Source: a virus
IMG/VR virus record: IMGVR_UViG_3300033233_000088
Location: 1 to 39,368 of that record
DNA length: 39,368 bases
Strand: one strand, 5' to 3'
The position numbers were made by a program, and so were the translations under genes. The number at the start of each line of letters is the position of its first letter. Position 1 is the first letter of the stretch. Shown here piece by piece: positions 1 through 39,368 of this stretch. The notes beneath the pieces were generated by a model, which had not been told where the DNA came from, ran no database searches, and saw only the letters and a list, made by a program, of their open reading frames with translations.

Positions 1-169
1 ATCATATATACATGATGGTTTTTCTCATGACGCAACTGATTTTAAGGGTTTTCTTGATTTATTACCTAATATAAAGCAATATTGGCCTGAAGAAAAAGAA
101 GAAATACCAAGTATAGTTAAAGATATATTACAGTCTGATAAGCCATCGTGTATAATATTGAAACGATGA
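1..169 (+). CDS. Transketolase-like C-terminal subunit, 3' end (partial, wraps from 38865)
   Basis: The reading frame is open from base 2 to a TGA at 167-169 and is the same 3' end seen at 39170-39338, so this is the tail of the gene that starts at 38865 in the circular genome. The two copies differ only in one Leu codon (TTA here at 128-130, CTG at 39297-39299). The stop overlaps the ATG of the next gene (ATGA at 166-169), so the two are probably translationally coupled. The fragment holds no catalytic motif; its identity comes from the full-length copy at the other end. Confidence 0.85.
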   Translation, partial: SYIHDGFSHDATDFKGFLDLLPNIKQYWPEEKEEIPSIVKDILQSDKPSCIILKR

Positions 170-621
170 GTTTTGTTAAAGGTCAAGGTCAATTAAATAC
201 TGGACGAACTTGGTGGATAGTAGGTCATATTCCTTGGAATAAAGGAAAAAAATATATCAATCCTAAAACTCTTACAGGATGGTCTATTATTTGTATTGTT
301 TGTGGAAAGTCTAAATATTATCAAGTAAATGAACATAAAAAAAGATTAAAGCGTTATTGTTCGCCTCATTGTTATCATCTAAATTCAAGAAAAGAGAAAT
401 TAGTTTATTCAGCTATACATAGTAGATTAATTAGAGATTGGGGTAAAGCTGATCTTTGTGATAATTGCAATTCTAGTAAAACAGTAGATTGGGCTAATGT
501 AAGCGGTAAATATTTATTAATACGAAGTGATTGGAAAAAGTTATGTCGTAAATGTCACATTGCTTATGATAAAGACAAAAATGATTTAGCATATAAAAAG
601 TTTATTTCGTTACGGAGGTAA
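166..621 (+). CDS. HNH-type endonuclease with NUMOD3-like motif
   Basis: 151 residues. The start is the ATG at 166, which overlaps the transketolase stop; an upstream ATG at 148 lies inside that gene. Residues ~20-30 carry a W-N-K-G-K-K box typical of NUMOD3 DNA-binding motifs of homing endonucleases. Two Cys pairs (CIVC ~43-46, CSPHC ~65-69) and a later CDNC / CRKCH set flank a short aromatic-rich core (W-A-N-V-S-G), like the zinc-stabilised HNH proteins of phages. The gene is clearly AT-richer than the sugar genes on both sides, a sign of independent entry. The last codons (F-I-S-L-R-R) resemble the end of transketolase (C-I-I-L-K-R); see findings. Its own 3' end carries the ribosome site (GGAGG 614-618) of the next gene. 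The endonuclease call is family-based; no target site is known. Confidence 0.75.
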   Translation: MSFVKGQGQLNTGRTWWIVGHIPWNKGKKYINPKTLTGWSIICIVCGKSKYYQVNEHKKRLKRYCSPHCYHLNSRKEKLVYSAIHSRLIRDWGKADLCDNCNSSKTVDWANVSGKYLLIRSDWKKLCRKCHIAYDKDKNDLAYKKFISLRR

Positions 622-623
622 TT

Positions 624-1352
624 ATGGCTCTTGGCGCACTATTTTATCCAAAAGGAACAGAGGAAAAACCTATAAGTTTTGACTCTCTTTTCATTCCTTA
701 CATCTACAAGGAAATTTATTTTGACGGTATCTATATTGATATTCTCAACCAACGAAAAGATATGGTCATTATAGATGTAGGGGCAAATATTGGCATTGTG
801 ACGGACCATATGATTCCTCACGCCAAAAAGATTTATGCCATTGAACCCTCACCGGAACATTATCGTAGTTTGAAACAGAATAAGGAATTTAACGGCTGGG
901 ATAATGTAGAGATTTTTAATGTTGCTCTTGCAGACAAGAATGGAGAAATGGAATTTACCCAAAATGAAGTCAATCGAACCATGAATAGTCTCATTGTAGG
1001 GGAAAAAACAGGTGATGGGACCTATAATTTAAAACAGGATGCTTCAATGACTCCCGGTACTATGCACGCACAAGGGTATACGAATAAAATCACCGTAAAA
1101 ACAATGGCATTTGATACATTTATGGAAATGAACAAGATTGATACAGTAGACTTTTGTAAATTTGACGTTGAAGGGGCAGAAGATCTTATTTTACGATCTG
1201 AAGGATTCAAAAAAATATATCAACGTATAAAGGCTATTGAAATTGAATTTCACTTTCCGACATGGTCTCAACTGGCAGATTATTTAGTCAGTTTGGGGTA
1301 TAAAGCCCGTCGGTATCAGACAAGTGCCATTATCTTACTTTTTACACGATGA
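624..1352 (+). CDS. FkbM family SAM-dependent methyltransferase
   Basis: 242 residues, start ATG 624 with GGAGG six bases upstream. Residues 51-57 read D-V-G-A-N-I-G, the SAM-binding motif I, followed by the acidic end of the next strand (A-I-E-P, ~72-75). Residues ~180-187 read F-D-V-E-G-A-E-D, the signature of FkbM methyltransferases. These enzymes O-methylate sugars or polyketides; next to glycosyltransferases the likely substrate is a sugar on a cell-surface or virion glycan (inference). The 3' end overlaps the next FkbM gene by four bases (ATGA), so both are made from one transcript. Confidence 0.9.
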   Translation: MALGALFYPKGTEEKPISFDSLFIPYIYKEIYFDGIYIDILNQRKDMVIIDVGANIGIVTDHMIPHAKKIYAIEPSPEHYRSLKQNKEFNGWDNVEIFNVALADKNGEMEFTQNEVNRTMNSLIVGEKTGDGTYNLKQDASMTPGTMHAQGYTNKITVKTMAFDTFMEMNKIDTVDFCKFDVEGAEDLILRSEGFKKIYQRIKAIEIEFHFPTWSQLADYLVSLGYKARRYQTSAIILLFTR

Positions 1353-1942
1353 CTATTTATCCAGAAGACAACAGATACATTCAACAGGTGATGCAAAACC
1401 AGGAGTATGGATTTATCAATCACTATCCTGTTGTGGTTGATTGTGGGGCGAATATTGGGACGTTTAGTTTTTGGATATATAACAACGCTACTACAATTTA
1501 TGCTCTTGAACCGGTAGAAACAAACGTTCAGCTTCTACAGGAAAATATTAAAAACAATAATCTCACAAAAATAGTCGTCAAGCAGTTGGCTATCAGTGAT
1601 TCATCACTTGTTAAAACTATGGAACGCAGGGGTGATCCGGCAGAAGGCGGCTGGGTAGTATCTGAAGCAGGAGATTACGTCGTTCAATGTCTTTCAATGG
1701 ATGATTTTTTAATAACAGAAGGCATACCATATGTTGATTTGCTCAAACTTGATACCGAAGGACATGAGGCAGCTATAGTAGGCGCCCGTTATTTTCCTTA
1801 TCATAAAATCGGTACTATTATTGGTGAACTTCACGGAAACAAAGGTACTCCAATATACGATGATGTACAAGCTATTCTTACATGGTATGGGTATCAGTAT
1901 TATGAGTTGCCGAATAATCATTTTCTCGCCCGTAAACGATGA
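1349..1942 (+). CDS. FkbM family SAM-dependent methyltransferase, short form
   Basis: 197 residues. The ATG at 1349 overlaps the stop of the preceding FkbM gene. Motif I is D-C-G-A-N-I-G (31-37) and the FkbM signature L-D-T-E-G-H-E lies at ~134-140. It is shorter than its neighbour mainly at the N-terminus. The two are clearly of one family but differ along most of their length, so they are not a recent duplication and may methylate different positions or sugars. It is in the middle of a chain of ATGA-overlapped genes that runs to 4552. Confidence 0.88.
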   Translation: MTIYPEDNRYIQQVMQNQEYGFINHYPVVVDCGANIGTFSFWIYNNATTIYALEPVETNVQLLQENIKNNNLTKIVVKQLAISDSSLVKTMERRGDPAEGGWVVSEAGDYVVQCLSMDDFLITEGIPYVDLLKLDTEGHEAAIVGARYFPYHKIGTIIGELHGNKGTPIYDDVQAILTWYGYQYYELPNNHFLARKR

Positions 1943-2673
1943 AAACGTGTTTTTTTACTATTGTTGATGACCGTTTTTATTATCCAGCCGGAGCGCATGT
2001 CATGGTTAACTCGTTCCGGCGGTTTCATCCCGATATTGACCTTATTGTTTTTCGGCAGGATACGATAGACAAGGTATTTAAGGAAAAGGGTATTAACTTC
2101 TATCAAGCTAAACCAACCTTCGCTAAGTTACTTACCAAAGAGTATGACCTTATCGTAAACATTGACTGTGACCATGTGATTACCGGTCGTTTAGATTCGA
2201 TCCTCAAAGGAGATTATGATGTAGGTGCTCCGTGGAATTTTAATGACTACGAGAATGCTTCCTTTGAAAATATAACAGAAACGATGTATCTACAGGCTGG
2301 TATTGTTGCGTCAACAAGCGTGAAGTTTTGGGATACATGGGAGGAAGCAAATCAAAATGCCATGAGATACTTACGAAAGGAAAATGATATTTTGAACCTT
2401 GTTGTGTATAACCAAATGCCACAATTAAAACTCAAGATTTTTGACAAAGAGAAGGATTACTACGGGTGTAAGTCGCTTGGACGGGAACCGGAATTTCGCA
2501 TTGAAGATAATAGACTCATGTGTCGGGGAGAACAGATATTCGCCTATCATTTTGCGCGCGGGAATGTATTTCCCAAGCTTCATTTTGACACCATGCCTCT
2601 TGTTGACGAGGTAAAACATTGGCTAAAAGATATGAGTGGGTATGGTCAAAGCGTCAAGATAACGAACGTATGA
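1939..2673 (+). CDS. GT-A fold glycosyltransferase (GT8-like)
   Basis: 244 residues, start 1939 in an ATGA overlap. The N-terminus (T-I-V-D-D-R-F-Y-Y, followed by a helix with S-F-R-R-F-H-P) is the pattern of GT8-like enzymes that bind a nucleotide sugar, and N-I-D-C-D-H at ~74-79 supplies the DxD motif that holds the metal and the sugar nucleotide. A conserved His/Asp-rich end follows. It probably adds one sugar residue in the pathway served by the neighbouring methyltransferases and glycosyltransferases. Donor and acceptor cannot be told from sequence. Confidence 0.75.
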   Translation: MKTCFFTIVDDRFYYPAGAHVMVNSFRRFHPDIDLIVFRQDTIDKVFKEKGINFYQAKPTFAKLLTKEYDLIVNIDCDHVITGRLDSILKGDYDVGAPWNFNDYENASFENITETMYLQAGIVASTSVKFWDTWEEANQNAMRYLRKENDILNLVVYNQMPQLKLKIFDKEKDYYGCKSLGREPEFRIEDNRLMCRGEQIFAYHFARGNVFPKLHFDTMPLVDEVKHWLKDMSGYGQSVKITNV

Positions 2674-3446
2674 AGCCCTATATACTGACATCCCCTGATT
2701 TAGCTGGTGAAAATATAGCCTCTGGTGGAACAAGGGTTATGTGGGGGCTGTTTGGATGGCTTCTTGCAAAGGGTCAGGTTTGCTATATGAACCGGTGGAC
2801 AGACGGAGAGCAGATAGCCATATACCCGGAAATCCAGACAGGTAACCCGGCCCATGCAACAACTGTTGTTCGTTATATCCTCAATACCCCCGGCATTATG
2901 GGAGCAATATATGCAGACGGAAAGACTATACCGGGGCCAACAACCTTTGATTCTACAGACAAGATATTTGTATTTTCTAAAATATACGATACGTTTGGCG
3001 TAAATGCAAAACATATATTATTTCTGCCGATTATCAATATGTCTGTTTTTAGGGATCAGCATAGAGAACGAACAAAGACGTGTTACCTTGTCGGCAAAGG
3101 ATTTAATAAGCACAAACACCCTTCTGATTCAATAGAGATAACCCGTGCGTTTGCTCAGGATCAGCAAGCACTGGCAAATCTCTTGAATGAATGTTATATG
3201 CTGTATGGGTATGATCGGTTATCTGCCATGTATGAAGTAGCCCGACTGTGCGGGTGTCCTGTCAGATATTATGGTGATTATTCTGAGGAACAGTTACAAA
3301 AATATGAACCCGGAATGAATGGCTGGACTATGGGAAATAAAAAAGAAGAAAAATTATATACCACGGTATTTCGTGCTCATTATAAGTCAATGATTTTTGA
3401 ATTTAGCAAGAAGCTTGATTACTTCATAGAGGAAACCCAAGCATGA
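2670..3446 (+). CDS. GT-B type glycosyltransferase-like protein
   Basis: 258 residues. I place the start at ATG 2670, which overlaps the previous stop (ATGA), rather than at the in-frame ATG 2619, which would overlap the previous gene by 55 bases. The N-terminal half has the S-P-D-L-x-G pattern seen in this group. The C-terminal half holds M-L-Y-G-Y-D-x-L-S-A-M-Y-E-V-A-R-L-C-G-C-P-V (177-198, 22 positions with one left open), the donor-site helix of many GT-B enzymes, where Glu contacts the sugar nucleotide and the Cys-Gly-Cys-Pro turn follows. It belongs to the ATGA-coupled sugar operon. Confidence 0.65.
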   Translation: MKPYILTSPDLAGENIASGGTRVMWGLFGWLLAKGQVCYMNRWTDGEQIAIYPEIQTGNPAHATTVVRYILNTPGIMGAIYADGKTIPGPTTFDSTDKIFVFSKIYDTFGVNAKHILFLPIINMSVFRDQHRERTKTCYLVGKGFNKHKHPSDSIEITRAFAQDQQALANLLNECYMLYGYDRLSAMYEVARLCGCPVRYYGDYSEEQLQKYEPGMNGWTMGNKKEEKLYTTVFRAHYKSMIFEFSKKLDYFIEETQA

Positions 3447-4552
3447 AGAACAAAGTAGTTTCCATATTCGCGTTTCCTAGCCACCAAACGGAACAACGCA
3501 CCAGTGGTGTTGACTTTGTTCGTATTTTACAACCTATGAAATATCTTGATGGATATACGTATAATGGTACAACCTTCCGTGTTGACTTCTATGACATTCA
3601 TAAAGATAAAAAGGATCAACTGGCATGGGAGGATATAGCTAAAAAGTACGATATTGTTTTTTTAAACTATACGGTGCTTGATTGGAATTATGCGGCAATG
3701 GGGGCGTTCGTTCATGGGTTGAAGAAAAAAATCATCATGGATATTGATGATGCAATCTTTTATATCCGTCCGGATAATGCAACCCATGATGCTCTCATGC
3801 GGGACAATGGAAAACTTATTTACATTGTTAAATGTATTCTTGATGACGTTGATCGAGTAACGACAACTTCATCATATTTACGAAATATTATTTGTGATAA
3901 AACGTACAAACGCCATCCCCAGGTAGGGGTATTTCCAAATTATATTGATCTTGATACGTTGTATACCTATAGGGGATTAGAACGATCAGAACAGGTAATT
4001 ACAATAACTCATTTTGGCAGCACAACACATTTTGAGGATTTACAGCAACAGGCATTCTTTGATGGTATGAATCGAATAATGCGGGAATACCCCAATGTCC
4101 GGTTTATAACCGTCGGGGCGTTTATTCCTAAATTTCGTATGCAGTGGGGTGAGCGTTATGAGAATCAGTTTGGTGCAGAAGATATCTATGCATGGATTAA
4201 AAATAAATTCCCCTACTTTATGGGACAAACGGATATCGTTGTATCCCCTCTTGAAGTTGATATCTATAATAAGGCAAAATCTGCCATCAAGTTTCTTGAG
4301 TATAGTTCGGCTAAAAAGCCGGGTATTTATCAAAATATCAGACAGTATCAGGAAGTTATCAGCCATGGCAGGAATGGGTTTTTAGCCGAAACTGCTGACG
4401 AATGGTATATATCTCTTAAGCGTCTTATTAATAATCGTATTTTACGAACAACGATAGGAGATCGGGCTTTCAGAACGGCTCAAGATTATCAAATGAAAAA
4501 TCATGTACGGGAGTATGCAGAATTTTTCGCTACTACTCTTGACAATCCATAA
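3443..4552 (+). CDS. Glycosyltransferase, GT4-like (GT-B fold)
   Basis: 369 residues, ATG 3443 in an ATGA overlap. The N-terminal Rossmann half has M-D-I-D-D-A (~99-104), a common feature of GT4 enzymes. The C-terminal half has the K-S-A-I-K-F-L-E-Y-S-S motif followed by K-K-P-G-I-Y (~277-292), equivalent to the E-x7-E donor-binding region, then a G-x-N-G-F-L-A loop. Length is normal for the family. It is the last gene of the sugar operon; 83 bases with a promoter-like site and a hairpin plus U-tract separate it from the virion genes. It is likely a cytoplasmic or membrane-peripheral enzyme building a glycan. Confidence 0.85.
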   Translation: MKNKVVSIFAFPSHQTEQRTSGVDFVRILQPMKYLDGYTYNGTTFRVDFYDIHKDKKDQLAWEDIAKKYDIVFLNYTVLDWNYAAMGAFVHGLKKKIIMDIDDAIFYIRPDNATHDALMRDNGKLIYIVKCILDDVDRVTTTSSYLRNIICDKTYKRHPQVGVFPNYIDLDTLYTYRGLERSEQVITITHFGSTTHFEDLQQQAFFDGMNRIMREYPNVRFITVGAFIPKFRMQWGERYENQFGAEDIYAWIKNKFPYFMGQTDIVVSPLEVDIYNKAKSAIKFLEYSSAKKPGIYQNIRQYQEVISHGRNGFLAETADEWYISLKRLINNRILRTTIGDRAFRTAQDYQMKNHVREYAEFFATTLDNP

Positions 4553-4567
4553 CGGGTATGATTGAAT
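4539..4567 (+). promoter_or_regulatory. Candidate sigma70-type promoter
   Basis: A perfect -35 TTGACA (4539-4544) lies at the 3' end of the glycosyltransferase gene, with a poor -10 (TTGAAT, 4562-4567) 17 bases further on. A better TATGAT (4557) is only 12 bases away, which is too close. It would drive the virion genes from 4635. Confidence is limited by the weak -10. Confidence 0.35.
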
Positions 4568-4581
4568 GGATACGGTAGCAA

Positions 4582-4634
4582 CCGATAGAAGATTATCGGA
4601 CAACAGACCACGAGAACACTCGTGGCCTTTTTTT
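4582..4634 (+). terminator. Two hairpins, the second with U7 tract, ending at the next start codon
   Basis: A 6-bp hairpin (4582-4587 with 4594-4599) is followed by a 7-bp hairpin CCACGAG (4608-4614) / CTCGTGG (4619-4625), CC, and seven T (4628-4634). The ATG of the next gene is the very next base (4635). This is a good intrinsic terminator by shape, but it is also the whole leader of the next gene. The stem core CACGAG/CTCGTG recurs before the portal gene (28842-28864). Confidence 0.75.
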
Positions 4635-4865
4635 ATGCGTAAACCTAAACCACAAGGACGAGGCATTGTGAAAGCTCTCGGACAATCCGGTACAACCGGA
4701 AACTTTGCTAAGATTGCCAAAGCCAAAGGAAAAGGAGCAGCAATAGCAGCACTTCAGAATAAACTTGCAAAACGTCGGGGTCAGCCTATCCCCTTCCATA
4801 GAGGTAAAAAGAAAAAAGAATATGATTTTTCAAAAGCAGAAAAACGGTTAGGCATGAAGTATTAA
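4635..4865 (+). CDS. Small basic protein, unknown
   Basis: 76 residues. The start is ATG 4635, directly after the U-tract of the hairpin; an upstream in-frame ATG at 4566 would translate through the hairpin and gives an unlikely N-terminus. There is no Shine-Dalgarno. The protein is rich in Lys, Arg and Gly (R-K-P-K-P-Q-G-R-G at the start, R-G-K-K-K-K-E later), so nucleic-acid binding or packing against DNA in the virion is possible. I do not recognise a family. It heads the virion gene block and is followed after 10 bases by the next gene. Confidence 0.65.
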   Translation: MRKPKPQGRGIVKALGQSGTTGNFAKIAKAKGKGAAIAALQNKLAKRRGQPIPFHRGKKKKEYDFSKAEKRLGMKY

Positions 4866-4875
4866 AAAAGTTTAT

Positions 4876-5985
4876 ATGGCAACACCCGGAACATGGTTTG
4901 GATTACCTGATTTTGGAATAACTGAAGCGTTAACAGGATCATGGGGAAATCCAAAGCAAACACTTTTTAATAATCCATCAGTAAGTACTGTCGGATCAAA
5001 TTTTCCTCAAGGTTCATATTTTGGTAATCCTGCACCCGCTCCGACAGGGCCACAGAAACCGGTTCAAAAATTACCCGCTCCCCCGACAGGTGGTGGAGGT
5101 GCAGGTGGGAGTACTAATTTGTTTAATGGTCAAGCTTCCGGTGGAGCTGGTCCCGCACAACAAACGCAACAACAGCCATCGGGTCCTGATATGAGTGCGC
5201 TCAATGCCGGATATGACGCATACACGCAACAGCTTAACGATATGCTCAATACTGGCCTTCCCGGTCAACGGGCTGGTCAGGAACAGATAACGAACGCGTC
5301 GTACAATCAGGGAGTCAATCAGCTTGGTACACAACGAACCCAAAGTCAGCAATCTGTTGAACAATCAAAAGCTGCAAACCTGAAAGACTTAGCAGGAAAT
5401 GTTAAAAATCTCTTTACGGCAGGAAATATCAACCTTGGGGCCCGCGGAGCCGGTGATTCAAGTGCTGCAAATCAATATAGCTATGCAGTAACTAAGATGG
5501 GTACTAAAGCACGGGGAGATATCAATACACAGGCAACAGACCGGTTAAACCAAATCAATGATATTTTTAATTCAGAAATTAGCAGGCTTGAGACAGAAAA
5601 GAATACCCGTATGGGTCAGATTGCCGATTGGTTTAATGGAGCACAAAATCAGATTCGACAACAGATAGGCGCTACCGGACTTGCCAGAGGCAAAGATGTT
5701 CAACAGTTGGCTCAACAGGCGTACAATGTTGCACTACAGGCGATGCAGCAGTTACAGACAGAACAGGCAAACCGCCGGTCAACACTTGAAACATGGGCTA
5801 TGAATAATGCGAAAGATGTTCAAACTCTTGTTGCAAATATGCAGCAAGCAAGTCAATTACCTGCTTTTGGCGGTATTCAAAGCGGAATGCCGCAACAGGA
5901 TCAAATGCAAAGCGGTGTTATTCCTGTTGGATATGGGACAAACGACGGTCAGAAAAGAGACATATTCAGAAATGTAACAGGATGA
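4876..5985 (+). CDS. Gln/Gly-rich virion protein, unknown
   Basis: 369 residues. The first ~110 residues are low-complexity (Pro, Gly, Gln, Asn). Residues ~110-330 are rich in Gln and Ala with long predicted helices (Q-S-Q-Q-S-V-E-Q-S-K-A and later A-Q-Q-A-Y-N-V-A-L-Q-A-M-Q-Q), and the end is again disordered. It lies between the small basic protein and the 1249-residue ejection-type protein, a position where T7-like phages keep internal virion proteins. A core or internal virion role is therefore plausible but inferred from position and composition only. Confidence 0.6.
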   Translation: MATPGTWFGLPDFGITEALTGSWGNPKQTLFNNPSVSTVGSNFPQGSYFGNPAPAPTGPQKPVQKLPAPPTGGGGAGGSTNLFNGQASGGAGPAQQTQQQPSGPDMSALNAGYDAYTQQLNDMLNTGLPGQRAGQEQITNASYNQGVNQLGTQRTQSQQSVEQSKAANLKDLAGNVKNLFTAGNINLGARGAGDSSAANQYSYAVTKMGTKARGDINTQATDRLNQINDIFNSEISRLETEKNTRMGQIADWFNGAQNQIRQQIGATGLARGKDVQQLAQQAYNVALQAMQQLQTEQANRRSTLETWAMNNAKDVQTLVANMQQASQLPAFGGIQSGMPQQDQMQSGVIPVGYGTNDGQKRDIFRNVTG

Positions 5986-5995
5986 GGAGGCATCT

Positions 5996-8900
5996 ATGGC
6001 TTCTCTCCTAGATTTAACCAACAAATTAAAAGCCTTTTTAGCAGCAAATCCAACACCTGCGGGATTTTTCAATAAGAACGTTGTACAGCCTCTTTTTCAT
6101 CAGGCACAAGTGAATAATCAAAGGTCGCTTACTCCTGTTCAGCAACAATTTGGCCCTCCCCTACAAAATCCTGTTATTAAACAGTTTGGACAGGATATAC
6201 AACAGGGAGTAGGTGCGGCACTTCGTTTAACTCCCCCGGCACAACTCTATCAGTCAGCTCTTACTGCTCAATATCCGGCATTTCGACAGGAGGCTATGCA
6301 ACAGAATATCGGTGATGTCTATAAAGGTCTAAAATTACCAGGATATATTGCTACGCCAGCATATACGCTTGCTGGCGGAGCATTGAATCTTGGTATACAG
6401 GGAATTACTAATAAACTTAAAGGTCAGGGATTTTTTGGTCCACAATCTACAGAGTCGTTTGCGCAGGGTATGAGTCAGGCAGCTCCTCTTGGTCCTATTT
6501 CAGCTATGAACCCGTTTCTTGCAAAAGCCGGACAATTACCGACAGCAGGTCAACGGGTTTTAGGAAAAGCCGGAGCTACCGCAGTGGAAGGATTAGCACA
6601 GGGAGCATTAGAACCATTAAATCCAGGTGAATCACGCAGGGGAAAGATTGTGCAAAATACTGGTTTTGCAGGACTTATGGGAGGATTGGTTGGCGGTGGT
6701 GAGGAACTTGCTAAGATACCGGCTCAAGTTATAGGAAGTTTTGCAAAGAAGGTAGGAGTATCTAATGACCTCATGAAACAGTTTATCCGTGATGAGTCGG
6801 GAAGGTTTGCAAAACAGGAATATATACCAAAGAATGAACCAGTCTTTTATGGAGATATTAGAGAGAAGTTAGGGCTTCCCAGAAATGGCGACTATATCCC
6901 TTCACCCGGATTTACTACACGTCCAGTTACAAAAGCTATTTCAAAAATGAAAATTGAGGCTACACCACAGGCTGTACAATCCCCTACAACGGACTTTGTT
7001 AAAGAGATGGATGCGTTAGTCGGTAAGCCGGTAGAAACAATTACAAAACCGAAACTTTCTGTTTCTCAGGTTGCTAGTTCTGATGCAGAAAAAATGGTTG
7101 CGAAAGCTCAGATTGCAACTGAAGGGAATCAAAGGATGTTTCAAAAGATATTTAGTACTTTTATTGGTGAACGGGATGCGGCCAAGACGAAAGGCACGGT
7201 AGTTGGTTCAATGATTAAAATCCTTCCCGCAGATCCAAAGAAAATTATCACAGCTATTGAAAATCCGAATAAACCGACATCACCGGTAGTAGCTAAATAT
7301 ATTGAACAATTTAGAAATCTTGATAACGAGGTATTCGATCAAGCAAAAAAGTTAGGGCTTGATATCAACTATCTACAAAATCATATAGCTCACTTCTGGA
7401 AGGAATCACCACAACAGGTTGAGCAGGCATATATGGTATTCAAACAAAAGTACAATTTATCGAATCATCGAACAATTCCAACCTATGAGGAAGGAATACG
7501 AATAGGACTGACGCCGAAATATACGAATCCTTCACAGATCCTTGCAGAATCAGTACAAAAACTTCAGGAAGCAAAAGCTGGTATCAAGGCGTTTACTGAT
7601 CTTAAGGATCACGGATTTATTGTACCTGCCTCCGTTGGGTCAAAAACTCCCGGTTTTGTTCCTATTACTGCACCGGGATTTCCTAAGAGTGCAGGAAGAG
7701 TTAACGAAAGTCTAGGCTTTATCGGCAATTGGTATGCTCCACAACAGATAGCAGATCAAATCAATCGTGTCTTTTCACCTCAGGATTATGGAGTTATTGG
7801 GAGTCTTTTAGGGAAAACACGGGGAGTATCAGGAGTCGTACAGGATGTTGGTTTATCAGGAGGCGTCCCCGGAACGCCCGGTAACGCCTTTGGTGTTGCA
7901 CAAGTCTTGAAAGAAACAACAGCCGGACGACCAATTCAGGGAGCAACAGCATTTATACGGTCATTTAGCGACAAAGCTTCACGGGATTATTTTGAGAAAA
8001 ACGCAGGTCAGATTATAAAAATGCAGGAACGGAATATACCGGTTTCTACCAATTTTACTATTCAAAACTTAGCAGGTGGTGGAACACTATCGTCAGTAAA
8101 AAGTACTATTGGCAATCTTCTTAAGGGACAATTGAAAGCAGCAGGAAGTGATCTTGGTACTGTGTGGAATCAAGCAGTAAACCATCCAACATTTCAACGG
8201 TTCATGCCTCAACTTCAAGTACAGCTTTTTAACGATATTGAAAAGTCAGCTCTTAGAGGCGGTCGATCGGCTAGTGAGGCGGCAGATATAGCAGCTAAAG
8301 CAGTACAGAATTTTTACGGTGCAACAAAAACTGATGTTATGGCTCGCGGTCAGGGGGTTCATGATCCTTTAGTACAAAATTTTCTTGGAACATTTACGTT
8401 TGCACCAAAATTTAGGGAATCAATGATTAATTTTTGGGTCAATAATGTGAAATCACTAAAAAATCCTCTTGCTCTTGAGAATCGGGCAAACGTGATGTTT
8501 GTTGCCGGTGCAACTGCTACCTACCTTGCTATGGATAGAATTAATTATGCACTCAACGGTAAGCATATGAGTGATAATCCTCCGGGGACAGAAGATAAAC
8601 TGCTTATCCCTACAGGAAATGGTGATGTTGTCGGTGTACCGTTTTTATCCAGTATTGCAACTATTCCCAGGGCTCTCTATAGGGAAGGAAAACTTGTTGC
8701 AGGTGGGAATATCAAGGGAGCTGTTCGAGACGCGTCACAAACATATACATCAATGCTGTTTAAGCCGTTTATGGATGTTGTCAGTAATGCTGACTATTTT
8801 GGTAAAAAGATTTATCAGGATAATGCAACTACACAAGAAAAATTCACAGCTCAAGCAAAATATCTTGCATCACAGCTTCTCAGCCATCCATATCTGAAGG

Positions 8901-9745
8901 AGTTGACAGACCCGCGTAATCAAAATGATCCTGCTATCCAGCGTTTGTCCCGTGCTATGGAATTGCCATTCCGATTCTATACAGAAGCCAGTTTAGCAAC
9001 AAAATACTATTTTGGTGCTCGTGATAAAGCTGTAGGTGGTATGTCAGATCAGGAACAGACAGCGTTTAATGCAATTCCAAAAGCTGATACAAACGATCCA
9101 AATACAAGAATTCTTAAGTATCAAATATATCTTACCTATCCGAAGGTTTTTGAGGCTAAACAGAAAATTGAACTTGAGACAGCAGCAAAAACCGGTAAGG
9201 CAATAGACCCTTTGTATCTTGTCGATTATTCTACTGCTCAAAAGTATATGCGGTATGAGTCACTCCCTGAAGGATCAGGGGATAGAAAGGCAATGACACA
9301 AGCATACCCGGAGCTTGTAAATCTTTTTGACATGAGAGGTCAATATTTTGATGCAAATCCTATCCCTGGAACGAAGGCAAGTGCTCGTCCAATGCCGTCA
9401 CCGGAGGTACAGGCGGCTATGGATAGTAAAAATTGGACAGCGCCGGGAGTGCGAGAATACCTTGATGCAAATACAGCGTACAATAATCAACAACGGGAAA
9501 AATTGGGCCTTCCCCCACTTCAGGGATTTGCCGCATATGCTAAAAAGCCAAAGAAAATAACAATAAAAAAGCTTTCGGCAAAAAGGATTAAAATCTCACT
9601 TCCTAAGCAGACAAAAATTGCCACTATCAAAATAGCAAAGCTTCCGACTGCAAAATTGGGAAAATCCAAAAAGATTGCCATAAAAATAAAGCCTATCAGG
9701 ATAACAAAACTGAAGGGTTTGACAGGAGGGCGTGCGTTCGCGTAA
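5996..9745 (+). CDS. Large virion protein, probable DNA-ejection/internal protein
   Basis: 1249 residues, the largest gene; start ATG 5996 with GAGGAGG 12 bases upstream. The N-terminal ~250 residues are rich in Gly, Ala, Gln and Pro with hydrophobic stretches (~105-140 and ~215-245). The middle (~370-1000) is helical and mixed, with no peptidase or lysozyme motif that I can recognise. The last ~65 residues are strikingly basic, with repeated K-I-x-K / K-K-I-x-I runs and ending R-A-F-A. T7-like phages carry proteins of this size that are ejected with the DNA and form a channel. Size, place in the tail block and the basic tail fit that role. No family signature was seen. Confidence 0.6.
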   Translation: MASLLDLTNKLKAFLAANPTPAGFFNKNVVQPLFHQAQVNNQRSLTPVQQQFGPPLQNPVIKQFGQDIQQGVGAALRLTPPAQLYQSALTAQYPAFRQEAMQQNIGDVYKGLKLPGYIATPAYTLAGGALNLGIQGITNKLKGQGFFGPQSTESFAQGMSQAAPLGPISAMNPFLAKAGQLPTAGQRVLGKAGATAVEGLAQGALEPLNPGESRRGKIVQNTGFAGLMGGLVGGGEELAKIPAQVIGSFAKKVGVSNDLMKQFIRDESGRFAKQEYIPKNEPVFYGDIREKLGLPRNGDYIPSPGFTTRPVTKAISKMKIEATPQAVQSPTTDFVKEMDALVGKPVETITKPKLSVSQVASSDAEKMVAKAQIATEGNQRMFQKIFSTFIGERDAAKTKGTVVGSMIKILPADPKKIITAIENPNKPTSPVVAKYIEQFRNLDNEVFDQAKKLGLDINYLQNHIAHFWKESPQQVEQAYMVFKQKYNLSNHRTIPTYEEGIRIGLTPKYTNPSQILAESVQKLQEAKAGIKAFTDLKDHGFIVPASVGSKTPGFVPITAPGFPKSAGRVNESLGFIGNWYAPQQIADQINRVFSPQDYGVIGSLLGKTRGVSGVVQDVGLSGGVPGTPGNAFGVAQVLKETTAGRPIQGATAFIRSFSDKASRDYFEKNAGQIIKMQERNIPVSTNFTIQNLAGGGTLSSVKSTIGNLLKGQLKAAGSDLGTVWNQAVNHPTFQRFMPQLQVQLFNDIEKSALRGGRSASEAADIAAKAVQNFYGATKTDVMARGQGVHDPLVQNFLGTFTFAPKFRESMINFWVNNVKSLKNPLALENRANVMFVAGATATYLAMDRINYALNGKHMSDNPPGTEDKLLIPTGNGDVVGVPFLSSIATIPRALYREGKLVAGGNIKGAVRDASQTYTSMLFKPFMDVVSNADYFGKKIYQDNATTQEKFTAQAKYLASQLLSHPYLKELTDPRNQNDPAIQRLSRAMELPFRFYTEASLATKYYFGARDKAVGGMSDQEQTAFNAIPKADTNDPNTRILKYQIYLTYPKVFEAKQKIELETAAKTGKAIDPLYLVDYSTAQKYMRYESLPEGSGDRKAMTQAYPELVNLFDMRGQYFDANPIPGTKASARPMPSPEVQAAMDSKNWTAPGVREYLDANTAYNNQQREKLGLPPLQGFAAYAKKPKKITIKKLSAKRIKISLPKQTKIATIKIAKLPTAKLGKSKKIAIKIKPIRITKLKGLTGGRAFA

Positions 9746-9752
9746 ACTATGA

Positions 9753-9808
9753 TTGTCTTTTCCATACATGAATCGTATGACCGGACGGCTTGGTAGCCGT
9801 CCTTATTT
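9753..9808 (+). promoter_or_regulatory. Promoter-like site and 8-bp hairpin abutting the next AUG
   Basis: TTGTCT (9753-9758), 17 bases, TATGAC (9776-9781) form a weak promoter-like pair. Directly after it GGACGGCT (9783-9790) pairs with AGCCGTCC (9795-9802) around a TGGT loop, followed by TTATTT and the ATG at 9809. If the promoter is real the RNA would begin with this hairpin; if not, the element may be a weak terminator. No Shine-Dalgarno is present. Confidence 0.5.
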
Positions 9809-10489
9809 ATGGCTCAAGTAATAACTACATTGAACGATTTTATACAACTTCTCAATACGCTGTATAACTCGTCGTCTACAGAACCTGCAAGCGGTGAAGA
9901 AGACTATACCGTTTGGACAGACCTTGCTAATATCGCCGTGTCCATGTGGGAAAATGAGGAAGGGGTTATGTGGAACGAATTGTTTGTCAAGCTTGCTGAT
10001 GCGGCAACAGGAGATAAGACAACCGGAGCAAGTGACTATAGTTATGCAGTCCCCACAGATTTTCGATTTCCCGCAAGCGGATATGTATGGATAGGTTCAG
10101 GCCAAAGTAAAACACCGTTGAAGGTTCTTAAACAAGAAGAATTACAGCTCCACGAAAATGATACGGAACACTGGTGTTATTTCCTGATGGATGGTTCCCC
10201 AACACTAGAACTAAACCCTAATCTCACTATAACGGCCGGATATACTATTTCCTACAATTATTATAAGAAGGCTTCCAAGTTGTCCAGTGGTTCAGATACA
10301 TTCGAAATGAACGATCCTATGTTTGCCGTTTATTTTGCACTTGCAGAACTAAAGAAGGAAGAAGGTAACAGTTATGAAGTACAAATAGCACAACAGAAGC
10401 TTGAGTCAATGAAAACACGAAATATTATGCCTGCATGGTATCAGGATGATTCATTTACTAATAAAACAAGATCAGGCTTCGGTGTATGA
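9809..10489 (+). CDS. Head-tail adaptor-like protein (T7 gp11-like position)
   Basis: 226 residues, start ATG 9809 just behind a hairpin. The N-terminus is helical (T-L-N-D-F-I-Q-L-L-N-T-L-Y-N), the centre has a beta-rich section (P-T-D-F-R-F-P-A-S-G-Y-V-W-I) and the C-terminus is helical (A-L-A-E-L-K-K-E-E-G-N-S-Y), the organisation of short-tail adaptor proteins that sit under the portal. The next gene, overlapping by four bases, looks like a nozzle protein, which supports the call. Assignment is by pattern and context, not by a diagnostic motif. Confidence 0.55.
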   Translation: MAQVITTLNDFIQLLNTLYNSSSTEPASGEEDYTVWTDLANIAVSMWENEEGVMWNELFVKLADAATGDKTTGASDYSYAVPTDFRFPASGYVWIGSGQSKTPLKVLKQEELQLHENDTEHWCYFLMDGSPTLELNPNLTITAGYTISYNYYKKASKLSSGSDTFEMNDPMFAVYFALAELKKEEGNSYEVQIAQQKLESMKTRNIMPAWYQDDSFTNKTRSGFGV

Positions 10490-12498
10490 ATATAAAATCT
10501 ACGTCTAAACCTACATCACAAGAAGTGCTTATAACCATTGACCGATTCAATAAAGGCACAGTCAGTCTTATCGATGAAGCGCGTATGGATAGTACAATGG
10601 CTAAGGAATCAAACAACATGATGCAAGTTTCTGAGGGACTATGGAAAACACGGTGGGGAACAAAATATTATGGCAAAGCGTTAGCTTATACTCCCGATGG
10701 AGCGGCAGAATACCTCAAAAATGATGGGACAACTGAGCTTATCATTATATCATATGGAACAGCATATACATCAACTGACGGTGGTACATGGACAGCAATA
10801 TCCGGTGCGACATTTACTGTTGCACAACAGTGTTACTTTTTACAGATATCAGGATTTTTATATATAGCAAACGGGATTGATCCTCTTACCCGGTATAACG
10901 GGTCAACGCTTACCACATATTCTTCTATTGCTGCACCGACTAATCTTACAGCTTCTCTTGTTGCTTCAGGATTATCCAGCGGGATATTCACATATTATGC
11001 AGAGGTAACTGCACTCAATGATGTCGGCGAAACGGTGGGATCAACAGAAGCTTCAATTACAACAAATAAGCAGCGGAACACATGGGTTGCGGCAACTGAT
11101 AAGGGTATATCCTGGTCATGGACGGCTTCGGCAGGGGCAAACCGATACCAGCTGTATCTAGCAGATGAATCAGGTGATGAAACGCTTTTAGGATCAACAA
11201 CAGAGACAAATTTTACGGATGACGGAAGTATTCAATTGAACCCATATGTAGAGCCGCCTAGTGCCAATACGACGGCTGCTCCCACATTTCGTTCTATGTG
11301 TGTTTCGGGTAATAGAATTTGGGCAACTAATGATTCTAACGATTTTTACAAGGTATATTTTTCTGGCACAGGAGTTCACATGGGTAATTTTAGCGATTTT
11401 TATGGCGGTGGCTGGATCAATCTCGAAAAGGGTGGAAGAGAAACACCAGTAAAGGTCGTTCATTATCAGTCTGGTCAGGGAGCAGGTCGGGCAACAGTTT
11501 TGTGTAAAACTCCCGATGGACAGGGGGCAGTCTGGCAGATTGATATATCCAGTGCAACGGTTGGAGATACTACATTTTCTATTCCGAGTGCCCAAAAAGT
11601 TGTCGGATCATTTGGGACAGAATCAATTCTTGGAACAGTAGCAACAGCTAATGACATCGCTTTTCCTAATCGGCGCGGATGGTTTTCTCTTGGTCCGGAG
11701 AAGCAATTTTACGGAATACTCAGGACGAATGAGCGATCTAGTCTTATTCGTCCATACTGGCGATCGTTGATTTCAGCCCTTATGAGAAATATTGCATCAT
11801 ATTATTATGATGCAAAAATTTTTATTTCTGTTCCAACAAGTTCAACTGGTAATGATCGTATGATTATTTATGATACAGAACGAGGTAACTGGTCAGTTGA
11901 TTGGTCTATTGGTGCTAAACAGTTTCTTGAGTATACAGATACAAGCGGAAACTCTCATTTTTTGTATATTCCAACGTCAGGAACGAAACTGATAGAATTG
12001 TCAGCAAATTATCTCAATGATTTAGGAACCGCTTTTAATCAATCATATATATCACCTCTTATGCCGGTAAGTAAGACAAAAACAGACCTTCTTGATCTTC
12101 GCGAAGTTATTTTGGAGATATCAAGACCTCGCGGTGTTATTAAATTTCAGGTCCTTGGCATTGGAAAAGACAATAGCTTCATCACTATTGCAACAAAAAC
12201 AATAACGGACTTTGGAGCCAATACCGGTATTGGTTCAGATCTTGCCAGTGATTTTTACGCGACAAGTACGAACGATAACGCAAGGGGTGGAGCAGGAAGC
12301 TGGGCTGTCTATTTTACGTCTGCTCCCTCAACATTTACCCAATCAACGACGAAAGCTGCGATCCGAAAGAGGGCAAAGATTTACGCAATACAATTTAAGG
12401 TATATAGTACAACGGCAGATACCGATTATACAATTTTAGGTATACAAGCTAAGGGAAGACTTATTCCACGACGTCTACCGAGCGCGTGGACCAACTAA
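10486..12498 (+). CDS. Tail nozzle-like protein with beta-propeller and Fn3-like region
   Basis: 670 residues, ATG 10486 in an ATGA overlap with the adaptor gene. The sequence is almost all beta: repeated W/Y-rich blades (L-W-K-T-R-W-G-T-K-Y-Y-G; Y-F-L-Q-I-S-G-F-L-Y-I-A-N-G-I-D-P-L), a Fn3-like insert at ~145-260 (Y-Y-A-E-V-T-A-L-N-D-V-G-E-T), then further blades with R-M-I-I-Y-D-T-E-R-G-N-W-S-V. This arrangement is typical of the distal tail tube (nozzle) of T7-like podoviruses. It would be assembled after the adaptor and contact the fibres encoded downstream. Confidence 0.6.
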   Translation: MNIKSTSKPTSQEVLITIDRFNKGTVSLIDEARMDSTMAKESNNMMQVSEGLWKTRWGTKYYGKALAYTPDGAAEYLKNDGTTELIIISYGTAYTSTDGGTWTAISGATFTVAQQCYFLQISGFLYIANGIDPLTRYNGSTLTTYSSIAAPTNLTASLVASGLSSGIFTYYAEVTALNDVGETVGSTEASITTNKQRNTWVAATDKGISWSWTASAGANRYQLYLADESGDETLLGSTTETNFTDDGSIQLNPYVEPPSANTTAAPTFRSMCVSGNRIWATNDSNDFYKVYFSGTGVHMGNFSDFYGGGWINLEKGGRETPVKVVHYQSGQGAGRATVLCKTPDGQGAVWQIDISSATVGDTTFSIPSAQKVVGSFGTESILGTVATANDIAFPNRRGWFSLGPEKQFYGILRTNERSSLIRPYWRSLISALMRNIASYYYDAKIFISVPTSSTGNDRMIIYDTERGNWSVDWSIGAKQFLEYTDTSGNSHFLYIPTSGTKLIELSANYLNDLGTAFNQSYISPLMPVSKTKTDLLDLREVILEISRPRGVIKFQVLGIGKDNSFITIATKTITDFGANTGIGSDLASDFYATSTNDNARGGAGSWAVYFTSAPSTFTQSTTKAAIRKRAKIYAIQFKVYSTTADTDYTILGIQAKGRLIPRRLPSAWTN

Positions 12499-12501
12499 AT
12501 T

Positions 12502-13389
12502 ATGGCTGCTGATTCAGGTGAATTTTTTCGATATGTATCCCGTCGATGGGTTGGTCAGATAGGAGCTGGTGGCGTAGCTGACGCATCGACAACGACTATT
12601 CCTCTTTCGTCTGCGACAAACCTTAGTACGGATACTGCCGTGACTGTCGTCATTGACCGAGTTGATGCGAATGGAACAGCAACGCCGTCACTTGAAGAAA
12701 CTGTTACTGGTGTTGTCTCAGGCTCTAATCTGATAACGTGTAATCGTGGCATTGAAGGTACTGCACAGGCGCATAGTGCCGGTGCAGTGGTTGAGGTTCT
12801 TATTACTGCGGCAGGATGGAACGATATAGTTACAGGCATAATAGTTGGTCATAGTCAATTTGGGTATCATTCAGACGGGGCAACGACAATCGTTAATACT
12901 GCTGATCCAACGAAAGTTATTGGCTGGTCCCTTGGTGGTGCAACGACGTTAAAGACGCTAACACTCGCAACCGCTCATACAGACAACAGAACAGTTACCT
13001 TTCCTGATGCAACCGATACCCTTGTAGGTAAAGCAACAACCGATACCCTAACTAACAAGCGGATTACCAAGCGAGTTACGACCATCACAAGCCATGCAAC
13101 GCCTACCATTAACACGGACAATTGTGATGCTGTGACGATTACGGCTCTTGCTACAGCAATTACGTCTATGACGACGAATCTGAGCGGGACACCAACGAAT
13201 TTTCAGACTCTTATTTTTCGGATTAAGGACGATGGCACAGCGCGGGCAATTACGTGGGGAGCTTCCTTTGAGGCGAAAGGAGTAGCACTTCCCACTACTA
13301 CTGTACTATCTAAAGTGCTTACTGTTGGATTTATGTACGATACGGTAACAAGCAAGTGGGGATGTGTAGCAAGCGCACAAGAAGCATAA
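12502..13389 (+). CDS. Tail fibre protein
   Basis: 295 residues, ATG 12502 three bases after the previous stop. The N-terminal ~110 residues (G-I-E-G-T-A-Q-A-H-S-A-G-A-V-V-E-V-L-I-T) match the anchoring domain frequent in phage fibres. The middle carries T-V-T-F-P-D-A-T-D-T-L-V-G and then the T-L-T-N-K-R-I-T-K-R-V linker that precedes a beta-sandwich domain in many fibres; the end is that beta-rich domain. It probably forms a trimer at the tail and contributes to host binding. Confidence 0.75.
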   Translation: MAADSGEFFRYVSRRWVGQIGAGGVADASTTTIPLSSATNLSTDTAVTVVIDRVDANGTATPSLEETVTGVVSGSNLITCNRGIEGTAQAHSAGAVVEVLITAAGWNDIVTGIIVGHSQFGYHSDGATTIVNTADPTKVIGWSLGGATTLKTLTLATAHTDNRTVTFPDATDTLVGKATTDTLTNKRITKRVTTITSHATPTINTDNCDAVTITALATAITSMTTNLSGTPTNFQTLIFRIKDDGTARAITWGASFEAKGVALPTTTVLSKVLTVGFMYDTVTSKWGCVASAQEA

Positions 13390-13390
13390 T

Positions 13391-14083
13391 ATGGCTGCAA
13401 GTGAATTATATACTACGCCTCTTATATCGGATGCCAATATCCAGGGCTATTGGCGCTTAGAAGCAAATTTTAATGACAGTGGACCGAATGGGTACAATTT
13501 AACTCCTTCCGGCTCCCCTTCTTATTCTTCCGGAGAATTTGGCAATGGTGTTAACTTAATAAGCGCAGCGTCGTATGGATTGATTGCAGATGCTTCTTGT
13601 GCCAATCTTGAAATTTCGGGAAGCCAAACATGGGGTGCATGGATTAAACCAGCAGGTGCGCCAATCACGCAAGCTGCAATTTTAGCAAAATGTAACGTAG
13701 GTGGAACTAAATATATTTTATTTTTATATACTGCGTCTCAAAATTGTGCATTCTATGTAACTGGTTTAACGACGAACACCAACGTCGCGTCAAGTAATAC
13801 AATCAGTAATGATGTATGGTCATTCGTAGTTGGTCGATATGATGCAACGGGGCAAACACTTTCTATTTATCTGAATGGGACAAAAACGTCTGTGACAGCA
13901 AGCGGATCTCATGACGATACAAACTCTTCGTTCGGACTTGGGATACAAAGTGATTTTGCGACACCGTATTATTTTGACGGTATGGTTGATGACGCGTTTG
14001 TTTTTAATCGGGCGTTGACTGACACGGAAATATCACAATTGTATACCGGGTGGCCGAGTAATAATTTTTTAGCTTTTCTATGA
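13391..14083 (+). CDS. LamG/concanavalin-like domain tail protein
   Basis: 230 residues, ATG 13391 immediately behind the fibre gene (TAATATG). The start I-Q-G-Y-W-R-L-E-A-N-F-N-D-S-G-P-N-G-Y-N-L is the classical entry of LamG-like jelly-roll domains, and later strands (A-I-L-A-K-C-N, W-S-F-V-V-G-R-Y-D, Y-F-D-G-M-V-D-D-A-F-V-F-N-R-A-L) complete one domain that fills the whole protein. Such domains bind glycans; with the fibre it is likely a receptor-binding or decoration protein. A second LamG-like gene is at 36759. Confidence 0.8.
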   Translation: MAASELYTTPLISDANIQGYWRLEANFNDSGPNGYNLTPSGSPSYSSGEFGNGVNLISAASYGLIADASCANLEISGSQTWGAWIKPAGAPITQAAILAKCNVGGTKYILFLYTASQNCAFYVTGLTTNTNVASSNTISNDVWSFVVGRYDATGQTLSIYLNGTKTSVTASGSHDDTNSSFGLGIQSDFATPYYFDGMVDDAFVFNRALTDTEISQLYTGWPSNNFLAFL

Positions 14084-14157
14084 AAACTAAGAAAAAACCA
14101 ATCAAGTACACTAAAAAGGATATAGCCAGGCTGATGGTTGACTCACATCTGGGATAA
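14080..14157 (+). CDS. 25-residue basic peptide, unknown
   Basis: ATG 14080 overlaps the LamG stop (ATGA), and the frame ends with TAA at 14155-14157, right before the next gene's ATG (14159). The product starts M-K-T-K-K-K-P-I-K-Y-T-K-K-D-I-A-R-L-M and is strongly basic. The tight fit between two genes argues that it is translated, but at this length chance cannot be excluded. It does not resemble a lysis protein that I know. Confidence 0.45.
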   Translation: MKTKKKPIKYTKKDIARLMVDSHLG

Positions 14158-14158
14158 T

Positions 14159-14422
14159 ATGGACAATACATCATGGGAATTATTGTTCAATCGTCTGCCT
14201 GATCTGATATTTTCGGTCGCTAACATCGGCTTCCTGATTCAGTTACGGGCAATGTCAGTAGACGGCGAAAAGATCAAGAAGCTTGACCAGAAGGTTATTG
14301 ACTTAACAGCAGAAAACGAGGCACTACGATATGAGCATGCTCAGCTTTTATCGTATAATCAGAAATTAGAGGGTGAAAACTCAGCATATCGAAAATTTAA
14401 CGATCATCCTGAATCAGGATAA
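14159..14422 (+). CDS. Small protein with hydrophobic N-terminus and coiled coil
   Basis: 87 residues from ATG 14159 (an in-frame ATG at 14138 lies in the preceding small gene). Residues ~9-27 are moderately hydrophobic (L-F-N-R-L-P-D-L-I-F-S-V-A-N-I-G-F-L-I), possibly a membrane segment. Residues ~35-75 form a heptad-like coiled coil (I-K-K-L-D-Q-K-V-I-D-L-T-A-E-N-E-A-L). The position just before the lysis genes suggests a membrane-associated lysis or tail role, which is inference. The last nine bases overlap the 3' end of the minus-strand HNH gene. Confidence 0.6.
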   Translation: MDNTSWELLFNRLPDLIFSVANIGFLIQLRAMSVDGEKIKKLDQKVIDLTAENEALRYEHAQLLSYNQKLEGENSAYRKFNDHPESG

Positions 14423-15049
14423 TATATGAAAATCACTCAAGCTATAGTGTTTCCCCTTATTCCAAGGAATAAGACCTTTTTTGAAACTCGTATGATTAGA
14501 TATATGTTTTCCTATATGACTGACTCTCAGTTTTTTCTTAAATTCTTCACTCCATTTTTTACCTTTATTCCACGAGGATTTTCCTACCTTAAATTTATTA
14601 CCAATAAGTCTGAAATCCCCCTTCTTGAATTCACTGGATGGGTTAAAGTGTTTTCCCTTAAAAGCAATTTTCTGTTTTTCGAAAAGATCAGCATGAGCTT
14701 GTTTTGTATGTTGACCGGGACTACTGAACAATTGCAAATTTTCAATTCTGTTATCAGTTATAATACCGTTGATATGGTGAACAACCTCTTGAGGCAAAAG
14801 ATATCGTCCAATAGATTTTTCCATAATAAAACGATGTTCAGCAATATGATTCTGTTTATCTCTATATGGATGATCGAAACTATATATATACCAATAGCCA
14901 CTTCTTTTAATTCTACCAATATAATGAGCCCAATTTTTGGGGTCCTTGAATCGTTCTTTCAATTTTTGACTAATTTTAGCTATGGTTTCAGGAGATCGTT
15001 TCTTTCCCAACCAATACGTATATCCTTTATGTCCCTTAAGATATGGCAT
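14414..15049 (-). CDS. HNH_3 homing endonuclease with NUMOD3 motifs, minus strand
   Basis: 211 residues; the only clear minus-strand gene. Residues ~45-120 form an HNH_3 domain: H-R-F-I-M-E-K-x-I-G-R-Y-L, then V-V-H-H-I-N-G, then D-N-R-I-E-N-L-Q-L-F, then H-T-K-Q-A-H. The N-terminal S-P-E-T-I-A-K-I-S-Q-K-L-K-E-R-F and two C-terminal W-N-K-G-K boxes are NUMOD3-type DNA-binding repeats. It interrupts the path from the coiled-coil gene to the endolysin and is AT-rich. Its opposite orientation and nine-base overlap with the upstream gene mark it as an insertion. The plus-strand frame across it is only a shadow. Confidence 0.88.
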   Translation of the reverse strand: MPYLKGHKGYTYWLGKKRSPETIAKISQKLKERFKDPKNWAHYIGRIKRSGYWYIYSFDHPYRDKQNHIAEHRFIMEKSIGRYLLPQEVVHHINGIITDNRIENLQLFSSPGQHTKQAHADLFEKQKIAFKGKHFNPSSEFKKGDFRLIGNKFKVGKSSWNKGKKWSEEFKKKLRVSHIGKHISNHTSFKKGLIPWNKGKHYSLSDFHILS

Positions 15050-15092
15050 AATGATAATATATTCTATAATAACCTAAATGTAAAGGAGATAT
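15050..15092. promoter_or_regulatory. Divergent intergenic gap with TATAAT box
   Basis: This 43-base AT-rich gap separates the minus-strand HNH gene from the endolysin. TATAAT (15065-15070) faces the endolysin but has no good -35 box. AAGGAGAT (15083-15090) is the endolysin ribosome site. The HNH insertion would cut read-through from upstream, so a local promoter is plausible. Confidence 0.35.
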
Positions 15093-16103
15093 ATGACATT
15101 ATCTGAATTTATCGATAAATATACTGGTAAACTGGTTGATTTTGACAAAGTTTACGGTTCTCAGTGTATGGACTTAATGCACCAATATATTAATGATGTA
15201 TTAGAACTGGTGAATGGGAAAATACTTGCAGCTCCGGCGGCAAAAGATGTGTATGAAAAATTTAATACCATGTTTGGCAATGAATATTTTGATAAAATAG
15301 ACAATACCCCAACGGGTATACCAAGCAAGGGTGATATTGTCCTTTTTGGAAGCAAAGTCGGATTATATGGTCATGTCTGTATTTTTATTGAGGGCAATGA
15401 ATCTGAATTTACAAGTTTTGATGAAAACTGGCCGATTGGATCACCATGTCATATCCAGAAACATGATTATGTAGGTTGTTTAGGTTGGTTACACCTTAAA
15501 CTTTCAGCTAATAAGACCTATACAGAGGCAGAATATACGGCAGCCATGCTTGACCGACAGAAGTTTTGGGAAGAACGGGATAAACTACAGGGACAACTGA
15601 CTGATTTAACCCTTATCTATAGTGCCATAGCAGGTCTTGGCGTGACCACAGTTGACGACCTGCAGAAGGAGCGCAAAGATTATGAAGATCGTATTGTCGG
15701 CTATACTACCGAACTTGCTCAGGTACGGGATCGGTGCGCGGTCCTGGCTGACACAATTAGTAAACAGGACAAAGAAGAGGCAACTGCTCTCACAGATGGA
15801 CTCGCAGCCCTCCGAGAAGTTGAAGAGCTTAGAGGAGCACTCGGCGAAATTAAGCAGGCTGTGGGAGCGCCTAGCCAGGCAAACCCACAAACAATCATAG
15901 ATCATGTCGAAAAGTTGATAGGCTATGTCAACAGCGCGTTGTCGAAGGCCAAAAAGGAATCGTCATTCAAGGTTGGCACGCTAGCACCTGCACTTGACAC
16001 CCAACAAAGCGAACCGTGGTGGAAAGTTTGGCTCGAATCATTGGGACTGGGTGTTCTGTTTTTCGGTCTATTTGCCGTAGTAGTATTACAATTGACGCAT
16101 TAG
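15093..16103 (+). CDS. CHAP-domain endolysin with coiled coil and C-terminal membrane anchor
   Basis: 336 residues, ATG 15093 with AAGGAG upstream. Residues ~10-140 are a CHAP amidase/peptidase domain: catalytic Cys25 in G-S-Q-C-M-D-L, His94 in Y-G-H-V-C-I-F, and a following D-E-N-W acid. It cuts peptidoglycan peptides or the amide link to the glycan. Residues ~150-285 are a charged coiled coil (W-E-E-R-D-K-L-Q-G-Q-L, later V-E-E-L-R-G-A-L-G). The end (~312-334) is one clear hydrophobic segment (L-G-L-G-V-L-F-F-G-L-F-A-V-V-V-L). No signal peptide is seen. An alternative is a virion-borne lysin, but the two membrane proteins that follow favour lysis. Confidence 0.85.
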   Translation: MTLSEFIDKYTGKLVDFDKVYGSQCMDLMHQYINDVLELVNGKILAAPAAKDVYEKFNTMFGNEYFDKIDNTPTGIPSKGDIVLFGSKVGLYGHVCIFIEGNESEFTSFDENWPIGSPCHIQKHDYVGCLGWLHLKLSANKTYTEAEYTAAMLDRQKFWEERDKLQGQLTDLTLIYSAIAGLGVTTVDDLQKERKDYEDRIVGYTTELAQVRDRCAVLADTISKQDKEEATALTDGLAALREVEELRGALGEIKQAVGAPSQANPQTIIDHVEKLIGYVNSALSKAKKESSFKVGTLAPALDTQQSEPWWKVWLESLGLGVLFFGLFAVVVLQLTH

Positions 16104-16120
16104 AAGGGAGGCGATAACTT

Positions 16121-16378
16121 ATGATGAATACAAAAATTCTAGGTCTACCGGTGGGACTTCTGGTTCTCGTGCTGGTACTCCTGACACCCGGACTTCTTTT
16201 GCTTACCAAGGTAGAAGCGCTCAAAAAGGATGTAGCACAATATAATACGTTGTGTGCCGGTCTTACATGGCTTATTCCGACGCCTTCGCCTAAAGCAGAA
16301 GCAACGCCCACAGGTGAACTAAAAAAAGCAGTAGGACCGACTGGTCCGACGACTGCAATCAGGGCCAAAGTGGAATGA
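16121..16378 (+). CDS. Small single-span membrane protein, lysis cassette
   Basis: 85 residues, ATG 16121 (or 16124) with GGGAGG ~12 bases upstream. A strong hydrophobic segment (L-P-V-G-L-L-V-L-V-L-V-L-L-T-P-G-L-L-L-L) spans ~9-28, followed by a short helix and a Pro/Ala/Thr-rich tail. One span and a hydrophilic tail would suit a spanin-like or anti-holin role. Its place between endolysin and holin-like gene is the main argument. No family is recognised. Confidence 0.6.
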   Translation: MMNTKILGLPVGLLVLVLVLLTPGLLLLTKVEALKKDVAQYNTLCAGLTWLIPTPSPKAEATPTGELKKAVGPTGPTTAIRAKVE

Positions 16379-16410
16379 TCGTGTGTTGGTACGATTGGAG
16401 GTGAATATCT

Positions 16411-16749
16411 ATGGACTGGAATTATATTTCATGGTTTTTAACAACCTATGGTGGGCAACTGGTAGGCTTTGTTCTGCCTCCGGTTGTGACGCTTCTGAAT
16501 CGGGATGTGACGGATTCACGGGCGAAGTTTTTGGTGGCGCTGTTCGTCTGCCTGGTGGCATCAGCGGTTCTTGATTTCGGTAAACTCGCCGAAGGGACTG
16601 CATGGAGCGGCGTAGAGGCAGTGACGGCAACGATGATTCTGTTATTTACGGAATCACAGGTCGTGTACCGGTTGTATTTCAAAGGATCAGTGTTAGAAGC
16701 GAAAGTCGAAAAGATGATTGCCAAACTGCCGAGTACTCCCGAAGCATAA
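16411..16749 (+). CDS. Holin-like membrane protein
   Basis: 112 residues, ATG 16411 with a strong GGAGGTG (16397-16403). Three hydrophobic segments can be seen: ~14-29 (G-G-Q-L-V-G-F-V-L-P-P-V-V-T-L-L), ~38-56 (A-K-F-L-V-A-L-F-V-C-L-V-A-S-A-V-L) and ~66-84 (V-E-A-V-T-A-T-M-I-L-L-F), then a charged C-terminal tail. Size, topology and position directly after the CHAP endolysin fit a holin that permeabilises the inner membrane. Confidence 0.6.
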   Translation: MDWNYISWFLTTYGGQLVGFVLPPVVTLLNRDVTDSRAKFLVALFVCLVASAVLDFGKLAEGTAWSGVEAVTATMILLFTESQVVYRLYFKGSVLEAKVEKMIAKLPSTPEA

Positions 16750-16761
16750 ATAGTAAGGCCC

Positions 16762-16838
16762 AAAAAACTAGAACGTCTGCTCAGTTTTGACCGTTCTAGT
16801 TCTGTGGTTTCACCGCATAAAGCGATACCTGTATTATA
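16762..16838 (-). ncRNA. Candidate minus-strand small RNA with intrinsic terminator
   Basis: Read on the minus strand, TATAAT (16838 down to 16833) is followed by ~65 bases with a small hairpin (16805-16819) and then a perfect 10-bp stem (16801-16792 with 16775-16766, 16-base loop) running into six T (16767-16762). That is a complete promoter-to-terminator unit. There is no good -35, and on the plus strand the same site reads TATTAT with TTCACC 17 bases upstream, so a rightward promoter for the HNH gene is an alternative. The stem has no U-tract on the plus strand. Confidence 0.4.
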
Positions 16839-16865
16839 CACACTCTGTCAATACCGGTAGCGCGT

Positions 16866-17225
16866 ATGACTCCATTGACACGCTATGAGCAAATTCAGTA
16901 TAGTGAATATCTTTTATCCCCACATTGGCGGAAATTCCGCAGTGAGGTCGTGACCAGTGATTCGTCATGCTGGATATGCGGCTCTACCCACTACCTCAAT
17001 CTCCACCATGTCCGCTATGACCACCTCTACGAAGAGCGGTATGGGTTTGATGTGACGATTCTGTGCCACGATTGTCACACCAAAGCCCACTTCGTTTTAG
17101 GGATTATCAAGATTCCCCTGACCCATAGAAGCCTTACCAGACGGGTGTACTGGTTAAAAGCCGTCTGGGGACTTCGTAGGGGTCGTGTTGACATCTTCCT
17201 GGTATGGGTGTGGCACATGCTATAA
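16866..17225 (+). CDS. HNH endonuclease
   Basis: 119 residues. A zinc-type HNH: C-W-I-C-G (~37-41), L-N-L-H-H-V-R-Y-D (~46-54), Y-G-F-D-V-T-I-L-C-H-D-C-H-T-K-A-H (~61-77). This C-x2-C / HH / C-x2-C-H form is common in phages, both as free-standing mobile nucleases and as packaging-associated HNH proteins. Base composition is close to that of the neighbours, unlike the AT-rich NUMOD3-type HNH genes here, so it may be a long-standing phage gene. A weak match to a ribosome site is all that precedes it. Its 3' end contains the TATAAT of the next element. Confidence 0.8.
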   Translation: MTPLTRYEQIQYSEYLLSPHWRKFRSEVVTSDSSCWICGSTHYLNLHHVRYDHLYEERYGFDVTILCHDCHTKAHFVLGIIKIPLTHRSLTRRVYWLKAVWGLRRGRVDIFLVWVWHML

Positions 17226-17310
17226 TACCGGTGGTACTCGGGCAGGGTACTTCTTCTCCTTCACTTCGGTAAGGGAGAGCGGCGCGGACCTGGGATTGGT
17301 CCGCGCCTTT
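17218..17310 (+). ncRNA. Candidate small RNA A: extended -10 promoter, UUCG hairpin, GC-rich terminal hairpin
   Basis: TGC-TATAAT (17218-17226) is an extended -10 box. The following ~80 bases hold no gene but two clear hairpins: 17254-17261 with 17271-17279 (one bulge) closed by a C(UUCG)G tetraloop at 17264-17269, and a perfect 10-bp GC stem GGCGCGGACC (17281-17290) / GGTCCGCGCC (17298-17307) followed by TTTAGTT. The last stem would make a fair terminator though its U-tract is short. A TTGACA at 17188 is 27 bases from the TATAAT, too far to be its -35. Confidence 0.5.
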
Positions 17311-17335
17311 AGTTGTGGGCAATAATGGGGAAAAG

Positions 17336-17472
17336 TGGTATACTACTGGTGGCGCGAGCGTGGACCGTTTGGGTCATTCTCAAGCGAATACGAGACAGCC
17401 ATACTGTTGGTATGTACCAGGGTTACGGATCTCATCACCCGTGCGGAGCTGATAAACTCCCTCGCGCCACTA
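17336..17472 (+). ncRNA. Candidate structured RNA B: 12-bp closing stem with several inner hairpins
   Basis: TGG-TATACT (17336-17344) is an extended -10. GTGGCGCGAG (17349-17358) pairs perfectly with CTCGCGCCAC (17461-17470), extendable by a G-U and a T-A pair. Inside are short hairpins: 17363-17366/17372-17375, 17378-17381/17392-17395, 17400-17404/17410-17414, and 17445-17448/17457-17460. The expected RNA start (~17351) falls at the base of the closing stem. It is not a tRNA: no T-arm consensus. A GTG-started frame (17335-17526) crosses it but has no ribosome site. Confidence 0.5.
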
Positions 17473-17485
17473 CAAGAAATTATGT

Positions 17486-17659
17486 ATGGTAGATTCCAAG
17501 GCAGTCGTCCACACAGTCAGGTCTAAGATTGTGGGATTCTGTACTAATTGTTCGTTGCCGATCCATAAGGGAGAAAAACTACGAACCCTGACATCCAGTT
17601 TAGGGGGTAAGTACAAGCTGTGTTACCCGTGTAGTCTGCGGTATAATTTTAGGGGTTGA
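17486..17659 (+). CDS. 57-residue zinc-ribbon protein
   Basis: ATG 17486 to TGA 17657-17659. The product carries two Cys pairs, G-F-C-T-N-C (~18-23) and L-C-Y-P-C-S (~45-50), separated by 25 residues with basic and beta-prone sequence: a small zinc ribbon. Such proteins in phages are often transcription or host-takeover factors, but nothing specific can be said. No clear ribosome site precedes it (AAGAAA at 17475). The stop codon overlaps the TTGACA of the early promoter, which fits tight packing of a real gene. Confidence 0.55.
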   Translation: MVDSKAVVHTVRSKIVGFCTNCSLPIHKGEKLRTLTSSLGGKYKLCYPCSLRYNFRG

Positions 17660-17684
17660 CAAAAGACATATAAAGATATATAAA
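17656..17684 (+). promoter_or_regulatory. Strong sigma70-type early promoter
   Basis: TTGACA (17656-17661), 17 bases, TATAAA (17679-17684): a near-consensus promoter at the head of the replication block. Transcription would start near 17691. The following GCTAGTAG...GCTACT stretch (17691-17707) includes a small dyad (AGTAG/CTACT) that could be an operator. Confidence 0.75.
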
Positions 17685-17735
17685 ATAATTGCTAGTAGGA
17701 AAGCTACTGGGTGCTAACAAGCAAAAGTATTGCAT

Positions 17736-17803
17736 AAACGTATCATAAGGGTGCGTATTCAGTTGCAATACGCTGGACGCACACCCTTTAGATACGTTTT
17801 TTT
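17736..17803 (+). terminator. Long leader hairpin with U7 tract touching the start codon (attenuator-like)
   Basis: AAACGTATC (17736-17744) pairs perfectly with GATACGTTT (17791-17799). Inside, AAGGGTG (17747-17753) pairs with CACCCTT (17782-17788), and the apex can fold as GCGTATT/AATACGC (17753-17759/17767-17773) or as GTGCGT/ACGCAC (17751-17756/17777-17782). The seven T at 17797-17803 end at the ATG at 17804. It lies ~45 bases below the promoter start, so transcripts may end here unless an antitermination event occurs. Confidence 0.7.
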
Positions 17804-18040
17804 ATGCTTCCATTCGTTAGCGTCGCACTAAAAGTTGCTGAATCAATACAGATTGCAGATCAAAAAGGCCGGTCTATCCTTATGATGTTTGCAAAACGAT
17901 ACTCCCCAGAAAAGATGGGAAAGATTGTCAATACTGCAAAAAGATTCTCTTGGTGGCAGATGAACCCTCAAGCTGCATTTATGAAAGCTGTTGGTTTGGT
18001 CAATAAAGAAGAAAAGGAGGCACTTCATGCAAAAACTTAA
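17804..18040 (+). CDS. Small early protein, unknown
   Basis: 78 residues, ATG 17804 directly after the U-tract; no Shine-Dalgarno. The product is helical and basic (S-I-L-M-M-F-A-K-R-Y-S-P-E-K-M-G-K-I-V and F-S-W-W-Q-M-N-P-Q-A). Its last 14 bases overlap the initiator gene, whose GGAGG lies inside it, so the two are coupled. First-in-operon early genes of this size are often regulators, but no DNA-binding motif is clear. Confidence 0.65.
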   Translation: MLPFVSVALKVAESIQIADQKGRSILMMFAKRYSPEKMGKIVNTAKRFSWWQMNPQAAFMKAVGLVNKEEKEALHAKT

Positions 18041-18644
18041 TTTTACCACCATAAATCATATCGCTCGAAAAGAATTGGAATTGTCGATGAATGAATACGC
18101 TGTCGCTGACCTTGTTTATCATTTATCCAATAATCCAAAAAATGAAACGCCGGGGTGGTGTTATTCGGGAAAAAAAAATATGGGGAAAATGATTGATCTC
18201 AGTGAACAGAGTGTCCATAAAATTCTTAATAGTCTTATAGTAAAAAAACTTATAGAGAAACATCAAGAAACAAAACATCTCCGGGCAACATCAAAATGGT
18301 ACGAAATAGTAGTGGCTAAAGAAAGTTTAGTCGGGCTAAAGAAAGTTGAGCCAGTGGCTAAAGAAAGTTTAGTCGGGGCTAAAGAAAGTTTAGTCGGACA
18401 TATATATAACAATAATATAAACAATAATACTTACAAGGGGGGAACCCTCGATTTAACCTTTAATCAAAAACGCATACTAAAACAAAAATATCCAAATGTA
18501 AATGTAGACATTGCTTATGATAAATTCCGCGCTTACCAGCGAGGTAATGGCAGGACCTATAAAAATCCTCTTGAGGCGTTTCGGGTTTGGCTGATAGAGG
18601 ATAATACAAAAAATAAGCCTAAGAAAGGGATTTTATACATATGA
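18027..18644 (+). CDS. Replication initiator (lambda O-like organisation), winged-helix N-terminus
   Basis: 205 residues. ATG 18027 has AAGGAGG (18015-18021) upstream; the frame is open further up but lies in the previous gene. Residues ~8-90 look like a winged helix (Y-A-V-A-D-L-V-Y-H-L-S, C-Y-S-G-K-K-N-M-G-K-M, S-E-Q-S-V-H-K-I-L-N-S-L-I, S-K-W-Y-E-I-V). Residues ~96-124 are encoded by four DNA repeats (iterons), followed by an Asn-rich linker coded by an AT-rich tract. The C-terminal ~65 residues (Q-K-R-I-L-K-Q-K-Y-P, Y-D-K-F-R-A-Y, N-P-L-E-A-F-R-V-W-L) resemble the C-terminal domain of phage replication proteins. It should bind the iterons and recruit host helicase or a loader. Confidence 0.75.
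   Translation: MQKLNFTTINHIARKELELSMNEYAVADLVYHLSNNPKNETPGWCYSGKKNMGKMIDLSEQSVHKILNSLIVKKLIEKHQETKHLRATSKWYEIVVAKESLVGLKKVEPVAKESLVGAKESLVGHIYNNNINNNTYKGGTLDLTFNQKRILKQKYPNVNVDIAYDKFRAYQRGNGRTYKNPLEAFRVWLIEDNTKNKPKKGILYI
18314..18434. other. Predicted replication origin: four iterons plus AT-rich tract
   Basis: The unit GGCTAAAGAAAGTTTAGTCGG occurs at 18314-18334, 18356-18376 and 18377-18397, with a diverged copy at 18334-18352; starts are 20, 22 and 21 bp apart, i.e. about two helical turns. Each unit contains the dyad CTAAA/TTTAG. The second copy is read in another frame (L-K-K-V-E instead of A-K-E-S-L), so selection acts on the DNA rather than the peptide. An AT-rich run follows (18398-18434), as in lambda ori. 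Confidence 0.75.
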
Positions 18645-19216
18645 TTCGCTATCATTTATACGTTCGAGGCGTTAAAGAGCCATTATTTATCACTGATGTT
18701 CAGAAGCTTTCGTTGGAAAAGGCGCTCAACGATGTTGATGCTCCGGCAACGACAAGTATCGGTAAAAATCTTATTAAGCTCTCAGACATTAAAGGCATTT
18801 TTGAGATTGAAAAAGATACACTACAGGTTGATAGCCGAAGGAAAATGGATCAGACAGATAACGAGTGGAATGGAGAAATGATAAAAATGGCGAATGATGA
18901 TATCACCCAAAAGGTAATGCGGGAGCTTACAATTCGTATATTCCCGGAATTATTCTTACGGAGAGGACTTATTGAATATCAAGAGGATGTTGTTATGCAG
19001 ATTAAAAAGATACTTATTAGCTTTTTTTCCCAAAATACAGGGTTTCCACGGTGTCCTGCAAAATACTGGTTTCCCTTACTCAAAAAATCTATTCACAATC
19101 CGTTTGTTGCTAAATTTTATGAAATTATAGCTAATAATGATTCTGCTTTGTATGTGTGGTGCAAAAAATATCAGATTAAAGAAGTCTCCTTACAGTTGGC
19201 TTTAGATAGTAACTAA
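18641..19216 (+). CDS. Unknown early protein downstream of initiator
   Basis: 191 residues, ATG 18641 in an ATGA overlap with the initiator. The N-terminal ~75 residues are beta-rich and look like a small separate domain (Y-H-L-Y-V-R-G-V-K-E-P-L-F-I-T, ending L-S-D-I-K-G-I-F-E-I). The C-terminal ~110 residues are helical with aromatic clusters (R-C-P-A-K-Y-W-F-P-L-L-K-K). The slot is that of a helicase loader (lambda P) in lambda-type replication modules, but no ATPase or DnaB-binding motif is visible, so this is only a positional guess. Confidence 0.6.
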   Translation: MIRYHLYVRGVKEPLFITDVQKLSLEKALNDVDAPATTSIGKNLIKLSDIKGIFEIEKDTLQVDSRRKMDQTDNEWNGEMIKMANDDITQKVMRELTIRIFPELFLRRGLIEYQEDVVMQIKKILISFFSQNTGFPRCPAKYWFPLLKKSIHNPFVAKFYEIIANNDSALYVWCKKYQIKEVSLQLALDSN

Positions 19217-19237
19217 CTAGGGCATACATAAAAACGC

Positions 19238-19267
19238 TTGACTATCAACAACAAGTTGTAGTATAGT
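19238..19267 (+). promoter_or_regulatory. Sigma70-type promoter
   Basis: TTGACT (19238-19243), 18 bases, TATAGT (19262-19267). The start point would be ~19274, so the mRNA would begin almost at the GGAGGT ribosome site (19274-19279) of the gene at 19286. Confidence 0.6.
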
Positions 19268-19285
19268 ATGGAAGGAGGTGAGTAT

Positions 19286-19573
19286 ATGTTCAGACAAGGA
19301 GATTTATTGATTCGAAAAATAAAAAACGTACCTGAAAAAACGGTCAAAAAGGCAGATAACATCGTTCTTGAGGGCGAAGCGACGGGCCATATGCACCGTC
19401 TCATTGGCGGGGATATTCTGCTGGCTGATTCCCGAATGTTTTTACAGGTACCGGATCGGGCAACGATTATTCATGATGAACATTTTCCAATACCTTTAGA
19501 AAAAGGGGATTATGAAGTAATTAGACAAAAAGAATATAAATCTGAAAATATGACACAAGTAGTTGTAGATTGA
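19286..19573 (+). CDS. Small partner protein of DUF6745-type protein; 3' end apparently regenerated
   Basis: 95 residues. ATG 19286 is chosen for its GGAGGT; an in-frame ATG at 19268 is inside the promoter. The pattern (R-Q-G-D-L-L-I near the start, E-G-E-A-T-G-H-M-H-R-L, F-L-Q-V-P, I-I-H-D-E-H-F-P-I-P-L, G-D-Y-E-V-I-R-Q-K-E-Y) matches a small bacterial family that I associate with neighbours of DUF6745 proteins, one of which lies at 20079. Its biochemical role is not known to me. The last ~75 bases are AT-richer than the rest, and its C-terminal K-S-E-N-M-T-Q-V-V-V-D recurs at the end of the following HNH protein (see findings). Confidence 0.75.
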   Translation: MFRQGDLLIRKIKNVPEKTVKKADNIVLEGEATGHMHRLIGGDILLADSRMFLQVPDRATIIHDEHFPIPLEKGDYEVIRQKEYKSENMTQVVVD

Positions 19574-19576
19574 CAT

Positions 19577-20077
19577 ATGAATGAAATTTGGTTAGACGAT
19601 CTTCTTATCAAAAGATTTAATTCTAAATTTATAGAAAAAGAACACAGTTGTTGGATTTGGGTTGGAGCAAGTAATAAAAGAAAATATGGCTTTTTTAATG
19701 TATATGGAATAATAGAAAAAGCTCATAGAGTTTCTTATATTATTTTTAATAAGATGATAATACCTAATGGATTATTCGTTTTGCATAATTGTGATAATCC
19801 AAAATGTGTAAATCCAAAGCATTTATATTTAGGTACTCAAAAGGAGAATAATATAGATGCTTATAACAGAAATAGAAGATCATCTGGTGGAATTAAAAAT
19901 GGCAATCATAAATTAAATGTAAATCAAGTTATAAAAATAAGAGAAGAATATAAGAGTGGTGACAGTAGTTATAAATTATTAGCCAAAAAATATAATGTTT
20001 CTTGGCCTACAGTAGCAGATATTATTAAATTTAGACATTGGAAGAGTGAGAATATGACGGCGTTGGTCGTTGACTAA
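19577..20077 (+). CDS. HNH_3 endonuclease with C-terminal HTH, fused to a displaced tail of the upstream gene
   Basis: 166 residues. HNH_3 core: C-W-I-W-V-G-A (~26-32), Y-G-F-F, A-H-R-V-S-Y, V-L-H-N-C-D-N-P-K-C-V-N-P-K-H-L-Y-L-G-T (~72-91), N-N-I-D-A. A helix-turn-helix follows at ~118-152 (V-I-K-I-R-E-E-Y, Y-K-L-L-A-K-K-Y-N-V-S, T-V-A-D-I-I). Such proteins normally end just after the F-R-H-W-K box, but here 10 more residues follow (S-E-N-M-T-A-L-V-V-D), matching the end of the upstream gene in 9 of 11 positions counting the shared K. The gene is AT-rich and sits between two genes that belong together, so it is a recent insertion. Confidence 0.88.
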   Translation: MNEIWLDDLLIKRFNSKFIEKEHSCWIWVGASNKRKYGFFNVYGIIEKAHRVSYIIFNKMIIPNGLFVLHNCDNPKCVNPKHLYLGTQKENNIDAYNRNRRSSGGIKNGNHKLNVNQVIKIREEYKSGDSSYKLLAKKYNVSWPTVADIIKFRHWKSENMTALVVD

Positions 20078-20078
20078 T

Positions 20079-21140
20079 ATGGAATTTTCCCAAAAAACGA
20101 AAGACCTGTTGGAGCGTATGAACCGTGTGGCATTGCGGCAGGAATACGTTTTTGATACACCGAAAATAACGGAATTGATTCAGAAGACGTATTTGTTTTT
20201 GTCCTTGTCTGTACCGACAATAGTGTGGGCAAAGGACATTACAGATGAGCATTTTTTGGAGGCCGCCAATGCCGCCAGTGCCACCAATGCCACCAATGCC
20301 ACCAATGCCACCAATGCCACCAATGCCACCAATGCCACCTGGGCCACTTGGGCCACCAGTGCCACCAGTGCCACCTGGGCCACCAGGGCCACCAATGCCA
20401 CCTGGGCCACCAGTGCCACCAGGGCCACCAGTGCCACCAATGCCACCTGGGCCACCAGTGCCACCAATGCCACCTGGGCCACCAGTGCCGCCAGGGCCAC
20501 CAGTGCCACCAATGCCACCAGTGCCGCCAGTGATTATGATTTCGATTGGTTTATTTTTGCTTATGAATTTTTACAAAAAAATAAAGGAAATAAAAACGAT
20601 TATCTTTTCGTAGAGGCAATGGAATTGTTTTTGCAGCTCAAGGAAGCAGGTATGGGATATTTTGCAGAGAAGGATGGCATCCTGTATGTATGTCCGAATC
20701 CGATTATTCGACTCGATGAAAAACTACAATACCACTGTGAGACTGGTCCGTCTATCCATTGGGAGAATGGATTGGAATTATGGTACATTCACGGCGTTGC
20801 CGTGAACGAAAAAATTGTCAAAACTCCCGAAAAACTGACAAAAAAAGACTGGCTGAACGAAAAAAATATGGAGGTAAAACGGATCATTCAGGACCGGATG
20901 CCGGATTTTCCCCAAACAATAGGTGGAAAATCGGTAAAGACAGATGCTCTCGGTGAGCTTCTACAGGTGGATCTTGAGAACGATCCTGAAAAGACCGCTC
21001 GCTACGTCAAGATGAAGGATACCTCGACAGATCGTATCTATTATCTCCGTGTCCCCCCGAAAATAAAGACACCGACAGAAGGAATAGCATGGAGTTTCGG
21101 GATGAAAGCAGAAAAATATAAGCCTACGTTACAAGCCTAA
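20079..21140 (+). CDS. DUF6745-like protein with an expanded (N/W/S/R)-A-T repeat
   Basis: 353 residues from ATG 20079 (TAATATG behind the HNH stop). Residues ~64-150 are 29 tandem tripeptides, mostly N-A-T, W-A-T, S-A-T and R-A-T, coded by a 9-bp repeat. The rest matches my memory of DUF6745: G-P-S-I-H-W-E-N-G-L-E-L-W-Y-I-H-G-V-A-V (~226-245), then Y-Y-L-R-V-P-P-K-I-K-T-P-T-E-G-I-A-W-S-F-G-M (~316-337) near the end. Function is unknown to me. The small protein at 19286 is its usual partner, now separated by the HNH gene. Confidence 0.75.
   Translation: MEFSQKTKDLLERMNRVALRQEYVFDTPKITELIQKTYLFLSLSVPTIVWAKDITDEHFLEAANAASATNATNATNATNATNATNATWATWATSATSATWATRATNATWATSATRATSATNATWATSATNATWATSAARATSATNATSAASDYDFDWFIFAYEFLQKNKGNKNDYLFVEAMELFLQLKEAGMGYFAEKDGILYVCPNPIIRLDEKLQYHCETGPSIHWENGLELWYIHGVAVNEKIVKTPEKLTKKDWLNEKNMEVKRIIQDRMPDFPQTIGGKSVKTDALGELLQVDLENDPEKTARYVKMKDTSTDRIYYLRVPPKIKTPTEGIAWSFGMKAEKYKPTLQA
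20268..20528 (+). repeat. Coding minisatellite, 29 units of 9 bp
   Basis: Units of the form (AAT/TGG/AGT/AGG)-GCC-ACC run without a break inside the DUF6745-like gene. Six identical AAT-type units stand near the start; the remainder is a mix of four unit types, with GCC-GCC at a few places. The repeat keeps all three plus-strand frames open (one would read as a Pro-Pro-Met / Gly-Pro-Pro chain), so the other frames here are artefacts. Copy number is likely to vary between isolates. Confidence 0.95.
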
Positions 21141-21142
21141 GT

Positions 21143-21385
21143 ATGCCTCTTGAACCAGACCACCGGATGTACCGCACTCCCTTCCTCTCCTCAGACTATA
21201 CTCCGCTCTACTTCGGGGATATCCTCACCCTCATAACTGACGACAGCAGTGTCCGGTATGTTGTCGTCTATGATGACGACCTTCATGAGGCCGTAAAAAA
21301 TACGGCAACGGGCACGCTCGAAAAACTCACAGAAGCAGTCGGGGCCAGATTCCTTATCAGGGCCAGAATCGAGGAGAATCTATGA
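21143..21385 (+). CDS. Small acidic protein, unknown
   Basis: 80 residues, ATG 21143 two bases after the DUF6745-like stop. The middle is beta-rich and acidic (D-I-L-T-L-I-T-D-D-S-S-V-R-Y-V-V-V-Y-D-D-D). No family is recognised. It is coupled to the next gene by an ATGA overlap. Confidence 0.6.
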   Translation: MPLEPDHRMYRTPFLSSDYTPLYFGDILTLITDDSSVRYVVVYDDDLHEAVKNTATGTLEKLTEAVGARFLIRARIEENL

Positions 21386-21546
21386 CCGAAGCCGAAAAAA
21401 AAGCACTCCGTACAGCGTTTGCGCGAAGTGGTGGCAACGCAACGCTCCACCGCCGGGGTCGGGATCACTACCGCAGGATGAACGAATTATCCCAGATTGC
21501 GCGGGGCATAAAAGTGGTCAACGTGGATAAGGTTGTTGGTACGTGA
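21382..21546 (+). CDS. 54-residue basic protein, unknown
   Basis: ATG 21382 overlaps the previous stop (ATGA) and the frame ends with TGA at 21544-21546. The product is basic and helical (T-E-A-E-K-K-A-L-R-T-A-F-A-R-S-G-G, H-R-R-G-R-D-H-Y-R-R-M). The overlap and codon use support translation. It closes this small operon; a promoter for the next gene follows within 12 bases. Confidence 0.6.
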   Translation: MTEAEKKALRTAFARSGGNATLHRRGRDHYRRMNELSQIARGIKVVNVDKVVGT

Positions 21547-21557
21547 TATTTTGCCTA

Positions 21558-21586
21558 TTGACATACTGCTAGTAGTAGATTACTAT
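21558..21586 (+). promoter_or_regulatory. Sigma70-type promoter
   Basis: TTGACA (21558-21563), exactly 17 bases, TACTAT (21581-21586). The spacer holds GCTAGTAGTAG, similar to GCTAGTAG just below the early promoter (17691), so a shared operator is possible. Transcription would start ~21593, next to the GAGGAG site of the gene at 21609. Confidence 0.65.
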
Positions 21587-21608
21587 TGCACTAGAGGAGA
21601 AAAAAAAT

Positions 21609-22022
21609 ATGAAAATAAATATAAATATCGACAGAACATACCAGGCGGTTACTTTTTTCGAGGCGAAAATGACCTCTGCATGGCATCGCCAGATGGCTCC
21701 ACAGCTCTATGAGGCGATTGACCAGATCGATAGGCTGGATGTATCCGGGGTAGCGGCTATATACGGAGATGACAATCAGTGCGCTATCTATAGGGCAGAT
21801 GAGAGTGAGCCGGATATCAGACCAGTACCAGGTGTGACGATAGCCGATACCAGCTTCACTGAGGGCGACATAACAGGATATGCTGATCAGCCCAACGATA
21901 TTGCCTTTGTTAAGGCAGCAACTAAAGAGTTCCTCATTCCGGATAATTTTCAAAATTTCGTTAAAAAAACTCTAAAAATAGTACATCTCGACGGTACAAT
22001 CGCAGAAATTTCAAATAAATAA
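21609..22022 (+). CDS. Unknown early protein
   Basis: 137 residues, ATG 21609 with GAGGAG ten bases upstream and its own promoter. The protein is acidic with mixed alpha/beta pattern (A-F-V-K-A-A-T-K-E-F-L-I-P near the end, then a beta hairpin I-V-H-L-D-G-T-I-A-E-I). I recognise no family. The next gene starts three bases after its stop. Confidence 0.65.
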   Translation: MKININIDRTYQAVTFFEAKMTSAWHRQMAPQLYEAIDQIDRLDVSGVAAIYGDDNQCAIYRADESEPDIRPVPGVTIADTSFTEGDITGYADQPNDIAFVKAATKEFLIPDNFQNFVKKTLKIVHLDGTIAEISNK

Positions 22023-22024
22023 AT

Positions 22025-22633
22025 ATGAATAAAAAAGCCCTGCTTTCCGAATACCGAAGTACACAGGTCCGCGTTAGAGATCTAAGGTGGAGACTAGAGG
22101 ATATAGCGTATATATCATTTTGTCTGGTTATGGTTTTCTCGTTCGCACTCCATCTCAGAAGCCTTCTCCCAGCCCCCACAAAGCCCGTAGACGGCTCAAT
22201 GACAGCCGGAGGGATCATTTCACCGGTGTGGGCGAGTTCGAGCACGACTATACCCGGTCTATTGTCCCCGTCTCTCTCCCCAACCCCCCGTCCGGAAACG
22301 GTTGACGATCTCGTCACAAAGTATGCAGACCGCTACGGATCCAGTATCGACGAAAAAGCCAAAATCAAGGTCATGCTTCACTTCTTGCTCTATAGAGAAT
22401 CCCGCTATGGACGGGATACCGGATGCGGTGACGGCGGCAAGGCCTGCGGTCCTGCCCAATTCTGGCAGGAGACGTATGTAGCCCTTCGTACCGAGATGAT
22501 TACCAAGGGTCTGACGACTGAGCTGGGTAGTCGGGAGAATATGCACGATGCTATACAGACGACAGCCTATGCGTTATCTACCGGACGGGCGGTAGCATGG
22601 GGACCTATATTAAGAAAGGAAATAAAATTATGA
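22025..22633 (+). CDS. Membrane-anchored lysozyme/transglycosylase-like protein
   Basis: 202 residues. Residues ~28-46 form one hydrophobic span after a basic N-terminus (signal anchor: I-A-Y-I-S-F-C-L-V-M-V-F-S-F-A-L). A Ser/Pro/Thr-rich linker (~55-92) leads to a lytic-transglycosylase-like domain: catalytic Glu125 in Y-R-E-S-R-Y-G, then G-C-G-D-G-G-K-A-C-G-P-A-Q-F (~133-146) and a final helix with the Ala-Tyr pattern of this fold. It would cut glycan strands from the outer face of the membrane. It is far from the CHAP lysis cassette and among early genes, so a role in cell-wall remodelling or superinfection control is as likely as lysis. Confidence 0.7.
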   Translation: MNKKALLSEYRSTQVRVRDLRWRLEDIAYISFCLVMVFSFALHLRSLLPAPTKPVDGSMTAGGIISPVWASSSTTIPGLLSPSLSPTPRPETVDDLVTKYADRYGSSIDEKAKIKVMLHFLLYRESRYGRDTGCGDGGKACGPAQFWQETYVALRTEMITKGLTTELGSRENMHDAIQTTAYALSTGRAVAWGPILRKEIKL

Positions 22634-23118
22634 ATGCACAACACGAAGCAGACTATCAGCGATTACTCGATAAAGATAGAAAATATAAGGCTCACCATAA
22701 GGCCTACCATAAGGCCTACCAGCAGAGACCGGAGGTTAAGGCCTACCATAAGGCCTACCAGCAGAGACCGGAGGTTAAGGCCTACCAGAAGGCCTACCAC
22801 CAGAGACCGGAGGTTAAGGCCTACCGGAAGGCCTACCACCAGAGACCGGAGGTTAAGGCCTACCGGAAGGCCTACCACCAGAGACCGGAGGTTAAGGCCT
22901 ACCGGAAGGCCTACCAGAAGGCCTACCATAAGGCCTACGATCAGAGACCGGAAGTTAAGGCCTACCGGAAGGCCTACCACCAGAGACCGGAGGCCAAGGC
23001 CTACCAGAAGGCCTACCAGAAGGCCTACTACTTCAGAAAAATTGACCCAGCAACGAAAAAAGTACGAATCATAAAATACAAAAAATTACTGGAATTATAT
23101 GGCAACCAAGGATTATAG
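22630..23118 (+). CDS. Repeat protein with A-Y-x-K-A-Y / Q-R-P-E-V-K units
   Basis: 162 residues, ATG 22630 in an ATGA overlap with the lysozyme-like gene (an in-frame ATG at 22597 is inside that gene). After ~20 residues, seven 12-13-residue units combine K-A-Y-(H/Q/R)-K-A-Y with (Q/H/D)-Q-R-P-E-(V/A)-K up to ~133, and a basic helical end follows. The composition (Lys, Tyr, Arg) is very biased and suggests RNA or DNA binding, or contact with an acidic surface. Function unknown. Confidence 0.7.
   Translation: MNAQHEADYQRLLDKDRKYKAHHKAYHKAYQQRPEVKAYHKAYQQRPEVKAYQKAYHQRPEVKAYRKAYHQRPEVKAYRKAYHQRPEVKAYRKAYQKAYHKAYDQRPEVKAYRKAYHQRPEAKAYQKAYQKAYYFRKIDPATKKVRIIKYKKLLELYGNQGL
22687..23030 (+). repeat. 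Coding tandem repeat, 36-39 bp units with 12-bp subunits
   Basis: The block is made of AAGGCCTACCxx subunits and the spacer CAGAGACCGGAGGTT. Units are close to identical, so expansion is recent. It stays in one frame throughout and is coding; it is not a CRISPR array because the intervals are themselves repeats. Confidence 0.9.
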
Positions 23119-23350
23119 TCAGATACTTTTCGACCTTGTCTACCGGTGGGGTAAGACAGGATTTATCGCAGATCACACAAATAAGATCTATAGGGATCTG
23201 CTGAAAAAAGTCACATTACAGTATTCACGGTCGGTATATACAGAGCCTGCCGCCGACAGGCCATTAAAAAGAAAGGAGGTAGTATGTCAGGTACTACCCC
23301 AAAAGCAGATTATATCATGCAAGGCTTCCGGGCCTATCAGGAATACATAA
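23099..23350 (+). CDS. Small unknown protein overlapping both neighbours
   Basis: 83 residues. ATG 23099 lies inside the last 20 bases of the repeat-protein gene, and its end overlaps the next gene by 67 bases. The first ~60 residues look like normal protein (Q-I-L-F-D-L-V-Y-R-W-G-K-T-G-F-I-A-D, I-Y-R-D-L-L-K-K-V); the last ~25, in the overlap, look accidental. It may once have ended earlier and lost its stop. No family recognised. Confidence 0.5.
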   Translation: MATKDYSQILFDLVYRWGKTGFIADHTNKIYRDLLKKVTLQYSRSVYTEPAADRPLKRKEVVCQVLPQKQIISCKASGPIRNT

Positions 23351-23487
23351 AGACCGAAGTAGAGGCAGGACGCCTCGACAAGGCAGAGGCAGTAGCGATG
23401 ATATTTTCGAGAGCTGCTGAGATTCTGGCTGATCTCAGAATGCCGGAGCCGACGTATATCCATCAGGAATTTGGCTATTCAAACTAA
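23284..23487 (+). CDS. Small helical protein, unknown
   Basis: 67 residues, ATG 23284 with a strong AAAGGAGG (23273-23280). Mostly one long helix followed by a second (Y-I-M-Q-G-F-R-A-Y-Q-E-Y-I-K-T-E-V-E-A-G-R-L-D, A-V-A-M-I-F-S-R-A-A-E-I-L). The strong ribosome site and its place just before the SSB-like gene suggest a real early gene, perhaps a replication or recombination accessory. Confidence 0.7.
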   Translation: MSGTTPKADYIMQGFRAYQEYIKTEVEAGRLDKAEAVAMIFSRAAEILADLRMPEPTYIHQEFGYSN

Positions 23488-23499
23488 GAAAGGAAAAAT

Positions 23500-24174
23500 A
23501 TGGAAACAAAATTAACAGCGTCAACAAGCTTTTTACCGAGTACCTATGAGGTGCCGGTCGACAATAAGTATATGAAATGGGAGCAGGGCGAGAACCGGTT
23601 TCGGATTCTGACGAGTCCCATACTTGGGTATGAGTGGTGGACCGATGGGCCGGACGGAGCTAGAAAGCCCAACCGTGTTCCGATGGGTCAAGGGATTCCT
23701 ACGGATAAGGTGGAAAATCCAGAGGATATCCGGCACTTTTGGGCCATGGTTGTGTATAACTATCGGGATAAGCGGGTGCAGATTCTTGAGATCACCCAAC
23801 GGTCGATTCAAAAGACGCTCTACGCGATAGCCCGCGATCCTGAGTGGGGTACGCCCGTGAATATGTATGACATCAGTATTTTACGGTCCGGAACGACGAA
23901 AGAAGATACACGCTATGAGATAGTGCCGAAGCCGCCGAAGCCGACTGATCCGGCGATAACAGAGGAGTTTGCAACAACGTATATCAATCTCACGGCGCTG
24001 TATTCGGGCAAAGATCCCTTTGTTCGGGAATTGACAATGGATAATCCTGACGAAGCAGTAGACGATAGCGAACAGTTGGCCGACGAGGTAGAGGCAGGAT
24101 TACAGGCAGAAGCGGAAGCTGTCCGCAAGCCGTATGTGCCGATTCCCAAGAGAGGATATAAGGCGGGTATATGA
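23500..24174 (+). CDS. Single-stranded DNA-binding protein (phage OB-fold type)
   Basis: 224 residues, ATG 23500 with AAAGGA upstream. The beta-rich centre with Y-M-K-W-E-Q-G-E-N-R-F-R-I-L (~24-37), H-F-W-A-M-V-V-Y-N-Y, R-V-Q-I-L-E-I-T-Q-R-S-I-Q, and W-G-T-P-V-N-M-Y-D-I-S-I is the pattern of phage ssDNA-binding proteins of the gp32-like/OB-fold group. The acidic stretch (~183-205) could be the protein-interaction arm, although the very end is basic. It would coat single strands during replication and recombination; VRR-NUC and initiator genes lie near. Confidence 0.7.
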   Translation: METKLTASTSFLPSTYEVPVDNKYMKWEQGENRFRILTSPILGYEWWTDGPDGARKPNRVPMGQGIPTDKVENPEDIRHFWAMVVYNYRDKRVQILEITQRSIQKTLYAIARDPEWGTPVNMYDISILRSGTTKEDTRYEIVPKPPKPTDPAITEEFATTYINLTALYSGKDPFVRELTMDNPDEAVDDSEQLADEVEAGLQAEAEAVRKPYVPIPKRGYKAGI

Positions 24175-24380
24175 CAGGACCTACTGATATCCGCTATCGA
24201 GCCAGATGCTTCCACTGCGACGCAGTACTGGGTGACGCATATCTGGGATTGCCGCTCTATAAGCGATTCTGTTTTGACTGTCTCAAACCGAAAACTACCG
24301 CATACAGTAAAGACACAGGCGTACCCGCCAGTTACCCGTTACCCCACGAAGGGACGGAAAACAGCGATTCGCCGGTGTAG
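24171..24380 (+). CDS. Small zinc-finger protein
   Basis: 69 residues, ATG 24171 in an ATGA overlap with the SSB-like gene. Two Cys pairs, C-F-H-C (~13-16) and C-F-D-C (~34-37), 17 residues apart, make a compact zinc ribbon; the tail is disordered. Role unknown; probably DNA-, RNA- or polymerase-binding. Confidence 0.65.
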   Translation: MTGPTDIRYRARCFHCDAVLGDAYLGLPLYKRFCFDCLKPKTTAYSKDTGVPASYPLPHEGTENSDSPV

Positions 24381-24393
24381 GGTTTTGGGCAGG

Positions 24394-24455
24394 CGAGGGG
24401 TTCGTCCCCTCGTAAGCGTAGCAAGGTATGACTGGGCAGGCTGTGTTTTGCTACG
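24394..24455 (+). ncRNA. Two-hairpin element in the leader of the next gene
   Basis: CGAGGGG (24394-24400) pairs with CCCCTCG (24406-24412) around TTCGT, and CGTAGCAA (24417-24424) pairs with TTGCTACG (24448-24455) around a 23-base loop. No U-tract follows and the next ribosome site is at ~24460, so it is more likely a leader element or RNA-processing site than a terminator. Confidence 0.45.
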
Positions 24456-24474
24456 ATTATGAGGAGAAGACTAT

Positions 24475-24669
24475 ATGACTATGCCATACCAGACACCGCA
24501 TCGTTGTGAATTTGATCCTAATACCCGTAAAGAATATGTGAAAATCGGCCCTAACATATTGGGTTATGAAGTGACATCACATATGGTTCGCGGTGAGTGT
24601 ACGATCTGCGGAGGAAAATTTGTACGGTTGCTTCAAGGAGAATATGACGAAAAAACAACAGAAGAATAA
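24475..24669 (+). CDS. Small protein with one Cys pair, unknown
   Basis: 64 residues, ATG 24475 (ATG 24481 also possible) with GAGGAGA upstream. It has C-T-I-C-G-G (~42-47) and an earlier H-R-C, which might bind zinc. The last 26 bases overlap the next small gene. Confidence 0.55.
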   Translation: MTMPYQTPHRCEFDPNTRKEYVKIGPNILGYEVTSHMVRGECTICGGKFVRLLQGEYDEKTTEE

Positions 24670-24769
24670 ACAACCGGCCAACTGGTTTGACCATCAGATG
24701 TTTGCCCTTGGCGGTCTGTTCGGTATACTCCTATGGGTGATTTTTTTAGTCACGAGAAACATATTGTGA
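24644..24769 (+). CDS. 41-residue single-span membrane protein
   Basis: ATG 24644 with AAGGAG (24636-24641) to TGA 24767-24769. A basic N-terminus (T-K-K-Q-Q-K-N-K-Q) precedes a hydrophobic span (~19-36, M-F-A-L-G-G-L-F-G-I-L-L-W-V-I-F-L-V). Strong ribosome site and clean topology support it. Small phage membrane proteins of this kind may be lysis regulators or host-inhibitory peptides. Confidence 0.6.
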   Translation: MTKKQQKNKQPANWFDHQMFALGGLFGILLWVIFLVTRNIL

Positions 24770-24864
24770 GCTGTCTGACGCTCTATCTGATAGGGGTAGC
24801 ATTGGTGGTGACACTGATAGGGGTAGCGCTGCGAAGTAACTGGAATTTTATAGTAGAACCATGA
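24733..24864 (+). CDS. 43-residue single-span membrane protein, overlapping
   Basis: ATG 24733 lies in another frame inside the previous membrane microgene (37-base overlap), and the TGA at 24862-24864 overlaps the next start (ATGA). The span Y-L-I-G-V-A-L-V-V-T-L-I-G-V-A-L (~18-33) contains L-I-G-V-A twice, coded by a 14-bp direct repeat. The tight fit at the 3' end argues that it is translated. Confidence 0.55.
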   Translation: MGDFFSHEKHIVSCLTLYLIGVALVVTLIGVALRSNWNFIVEP

Positions 24865-25085
24865 AAAAACAAAAGAAATTATGCGCTCTCATAGGCAAAT
24901 GGTACAGCAAAGATTCGTGGAATAAGGCTGTTAAGGATTATTTTTCTATGAGTAGTGCCAAGCGAAAACAGCAATCAATTGTGGAATTTGACAACTGCTA
25001 TATGATTGTCGGAAATTCTGCAATTACAGCAATAGAAGATGCCTCTATTATTCATAGGTTTCGATCTAAAAATTATGAAAAATAA
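24861..25085 (+). CDS. Small basic protein, unknown
   Basis: 74 residues, ATG 24861 in an ATGA overlap. Basic, with W-Y-S-K-D-S-W-N-K-A-V and S-S-A-K-R-K-Q-Q-S, then a beta-rich end. No family recognised. It overlaps the nuclease gene by 11 bases. Confidence 0.6.
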   Translation: MKKQKKLCALIGKWYSKDSWNKAVKDYFSMSSAKRKQQSIVEFDNCYMIVGNSAITAIEDASIIHRFRSKNYEK

Positions 25086-25437
25086 ACTCTTAACCGGCAG
25101 CGAACATTTAATTCAGGAGGCCGTCAAAGCGTGGTGCCTCTACCACCATATCTATGTGTGGCGCTCCAATTCCGGCAGATTCCCCATAGGGGAAGGAAAC
25201 AACCGGCGCATGGTGATTGGATCGCCTACCGGTACACCGGATCTTATTGGCGTCATTGGCCCAAACTTTGCCGGGGGAAAGTATGTAGGGCGTATGATAG
25301 CCCTGGAAATCAAGAAGCCATCAAATAAACCAACAGACATCCAGAATCGCGTCATGACCGAACTTGCCCAGTATGGGGCTATCGTTTGGGTCATTCATTC
25401 CGTTGAAGAATTAGAAGAGAAAATGAAAAGCCTATGA
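25075..25437 (+). CDS. VRR-NUC domain nuclease
   Basis: 120 residues. ATG 25075 chosen; the longer frame from 25039 begins inside the previous gene. The VRR-NUC pattern is complete: E15 in the first helix, W-R-S-N-S-G (29-34), G-T-P-D-L-I-G with Asp56, and A-L-E-I-K-K with Glu78 and Lys80, then P-T-D-I-Q. This is a PD-(D/E)xK-fold, probably structure-specific, nuclease. In phages it usually sits with replication or recombination genes, as here. Confidence 0.88.
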   Translation: MKNKLLTGSEHLIQEAVKAWCLYHHIYVWRSNSGRFPIGEGNNRRMVIGSPTGTPDLIGVIGPNFAGGKYVGRMIALEIKKPSNKPTDIQNRVMTELAQYGAIVWVIHSVEELEEKMKSL

Positions 25438-25655
25438 AATACAAAACAATCCGAGACTATCTGAGGGAAATACTACAAGAGAATGGGGGTTATGATATGG
25501 ACAAAGACATTGACTCCATCCTCACCATGCTAAAGGAACAGAAACCGAAGAAGCATCCTACTCAATGGTTAAAAGATACAGACAGTATATACATGGATGG
25601 CTATCGTAAAGGCTACAACTCCTACGCTGATGAACTGGAGAAGAAATTAACATGA
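25434..25655 (+). CDS. Small helical protein, unknown
   Basis: 73 residues, ATG 25434 in an ATGA overlap with the nuclease gene and another ATGA overlap at its end. Charged and helical (I-R-D-Y-L-R-E-I-L-Q-E, D-G-Y-R-K-G-Y-N-S-Y-A-D-E-L). No family recognised; by position a partner of the nuclease or methyltransferase. Confidence 0.6.
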   Translation: MKYKTIRDYLREILQENGGYDMDKDIDSILTMLKEQKPKKHPTQWLKDTDSIYMDGYRKGYNSYADELEKKLT

Positions 25656-26281
25656 AAATATTAAATTTATATTGTGGTATAGGCGGTAATAGGAAATTAT
25701 GGGGTGATGACCATGAGATTACGGCGGTAGAGCTGGATTCGAATATAGCAAGGATATACCAGAACTTTTTTCCAAATGATATAGTTGTCGTTACCGATGC
25801 ACACCAGTATCTTTTAGACCATTATGACGAGTTTGATTTTATCTGGGCAAGTCCACCATGTCCAAGCCACAGTCGAGTGAGGCGAGGGTTGGGAGTATTG
25901 GCACGAAAACAGAACAAAGCTCTATATCCGGACATGAGACTGTATGAGGAGATTTTACTCCTACAGGGATATTTCAGCGGAAAGTTTGTGGTCGAGAATG
26001 TAATCAGTTGGTATCAACCATTGATTCATGCTATAGAATTGCAACGGCATTATTTCTGGGTTAATTTTCCGATTAGGAATATTACAATGGATGCTGATTC
26101 TATTGAACATGGAACGGTTGAGTTTTGGGAAAAACAACTGGGATTTGATTTGTCACCGTATCATGGTATTGAAAAAAGGAAAGTATTACGGAATTGTGTT
26201 CGTCCGGAGCTGGGATTACATATTCTCAACGAAGCATTAAATAAAACGGAATACATACACGAACAAGCAATATTATTTTAA
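25652..26281 (+). CDS. Short C5-cytosine DNA methyltransferase
   Basis: 209 residues, ATG 25652 in an ATGA overlap. Motif I is N-L-Y-C-G-I-G-G (5-12), motif IV is S-P-P-C-P-S (67-72) with catalytic Cys70, motif VI is V-E-N-V (114-117). C-terminal motifs are reduced and the target-recognition region is very short, since typical enzymes have 300 or more residues. Small phage forms of this type exist and usually protect phage DNA from host restriction. It lacks a cognate endonuclease gene here. Confidence 0.85.
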   Translation: MKILNLYCGIGGNRKLWGDDHEITAVELDSNIARIYQNFFPNDIVVVTDAHQYLLDHYDEFDFIWASPPCPSHSRVRRGLGVLARKQNKALYPDMRLYEEILLLQGYFSGKFVVENVISWYQPLIHAIELQRHYFWVNFPIRNITMDADSIEHGTVEFWEKQLGFDLSPYHGIEKRKVLRNCVRPELGLHILNEALNKTEYIHEQAILF

Positions 26282-26566
26282 CCCCCTCCGACCAGTCAGG
26301 GGAGGGAGATTGAAAGCTGTGGGTGGCATTGAAAGATGAAGGGAGCCTGACCTGCGAAAGGGCAAGTGTTCTGCGTAAGCAGTTTCGAATCTAAGATAAA
26401 AATACAGCAATCTCGCCAGTAGTGTATACCCTACTCCCACAGTTTCCAGTCTCTCTGAGTGAGTTAGGGAAAAAAGGAATAGGAGGTATTACTAATCCCG
26501 AAAGTGGTAAAAGACCTATATTATAAGTCATCTTATGCAAAAACTAGCCTCAGGGAATGAAAAAAA
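26282..26566 (+). ncRNA. Candidate structured RNA upstream of the terminase genes
   Basis: The 285-base gap has no gene. A helix joins 26306-26323 to 26436-26453 (17 bp with two single bulges; core CTGTGGG/CCCACAG). Inside it TGGC-ATTG (26324-26331) pairs with CAAT-GCCA (26408-26418, three-base bulge) and GTAG/CTAC (26419-26422/26431-26434) forms a second arm, giving a three-way junction. A GUAA-tetraloop hairpin (26371-26382) lies within the long arm. A CCCTCC/GGAGGG hairpin (26284-26306) precedes. AGGAGGT at 26481-26487 has no start codon at the proper distance. No terminator U-tract seen. Class unknown. Confidence 0.6.
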
Positions 26567-26788
26567 ATGATTAAATTTGACGCAGAAATTGTCAAAGTAG
26601 AAGCGAAAAAAACGGTTAGCATGGACCGGTTGTATAGAATTATATTGGAAACAAACCAGCCCAGTGTGCTACAATTGGAGAAGTATATAGCAGAAGATAC
26701 AGTTATAGTGGAGGTACACGATGGACAACCAAGTAGAAACGATAGTGCCGACACAGGAATCACAACCAGTACCGTTACCGACAGTTGA
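26567..26788 (+). CDS. Small unknown protein before terminase
   Basis: 73 residues, ATG 26567 after an A-run; no strong ribosome site. The first ~53 residues look like a small alpha/beta domain (M-I-K-F-D-A-E-I-V-K-V-E-A-K-K-T, L-Y-R-I-I-L-E-T-N, E-D-T-V-I-V-E-V). The end overlaps the small terminase gene by 68 bases. Unrecognised. Confidence 0.55.
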   Translation: MIKFDAEIVKVEAKKTVSMDRLYRIILETNQPSVLQLEKYIAEDTVIVEVHDGQPSRNDSADTGITTSTVTDS

Positions 26789-27317
26789 ACCAGCACCAGA
26801 GGCTACCCAGGAAATTTCTGTCTCTCCTGAGACAGTACAGGAGCTTCCAGTTGATGCTAAGCCAGAAGAACCTATAGTACAGCCTCAACCAGAACCAACA
26901 AGTGAGATAGTGGAACCGGTAACACCAATAGAAGAACCAAAAAAAGAAGAAAAAAGAGCAGAAGAACCAACCGATAAAAATCTCGATTTGAAATTAAAGT
27001 TTCTCGAATATATGCGGGATTTACCAGTCCAAAAACTTGCTGCTGGCTGGATTGCCAAACACGAAGATACGATCACAGATTGGAAGCGAGAGGACCCGTG
27101 GTTTTCCGACCAGATCGAAATTGCAAAATCGGAGTGGGCAAAAAAGACATCACGAGGCGTTAAATCGAAAGAATGGCTCTTGGAACGGGTCATGAAAGAT
27201 CACTTTGCAGAACGAAAAGAATTGACAGGGAAAGATGGGAAGGACTTACCTGTTCCTATCATGCAATTAGATGTATCAGGAAACGACAGCAACACAGAAA
27301 ATAAAGTCACTGAATAA
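26721..27317 (+). CDS. Small terminase subunit-like protein with acidic Pro-rich N-terminus
   Basis: 198 residues, ATG 26721 with GGAGG (26710-26714) seven bases upstream. Residues ~1-80 are low-complexity Pro/Glu/Thr. Residues ~85-165 contain a helix-turn-helix-like segment (L-P-V-Q-K-L-A-A-G-W-I-A-K-H-E-D-T-I-T-D-W) and further helices, a pattern seen in phage small terminases. The large terminase gene follows and overlaps by 47 bases, which is the best support. It would recognise the packaging site on phage DNA. Confidence 0.6.
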   Translation: MDNQVETIVPTQESQPVPLPTVEPAPEATQEISVSPETVQELPVDAKPEEPIVQPQPEPTSEIVEPVTPIEEPKKEEKRAEEPTDKNLDLKLKFLEYMRDLPVQKLAAGWIAKHEDTITDWKREDPWFSDQIEIAKSEWAKKTSRGVKSKEWLLERVMKDHFAERKELTGKDGKDLPVPIMQLDVSGNDSNTENKVTE

Positions 27318-28443
27318 ACGGATACGCGGAGTATCCGGTGGAACCAGCGCCTCAAAGACTATTTCAATTCTCCTTTGGTTGATTGCCTATGCGCAGACAC
27401 ATAATCATGAGGTTATTAGCGTAGTATCAGAATCATTTCCTCATCTGAAGCGCGGTGCTATTCGAGACTTCTTGTCCATAATGGTAGAGCATCGCTATTT
27501 TATCGATGATCGCTGGAATAAGACGGATTATATTTATCAATTTGAGACGGGAAGCAAGATAGAGTTTTTTAGTGCCGATCAACCCGGCAAGGTGAGAGGT
27601 CCCCGGCGTGATGTATTATTCATCAACGAAGCTAATAATATATCGTATGAGACATACCTACAGTTGGAAGTCCGTACCCGTAAGATAATATGGCTTGACT
27701 GGAATCCGGTCAATGAATTTTGGTTTTATACGGAAGTTAAAAATTTAGATAATGTTGATTTTTTAACGCTAAATTACAAAGACAATGAAGGACTGGAATC
27801 AGATAGCGTTAGAGCACTTGAAGCACATAAAGTTAATGCGAGCTGGTGGAAAGTGTATGGTGAAGGACAACTGGGAGATGTCGAAAGCAAGATTTACAGG
27901 GAGTGGCAAGTCATAGATGAGGTTCCGCATGAGGCACGCCTTGAACGGTATGGGCTAGATTTTGGGTATACGAATGATCCGGCAGCCCTCGTTGGTATTT
28001 ATTACTATAACGGCGGATATATTTTTGACGAGGTGTTATATAGAAAGGGAATGACGAATCAGCAGATAGCAGATATGATTAAAAATATACCATACGCATT
28101 GACGATTGCCGACAGTGCTGAACCAAAAAGCATTGACGAAATAGGAAGTTATGGTGTTTCGATTATTGCCGCAGTCAAGGGAAAAGATAGTGTCCTTCAT
28201 GGTATCCAGTATGTGCAGGGACAACGAATATCGGTTACAAAGCGAAGTCTAAATCTTTTGAAGGAATACCGAAATTATTTGTGGATGAGCGATAAAGAGG
28301 ATAAAATAATCAATACACCAGAAGAGGGATTTAACCATTGCATGGATAGCGTACGGTATGCGATGGTTAACCTTCGCGGACATACCGACGATGTAAGTGA
28401 TATCCCTGATGATACACGAAGATTTCAACAGAGATTTTATTAA
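27271..28443 (+). CDS. terL: Terminase large subunit
   Basis: 390 residues, ATG 27271, with an N-terminus (T-T-A-T-Q-K-I) as in related proteins. Walker A G-G-T-S-A-S-K-T is at 23-30; a Walker B-like strand is V-L-F-I-N-E-A-N-N (~114-122). The nuclease half starts with G-L-D-F-G-Y-T-N-D-P-A-A-L (~228-240), then I-A-D-S-A-E-P-K and the final H-C-M-D-S-V-R-Y-A. It is the ATP-driven packaging motor and DNA cutter. Length is at the short end of the family but all motifs are present. Confidence 0.95.
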   Translation: MYQETTATQKIKSLNKRIRGVSGGTSASKTISILLWLIAYAQTHNHEVISVVSESFPHLKRGAIRDFLSIMVEHRYFIDDRWNKTDYIYQFETGSKIEFFSADQPGKVRGPRRDVLFINEANNISYETYLQLEVRTRKIIWLDWNPVNEFWFYTEVKNLDNVDFLTLNYKDNEGLESDSVRALEAHKVNASWWKVYGEGQLGDVESKIYREWQVIDEVPHEARLERYGLDFGYTNDPAALVGIYYYNGGYIFDEVLYRKGMTNQQIADMIKNIPYALTIADSAEPKSIDEIGSYGVSIIAAVKGKDSVLHGIQYVQGQRISVTKRSLNLLKEYRNYLWMSDKEDKIINTPEEGFNHCMDSVRYAMVNLRGHTDDVSDIPDDTRRFQQRFY

Positions 28444-28444
28444 A

Positions 28445-28738
28445 ATGAAATATGCGCTTGAAATTCCACAACACAATGTTAAGGCCCATCTTGATATCGA
28501 ACGCGACATACAAACGAAACGGAATGGGTTGTTTACATTCAACTTGAGGGTTAATCGTGGAGATATCGAAGACTATTCTCGATTCGAAACCGTTACCATC
28601 GATTCCTACCAAGGAATTGCTTTTACTGTTATCGAAGAACTTAGTATTACATTCGATCCTGGCTCAGGAAGTAGCCAAAATGCAGTACGGTCAACTAACG
28701 GTCAACGTAGTGCTGAAGGACGGGGTAGTCATTCTTAG
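28445..28738 (+). CDS. Small unknown protein after terminase
   Basis: 97 residues from ATG 28445 (the frame is open from 28397, but that part overlaps terL). A beta-rich domain is likely (G-L-F-T-F-N-L-R-V-N-R-G-D-I-E-D-Y, Y-Q-G-I-A-F-T-V-I-E-E-L), with a disordered Ser/Gly-rich end. Unrecognised. Confidence 0.6.
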   Translation: MKYALEIPQHNVKAHLDIERDIQTKRNGLFTFNLRVNRGDIEDYSRFETVTIDSYQGIAFTVIEELSITFDPGSGSSQNAVRSTNGQRSAEGRGSHS

Positions 28739-28778
28739 AACAGTTAATATTGTGGTAAATAAGAGAATCCGGTATTAG
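28680..28778 (+). CDS. 32-residue protein, possible
   Basis: ATG 28680 with AGGAAG (28667-28672) to TAG 28776-28778. The product (starting M-Q-Y-G-Q-L-T-V-N-V-V-L-K-D-G-V and ending N-K-R-I-R-Y) reads like a small beta protein and the K-R-I-R-Y end resembles small proteins that I recall next to phage terminases. The TAG overlaps nothing but is directly followed by a TTGACA. A longer start at 28557 lacks a ribosome site and overlaps the previous gene. Confidence 0.45.
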   Translation: MQYGQLTVNVVLKDGVVILRTVNIVVNKRIRY

Positions 28779-28808
28779 TTGACATATTTTTATCAGGTGT
28801 GATATTCT
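28779..28808 (+). promoter_or_regulatory. Sigma70-type promoter with extended -10 for the structural operon
   Basis: TTGACA (28779-28784), 18 bases, TGA-TATTCT (28800-28808): consensus -35 and extended -10. Transcription would start ~28815, 60 bases before the portal AUG, with a terminator-like hairpin in between. Confidence 0.7.
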
Positions 28809-28841
28809 AAGTATAACTGATGACGCTCTAAGGCGTGGAAC

Positions 28842-28868
28842 AGGCACGAGTTACCCTCGTGCCTTTTT
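28842..28868 (+). terminator. Intrinsic terminator-like hairpin in the portal leader
   Basis: AGGCACGAG (28842-28850) pairs with CTCGTGCCT (28856-28864), loop TTACC, then five T (28864-28868); the portal ATG is at 28875. A smaller ACGC/GCGT hairpin (28822-28835) precedes. Stem core is the same as at 4608-4625. It could end upstream transcripts or attenuate the promoter at 28779. Confidence 0.75.
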
Positions 28869-28874
28869 GGTATT

Positions 28875-30707
28875 ATGAAACTTCGAGATGAGATATTGTC
28901 CCGTAGACAGGCGGCAGATGATTACCTTTCCACTAAACGGGTTGCTTGGGACTCCTACGAAAAACTTTTCCATAATCAGGTAGCTGATATAATTTCTGAA
29001 GAAGCAAAATCGAAGGTTTTTGATCCAAAACTATCGACGCTTACCATTGAACGTTCTTATAGGGTTATGGCCCAGCTTGCGACAGGTAAAGCAAAAGCAA
29101 TATCTAAAAATGACCTTGGAACAGCACAGCTCATGAATTTAATTGTTGATAAGTATGTCAACGTTAATGCCAATGCCCAGTTTGATCTTCTTACGAAGTT
29201 TCGGATGGTAGATCTTTACAGTAATATTTACGGTAACTTCTTTACTCTTATTGATTGGGATGTGAAGAAGAATGGCTATGTCGGTCCTGATATTTGGCTT
29301 CTCAATATACGTGATGTGTTTCCTCAGGTTGGTGCAGTATCACTTGATGATTCAGACTATATAATTATCCGAACGTGGAAGCCGTTGTCATATTTCGAAG
29401 GTCTTACCAAGTCAAAGCGTGAAGGGTTCAAAAATCTTGATACTATTGTGACAAAACTGAAGGATAAAACCGGATCAAAGCAAGATAGGACAAGTGATGA
29501 TAAATCGAAACGTGAAGAGAATCAATATCCTAAGGGTGATCCAGCTAAACAGAAGGGGTATTTTGAAGTTTTAACACAGTATGAAGGAGATCGGTGGGTA
29601 GATTTTTGTGTTGATGCGGACCTTGAGTTTAGAGATATCAAAAATCCCAATGATGACGGGGAACTGCCGGTAACCTGTAAGTATTCAATACCACTTCTTG
29701 ATGATTTTATGGGAATGGGAGATTTTGAACGTGGCTCCTCAATGCAGAATCTTATCAATTCGACGTGGAATCTTTATCTGGATGCCTGCGAGATGTCGAT
29801 ATTCCCTCCGGTAATTCTTAACAAGGATAATATGGCGGTGCAGTCGTCATTTGCCTATATTCCGGCTGCCAAGTGGTTAGCACGATCAAATATCCAAAAT
29901 GTTGCCATGCCCATTCAACTGAATCCCCAAGGGGTATCGACGTTTAACAACGTCTATCAGGTGGCTAATGGATCGCTGTTGAATCTGTTTGGTACAACAG
30001 ATACGACGGTTACCCAGCAAACAGATGTAGGATTTGGCAAAACACCTCAGGCGCTTCGAATGCAAAATCAACGGGAGAACACAAGGGACAATGCAGACCG
30101 GTTCTTTATGGAACAATATCTTAAAACGACATACAAAAAGATGGTAAACCTTATCAGTAAGCGTCAATCGAGTGCTATTGCTATTCGTATGTTTGAACAG
30201 GAGATCGAGGAGCTTGCGCGAAGTTACCCGGAAATATCGGATATGTATGATCAAAAATCGGGTAAGCTAACTATTGATAAAAAAACAACGGGTTCAACAT
30301 TGTATGACTGGGAGATAGTGTCAGGGTCAACGATGATGCTTGACCAAAAGAGCCAACAGGAAAACTTAGCGTCGTTATTACAGCTCCTTACAGGTCCGGC
30401 CGGTCAGACGATTTTACAGACGATCCAGCAGGAAGGGTACGAAGTGAAATTTGGGGAAATTCTTAAAAAGATTGTCGCAAACTCCGGTATACAGGATTGG
30501 GACAAAATATTTATCGAAAAGACGCAGCAGGAGAAAACAGACGGTATGTTAGAGGGGTATTCACAGCAATTGCAGGCTAAAATGGCAGAGATGCAGGGCA
30601 TGGGACAGACGATGAATCAAGTACCGCCTCAACCGAATGGAATGATTGGACAACCAACAGCAGGGGTAGTGACAGATCAATCAATGGGAGGGATGCCGGG
30701 TGTTTAA
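28875..30707 (+). CDS. Portal protein
   Basis: 610 residues, ATG 28875, no Shine-Dalgarno. Helical N-terminus, then the central wing/clip pattern of portals: Y-S-N-I-Y-G-N-F-F-T-L-I-D-W (~113-126), I-W-L-L-N-I-R-D-V-F-P (~139-149), P-L-L-D-D-F-M-G-M-G-D-F-E-R-G (~273-287), N-S-T-W-N-L-Y-L-D-A (~293-302) and R-M-Q-N-Q-R-E-N-T-R-D-N (~395-406). A Gln/Met/Pro-rich C-terminal tail closes it. It forms the dodecameric ring through which terL pumps DNA. Context (terL before, scaffold and capsid after) is textbook. Confidence 0.85.
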   Translation: MKLRDEILSRRQAADDYLSTKRVAWDSYEKLFHNQVADIISEEAKSKVFDPKLSTLTIERSYRVMAQLATGKAKAISKNDLGTAQLMNLIVDKYVNVNANAQFDLLTKFRMVDLYSNIYGNFFTLIDWDVKKNGYVGPDIWLLNIRDVFPQVGAVSLDDSDYIIIRTWKPLSYFEGLTKSKREGFKNLDTIVTKLKDKTGSKQDRTSDDKSKREENQYPKGDPAKQKGYFEVLTQYEGDRWVDFCVDADLEFRDIKNPNDDGELPVTCKYSIPLLDDFMGMGDFERGSSMQNLINSTWNLYLDACEMSIFPPVILNKDNMAVQSSFAYIPAAKWLARSNIQNVAMPIQLNPQGVSTFNNVYQVANGSLLNLFGTTDTTVTQQTDVGFGKTPQALRMQNQRENTRDNADRFFMEQYLKTTYKKMVNLISKRQSSAIAIRMFEQEIEELARSYPEISDMYDQKSGKLTIDKKTTGSTLYDWEIVSGSTMMLDQKSQQENLASLLQLLTGPAGQTILQTIQQEGYEVKFGEILKKIVANSGIQDWDKIFIEKTQQEKTDGMLEGYSQQLQAKMAEMQGMGQTMNQVPPQPNGMIGQPTAGVVTDQSMGGMPGV

Positions 30708-31059
30708 TAAAAAGGTAGCAGTTAAACCTGATTTTTTTAATAATCTCCCAAGTCTTATACGGCAGGAGAAGACGGTAAAGTCAGAGGCGACAGACGAAGA
30801 ACGAATGCTTTTTGGTTTATCACAGACAGCAGGGTGGGCACTGTTACTACAGGATATTGAACGACTGCTTGATGAAATGGACCAGATGAACGAAAAAGCG
30901 ATTATGAATGGCGCAACCTATGAAGAAATCGGCAAAAATACATTGGTTATCAGTCTTGCTAAGGGAGTTATTCATAGGATAGTACACAAAGTAACGGATG
31001 CAAAAGAAGCATGTGAACGATCAACAGAACAATCAGTCGTCGGAGGAGCAAGTACCTGA
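30700..31059 (+). CDS. Small helical head protein, unknown (GTG start)
   Basis: 119 residues starting with GTG at 30700, overlapping the portal stop by eight bases; GGGAGG (30686-30691) is its ribosome site. All-helical (W-A-L-L-L-Q-D-I-E-R-L-L-D-E-M-D-Q-M, N-T-L-V-I-S-L-A-K-G-V-I). A small conserved gene at this place is usual in such phages; role unknown, perhaps portal accessory. Confidence 0.65.
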   Translation: MFNKKVAVKPDFFNNLPSLIRQEKTVKSEATDEERMLFGLSQTAGWALLLQDIERLLDEMDQMNEKAIMNGATYEEIGKNTLVISLAKGVIHRIVHKVTDAKEACERSTEQSVVGGAST

Positions 31060-31264
31060 GGCAGAGGGTGAAACGTTTGATTTTAGTAAACCGGATTTTA
31101 CCTTTTTACCGAACGGACACCATAGCTACCGGCAGCAGGGACCATATCTGGTGTGTAAAAGTTGTGAAGTACAACATGCTACATTTATAGGGATTGATAA
31201 GATTATGACGGGAGAAAATAATCATGGGGAGCCAATACTCAAAAAAAGAAACGAGATCAGATAA
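30998..31264 (+). CDS. Small protein with C-x2-C-x3-H motif, unknown
   Basis: 88 residues from ATG 30998 (GTG 31013 is an alternative start), overlapping the previous gene by 62 bases. The C-terminal part reads R-Q-Q-G-P-Y-L-V-C-K-S-C-E-V-Q-H and ends with P-I-L-K-K-R, a pattern I recall from phage head gene clusters. It may bind zinc. Overlaps the next gene by 41 bases. Confidence 0.6.
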   Translation: MQKKHVNDQQNNQSSEEQVPEAEGETFDFSKPDFTFLPNGHHSYRQQGPYLVCKSCEVQHATFIGIDKIMTGENNHGEPILKKRNEIR

Positions 31265-31721
31265 GGAGTATGCACAAAAGAAGGATGGGTGGTGCGGACC
31301 TGCTGCATTATCCTTTGCACTTTCACATATTGGAATAGATGTACCACAGGAGAAGTTAGCGCGCGATACAAAGACAACGACGAAAGCCGGTGTTGATCCA
31401 TACCCATTAGCAGAGGTAGCAAAGATTTATGGAGCAAAGACGCATATTCTTAATGGTAATAGTCCAAAAGATACGTTGATACAGCTGGATAAAGAGGTAA
31501 AACAGGGTCATGCCGTCATTGTTGACTATCTGGTAAGCGGAGAGGATGATGGCGGACACTATGTGGTATTTCTTGGTAAACAGGGAAATAATGTTAAGTT
31601 ATGGGACCCATCGGGAGGTAAAAAGACTATGATGGATACGTCCTATTTTATAGCCAATTGGAAGGATAAAGAAGAAAACGGTAAAGAGATGAAGAACTGG
31701 GCGATGGTATTGGGAGCGTGA
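31224..31721 (+). CDS. Peptidase C39-like cysteine protease in the head module
   Basis: 165 residues, ATG 31224 with GGGAGA upstream. C39-type papain fold: G-W-C-G-P-A-A-L with Cys24, G-G-H-Y-V-V-F with His112, W-D-P-S-G-G with Asp128, and Gln18 as possible oxyanion residue. The domain fills the protein; no signal peptide. C39 domains cleave double-Gly leaders in bacteriocin exporters. Between portal and scaffold a role in cutting scaffold or capsid during maturation is plausible; packaging into the virion is another option. Both are inference. Confidence 0.75.
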   Translation: MGSQYSKKETRSDKEYAQKKDGWCGPAALSFALSHIGIDVPQEKLARDTKTTTKAGVDPYPLAEVAKIYGAKTHILNGNSPKDTLIQLDKEVKQGHAVIVDYLVSGEDDGGHYVVFLGKQGNNVKLWDPSGGKKTMMDTSYFIANWKDKEENGKEMKNWAMVLGA

Positions 31722-31726
31722 ACGAT

Positions 31727-31747
31727 CCTACACTACATAGGTGCAGG
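31727..31747 (+). other. Imperfect hairpin after the C39 gene
   Basis: CCTACAC (31727-31733) pairs with GTGCAGG (31741-31747) with one mismatch and a seven-base loop. No U-tract follows, so it is at most an mRNA stability or processing element. Confidence 0.3.
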
Positions 31748-31797
31748 ATTGGGTATTCTCACATGACCGAATCGGTGTGTTAGGAAAGGAGGCCATC

Positions 31798-32559
31798 ATG
31801 ACAGATGACCAAACAGACGTAAAAGAGGTAGCTGGGGAAGAAGCCAGCATTTCGGAACCGTCGACCGAAGAACCAAAAGCAACCGGGGAAATACCGTCTT
31901 CAACAGAAGAAGCCACAGGACAGGAAGAGGCTACCACTGAAGAAGGTGGAACAGAAACGGAAGAAGCACCTAAAAAAGGAGCACAGGCTCGGATTAAAGA
32001 ACTCAATGCGAAAGCAAAGAGGGCGGAGGAGAAAGCTAGGAGCTTGGAGGATAGACTTGCGGTACTTACCGGTTCAGGAGAACCTATAGCGCCGGGGGCG
32101 CAATATACGCCGCAAATCGAACCAGGTCAGGAGTATAGCCCTGAACAGTACAAACAAGATGTACTGAAAACTGCCGATGCGCTGGTTACTATTAAGGTAA
32201 AACAGAGCGAGGCAATAAGCAGGATTACGACTGAAGCAAACCAAGTTGTACGGGCATATCCCCAGCTTGATCCGGCAAGTGATTCTTTTGATTCGGAGCT
32301 ATCTGATTCAATTACTGAGGCCACAGAGGCCTATGTGAAGGCAAGTCCTTACACAGCATCAGTGAAAACATTTGTTGATAAATTGATGAAACCCTATAAC
32401 AGGGCAGTAACGAAAGAAGTTGGCAAGGCGACGGAGAATTTAGCAAAGCAAGTATCCCAAGCTGCCACACGGCCTACTTCCGTATCAACAAAAGGTGGTA
32501 AAACAGACGATGAGAAATCTCTTGCAGAACTTGAGGGTGAGCTTGGATTTCACTATTAG
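31798..32559 (+). CDS. Scaffold protein
   Basis: 253 residues from ATG 31798, chosen for the GGAGG nine bases upstream (a GTG at 31741 is in frame but has no site). Residues ~1-60 are acidic and disordered (Glu/Thr/Ser), ~60-95 a coiled coil (A-R-I-K-E-L-N-A-K-A-K-R-A-E-E-K-A), the rest helical, ending L-A-E-L-E-G-E-L-G-F. Composition and position directly before the capsid gene are those of phage scaffolds. Confidence 0.8.
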   Translation: MTDDQTDVKEVAGEEASISEPSTEEPKATGEIPSSTEEATGQEEATTEEGGTETEEAPKKGAQARIKELNAKAKRAEEKARSLEDRLAVLTGSGEPIAPGAQYTPQIEPGQEYSPEQYKQDVLKTADALVTIKVKQSEAISRITTEANQVVRAYPQLDPASDSFDSELSDSITEATEAYVKASPYTASVKTFVDKLMKPYNRAVTKEVGKATENLAKQVSQAATRPTSVSTKGGKTDDEKSLAELEGELGFHY

Positions 32560-32615
32560 TCTGAAAGAACTTTGCACATAAGAATCTATCTTAGAAAGGC
32601 GGGTGATAATATACT

Positions 32616-33572
32616 ATGGGAGTAGTCGGATCAGGAATTAGTGGAGGATCAAATCCTAACTTATCCACCGGGACATTGTTACCCGGTGTATCCACGTATT
32701 ACGAAAAGGTCTTTTTGGCTCGTGCAGAATATCAGCTTATTCTTAAAGAAGGGGCACAGGTACGAACGCATCCAGCCAATGAAGGTCGAACCGTCAATTT
32801 TACCCGCATGAACCGCATTGCACCAGTTACCACTCCTTTGGGAGAAATGAGTAACCCCGTGACGTGTCCTATCAATCTTTCAACAGTAGCAATGACGCTT
32901 TCTGAATACGGCATGACGACAAACACGTCTCGTATCGGATCGCTTGTGTCTATTGATGTCGGAATGAAAGAGACAATAGCGGCAATGGGGCAGAATATGG
33001 GTGAAACCTTGAATAACCTTGTTGGTTTAGAGCTACAAAATGGTACGTCCTTTTATGGAAACGATCATTCGGTATCAACCTTTACCGCAGGGGATACACT
33101 CGATGCGTGTGACATTCGCATGATTGTCAGAACGCTTGAGTTAAATAAAGCCATGAAATATCAAGATGGATTATTCATGGGTAAAACCGATCCATATTCA
33201 AAGCATAATTTAATCGGCGACACGACATGGGTGAACGCAAAAACGTACTCAGATGTTAAAGATTTATATGCAGGAGAAATCGGGGAACTCTATGGTGCTC
33301 GTTGGCTTTTGAACGTTGACGTTATGTCGGGAACAGAGGCAACATCGACGGCATCAAGCGGAGTAGTTCGGTTTTATACCTTTGTTCATGGTCGTGATTC
33401 ATTTGGTTCATACGATCTTGAAAAAGATAAACCAAAACTTTATATCCTTCCTAATGTGGTTGATTCTAATTCGCCGGCAGGGCGTATTTCTATCGTCTCT
33501 TGGGCAGGAAGCTATGCATGTAAATTACTCAATTCTAATTGGGTAGTGAGTGCACGGCATTCGAGTGTCTAG
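32616..33572 (+). CDS. Major capsid protein, N4-gp56-like
   Basis: 318 residues, ATG 32616. N-terminal Y-Y-E-K-V-F-L-A-R-A-E-Y-Q-L-I-L-K-E (~28-45), T-V-N-F-T-R-M-N-R-I-A-P-V-T-T-P-L-G-E (~59-77) and the beta-rich C-terminus with R-I-S-I-V-S-W-A-G-S-Y-A-C-K fit the N4-gp56-type HK97-fold capsid family. No protease-site propeptide is obvious. A long hairpin follows the stop (33578-33611). Confidence 0.85.
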   Translation: MGVVGSGISGGSNPNLSTGTLLPGVSTYYEKVFLARAEYQLILKEGAQVRTHPANEGRTVNFTRMNRIAPVTTPLGEMSNPVTCPINLSTVAMTLSEYGMTTNTSRIGSLVSIDVGMKETIAAMGQNMGETLNNLVGLELQNGTSFYGNDHSVSTFTAGDTLDACDIRMIVRTLELNKAMKYQDGLFMGKTDPYSKHNLIGDTTWVNAKTYSDVKDLYAGEIGELYGARWLLNVDVMSGTEATSTASSGVVRFYTFVHGRDSFGSYDLEKDKPKLYILPNVVDSNSPAGRISIVSWAGSYACKLLNSNWVVSARHSSV

Positions 33573-33577
33573 TTGTT

Positions 33578-33611
33578 TTTGGCGGAAGTATCCTCAATAC
33601 CTTTCGCCAAA
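33578..33611 (+). other. Long stable hairpin directly after the capsid gene
   Basis: TTTGGCGGAAGTAT (33578-33591) pairs with 33597-33611 through 14 pairs, one G-U and one bulged C, around a five-base loop. No U-tract follows. It lies six bases after the capsid stop, where it could protect the capsid mRNA from 3' decay or be an RNase III-type cut site. Confidence 0.6.
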
Positions 33612-33627
33612 GATTGAGGAAGCAACT

Positions 33628-33873
33628 ATGGCAGATACGAGGACACATGATCTTGAGTCATTAGTTAAAAATCGTCGGAGTGCAAAGAATGCTTTTGAAC
33701 GGAATCTGGCAGATCGCACCATCCATACGATTATTCAGGAAAGTGGAGCAGTGAAGGAACGACGGGAAAAGTTGGTTATGGCTGTACGAAACAATGATCG
33801 ACGGGCAGTCTCACGATTTACGCATGAACTTTCGGTGATGAGAGCCAATGAGACAAAAGGGAAGGATTACTAA
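33628..33873 (+). CDS. Small basic head protein, unknown
   Basis: 81 residues from ATG 33628 with GAGGAAG upstream; the frame is open from 33550 but that part overlaps the capsid gene and the hairpin. Very charged and helical (V-K-N-R-R-S-A-K-N-A-F-E-R-N, K-E-R-R-E-K-L-V). Its stop overlaps the next start by one base (TAATG). Possibly a head completion or decoration protein. Confidence 0.6.
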   Translation: MADTRTHDLESLVKNRRSAKNAFERNLADRTIHTIIQESGAVKERREKLVMAVRNNDRRAVSRFTHELSVMRANETKGKDY

Positions 33874-34325
33874 TGGATACGGTATTTCGGAGTAAAAGTC
33901 AGGATACGGCACAAAGCCCGGAAGAGGAAATAGCCAGTGTATCTTCCAAGGTACGTGATACAGTTATAGGGCCGCATGACACGAGTAGTATCGAGGTTCC
34001 TTATACAGACTATATCAAAGCACATAATCATCCTCACGCTGTTGACTATTTTAAGTTGGGTGACCATTGGGATACTCCTGATGGAGGGTATGGACAAGAA
34101 GTGTCTATTATTGAAGAATATTTACAATCGAAAGTTGAACACGGGGAGATTGCTAATACTGTATCGGCAATCAAGAATGAACTAAAAACTATGGAGAAGA
34201 TCAATAACCTTAAACTTGAAGAACGGACGCCGATAAAGATAGGGACGATTGCGGCATATGTGCGGTTTTTAATGGATACGGATAATATAAAATATAATAT
34301 GAGAAAATATGGCTACTCCAAATAG
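33873..34325 (+). CDS. Head-associated protein, unknown
   Basis: 150 residues, ATG 33873 overlapping the previous stop by one base. Mixed structure with a helical C-terminal half (I-I-E-E-Y-L-Q-S-K-V-E-H-G-E-I-A, T-I-A-A-Y-V-R-F-L). It overlaps the next gene by 17 bases. Unrecognised; position suggests a virion or head-completion role. Confidence 0.6.
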   Translation: MDTVFRSKSQDTAQSPEEEIASVSSKVRDTVIGPHDTSSIEVPYTDYIKAHNHPHAVDYFKLGDHWDTPDGGYGQEVSIIEEYLQSKVEHGEIANTVSAIKNELKTMEKINNLKLEERTPIKIGTIAAYVRFLMDTDNIKYNMRKYGYSK

Positions 34326-34647
34326 ACCCTTGGCACAAAATAAGTATAGCGAGCAGTACATGGGGAATACCTCATTTGATGAGACATTTGGGGTAAATAC
34401 TACAGAGTCCCTTGGATTTGACGGTCAAAATCTGCAACGAATGACAGCAGATGCACTTGCTATCAAAGTAACCGTGTCAGGAGCAATAACGTATGTAGGA
34501 GTAGCAGCACCCGGTACGTCGCAGTCAGCGGCTTTTTGGCAGTGTAAAAAGATTGATGAGTCAAGCGGGACAGTTATTACCTATGCTGATGGTGATGCAA
34601 GTTTTAACAATACGGCAACTGATTTAACGGCATTGACGTATTCATAA
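34309..34647 (+). CDS. Small virion protein, unknown
   Basis: 112 residues, ATG 34309. Beta-rich with A-L-A-I-K-V-T-V-S-G-A-I-T-Y-V-G-V-A-A-P-G (~49-69), then Y-A-D-G-D-A-S-F-N-N. The pattern recalls short beta-sandwich decoration or fibre-base proteins. Followed after one base by the next gene (TAATATG). Confidence 0.55.
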   Translation: MATPNRPLAQNKYSEQYMGNTSFDETFGVNTTESLGFDGQNLQRMTADALAIKVTVSGAITYVGVAAPGTSQSAAFWQCKKIDESSGTVITYADGDASFNNTATDLTALTYS

Positions 34648-34648
34648 T

Positions 34649-34957
34649 ATGGGAGTAGTTTTTGATAAATTACTAGGAAAACCATTGTTGCATAATCATG
34701 GTATACTTGCATTTAGTGATTTTGGATCATTACCAATTGCCGGTTTAACCTACAGGGGATATTTAGTTTATGTATACGGAAGTGACAGAGCATTATGGGA
34801 TTCAATAGTATCCAATTGGAATGATACGGATACCAACTGGAATGATACGACAGATTCGTCCGATAAACTCTATCTATGTCATCGCATGAGTACAGGAGAT
34901 TACGAATGGTTAGACCTTACGGCTGCATTGAATGTAGGCTTATGGGATCAAACATAA
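34649..34957 (+). CDS. Small virion protein, unknown
   Basis: 102 residues, ATG 34649. Beta-rich and aromatic, with W-N-D-T-D-T-N-W-N-D-T-T (~67-78), an imperfect internal duplication. Gene order (capsid, small beta proteins, fibre) suggests a virion part. No family recognised. Confidence 0.55.
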   Translation: MGVVFDKLLGKPLLHNHGILAFSDFGSLPIAGLTYRGYLVYVYGSDRALWDSIVSNWNDTDTNWNDTTDSSDKLYLCHRMSTGDYEWLDLTAALNVGLWDQT

Positions 34958-34963
34958 CATACT

Positions 34964-35776
34964 ATGGCTAATCCGGCTGCTGACTATCCTACTGCACTTC
35001 ACACTAATACTGATATTTCAGCTTTTACTGCCAGTAAATTAGGCTCTACATCTCCCACGCATACCGCAGTCGAAGGAAAACAGGAAGAAGAGGTAAAAGC
35101 AGTACAGACGAAAATAGGGACCGGTTCTTCTACTCCATCTGCCGGTAAAGTGCTTCGTGCGACCGGAACGGGTACATCAGGGTGGGCTGCTGCTGATTTA
35201 ACAGCTGATGTTACCGGAGCGTTACCCGTTGCCAATGGTGGAACTAATGCTACTGATGCGGCTACGGCGTTTAGCAACTTGAAGCAAGCTGCTACATCGT
35301 CTGCTACCGGTGTAGCGGAGCTTGCGACCACTGCTGAAACTACGACGGGAACTGATACAGGACGAGTCATTACTCCCGACGGACTAGCTCATTCAGTCTA
35401 CGGGAAAGAGATTGTCCAGGTTAAAGTGTTTGACGATGCAACGGCTGTAGCAATAGGCGATGGGGCAATTATCTTTTTTATTCCGAGCGAGCTTAACGGA
35501 TATAATCTTGTAACTGCTCACGCGGGAGTTTCAACCGTATCCTCATCAGGAGCCCCGACTGTTCAGATTCACAATGTAACGCAGGCTGCCGATATGCTAA
35601 GTACACGTATTACTATTGATGCAAACGAAAAAACAAGTTATACAGCAGCTGCCCCGCCGGTTATTGATACGGCAAATGACGACGTAGCAACAGGTGATGA
35701 GATTCGTATAGACATTGATGTGGCGGGCACTGGTTGTAAAGGCCTTGCTGTAATCCTCTCTTTTCAACTCCCTTAG
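34964..35776 (+). CDS. Tail fibre-like protein
   Basis: 270 residues, ATG 34964 six bases after the previous stop. The linker G-A-L-P-V-A-N-G-G-T-N-A (~86-97) and A-E-T-T-T-G-T-D-T-G-R-V-I-T-P-D-G-L (~124-141) are widespread in phage fibres. The last ~120 residues form a beta-sandwich (V-K-V-F-D-D-A-T-A-V-A-I-G-D-G) that is probably the receptor-binding head. It is a second fibre besides the one at 12502. Confidence 0.75.
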   Translation: MANPAADYPTALHTNTDISAFTASKLGSTSPTHTAVEGKQEEEVKAVQTKIGTGSSTPSAGKVLRATGTGTSGWAAADLTADVTGALPVANGGTNATDAATAFSNLKQAATSSATGVAELATTAETTTGTDTGRVITPDGLAHSVYGKEIVQVKVFDDATAVAIGDGAIIFFIPSELNGYNLVTAHAGVSTVSSSGAPTVQIHNVTQAADMLSTRITIDANEKTSYTAAAPPVIDTANDDVATGDEIRIDIDVAGTGCKGLAVILSFQLP

Positions 35777-35779
35777 CTC

Positions 35780-35809
35780 TTGATTCAGCTATGGGATGTA
35801 TTATATAAT
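35780..35809 (+). promoter_or_regulatory. Promoter of the HNH gene
   Basis: TTGATT (35780-35785), 18 bases, TATAAT (35804-35809), 19 bases before the HNH start. The HNH gene thus seems to carry its own promoter, as expected for a mobile unit. Confidence 0.55.
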
Positions 35810-35827
35810 TCTTTTTAAAGAAGATAT

Positions 35828-36340
35828 ATGATATCAGAGGAAGTACGGAAAAAAATTAGTGAGCGTACTCGATTGGCAATGTCCAATCCGCAGGTGCGAA
35901 AAAAAATACGATTAGGAAAATTGGGAAAACCATCATGGAATAAAGGTATAAAATATACAGAAGAAGAAAAGAAAAAATTAAATATAAGTGGATTGATTTT
36001 AAGTGCTGGCTGGAATAAAGGAATAAAACGTTACTGGAGTTCATCAACAGAATTTAAGATAGGTCAAAAGGCATGGAACAAAGGCAAAAAATTTCCTGAA
36101 AGATCGAACGAAAATAGTCCTAATTGGAAAGGTGAAAATGTTAGTTTTGCGGGAATACATAAATGGGTAAATAGACATAAAGGAAAGCCTAAATTTTGTG
36201 AAATTTGTCATATTGAAAGTAAATATATCCATTGGTCAAATATAGATCATACGTATAGAAGAAAATTAGAAGATTTTAGACCTTTATGTCCGAAATGTCA
36301 TAAAAAATACGATTTACAAAATAGATTAGTTTTTCATTAA
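35828..36340 (+). CDS. HNH endonuclease with NUMOD3 repeats
   Basis: 170 residues. Three W-N-K-G-(I/K)-K boxes within ~36-90 and the S-x4-K-K-I-S-E-R-T-R start are NUMOD3-type. The C-terminal nuclease part has C-E-I-C (~131-134), W-S-N-I-D-H-T-Y-R-R (~143-152) and C-P-K-C-H-K-K-Y (~160-167): a zinc-bound HNH. AT-rich, with its own promoter, between the fibre gene and a unit starting with its own GGAGG. A free-standing homing nuclease. Confidence 0.85.
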   Translation: MISEEVRKKISERTRLAMSNPQVRKKIRLGKLGKPSWNKGIKYTEEEKKKLNISGLILSAGWNKGIKRYWSSSTEFKIGQKAWNKGKKFPERSNENSPNWKGENVSFAGIHKWVNRHKGKPKFCEICHIESKYIHWSNIDHTYRRKLEDFRPLCPKCHKKYDLQNRLVFH

Positions 36341-36350
36341 GGAGGAATAT

Positions 36351-36755
36351 ATGGCATGGTCAGCTAAAAAAATACAGGTGGATCGTGATGGAACTCATGC
36401 ACGAATTACGCTTGAATATACGAACGGTTCCCGTACCTTTGCGGAAGTTATTACAATCAGCGACAAACAGCCAGTTGATTATCTGGGAAAATATGTTGAT
36501 AAAAAGCTCAAAAGTCTGGCGGAGCTGGATACATATATAGAGGATATTAAGACTGTTAGCACTATTACACCGATACAGGAGACAAAAGATAGTAGTCAGC
36601 TTGCACGGGAAGCGTATACACGTACAATAATACTGTATCGACATATGCTTGAGGCTGTCCGTCTTGGGGTCATAAGCGATAAAGATACAGCTGTTATCAA
36701 TGCGAAACAATCCCTGATTGATACTTTCGACCCTTCGTATATTGATCTTTTTTAG
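36351..36755 (+). CDS. Unknown structural-region protein
   Basis: 134 residues, ATG 36351 with AAGGAGG upstream. Beta-rich first third (I-T-L-E-Y-T-N-G-S-R-T-F-A-E-V-I-T), helical remainder (Y-T-R-T-I-I-L-Y-R-H-M-L-E-A-V). No family recognised. Its neighbours are a fibre and a LamG protein, so a tail-related role is possible. Confidence 0.6.
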   Translation: MAWSAKKIQVDRDGTHARITLEYTNGSRTFAEVITISDKQPVDYLGKYVDKKLKSLAELDTYIEDIKTVSTITPIQETKDSSQLAREAYTRTIILYRHMLEAVRLGVISDKDTAVINAKQSLIDTFDPSYIDLF

Positions 36756-36758
36756 CGT

Positions 36759-37445
36759 ATGCAGTTTATTCGTACGTTTGCTACCAGTGGTGAGCCTACC
36801 CTTGGCTATACTACCAACCGATACTTTCACGTTAAGGCTAATTCTTTAGCACTTACTGATAATGATCCTGTCGGTACATGGGCAGATCAGTCAGGGAACG
36901 GACGGGATTTGATCCAATCAACAGCGGGAAATAAACCGCTCTATAAAACAAATATTATCAATGGGTATCCATCTGTTAGGTTTGACGGAACTGATGATTA
37001 TATGGATGTCGACTTTTCTCCTGATCTTGCTATACCTTATTCACTTTTTATGGTTTTTGCGTTTGTTGCTTCACCATCAGGAACCCGTGTTATATATTCA
37101 TCAATTAACAGTGATTATCATTATGCACGGGTAGATGCAGCACCATCCTATATATATAATGGGACGCAACTTAATGCAACGGCAGGTATCAATAATACTA
37201 GTTTTCACTATATTCTACATAAATGGAATACATCTAGTTCTGATCACAGGCTGGATGCAGCATCAAATACTGGAACAACAAGCAATGTTGCTCTACCGGG
37301 ACTTCGGGTAGCTGAATATTATGCATCACTAGGAACCTATACAAGTAATATTCAGGTTGCAGAAATTATTATCTATTCTGAGGCTATTTCGAACGCAAAC
37401 AGAGATACAGTTGAATCATATATTACTACGAAATACGCACTGTAG
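36759..37445 (+). CDS. LamG/concanavalin-like tail protein
   Basis: 228 residues, ATG 36759. G-T-W-A-D-Q-S-G-N-G-R-D-L-I-Q (~39-53), P-S-V-R-F-D-G-T-D-D-Y-M (~69-80) and the end I-A-x-I-I-I-Y-S-E-A-I-S-type helix (here Q-V-A-E-I-I-I-Y-S-E-A) with the final Y-I-T-T-K-Y belong to jelly-roll domains found in phage tail and surface proteins. Likely glycan-binding. It is more distant from the LamG protein at 13391 than a recent duplicate would be. Confidence 0.75.
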   Translation: MQFIRTFATSGEPTLGYTTNRYFHVKANSLALTDNDPVGTWADQSGNGRDLIQSTAGNKPLYKTNIINGYPSVRFDGTDDYMDVDFSPDLAIPYSLFMVFAFVASPSGTRVIYSSINSDYHYARVDAAPSYIYNGTQLNATAGINNTSFHYILHKWNTSSSDHRLDAASNTGTTSNVALPGLRVAEYYASLGTYTSNIQVAEIIIYSEAISNANRDTVESYITTKYAL

Positions 37446-37454
37446 TGGTATAAT
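37446..37454 (+). promoter_or_regulatory. Extended -10 promoter before the sugar cassette
   Basis: TGG-TATAAT (37446-37454) directly follows the LamG stop; no -35 is recognisable. The same TGG-TAT form is seen at 17336. Transcription would start ~37461, 20 bases before the epimerase AUG, whose leader is U-rich. Confidence 0.5.
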
Positions 37455-37479
37455 AGAAATATAGGCTTTTAGGATTTTT

Positions 37480-38253
37480 ATGGATTACATAACAGGAGTT
37501 TCCGGTTTTGTCGGATCACATCTTCTCAATGCACTGGATACTAATGTTTTTTCTATTCCCCATGCGCAAATAGCTACTACTACCCTCAAGCGTTTTGATC
37601 GTTTTTACTTCCTTTCTACCTATGGAAATATGTATGGTCAGAATGACGATGATCTTATATTTCAGGCCAATATTACAGACCTTGTACACATTCTGGCAGA
37701 ATCCAGGCGTTTTAAGTTTAAGTCGTTTGTTTATCTCAGTAGCTCGTCAGTCAAATTGCGAATGCAGACTATGTATTCACGGTGCAAACGGGCGGCAGAA
37801 GAAATACTGTTGTCATACATGGAGAAGTATCAACAGCCTGTTTGTATCATCAGACCGTTTTCAATAACCGGTGTAGGAGAACAGTCACAACACCTTATTC
37901 CTACACTTATCCGCTCCTGCTTAACCGGGGAAAAAGTACCCTTTATTCCAACACCTGTGCATGATTATATTGATGTAGCTGATGTCATTGCAGGGATATT
38001 GAATTTATCCGGCAACAGCATTAAAGGTATCTTTGAGCTTGGAACAGGAAAGAAGCATACGAATCAGGAAGTACTTGACTTGGTTTGTAACATAACAAAA
38101 AAGAAAGCAAATATACAGGTCGTACAATCTCTCAGACCATACGATAACCAGGACTGGTACTCGGTTAACTTCAGGGTACGAAGCTGGGGATGGTTACCTA
38201 AAAAAACACTAGAACAGTCTATAACTGAAATGGTACAAGCCTATGAAAAATAA
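37480..38253 (+). CDS. NAD-dependent epimerase/dehydratase (extended SDR)
   Basis: 257 residues, ATG 37480. The Rossmann motif G-V-S-G-F-V-G (6-12), the S-S-S strand end (87-89) and the catalytic Y-S-R-C-K (Tyr99, Lys103) are those of extended SDRs acting on nucleotide sugars; the substrate half has I-R-P-F-S-I-T-G-V-G and H-D-Y-I-D-V-A-D-V. It is slightly short for the family. It heads the sugar cassette that continues over the contig ends and probably makes or modifies the sugar donor used by the glycosyltransferases. Confidence 0.88.
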   Translation: MDYITGVSGFVGSHLLNALDTNVFSIPHAQIATTTLKRFDRFYFLSTYGNMYGQNDDDLIFQANITDLVHILAESRRFKFKSFVYLSSSSVKLRMQTMYSRCKRAAEEILLSYMEKYQQPVCIIRPFSITGVGEQSQHLIPTLIRSCLTGEKVPFIPTPVHDYIDVADVIAGILNLSGNSIKGIFELGTGKKHTNQEVLDLVCNITKKKANIQVVQSLRPYDNQDWYSVNFRVRSWGWLPKKTLEQSITEMVQAYEK

Positions 38254-38266
38254 AGGCGGCATACGG

Positions 38267-38884
38267 ATGATGAATAAGCTGGAACGAAGGATTATTGATA
38301 TATCCTATAAGTTTGGCTTGTCGCATCTCGGATCATGTTTAACAGCCGTGAGATTGATAGATAGCATTTATCAGGTGAAAAAGAAAAACGAACCGTTTAT
38401 CCTCTCTAATGGCCATGCAGGGTTAGCACTGTATGTCGTATTAGAAAAGTTTGAGAATATATCAGCAGAAGTCCTATACACGCTCCATGGAACCCATCCT
38501 AATAGAGATATGAAGAATGGTATCTGGTGTTCAACAGGGAGCCTAGGACACGGCCTCTGTATTGCCGTAGGAATGGCACTAGCTGATAAAACGAGGGATG
38601 TATACGTCTTAGTTTCAGATGGAGAGATGGCAGAAGGCAGTTGTTGGGAAGCATTGAGGATTGCAGCAGAAAACCGGTTGGAAAATTTGAAAGTGATGGT
38701 GAATGCGAATGGATATGGAGCCTATAACAAAATAGACAGCGATTGGCTTGATTTACGGATACAGTATTTTTACCCGTCGCTTGTTCAGAAAACGAATATG
38801 TACCAGTTTCCCGAATGGTTGCAGGGACAGGAAGCGCATTACCACGTTATGTCAAAAGAAGAATATGAGAGCCTTATTCGCTAA
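38267..38884 (+). CDS. Transketolase-like protein, N-terminal (TPP-binding) subunit
   Basis: 205 residues from ATG 38267, chosen because AAAGGCGG precedes it; ATG 38243 overlaps the previous gene and is an alternative. G-L-S-H-L-G-S-C-L-T (~17-26), S-N-G-H-A-G (~47-52), G-S-L-G-H-G-L (~87-93) and S-D-G-E-M-A-E-G-S-C-W-E-A (~112-124) with a later N-A-N-G-Y-G are the TPP/Mg-binding elements of transketolase N-subunits. The usual Asn of the Mg site lies in that last box. The 3' end overlaps the C-subunit gene by 20 bases. Likely transfers a two-carbon unit in sugar synthesis. Confidence 0.88.
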   Translation: MMNKLERRIIDISYKFGLSHLGSCLTAVRLIDSIYQVKKKNEPFILSNGHAGLALYVVLEKFENISAEVLYTLHGTHPNRDMKNGIWCSTGSLGHGLCIAVGMALADKTRDVYVLVSDGEMAEGSCWEALRIAAENRLENLKVMVNANGYGAYNKIDSDWLDLRIQYFYPSLVQKTNMYQFPEWLQGQEAHYHVMSKEEYESLIR

Positions 38885-39338
38885 AACATTGCTCCGATAT
38901 GCCAAAAAGGATAAACAGATTAGCCTATTAACAGGAGATTTAGGGTTTGGGATGTGGGATGAGTTTCGTGATACATTACCGGATCAGTTCATCAACTGTG
39001 GAGCCAGTGAACAGGCCATGCTTGATATTGCAGTAGGGTTAGCACTTGTAGGGAAAAAGCCGTTTGTTTATACAATCACACCATTTTTTTATCGGGCATT
39101 TGAGACTCTCAGAACCTATATAAATCATGAAAATATAAATGTAAAATTGATAGGGTCAGGTCGGGATAAATCATATATACATGATGGTTTTTCTCATGAC
39201 GCAACTGATTTTAAGGGTTTTCTTGATTTATTACCTAATATAAAGCAATATTGGCCTGAAGAAAAAGAAGAAATACCAAGTATAGTTAAAGATATACTGC
39301 AGTCTGATAAGCCATCGTGTATAATATTGAAACGATGA
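38865..39338 (+). CDS. Transketolase-like protein, C-terminal (pyrimidine) subunit, short; 3' end AT-rich
   Basis: 157 residues from ATG 38865, overlapping the N-subunit. G-D-L-G-F-G (~20-25), N-C-G-A-S-E-Q-A-M-L-D-I-A-V-G-L-A (~42-58) with the catalytic Glu, and G-F-S-H-D-A-T-D (~106-113) are the pyrimidine-binding domain. Free-standing C-subunits usually have ~300 residues; the third (C-terminal) domain is missing here. From ~39117 the gene turns AT-rich, like the HNH gene that follows. It ends in ATGA with that gene. Confidence 0.85.
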   Translation: MRALFAKTLLRYAKKDKQISLLTGDLGFGMWDEFRDTLPDQFINCGASEQAMLDIAVGLALVGKKPFVYTITPFFYRAFETLRTYINHENINVKLIGSGRDKSYIHDGFSHDATDFKGFLDLLPNIKQYWPEEKEEIPSIVKDILQSDKPSCIILKR

Positions 39339-39368
39339 GTTTTGTTAAAGGTCAAGGTCAATTAAATA
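39170..39368 (+). repeat. Terminal redundancy with 1-199
   Basis: 197 of 199 bases match the start of the window in the same order. The two mismatches (39297 C/T, 39299 G/A) are in one Leu codon and silent. The overlap closes the contig to about 39,169 bp. Confidence 0.95.
39335..39368 (+). CDS. Start of the HNH gene (partial, repeat of 166-199)
   Basis: ATG 39335 overlaps the transketolase stop; the 34 bases are identical to 166-199. It is the same gene as at 166-621, cut by the end of the contig. Confidence 0.85.
   Translation, partial: MSFVKGQGQLN

Follow-up and report, generated by a model that had tools for sequence, protein, structure and literature searches.

The stretch of DNA under study, a 39,368-nucleotide virus record from IMG/VR (IMGVR_UViG_3300033233_000088) referred to here as the window, carries three closely spaced genes on one strand (Table 1). 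The first, which we call the host gene, belongs to the phrog_27831 family; the second encodes an HNH_3 endonuclease and begins with an ATG 3 nt past the host gene stop; the third is a DUF6745 gene, the ATG of which lies 1 nt past the stop of the HNH gene. The HNH protein matched PF13392 with 30.2 bits (cut-off, 24.8), and the invariant H, C, D, and N columns of the HNH_3 alignment are all present. Its C-terminal region matched HTH_28 with an E value of 0.004, under the curated cut-off, and is alignable with that of relatives. The host gene and the HNH gene are separate open reading frames with their own stops. A group I intron and an intein were both ruled out, with no Rfam match in positions 18600 to 21400 and no intein domain in a Pfam scan, and promoter-like sites were not above the level of shuffled sequence.

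Table 1. Features of the window locus and of two further loci with the same layout
Feature	Position	Strand	Basis
Host gene, phrog_27831 family, now hybrid with a foreign 3' end	19286..19573	+	ORF; PHROG match, E=9e-10; homologue C-termini
Imported host gene 3' end, ~36 codons with stop	19466..19573, left edge approximate (19460-19519)	+	GC change point; GC3
In-gene tail copy, KSENMTQVVVD and stop, differently spelled	19538..19573	+	Sequence and codon comparison
HNH_3 endonuclease gene, 166 aa	19577..20077	+	PF13392; alignment; PHROG endonuclease families
Displaced native host tail, KSENMTALVVD and stop, in frame with the nuclease and supplying its stop	20042..20077	+	Without counterpart in HNH relatives; GC3; LVVD ending
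DUF6745 gene with long Ala-Thr-rich repeat, native downstream partner	20079..21140	+	PF20530, 69 bits; synteny in relatives
Endonuclease_7 gene in 3' end of host gene homologue, displaced native tail in frame	L178:2995-3950		PF02945; tail comparison
Endonuclease_7 gene in 3' end of chromosomal VIT-family gene, native tail left out of frame	L326:522-1810		PF01988; tail comparison

The host gene ends AAA TCT GAA AAT ATG ACA CAA GTA GTT GTA GAT TGA, and the HNH gene ends AAG AGT GAG AAT ATG ACG GCG TTG GTC GTT GAC TAA. Nine of the 11 encoded residues are identical, as a sequence-only reading of this DNA had stated; the bases differ at 13 of the 33 coding positions, where that reading had counted 12, and at 14 of 36 with the stop included. 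Its description of the differences as mostly silent holds, since 7 of the 9 codons for shared residues carry silent changes. Tails were compared in a stop-anchored manner at 152 nuclease loci, comprising 91 phage HNH_3, 30 cellular HNH_3, and 31 Endonuclease_7 loci, along with 909 mismatched controls. The window pair scored 56 and no control exceeded 38. The likeness of the two window tails is not due to chance.

In an alignment of HNH protein relatives, most end at or shortly after W-K, and the window protein runs on with SENMTALVVD. The tail is thus an addition to this HNH protein because its relatives stop near W-K, which agrees with the description of HNH_3 proteins in the sequence-only reading. 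An SENMT tail on HNH relatives at other loci had been named there as evidence that would count against the proposed history, and the same tail was seen at none of 120 other HNH_3 loci. The window itself has a further HNH_3/NUMOD3 gene at 14414-15049, encoded on the minus strand, and unclassified HNH-looking ORFs at 148-621, 16866-17225, and 35828-36340; a search around these four gave no tail repeat.

Homologues of the host protein nearly all terminate in ..QREY....VxD, and in many of them the next gene, often DUF6745, begins a few bases past the stop; in most relatives, a DUF6745 gene follows the host gene or is found close to it. Such a tail is therefore native to the upstream gene, given this shared ending with the next gene often close behind. 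The nearest phage homologues end in EDMERLVVD (L175), AVRLVVD (L176), and DKTKLVVD (L181), all with the LVVD of the displaced window tail, and, judged by them, the HNH copy with LVVD seems closer to the native form than the in-gene copy with VVVD. The suggestion that the host gene is essential was unsupported. Within the DUF6745 gene of the window, positions 20262-20530 form a long near-perfect Ala-Thr/Asn-rich triplet repeat, and a different, Ala-Gly-rich repeat occupies the same place in L175. Another repeat-built ORF of the window, made of KAYHKAYQQRPEVKAY-type units, lies at 22597-23118. The whole host-gene/DUF6745 pair is duplicated in tandem in L250 (2932-6000), and the second tail there was rejected as a further case because it arises from duplication of the whole gene pair. 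In L294 (930-2575), a peptide end RCLECGAMEEL/I followed by a stop is found both upstream of the host gene and downstream of the DUF6745 gene, as if the gene pair had been inserted into that peptide or were flanked by repeats.

A two-state GC fit over positions 19220-20262 gave a single AT-rich block at 19466-20039, with 25.3% GC compared to 42.9% outside and a log-likelihood gain of 18. The edge intervals are 19460-19519 on the left and 19993-20059 on the right, and the right edge falls just short of the displaced tail at 20042. The block consists of the last ~36 codons of the host gene and the HNH core. GC3 in the host gene is 26/59 for codons 1 to 59 versus 3/36 for codons 60 to 95 (P=2e-4, a value that flatters since the codon-59 split was picked after inspection of the profile; the change-point fit is less affected). 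In the HNH gene, GC3 is 22/155 for the body versus 8/11 for the tail (P=5e-5), and the composition of the displaced tail is the phage's own. Because the block spans the host 3' end and the HNH body, the imported segment would be a donor gene end plus a nuclease gene, and because it ends at the tail junction, the HNH gene appears to have come with the foreign gene end, shifting the native tail to the HNH C-terminus. The recoding of the in-gene tail is best read as a mark of foreign origin. The arrival of a new tail with the nuclease, as proposed in the sequence-only reading, stood, and the length of 11 codons given there did not, as the GC fit places it at about 36 codons. No AT-rich donor of the block was found, and a protein comparison of host codons 1 to 59 with codons 60 to 95 across 149 relatives named no donor lineage for the latter.

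The same gene end is occupied by a different nuclease in L178, an IMG/VR phage contig. There, the host gene homologue ends REYHPEAIRNVAD and stop, and 2 bases later begins a gene for a 208-residue Endonuclease_7 protein (PF02945, E=3e-20) that ends AREYTPEAVRNVAD and stop, with the next gene following. The displaced copy is nearer to the tails of relatives in 43 cases and the in-gene copy in 12, among 64 distinct relatives' tails, a sign test on these counts being a guide only because the relatives share ancestry. With HNH_3 in the window and Endonuclease_7 in L178, this gene end has thus received nucleases of two families in the same manner. In both, the nuclease frame runs into the displaced tail and takes over its stop. 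The host stop is 3 nt from the nuclease ATG in the window and 2 nt in L178, the displaced stop is 1 nt and 5 nt, respectively, from the next ATG, and these short spacings suggest that translational coupling is retained in both phage cases.

A third locus, L326, comes from the genome of a bacterium in the same phylum as Actinoallomurus. Its VIT-family gene (PF01988) terminates in QVLVGGILVFLSGILIGSA and stop; an Endonuclease_7 gene comes next, and behind it lies a remnant, QVVLGGALVFASGILIGSA and stop, in a different frame from the nuclease gene. In-frame adoption of a displaced tail is therefore not general. The remnant is nearer to the tails of all 21 nuclease-free VIT gene relatives of the same class that were compared, matching a mean of 79.5% of bases versus 62.4% for the in-gene copy. 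Identity of the in-gene copy to these relatives is ~58 to 62% over the last ~25 codons only and 65 to 85% before. Close alleles lacking the nuclease are present in L432, L433, and L435, which makes L326 the best case for cleavage assays. It had been proposed that alleles lacking the nuclease should resemble the displaced tail, and at the DNA level L326 passed this test with 21 of 21 relatives. For the window itself, the same comparison was less telling: L175 favors the displaced tail weakly (21 versus 17 of 33 bases), and neither L176 nor L181 distinguishes between the two tails. A close HNH-free relative of the window was absent from the data searched, L175 being the nearest at 49% identity. 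BLAST of the whole region against phages returned a sole match of ~100 bases in the HNH gene, and searches of IMG/VR with single proteins found nothing closely related, with no match for the HNH protein, none for DUF6745, and one at 36% for the host protein. Terminase relatives reached up to 71%, and the host gene was absent from the contigs examined. Which tail is native is thus clear in L326, fairly well indicated in L178, and, in the window, suggested by composition.

We consider it very probable, at about 0.88, that the HNH gene lies in the host gene 3' end as part of a donor block, that the host gene is now a hybrid, and that the native tail was displaced onto the nuclease. This is the core of what the sequence-only reading had proposed, and it gains support from the family anatomy, the GC block, and the two similar cases. 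A free-standing, homing-type HNH gene would have reached the host 3' end through recombination, the donor being one that already carried it behind a homologous, AT-rich gene. The transferred block would have been the donor's last ~36 codons with their stop, followed by the nuclease, and the host gene would be complete but hybrid because the block brought a donor gene end with a stop. The native last 11 codons and stop would have been shifted downstream and joined in frame to the nuclease, so that the DUF6745 gene would keep its original stop-to-start junction and translational coupling would be retained. Presumably, the nuclease cuts the uninterrupted host 3' end, and repair of the break with co-conversion would copy the nuclease and the donor gene end together. 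The foreign end is probably no longer a target because it is spelled differently, and the hybrid gene would thereby be spared from cleavage.

The simplest route to two tails would be a duplication at insertion, target-site-like or tandem, followed by divergence of the copies in place, and the remaining pairs, phage and cellular, are similar in base identity at 64% (37/60 in L326), which fits such an origin. We regard it as improbable nonetheless, for the differences are mostly silent even though the displaced copy would have been free to change residues, and the AT-rich block takes in ~25 codons upstream of the tail. L326 also argues against duplication with decay of the freed copy, since in each of the 21 comparisons conservation lies with the untranslated copy and divergence with the one inside the gene, the opposite of expectation. 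Still harder to accept is that the tail serves a function in the nuclease and resembles the upstream gene by convergence or chance. The tail is indeed translated in frame, but 9 of 11 shared residues and a score far above every control speak against coincidence, relatives do without it, and its composition is unlike that of the HNH body. An assembly artefact joining two phage strains might be suspected in a single metagenomic contig with an AT-rich block, and it is about equally implausible: the open frames and gene spacing are intact at both junctions, and the same layout recurs in two independent assemblies with other nucleases.

A more serious contender, though an unlikely one, is that ordinary mosaic exchange brought in the HNH gene together with the donor's gene end and that nuclease-driven homing played no part. 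Phage genomes are mosaic, and nuclease genes are located at exchange boundaries (PMC10448857). Against this, the layout occurs in three cases, involving two nuclease families and two host genes; every time the exchanged part is confined to a gene end and a nuclease gene, and the native tail stays behind. Mosaic exchange is compatible with the two tails, the foreign block, the hybrid gene, and the recurrence with a second nuclease family, all of which are established, as well as with displacement of the native tail, and the conflict with insertion by homing concerns the driver only.

The closest known systems are fungal mORFs. In Glomus mitochondria, atp6, atp9, cox2, and nad3 have the same layout, with in-gene copies 64 to 81% and displaced copies 91 to 98% identical to a close relative, and an earlier report, from 1994, describes it in Allomyces atp6 (PMC3630166). 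The likeness extends to a nuclease gene at the 3' end, a foreign in-gene C-terminus with mostly silent differences, and a native C-terminus behind the nuclease that is nearer to sister species (PMC3630166), the last being clear here in L326 and weaker in L178 and the window. The defining feature of the fungal elements, two C-termini, one in the host gene and one behind the nuclease, was found in the window, L178, and L326. However, the fungal nucleases are LAGLIDADG or GIY-YIG proteins in mitochondria with far longer tails (PMC3630166), compared to HNH_3 and Endonuclease_7 in phages and a bacterial chromosome here, and in the two phage cases the nuclease adopts the displaced tail and stop. The window element works like fungal mORFs with C-terminal duplication without being a member of that group, being an HNH_3 gene in a phage record. 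The principle is thus known, and what is new is the hosts, the nuclease families, and the adoption of the displaced tail by the nuclease. Accommodation without an intron or intein had been put forward as a new way for a homing gene to occupy a gene; the free-standing nature of the HNH gene stands, and the fungal precedent (PMC3630166) removes the claim that the way is wholly new.

Among phage systems, the T4 mob genes are likewise HNH genes without an intron or intein between conserved genes, but the accessible part of that source describes them as intergenic or gene-splitting (mobA in T4, mobE in Aeh1) and describes no replacement gene end (PMC2988022). A related example from phages is mobA of T4, located in the topoisomerase gene, which it splits (PMC3014915). 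F-CphI of cyanophage S-PM2 resembles L178 and L326 in being an Endo VII-type nuclease beside its target gene, a status that is putative in our two loci; there, a group I intron in psbA gives protection from self-cleavage, whereas here the differently spelled gene end would serve (PMC6083498). A phage or bacterial report of a nuclease with a replacement gene end was not found in the open literature, the only literature covered, and this absence is weak evidence.

With at least two nuclease families in phages and bacteria, there is an even chance that these loci represent a class of cassettes carrying a cleavage-resistant replacement 3' end of the target gene, some of which adopt the displaced tail and stop. 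Engineered home-and-rescue gene-drive designs offer a parallel to nuclease cassettes with a replacement gene end, and if the class is real, such cassettes would be the natural counterpart of those designs. Tail adoption would then keep the coupling to the next gene and permit residence in genes that must keep working. The findings extend the occupation of coding sequence by putative homing genes without introns or inteins to phages and bacteria, with two nuclease families having done so at the same gene end. The layout flags genes of hybrid make-up, with 3' ends derived from other lineages, and points to empty alleles for cleavage and protection assays. Across genomes it has a simple signature, namely a stop-anchored repeat of the tail on both sides of a nuclease gene.

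In the stop-anchored test, L326 scored 71, L178 scored 59, and the next real locus after these and the window scored 35, compared to 38 for the best control; a search around 90 other HNH_3 loci gave no tail repeats. Because the window and L178 were chosen beforehand, L326 alone counts toward the unbiased yield, one in ~150. A nuclease in this layout was present at 2 of 122 distinct upstream-gene loci with at least 500 bases downstream. The nuclease-plus-displaced-tail layout is rare. A de novo scan of all loci in the set added one candidate, L357 (434-2533), in which a 423-residue gene ends YLLDRKAVVRNQV and stop and a remnant, YLFDRKAVVKQQV and stop, lies ~830 bases downstream. Its insert has no recognizable nuclease, and the cassette may therefore be decayed or of a different kind.

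Follow-up and report, generated by a model that had tools for sequence, protein, structure and literature searches.

YrlA, a bacterial Y RNA, joins a long terminal stem to a tRNA-like module, and helices processed by RNase III occur in phage polycistronic messages, e.g. in the T7 early region. In phage HK022, antitermination involves the put RNA. Gaps directly upstream of terS are a usual location of cos/pac sites, and the phi29 packaging ATPase, whose motor carries a packaging RNA, is of the gp16 type. In staphylococcal phages, structured and sequence-diverse cabRNAs from terS/terL trigger CBASS and are described as having RNase III-sensitive double-stranded parts (PMC10686824).

The putative RNA analyzed here resembles cabRNAs in being a structured phage RNA of the terminase region that is diverse in sequence. 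However, cabRNAs originate inside the coding terS/terL, whereas this element occupies a non-coding gap ahead of terS. It belongs to the IMG/VR record IMGVR_UViG_3300033233_000088, a near-complete tailed-phage genome of 39,368 nt that was analyzed as a whole (hereafter the window). The ends of the record (1–199 and 39170–39368) share a sequence of 199 nt that differs at 2 positions, the first 127 nt being exact. Because of this overlap, the genome is probably complete and circular, with about 39,169 bp; the record itself carries no completeness value.

The gap runs from the end of the methyltransferase ORF to the beginning of ORF 26567–26788. As the first-pass annotation stated, its 285 bases are gene-free, and it is the largest intergenic gap of the genome, the next-largest in the ORF table being 191, 149, and 144 nt (short ORFs fill the 191-nt one). 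The flanking genes are all on the + strand, in the order methyltransferase, gap, 73-aa gene, terS, and terL, and the features of the locus are as follows.

25652–26281, + strand: C5 cytosine-specific DNA methyltransferase-like gene, 209 aa (PF00145, E = 1.8e-06; phrog_363)
26282–26566, + strand: gene-free gap holding the RNA element (ORF table)
26284–26306, + strand: 5' hairpin CCCUCC/GGAGGG directly before P1 (pair probability 0.82–0.84)
26303–26323, + strand: 5' arm of the long basal helix, P1 (helix scoring, pair probability)
26371–26382, + strand: hairpin with a GNRA loop (GUAA), CUGC-GUAA-GCAG (pair probability 0.84–0.88)
26436–26456, + strand: 3' arm of the long basal helix, P1 (helix scoring, pair probability)
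26482–26486, + strand: Shine-Dalgarno-like GGAGG with no start codon at the usual distance
26535–26570, + strand: possible 11-codon ORF, seen by eye, overlapping the next start codon as ATGA
26567–26788, + strand: conserved small gene of 73 aa that separates the RNA from terS (tblastn relatives)
26721–27317, + strand: terS, terminase small subunit (phrog_4044, E = 4.5e-05)
27271–28443, + strand: terL, terminase large subunit (PF17288, E = 1.7e-11; PF04466, E = 6.7e-08)

P1 pairs at 17 of 18 positions (26306–26323 with 26436–26453), in line with the 17-bp outer helix that had been read by eye, and extends to 21 positions (17 Watson–Crick, 3 G.U, and 1 A.C) with its arms 112 nt apart. It is the second-best inverted-repeat helix of the whole window, with a score of 40.5 that none of 30 dinucleotide shuffles of the window reaches (best shuffle, 40.0), and its pair probability is near 1 over most of the helix. 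It is very probable that a folded RNA, with this unusually long helix at its base, is encoded in the gap.

The proposed GNRA hairpin is likewise recovered, at the pair probability listed above. The other two interior arms fare poorly, i.e. the inner helix UGGC/GCCA has a pair probability of only 0.04–0.12 and the small second arm AGUAG/CUACU of only 0.14–0.20. Forcing them gives −70.4 vs −77.6 kcal/mol, about 7 kcal/mol worse, and the three-way junction drawn from them is one of several possible interior folds and not the favored one. The first-pass annotation had also suggested a switch in which the 5' CCCTCC pairs either with GGAGGG at 26301 or with the orphan GGAGG at 26482. The former pairing stands as the 5' hairpin (26284–26289 with 26301–26306), but for the latter (26285–26289 with 26482–26486) the probability is 0.00. 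The folding ensemble does not support an RNA switch, because the two exclusive pairings are not of comparable probability (0.82–0.84 vs 0.00). An alternative pairing of 26306–26312 with CAATCTC at 26408 was rejected (probability 0.00). By eye, ATACA/TGTAT in the window forms a candidate kissing or pseudoknot pairing. The overall folding energy of the gap is not exceptional: the fold of −77.6 kcal/mol has a z-score of −1.59, with 16 of 200 shuffles equally stable, and the best local fold that touches the gap is surpassed in z by 337 others in the window, a number that includes overlapping folds.

On the + strand of the gap, neither a sigma-70-like promoter nor a terminator was found, and the RNA is therefore expected within a read-through transcript from the methyltransferase gene. 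That gene stops directly before the gap and has a homologue in the related locus L003 (60% identical). Short antisense ORFs overlapping the gap (55, 49, and 87 aa) have no PHROG match at E ≤ 0.01, the best being 0.19. Downstream, the 73-aa ORF has tblastn relatives in L404 (E = 1.8e-06) and L285 (E = 1.5e-04), and the L404 homologue (5504–5683) immediately precedes terS, just like the window gene. Because of these relatives, we regard it on sequence grounds as a real conserved small gene, one without a family. Relatives of terS precede terL in L400, L404, L284, and others. Pfam scans of 30 window proteins found no reverse transcriptase and no Ro/TROVE protein.

Two other stretches of the window are also strongly folded. 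At 17657–17803, a promoter-like TTGACA-17-TATAAA, recognized by eye, is followed by such a stretch; in the local-fold scan of the window, 17665–17825 has a z of −5.9, and the stretch ends in a hairpin and then TTTTTTT. It resembles a short RNA or an attenuated leader of the early operon, at whose start it stands. Coding repeats of ORF 22597–23118 (KAYHKAYQQRPEV-like) contain the local fold that is strongest in the genome, 22739–22976.

Searches with covariance models and with the gap sequence do not assign the RNA to a family. Rfam 15 yields no match to the window at the gathering score and nothing sensible at E ≤ 5, where 3 matches (E 1.1–3.2) are far below the cut-off and on the opposite strand. 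At E ≤ 10, the window has no match to the tRNA model RF00005 or the YrlA model RF02553, and ARAGORN calls no gene in it. These results agree with the earlier statement that the RNA falls in no known class and, together with the long helix in the largest gap, support an unassigned structured RNA. Neither blastn of the gap against 50,697 phage records nor exact 15–19-mers in 2.9 million viral contigs (0, 45, and 87 stretches) revealed a homologue, and blastn and nhmmer within the fetched loci (7.86 Mb) gave nothing significant. The best double-arm candidates, in L190, L191, L193, and L164, were rejected, as they resemble a single coding stretch that is repeated, and they fold differently. Judged by these searches, the RNA is an orphan by sequence.

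We used terL as the query for finding relatives. A TerL search of genome contigs with the window sequence alone gave no match, and a terS search of viral contigs gave none either, while the TerL alignment A1 retrieved 80 loci from genome contigs, the best being a Micrarchaeota MAG (68%). The TerL relatives comprise 80 loci plus 70 further ones from viral contigs, and these 80 from genomes. The contig of L283, binned as Micrarchaeota, carries a TerL 68% identical to that of the window, and its phage or bin assignment is uncertain.

In a minority of the TerL relatives, the region upstream of terL holds other RNAs with a long P1, at most three in any one genome; on this type of element, we found no published work on phages in a limited literature collection. 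Single elements occur in L003 (5210–5294), L006 (5130–5234), and L371, whereas L395 and L432 have three each and L384, L431, and L019 two each. In L033, three stand in a row (907–1035, 1034–1134, and 1151–1252); the interiors within 907–1252 have diverged while the outer flanks are similar (AGGGTTT...AAGCTCT). By eye, a 7-bp loop-loop pairing is possible in L033 II, and L019B has a candidate kissing or pseudoknot pairing. A further structured stretch in L395 (1660–1893), seemingly non-coding, runs through its second long-P1 element. L432 3909–4649 forms an RNA island in which a true tRNA-Asn and a tRNA-Leu-like element occur together with unassigned DNA and two adjoining elements of the long-P1 type.

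We counted helices with a score of at least 32 and a loop of at least 45 nt, scoring G.U and A.C alike so that G.U was not favored. Upstream of terL there are 23 in 243,784 nt (95 loci; L009 and L022 dropped as tandem-like), compared with 2 to 8 in ten shuffles; downstream there are 9 in 434,372 nt. Without the tandem-repeat loci L009, L022, L404, and L418, 22 upstream helices remain, 14 of them mostly outside ORFs. Such a mostly non-ORF helix is present in 12 of 91 loci, the window included, and absent at this threshold from 79, some of the 91 holding little DNA upstream of terL. The 163 non-ORF gaps upstream of terL (39,321 nt in 91 of the 95 loci) hold 12 helices vs a mean of 0.45 (range 0–3) in 20 shuffles. 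When non-coding DNA on both sides of terL is compared, the excess is modest (14 in 46.8 kb upstream vs 3 in 26.9 kb downstream). One counted upstream locus, L287, is apparently a bacterial chromosome with an AT-rich helix. The elements of L003, L006, and L371, as well as L033 III and L395b, score 29–31 and thus fall below the count threshold, and L134 and L141 are outside the counted TerL set.

On the sense strand, the upstream helices contain 53 G.U vs 27 A.C positions (21 helices, P = 0.005), or 50 vs 26 (P = 0.008) without the window, and the downstream helices 11 vs 18 (9 helices, P = 0.26); this count leaves out L009, L022, and two L418 helices. The preference for G.U on the sense strand upstream therefore points to + strand RNA as what is selected.

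One group of relatives combines a single conserved P1 with different interiors. The two elements of L019 have 23 + 20 nt of P1 in common and different interiors. L141 has the first L019 interior beside a 25-nt flank resembling that of the second L019 element, and L134 a third interior beside a 13-nt flank identical to that of the first. Among L019A, L141, L019B, and L134, P1 similarity has a z of at least 26 in 6 of 6 pairs, but the interiors are unrelated except in the pair L019A/L141. Because the flanks are short, interior swapping at fixed sites is no more than likely on this comparison.

Four elements (L019A, L141, L395a, and L432c) form a tRNA-Leu-like subfamily, recognizable by eye from a D-arm like that of tRNA-Leu and, in part, from a T-arm. 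Aligned to L019A, L395a has a z of 9.9 and L432c of 6.1, while the pair L395a/L432c does not exceed 4. When L019A, L395a, and L432c are aligned by junction distance, both partners have changed at 16 of 20 positions of P1 and the pairing is kept. In the examined loci, 4 of 5 matches to the Leu-tRNA D-arm motif are inside long-P1 elements, none of which ARAGORN calls, and the true tRNA-Asn of L432 adjoins its tRNA-Leu-like element. Two more distant TerL relatives, L068 (3098) and L075 (4697), have tRNA-Leu-like sequences with odd anticodon arms, again by eye.

L019A, L395a, and L432c thus resemble class II tRNAs (RF00005) in their D-arm, partial T-arm, and a helix at the place of the acceptor stem. 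They differ in stems extended to about 20 bp and, by eye, in having no usable anticodon arm, and the window RNA differs further in matching no tRNA model. The outline, a long terminal stem with a tRNA-like module, recalls YrlA. However, the YrlA model has no match at E ≤ 10 in the records of 9 of 10 relatives, just as in the window, and only two weak matches in the tenth, overlapping its tRNA-Asn; the scanned window proteins also include no Ro/TROVE partner.

Measured in the same way as its relatives, the window helix scores 39 in a gap upstream of terL with a non-ORF fraction of 1.0. Its interior shows no likeness above shuffles to the 19 other elements (best z, 1.7) and is not tRNA-like by model. 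Membership of the window RNA in the clade's long-P1 set, which we infer, therefore follows its outline and place, not its sequence.

Our preferred reading, held tentatively and at somewhat less than an even chance, is that 26303–26456 is an intercistronic RNA of about 150 nt that is cut out at P1 and is one of a fast-evolving long-P1 set. The sense-strand operon transcript would contain this structured RNA, delimited by the basal helix of about 20 bp, and RNAs of comparable outline stand between the early genes and terS in some related phages. RNase III could plausibly act on an intergenic helix of this length, about 20 bp, and excision at P1 with a stable product is therefore favored. Specifically, a double-strand-specific host nuclease, e.g. 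RNase III, would cut the transcript inside P1, which would split the messages of methyltransferase and terminase from each other and may also free a stable folded RNA; any trans function would then be carried by the interior rather than by P1. The T7-type processing helices are similar in being imperfect intergenic helices of about 20 bp on a single transcript, but the window element has a large, structured, and variable interior, and cleavage here is a prediction. A more elaborate version, which we consider quite unlikely, is an RNA island at the early/late boundary with interchangeable interiors on nuclease-cut P1 stems. Some interiors would be tRNA-Leu-derived and would diversify so as to decoy or inhibit host defences that target RNA (e.g. 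tRNA nucleases), and the window RNA would be a single-copy representative.

Excision with a stable product has to be weighed against a purely cis-acting role, in which P1 and the 5' hairpin are an element for processing, stability, or translation of the mRNA of the 26567 gene, terS, and terL, and no functional RNA is freed. ORF 26567 begins 110 nt and terS 264 nt beyond the end of the element, which is followed by the Shine-Dalgarno-like GGAGG, and both L019 elements directly precede the same AAGGAGGTGAAGATG start region. Yet this GGAGG is not beside a start codon and is not predicted to pair with the 5' CCCUCC, and a processing site needs no elaborate interior, whereas L019A is alike with L395a and L432c over long distances; we regard this role as unlikely, though a serious candidate. 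A leader-RNA antiterminator of the put kind, by which the late-operon RNA would make polymerase read through late terminators, fits the early/late junction seen in the gene order and a compact RNA of several stem-loops. It is improbable, more so than the island described above, given that no promoter lies in front, that relatives carry several different elements per genome, and that these have no sequence motif in common. Low probability, slightly above that of the antiterminator, also applies to a decayed or selfish tRNA-derived sequence, in which phage tRNA-like genes have extended acceptor stems and the window copy lost its tRNA features. The D-arm matches uncalled by ARAGORN and the neighboring tRNA-Asn speak for such an origin, but the tRNA model does not match the window RNA at E ≤ 10, and the almost perfect P1 is unexpected under pure decay.

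The position of the gap, non-coding and upstream of terS, is also where a DNA packaging element would be sought, i.e. a cos/pac site read by TerS with inverted repeats arising by chance. This option is about as doubtful as a tRNA-derived origin: the arms favor G.U over A.C both in the clade (53 vs 27) and in the window (3 vs 1), as RNA would; such a site has no need for arms 112 nt apart around a structured interior; and the distance of the relatives' helices to the downstream terL varies from 93 to about 3,000 nt. Position is likewise all that lies behind the packaging-related role that the earlier reading had floated. A motor RNA like the phi29 pRNA, also a phage RNA placed by packaging genes, is extremely improbable, because the packaging ATPase here is of another type, an ordinary TerS/TerL pair of the Terminase_3 kind (PF04466/PF17288, phrog_4044), no Rfam model matches, and most relatives have no element at the threshold used. 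A chance helix in a spacer would be consistent with the overall MFE z of only −1.6 and with 1 of 30 shuffled genomes coming within 0.5 of the P1 score. It is very improbable nonetheless, since the genome's second-best helix coincides with its largest gap and helices exceed shuffles clade-wide.

Taken alone, the window offers one strong helix without homologues, and the tRNA-like subfamily is the concrete entry point for models and experiments. The cabRNA example indicates that RNAs of the terminase region can matter to defence (PMC10686824). If the long-P1 set is real, sequence searches would be blind to such RNAs, as only their outline is kept, and uncultivated phages would carry modular structured RNAs that are absent from Rfam and are rapidly replaced.
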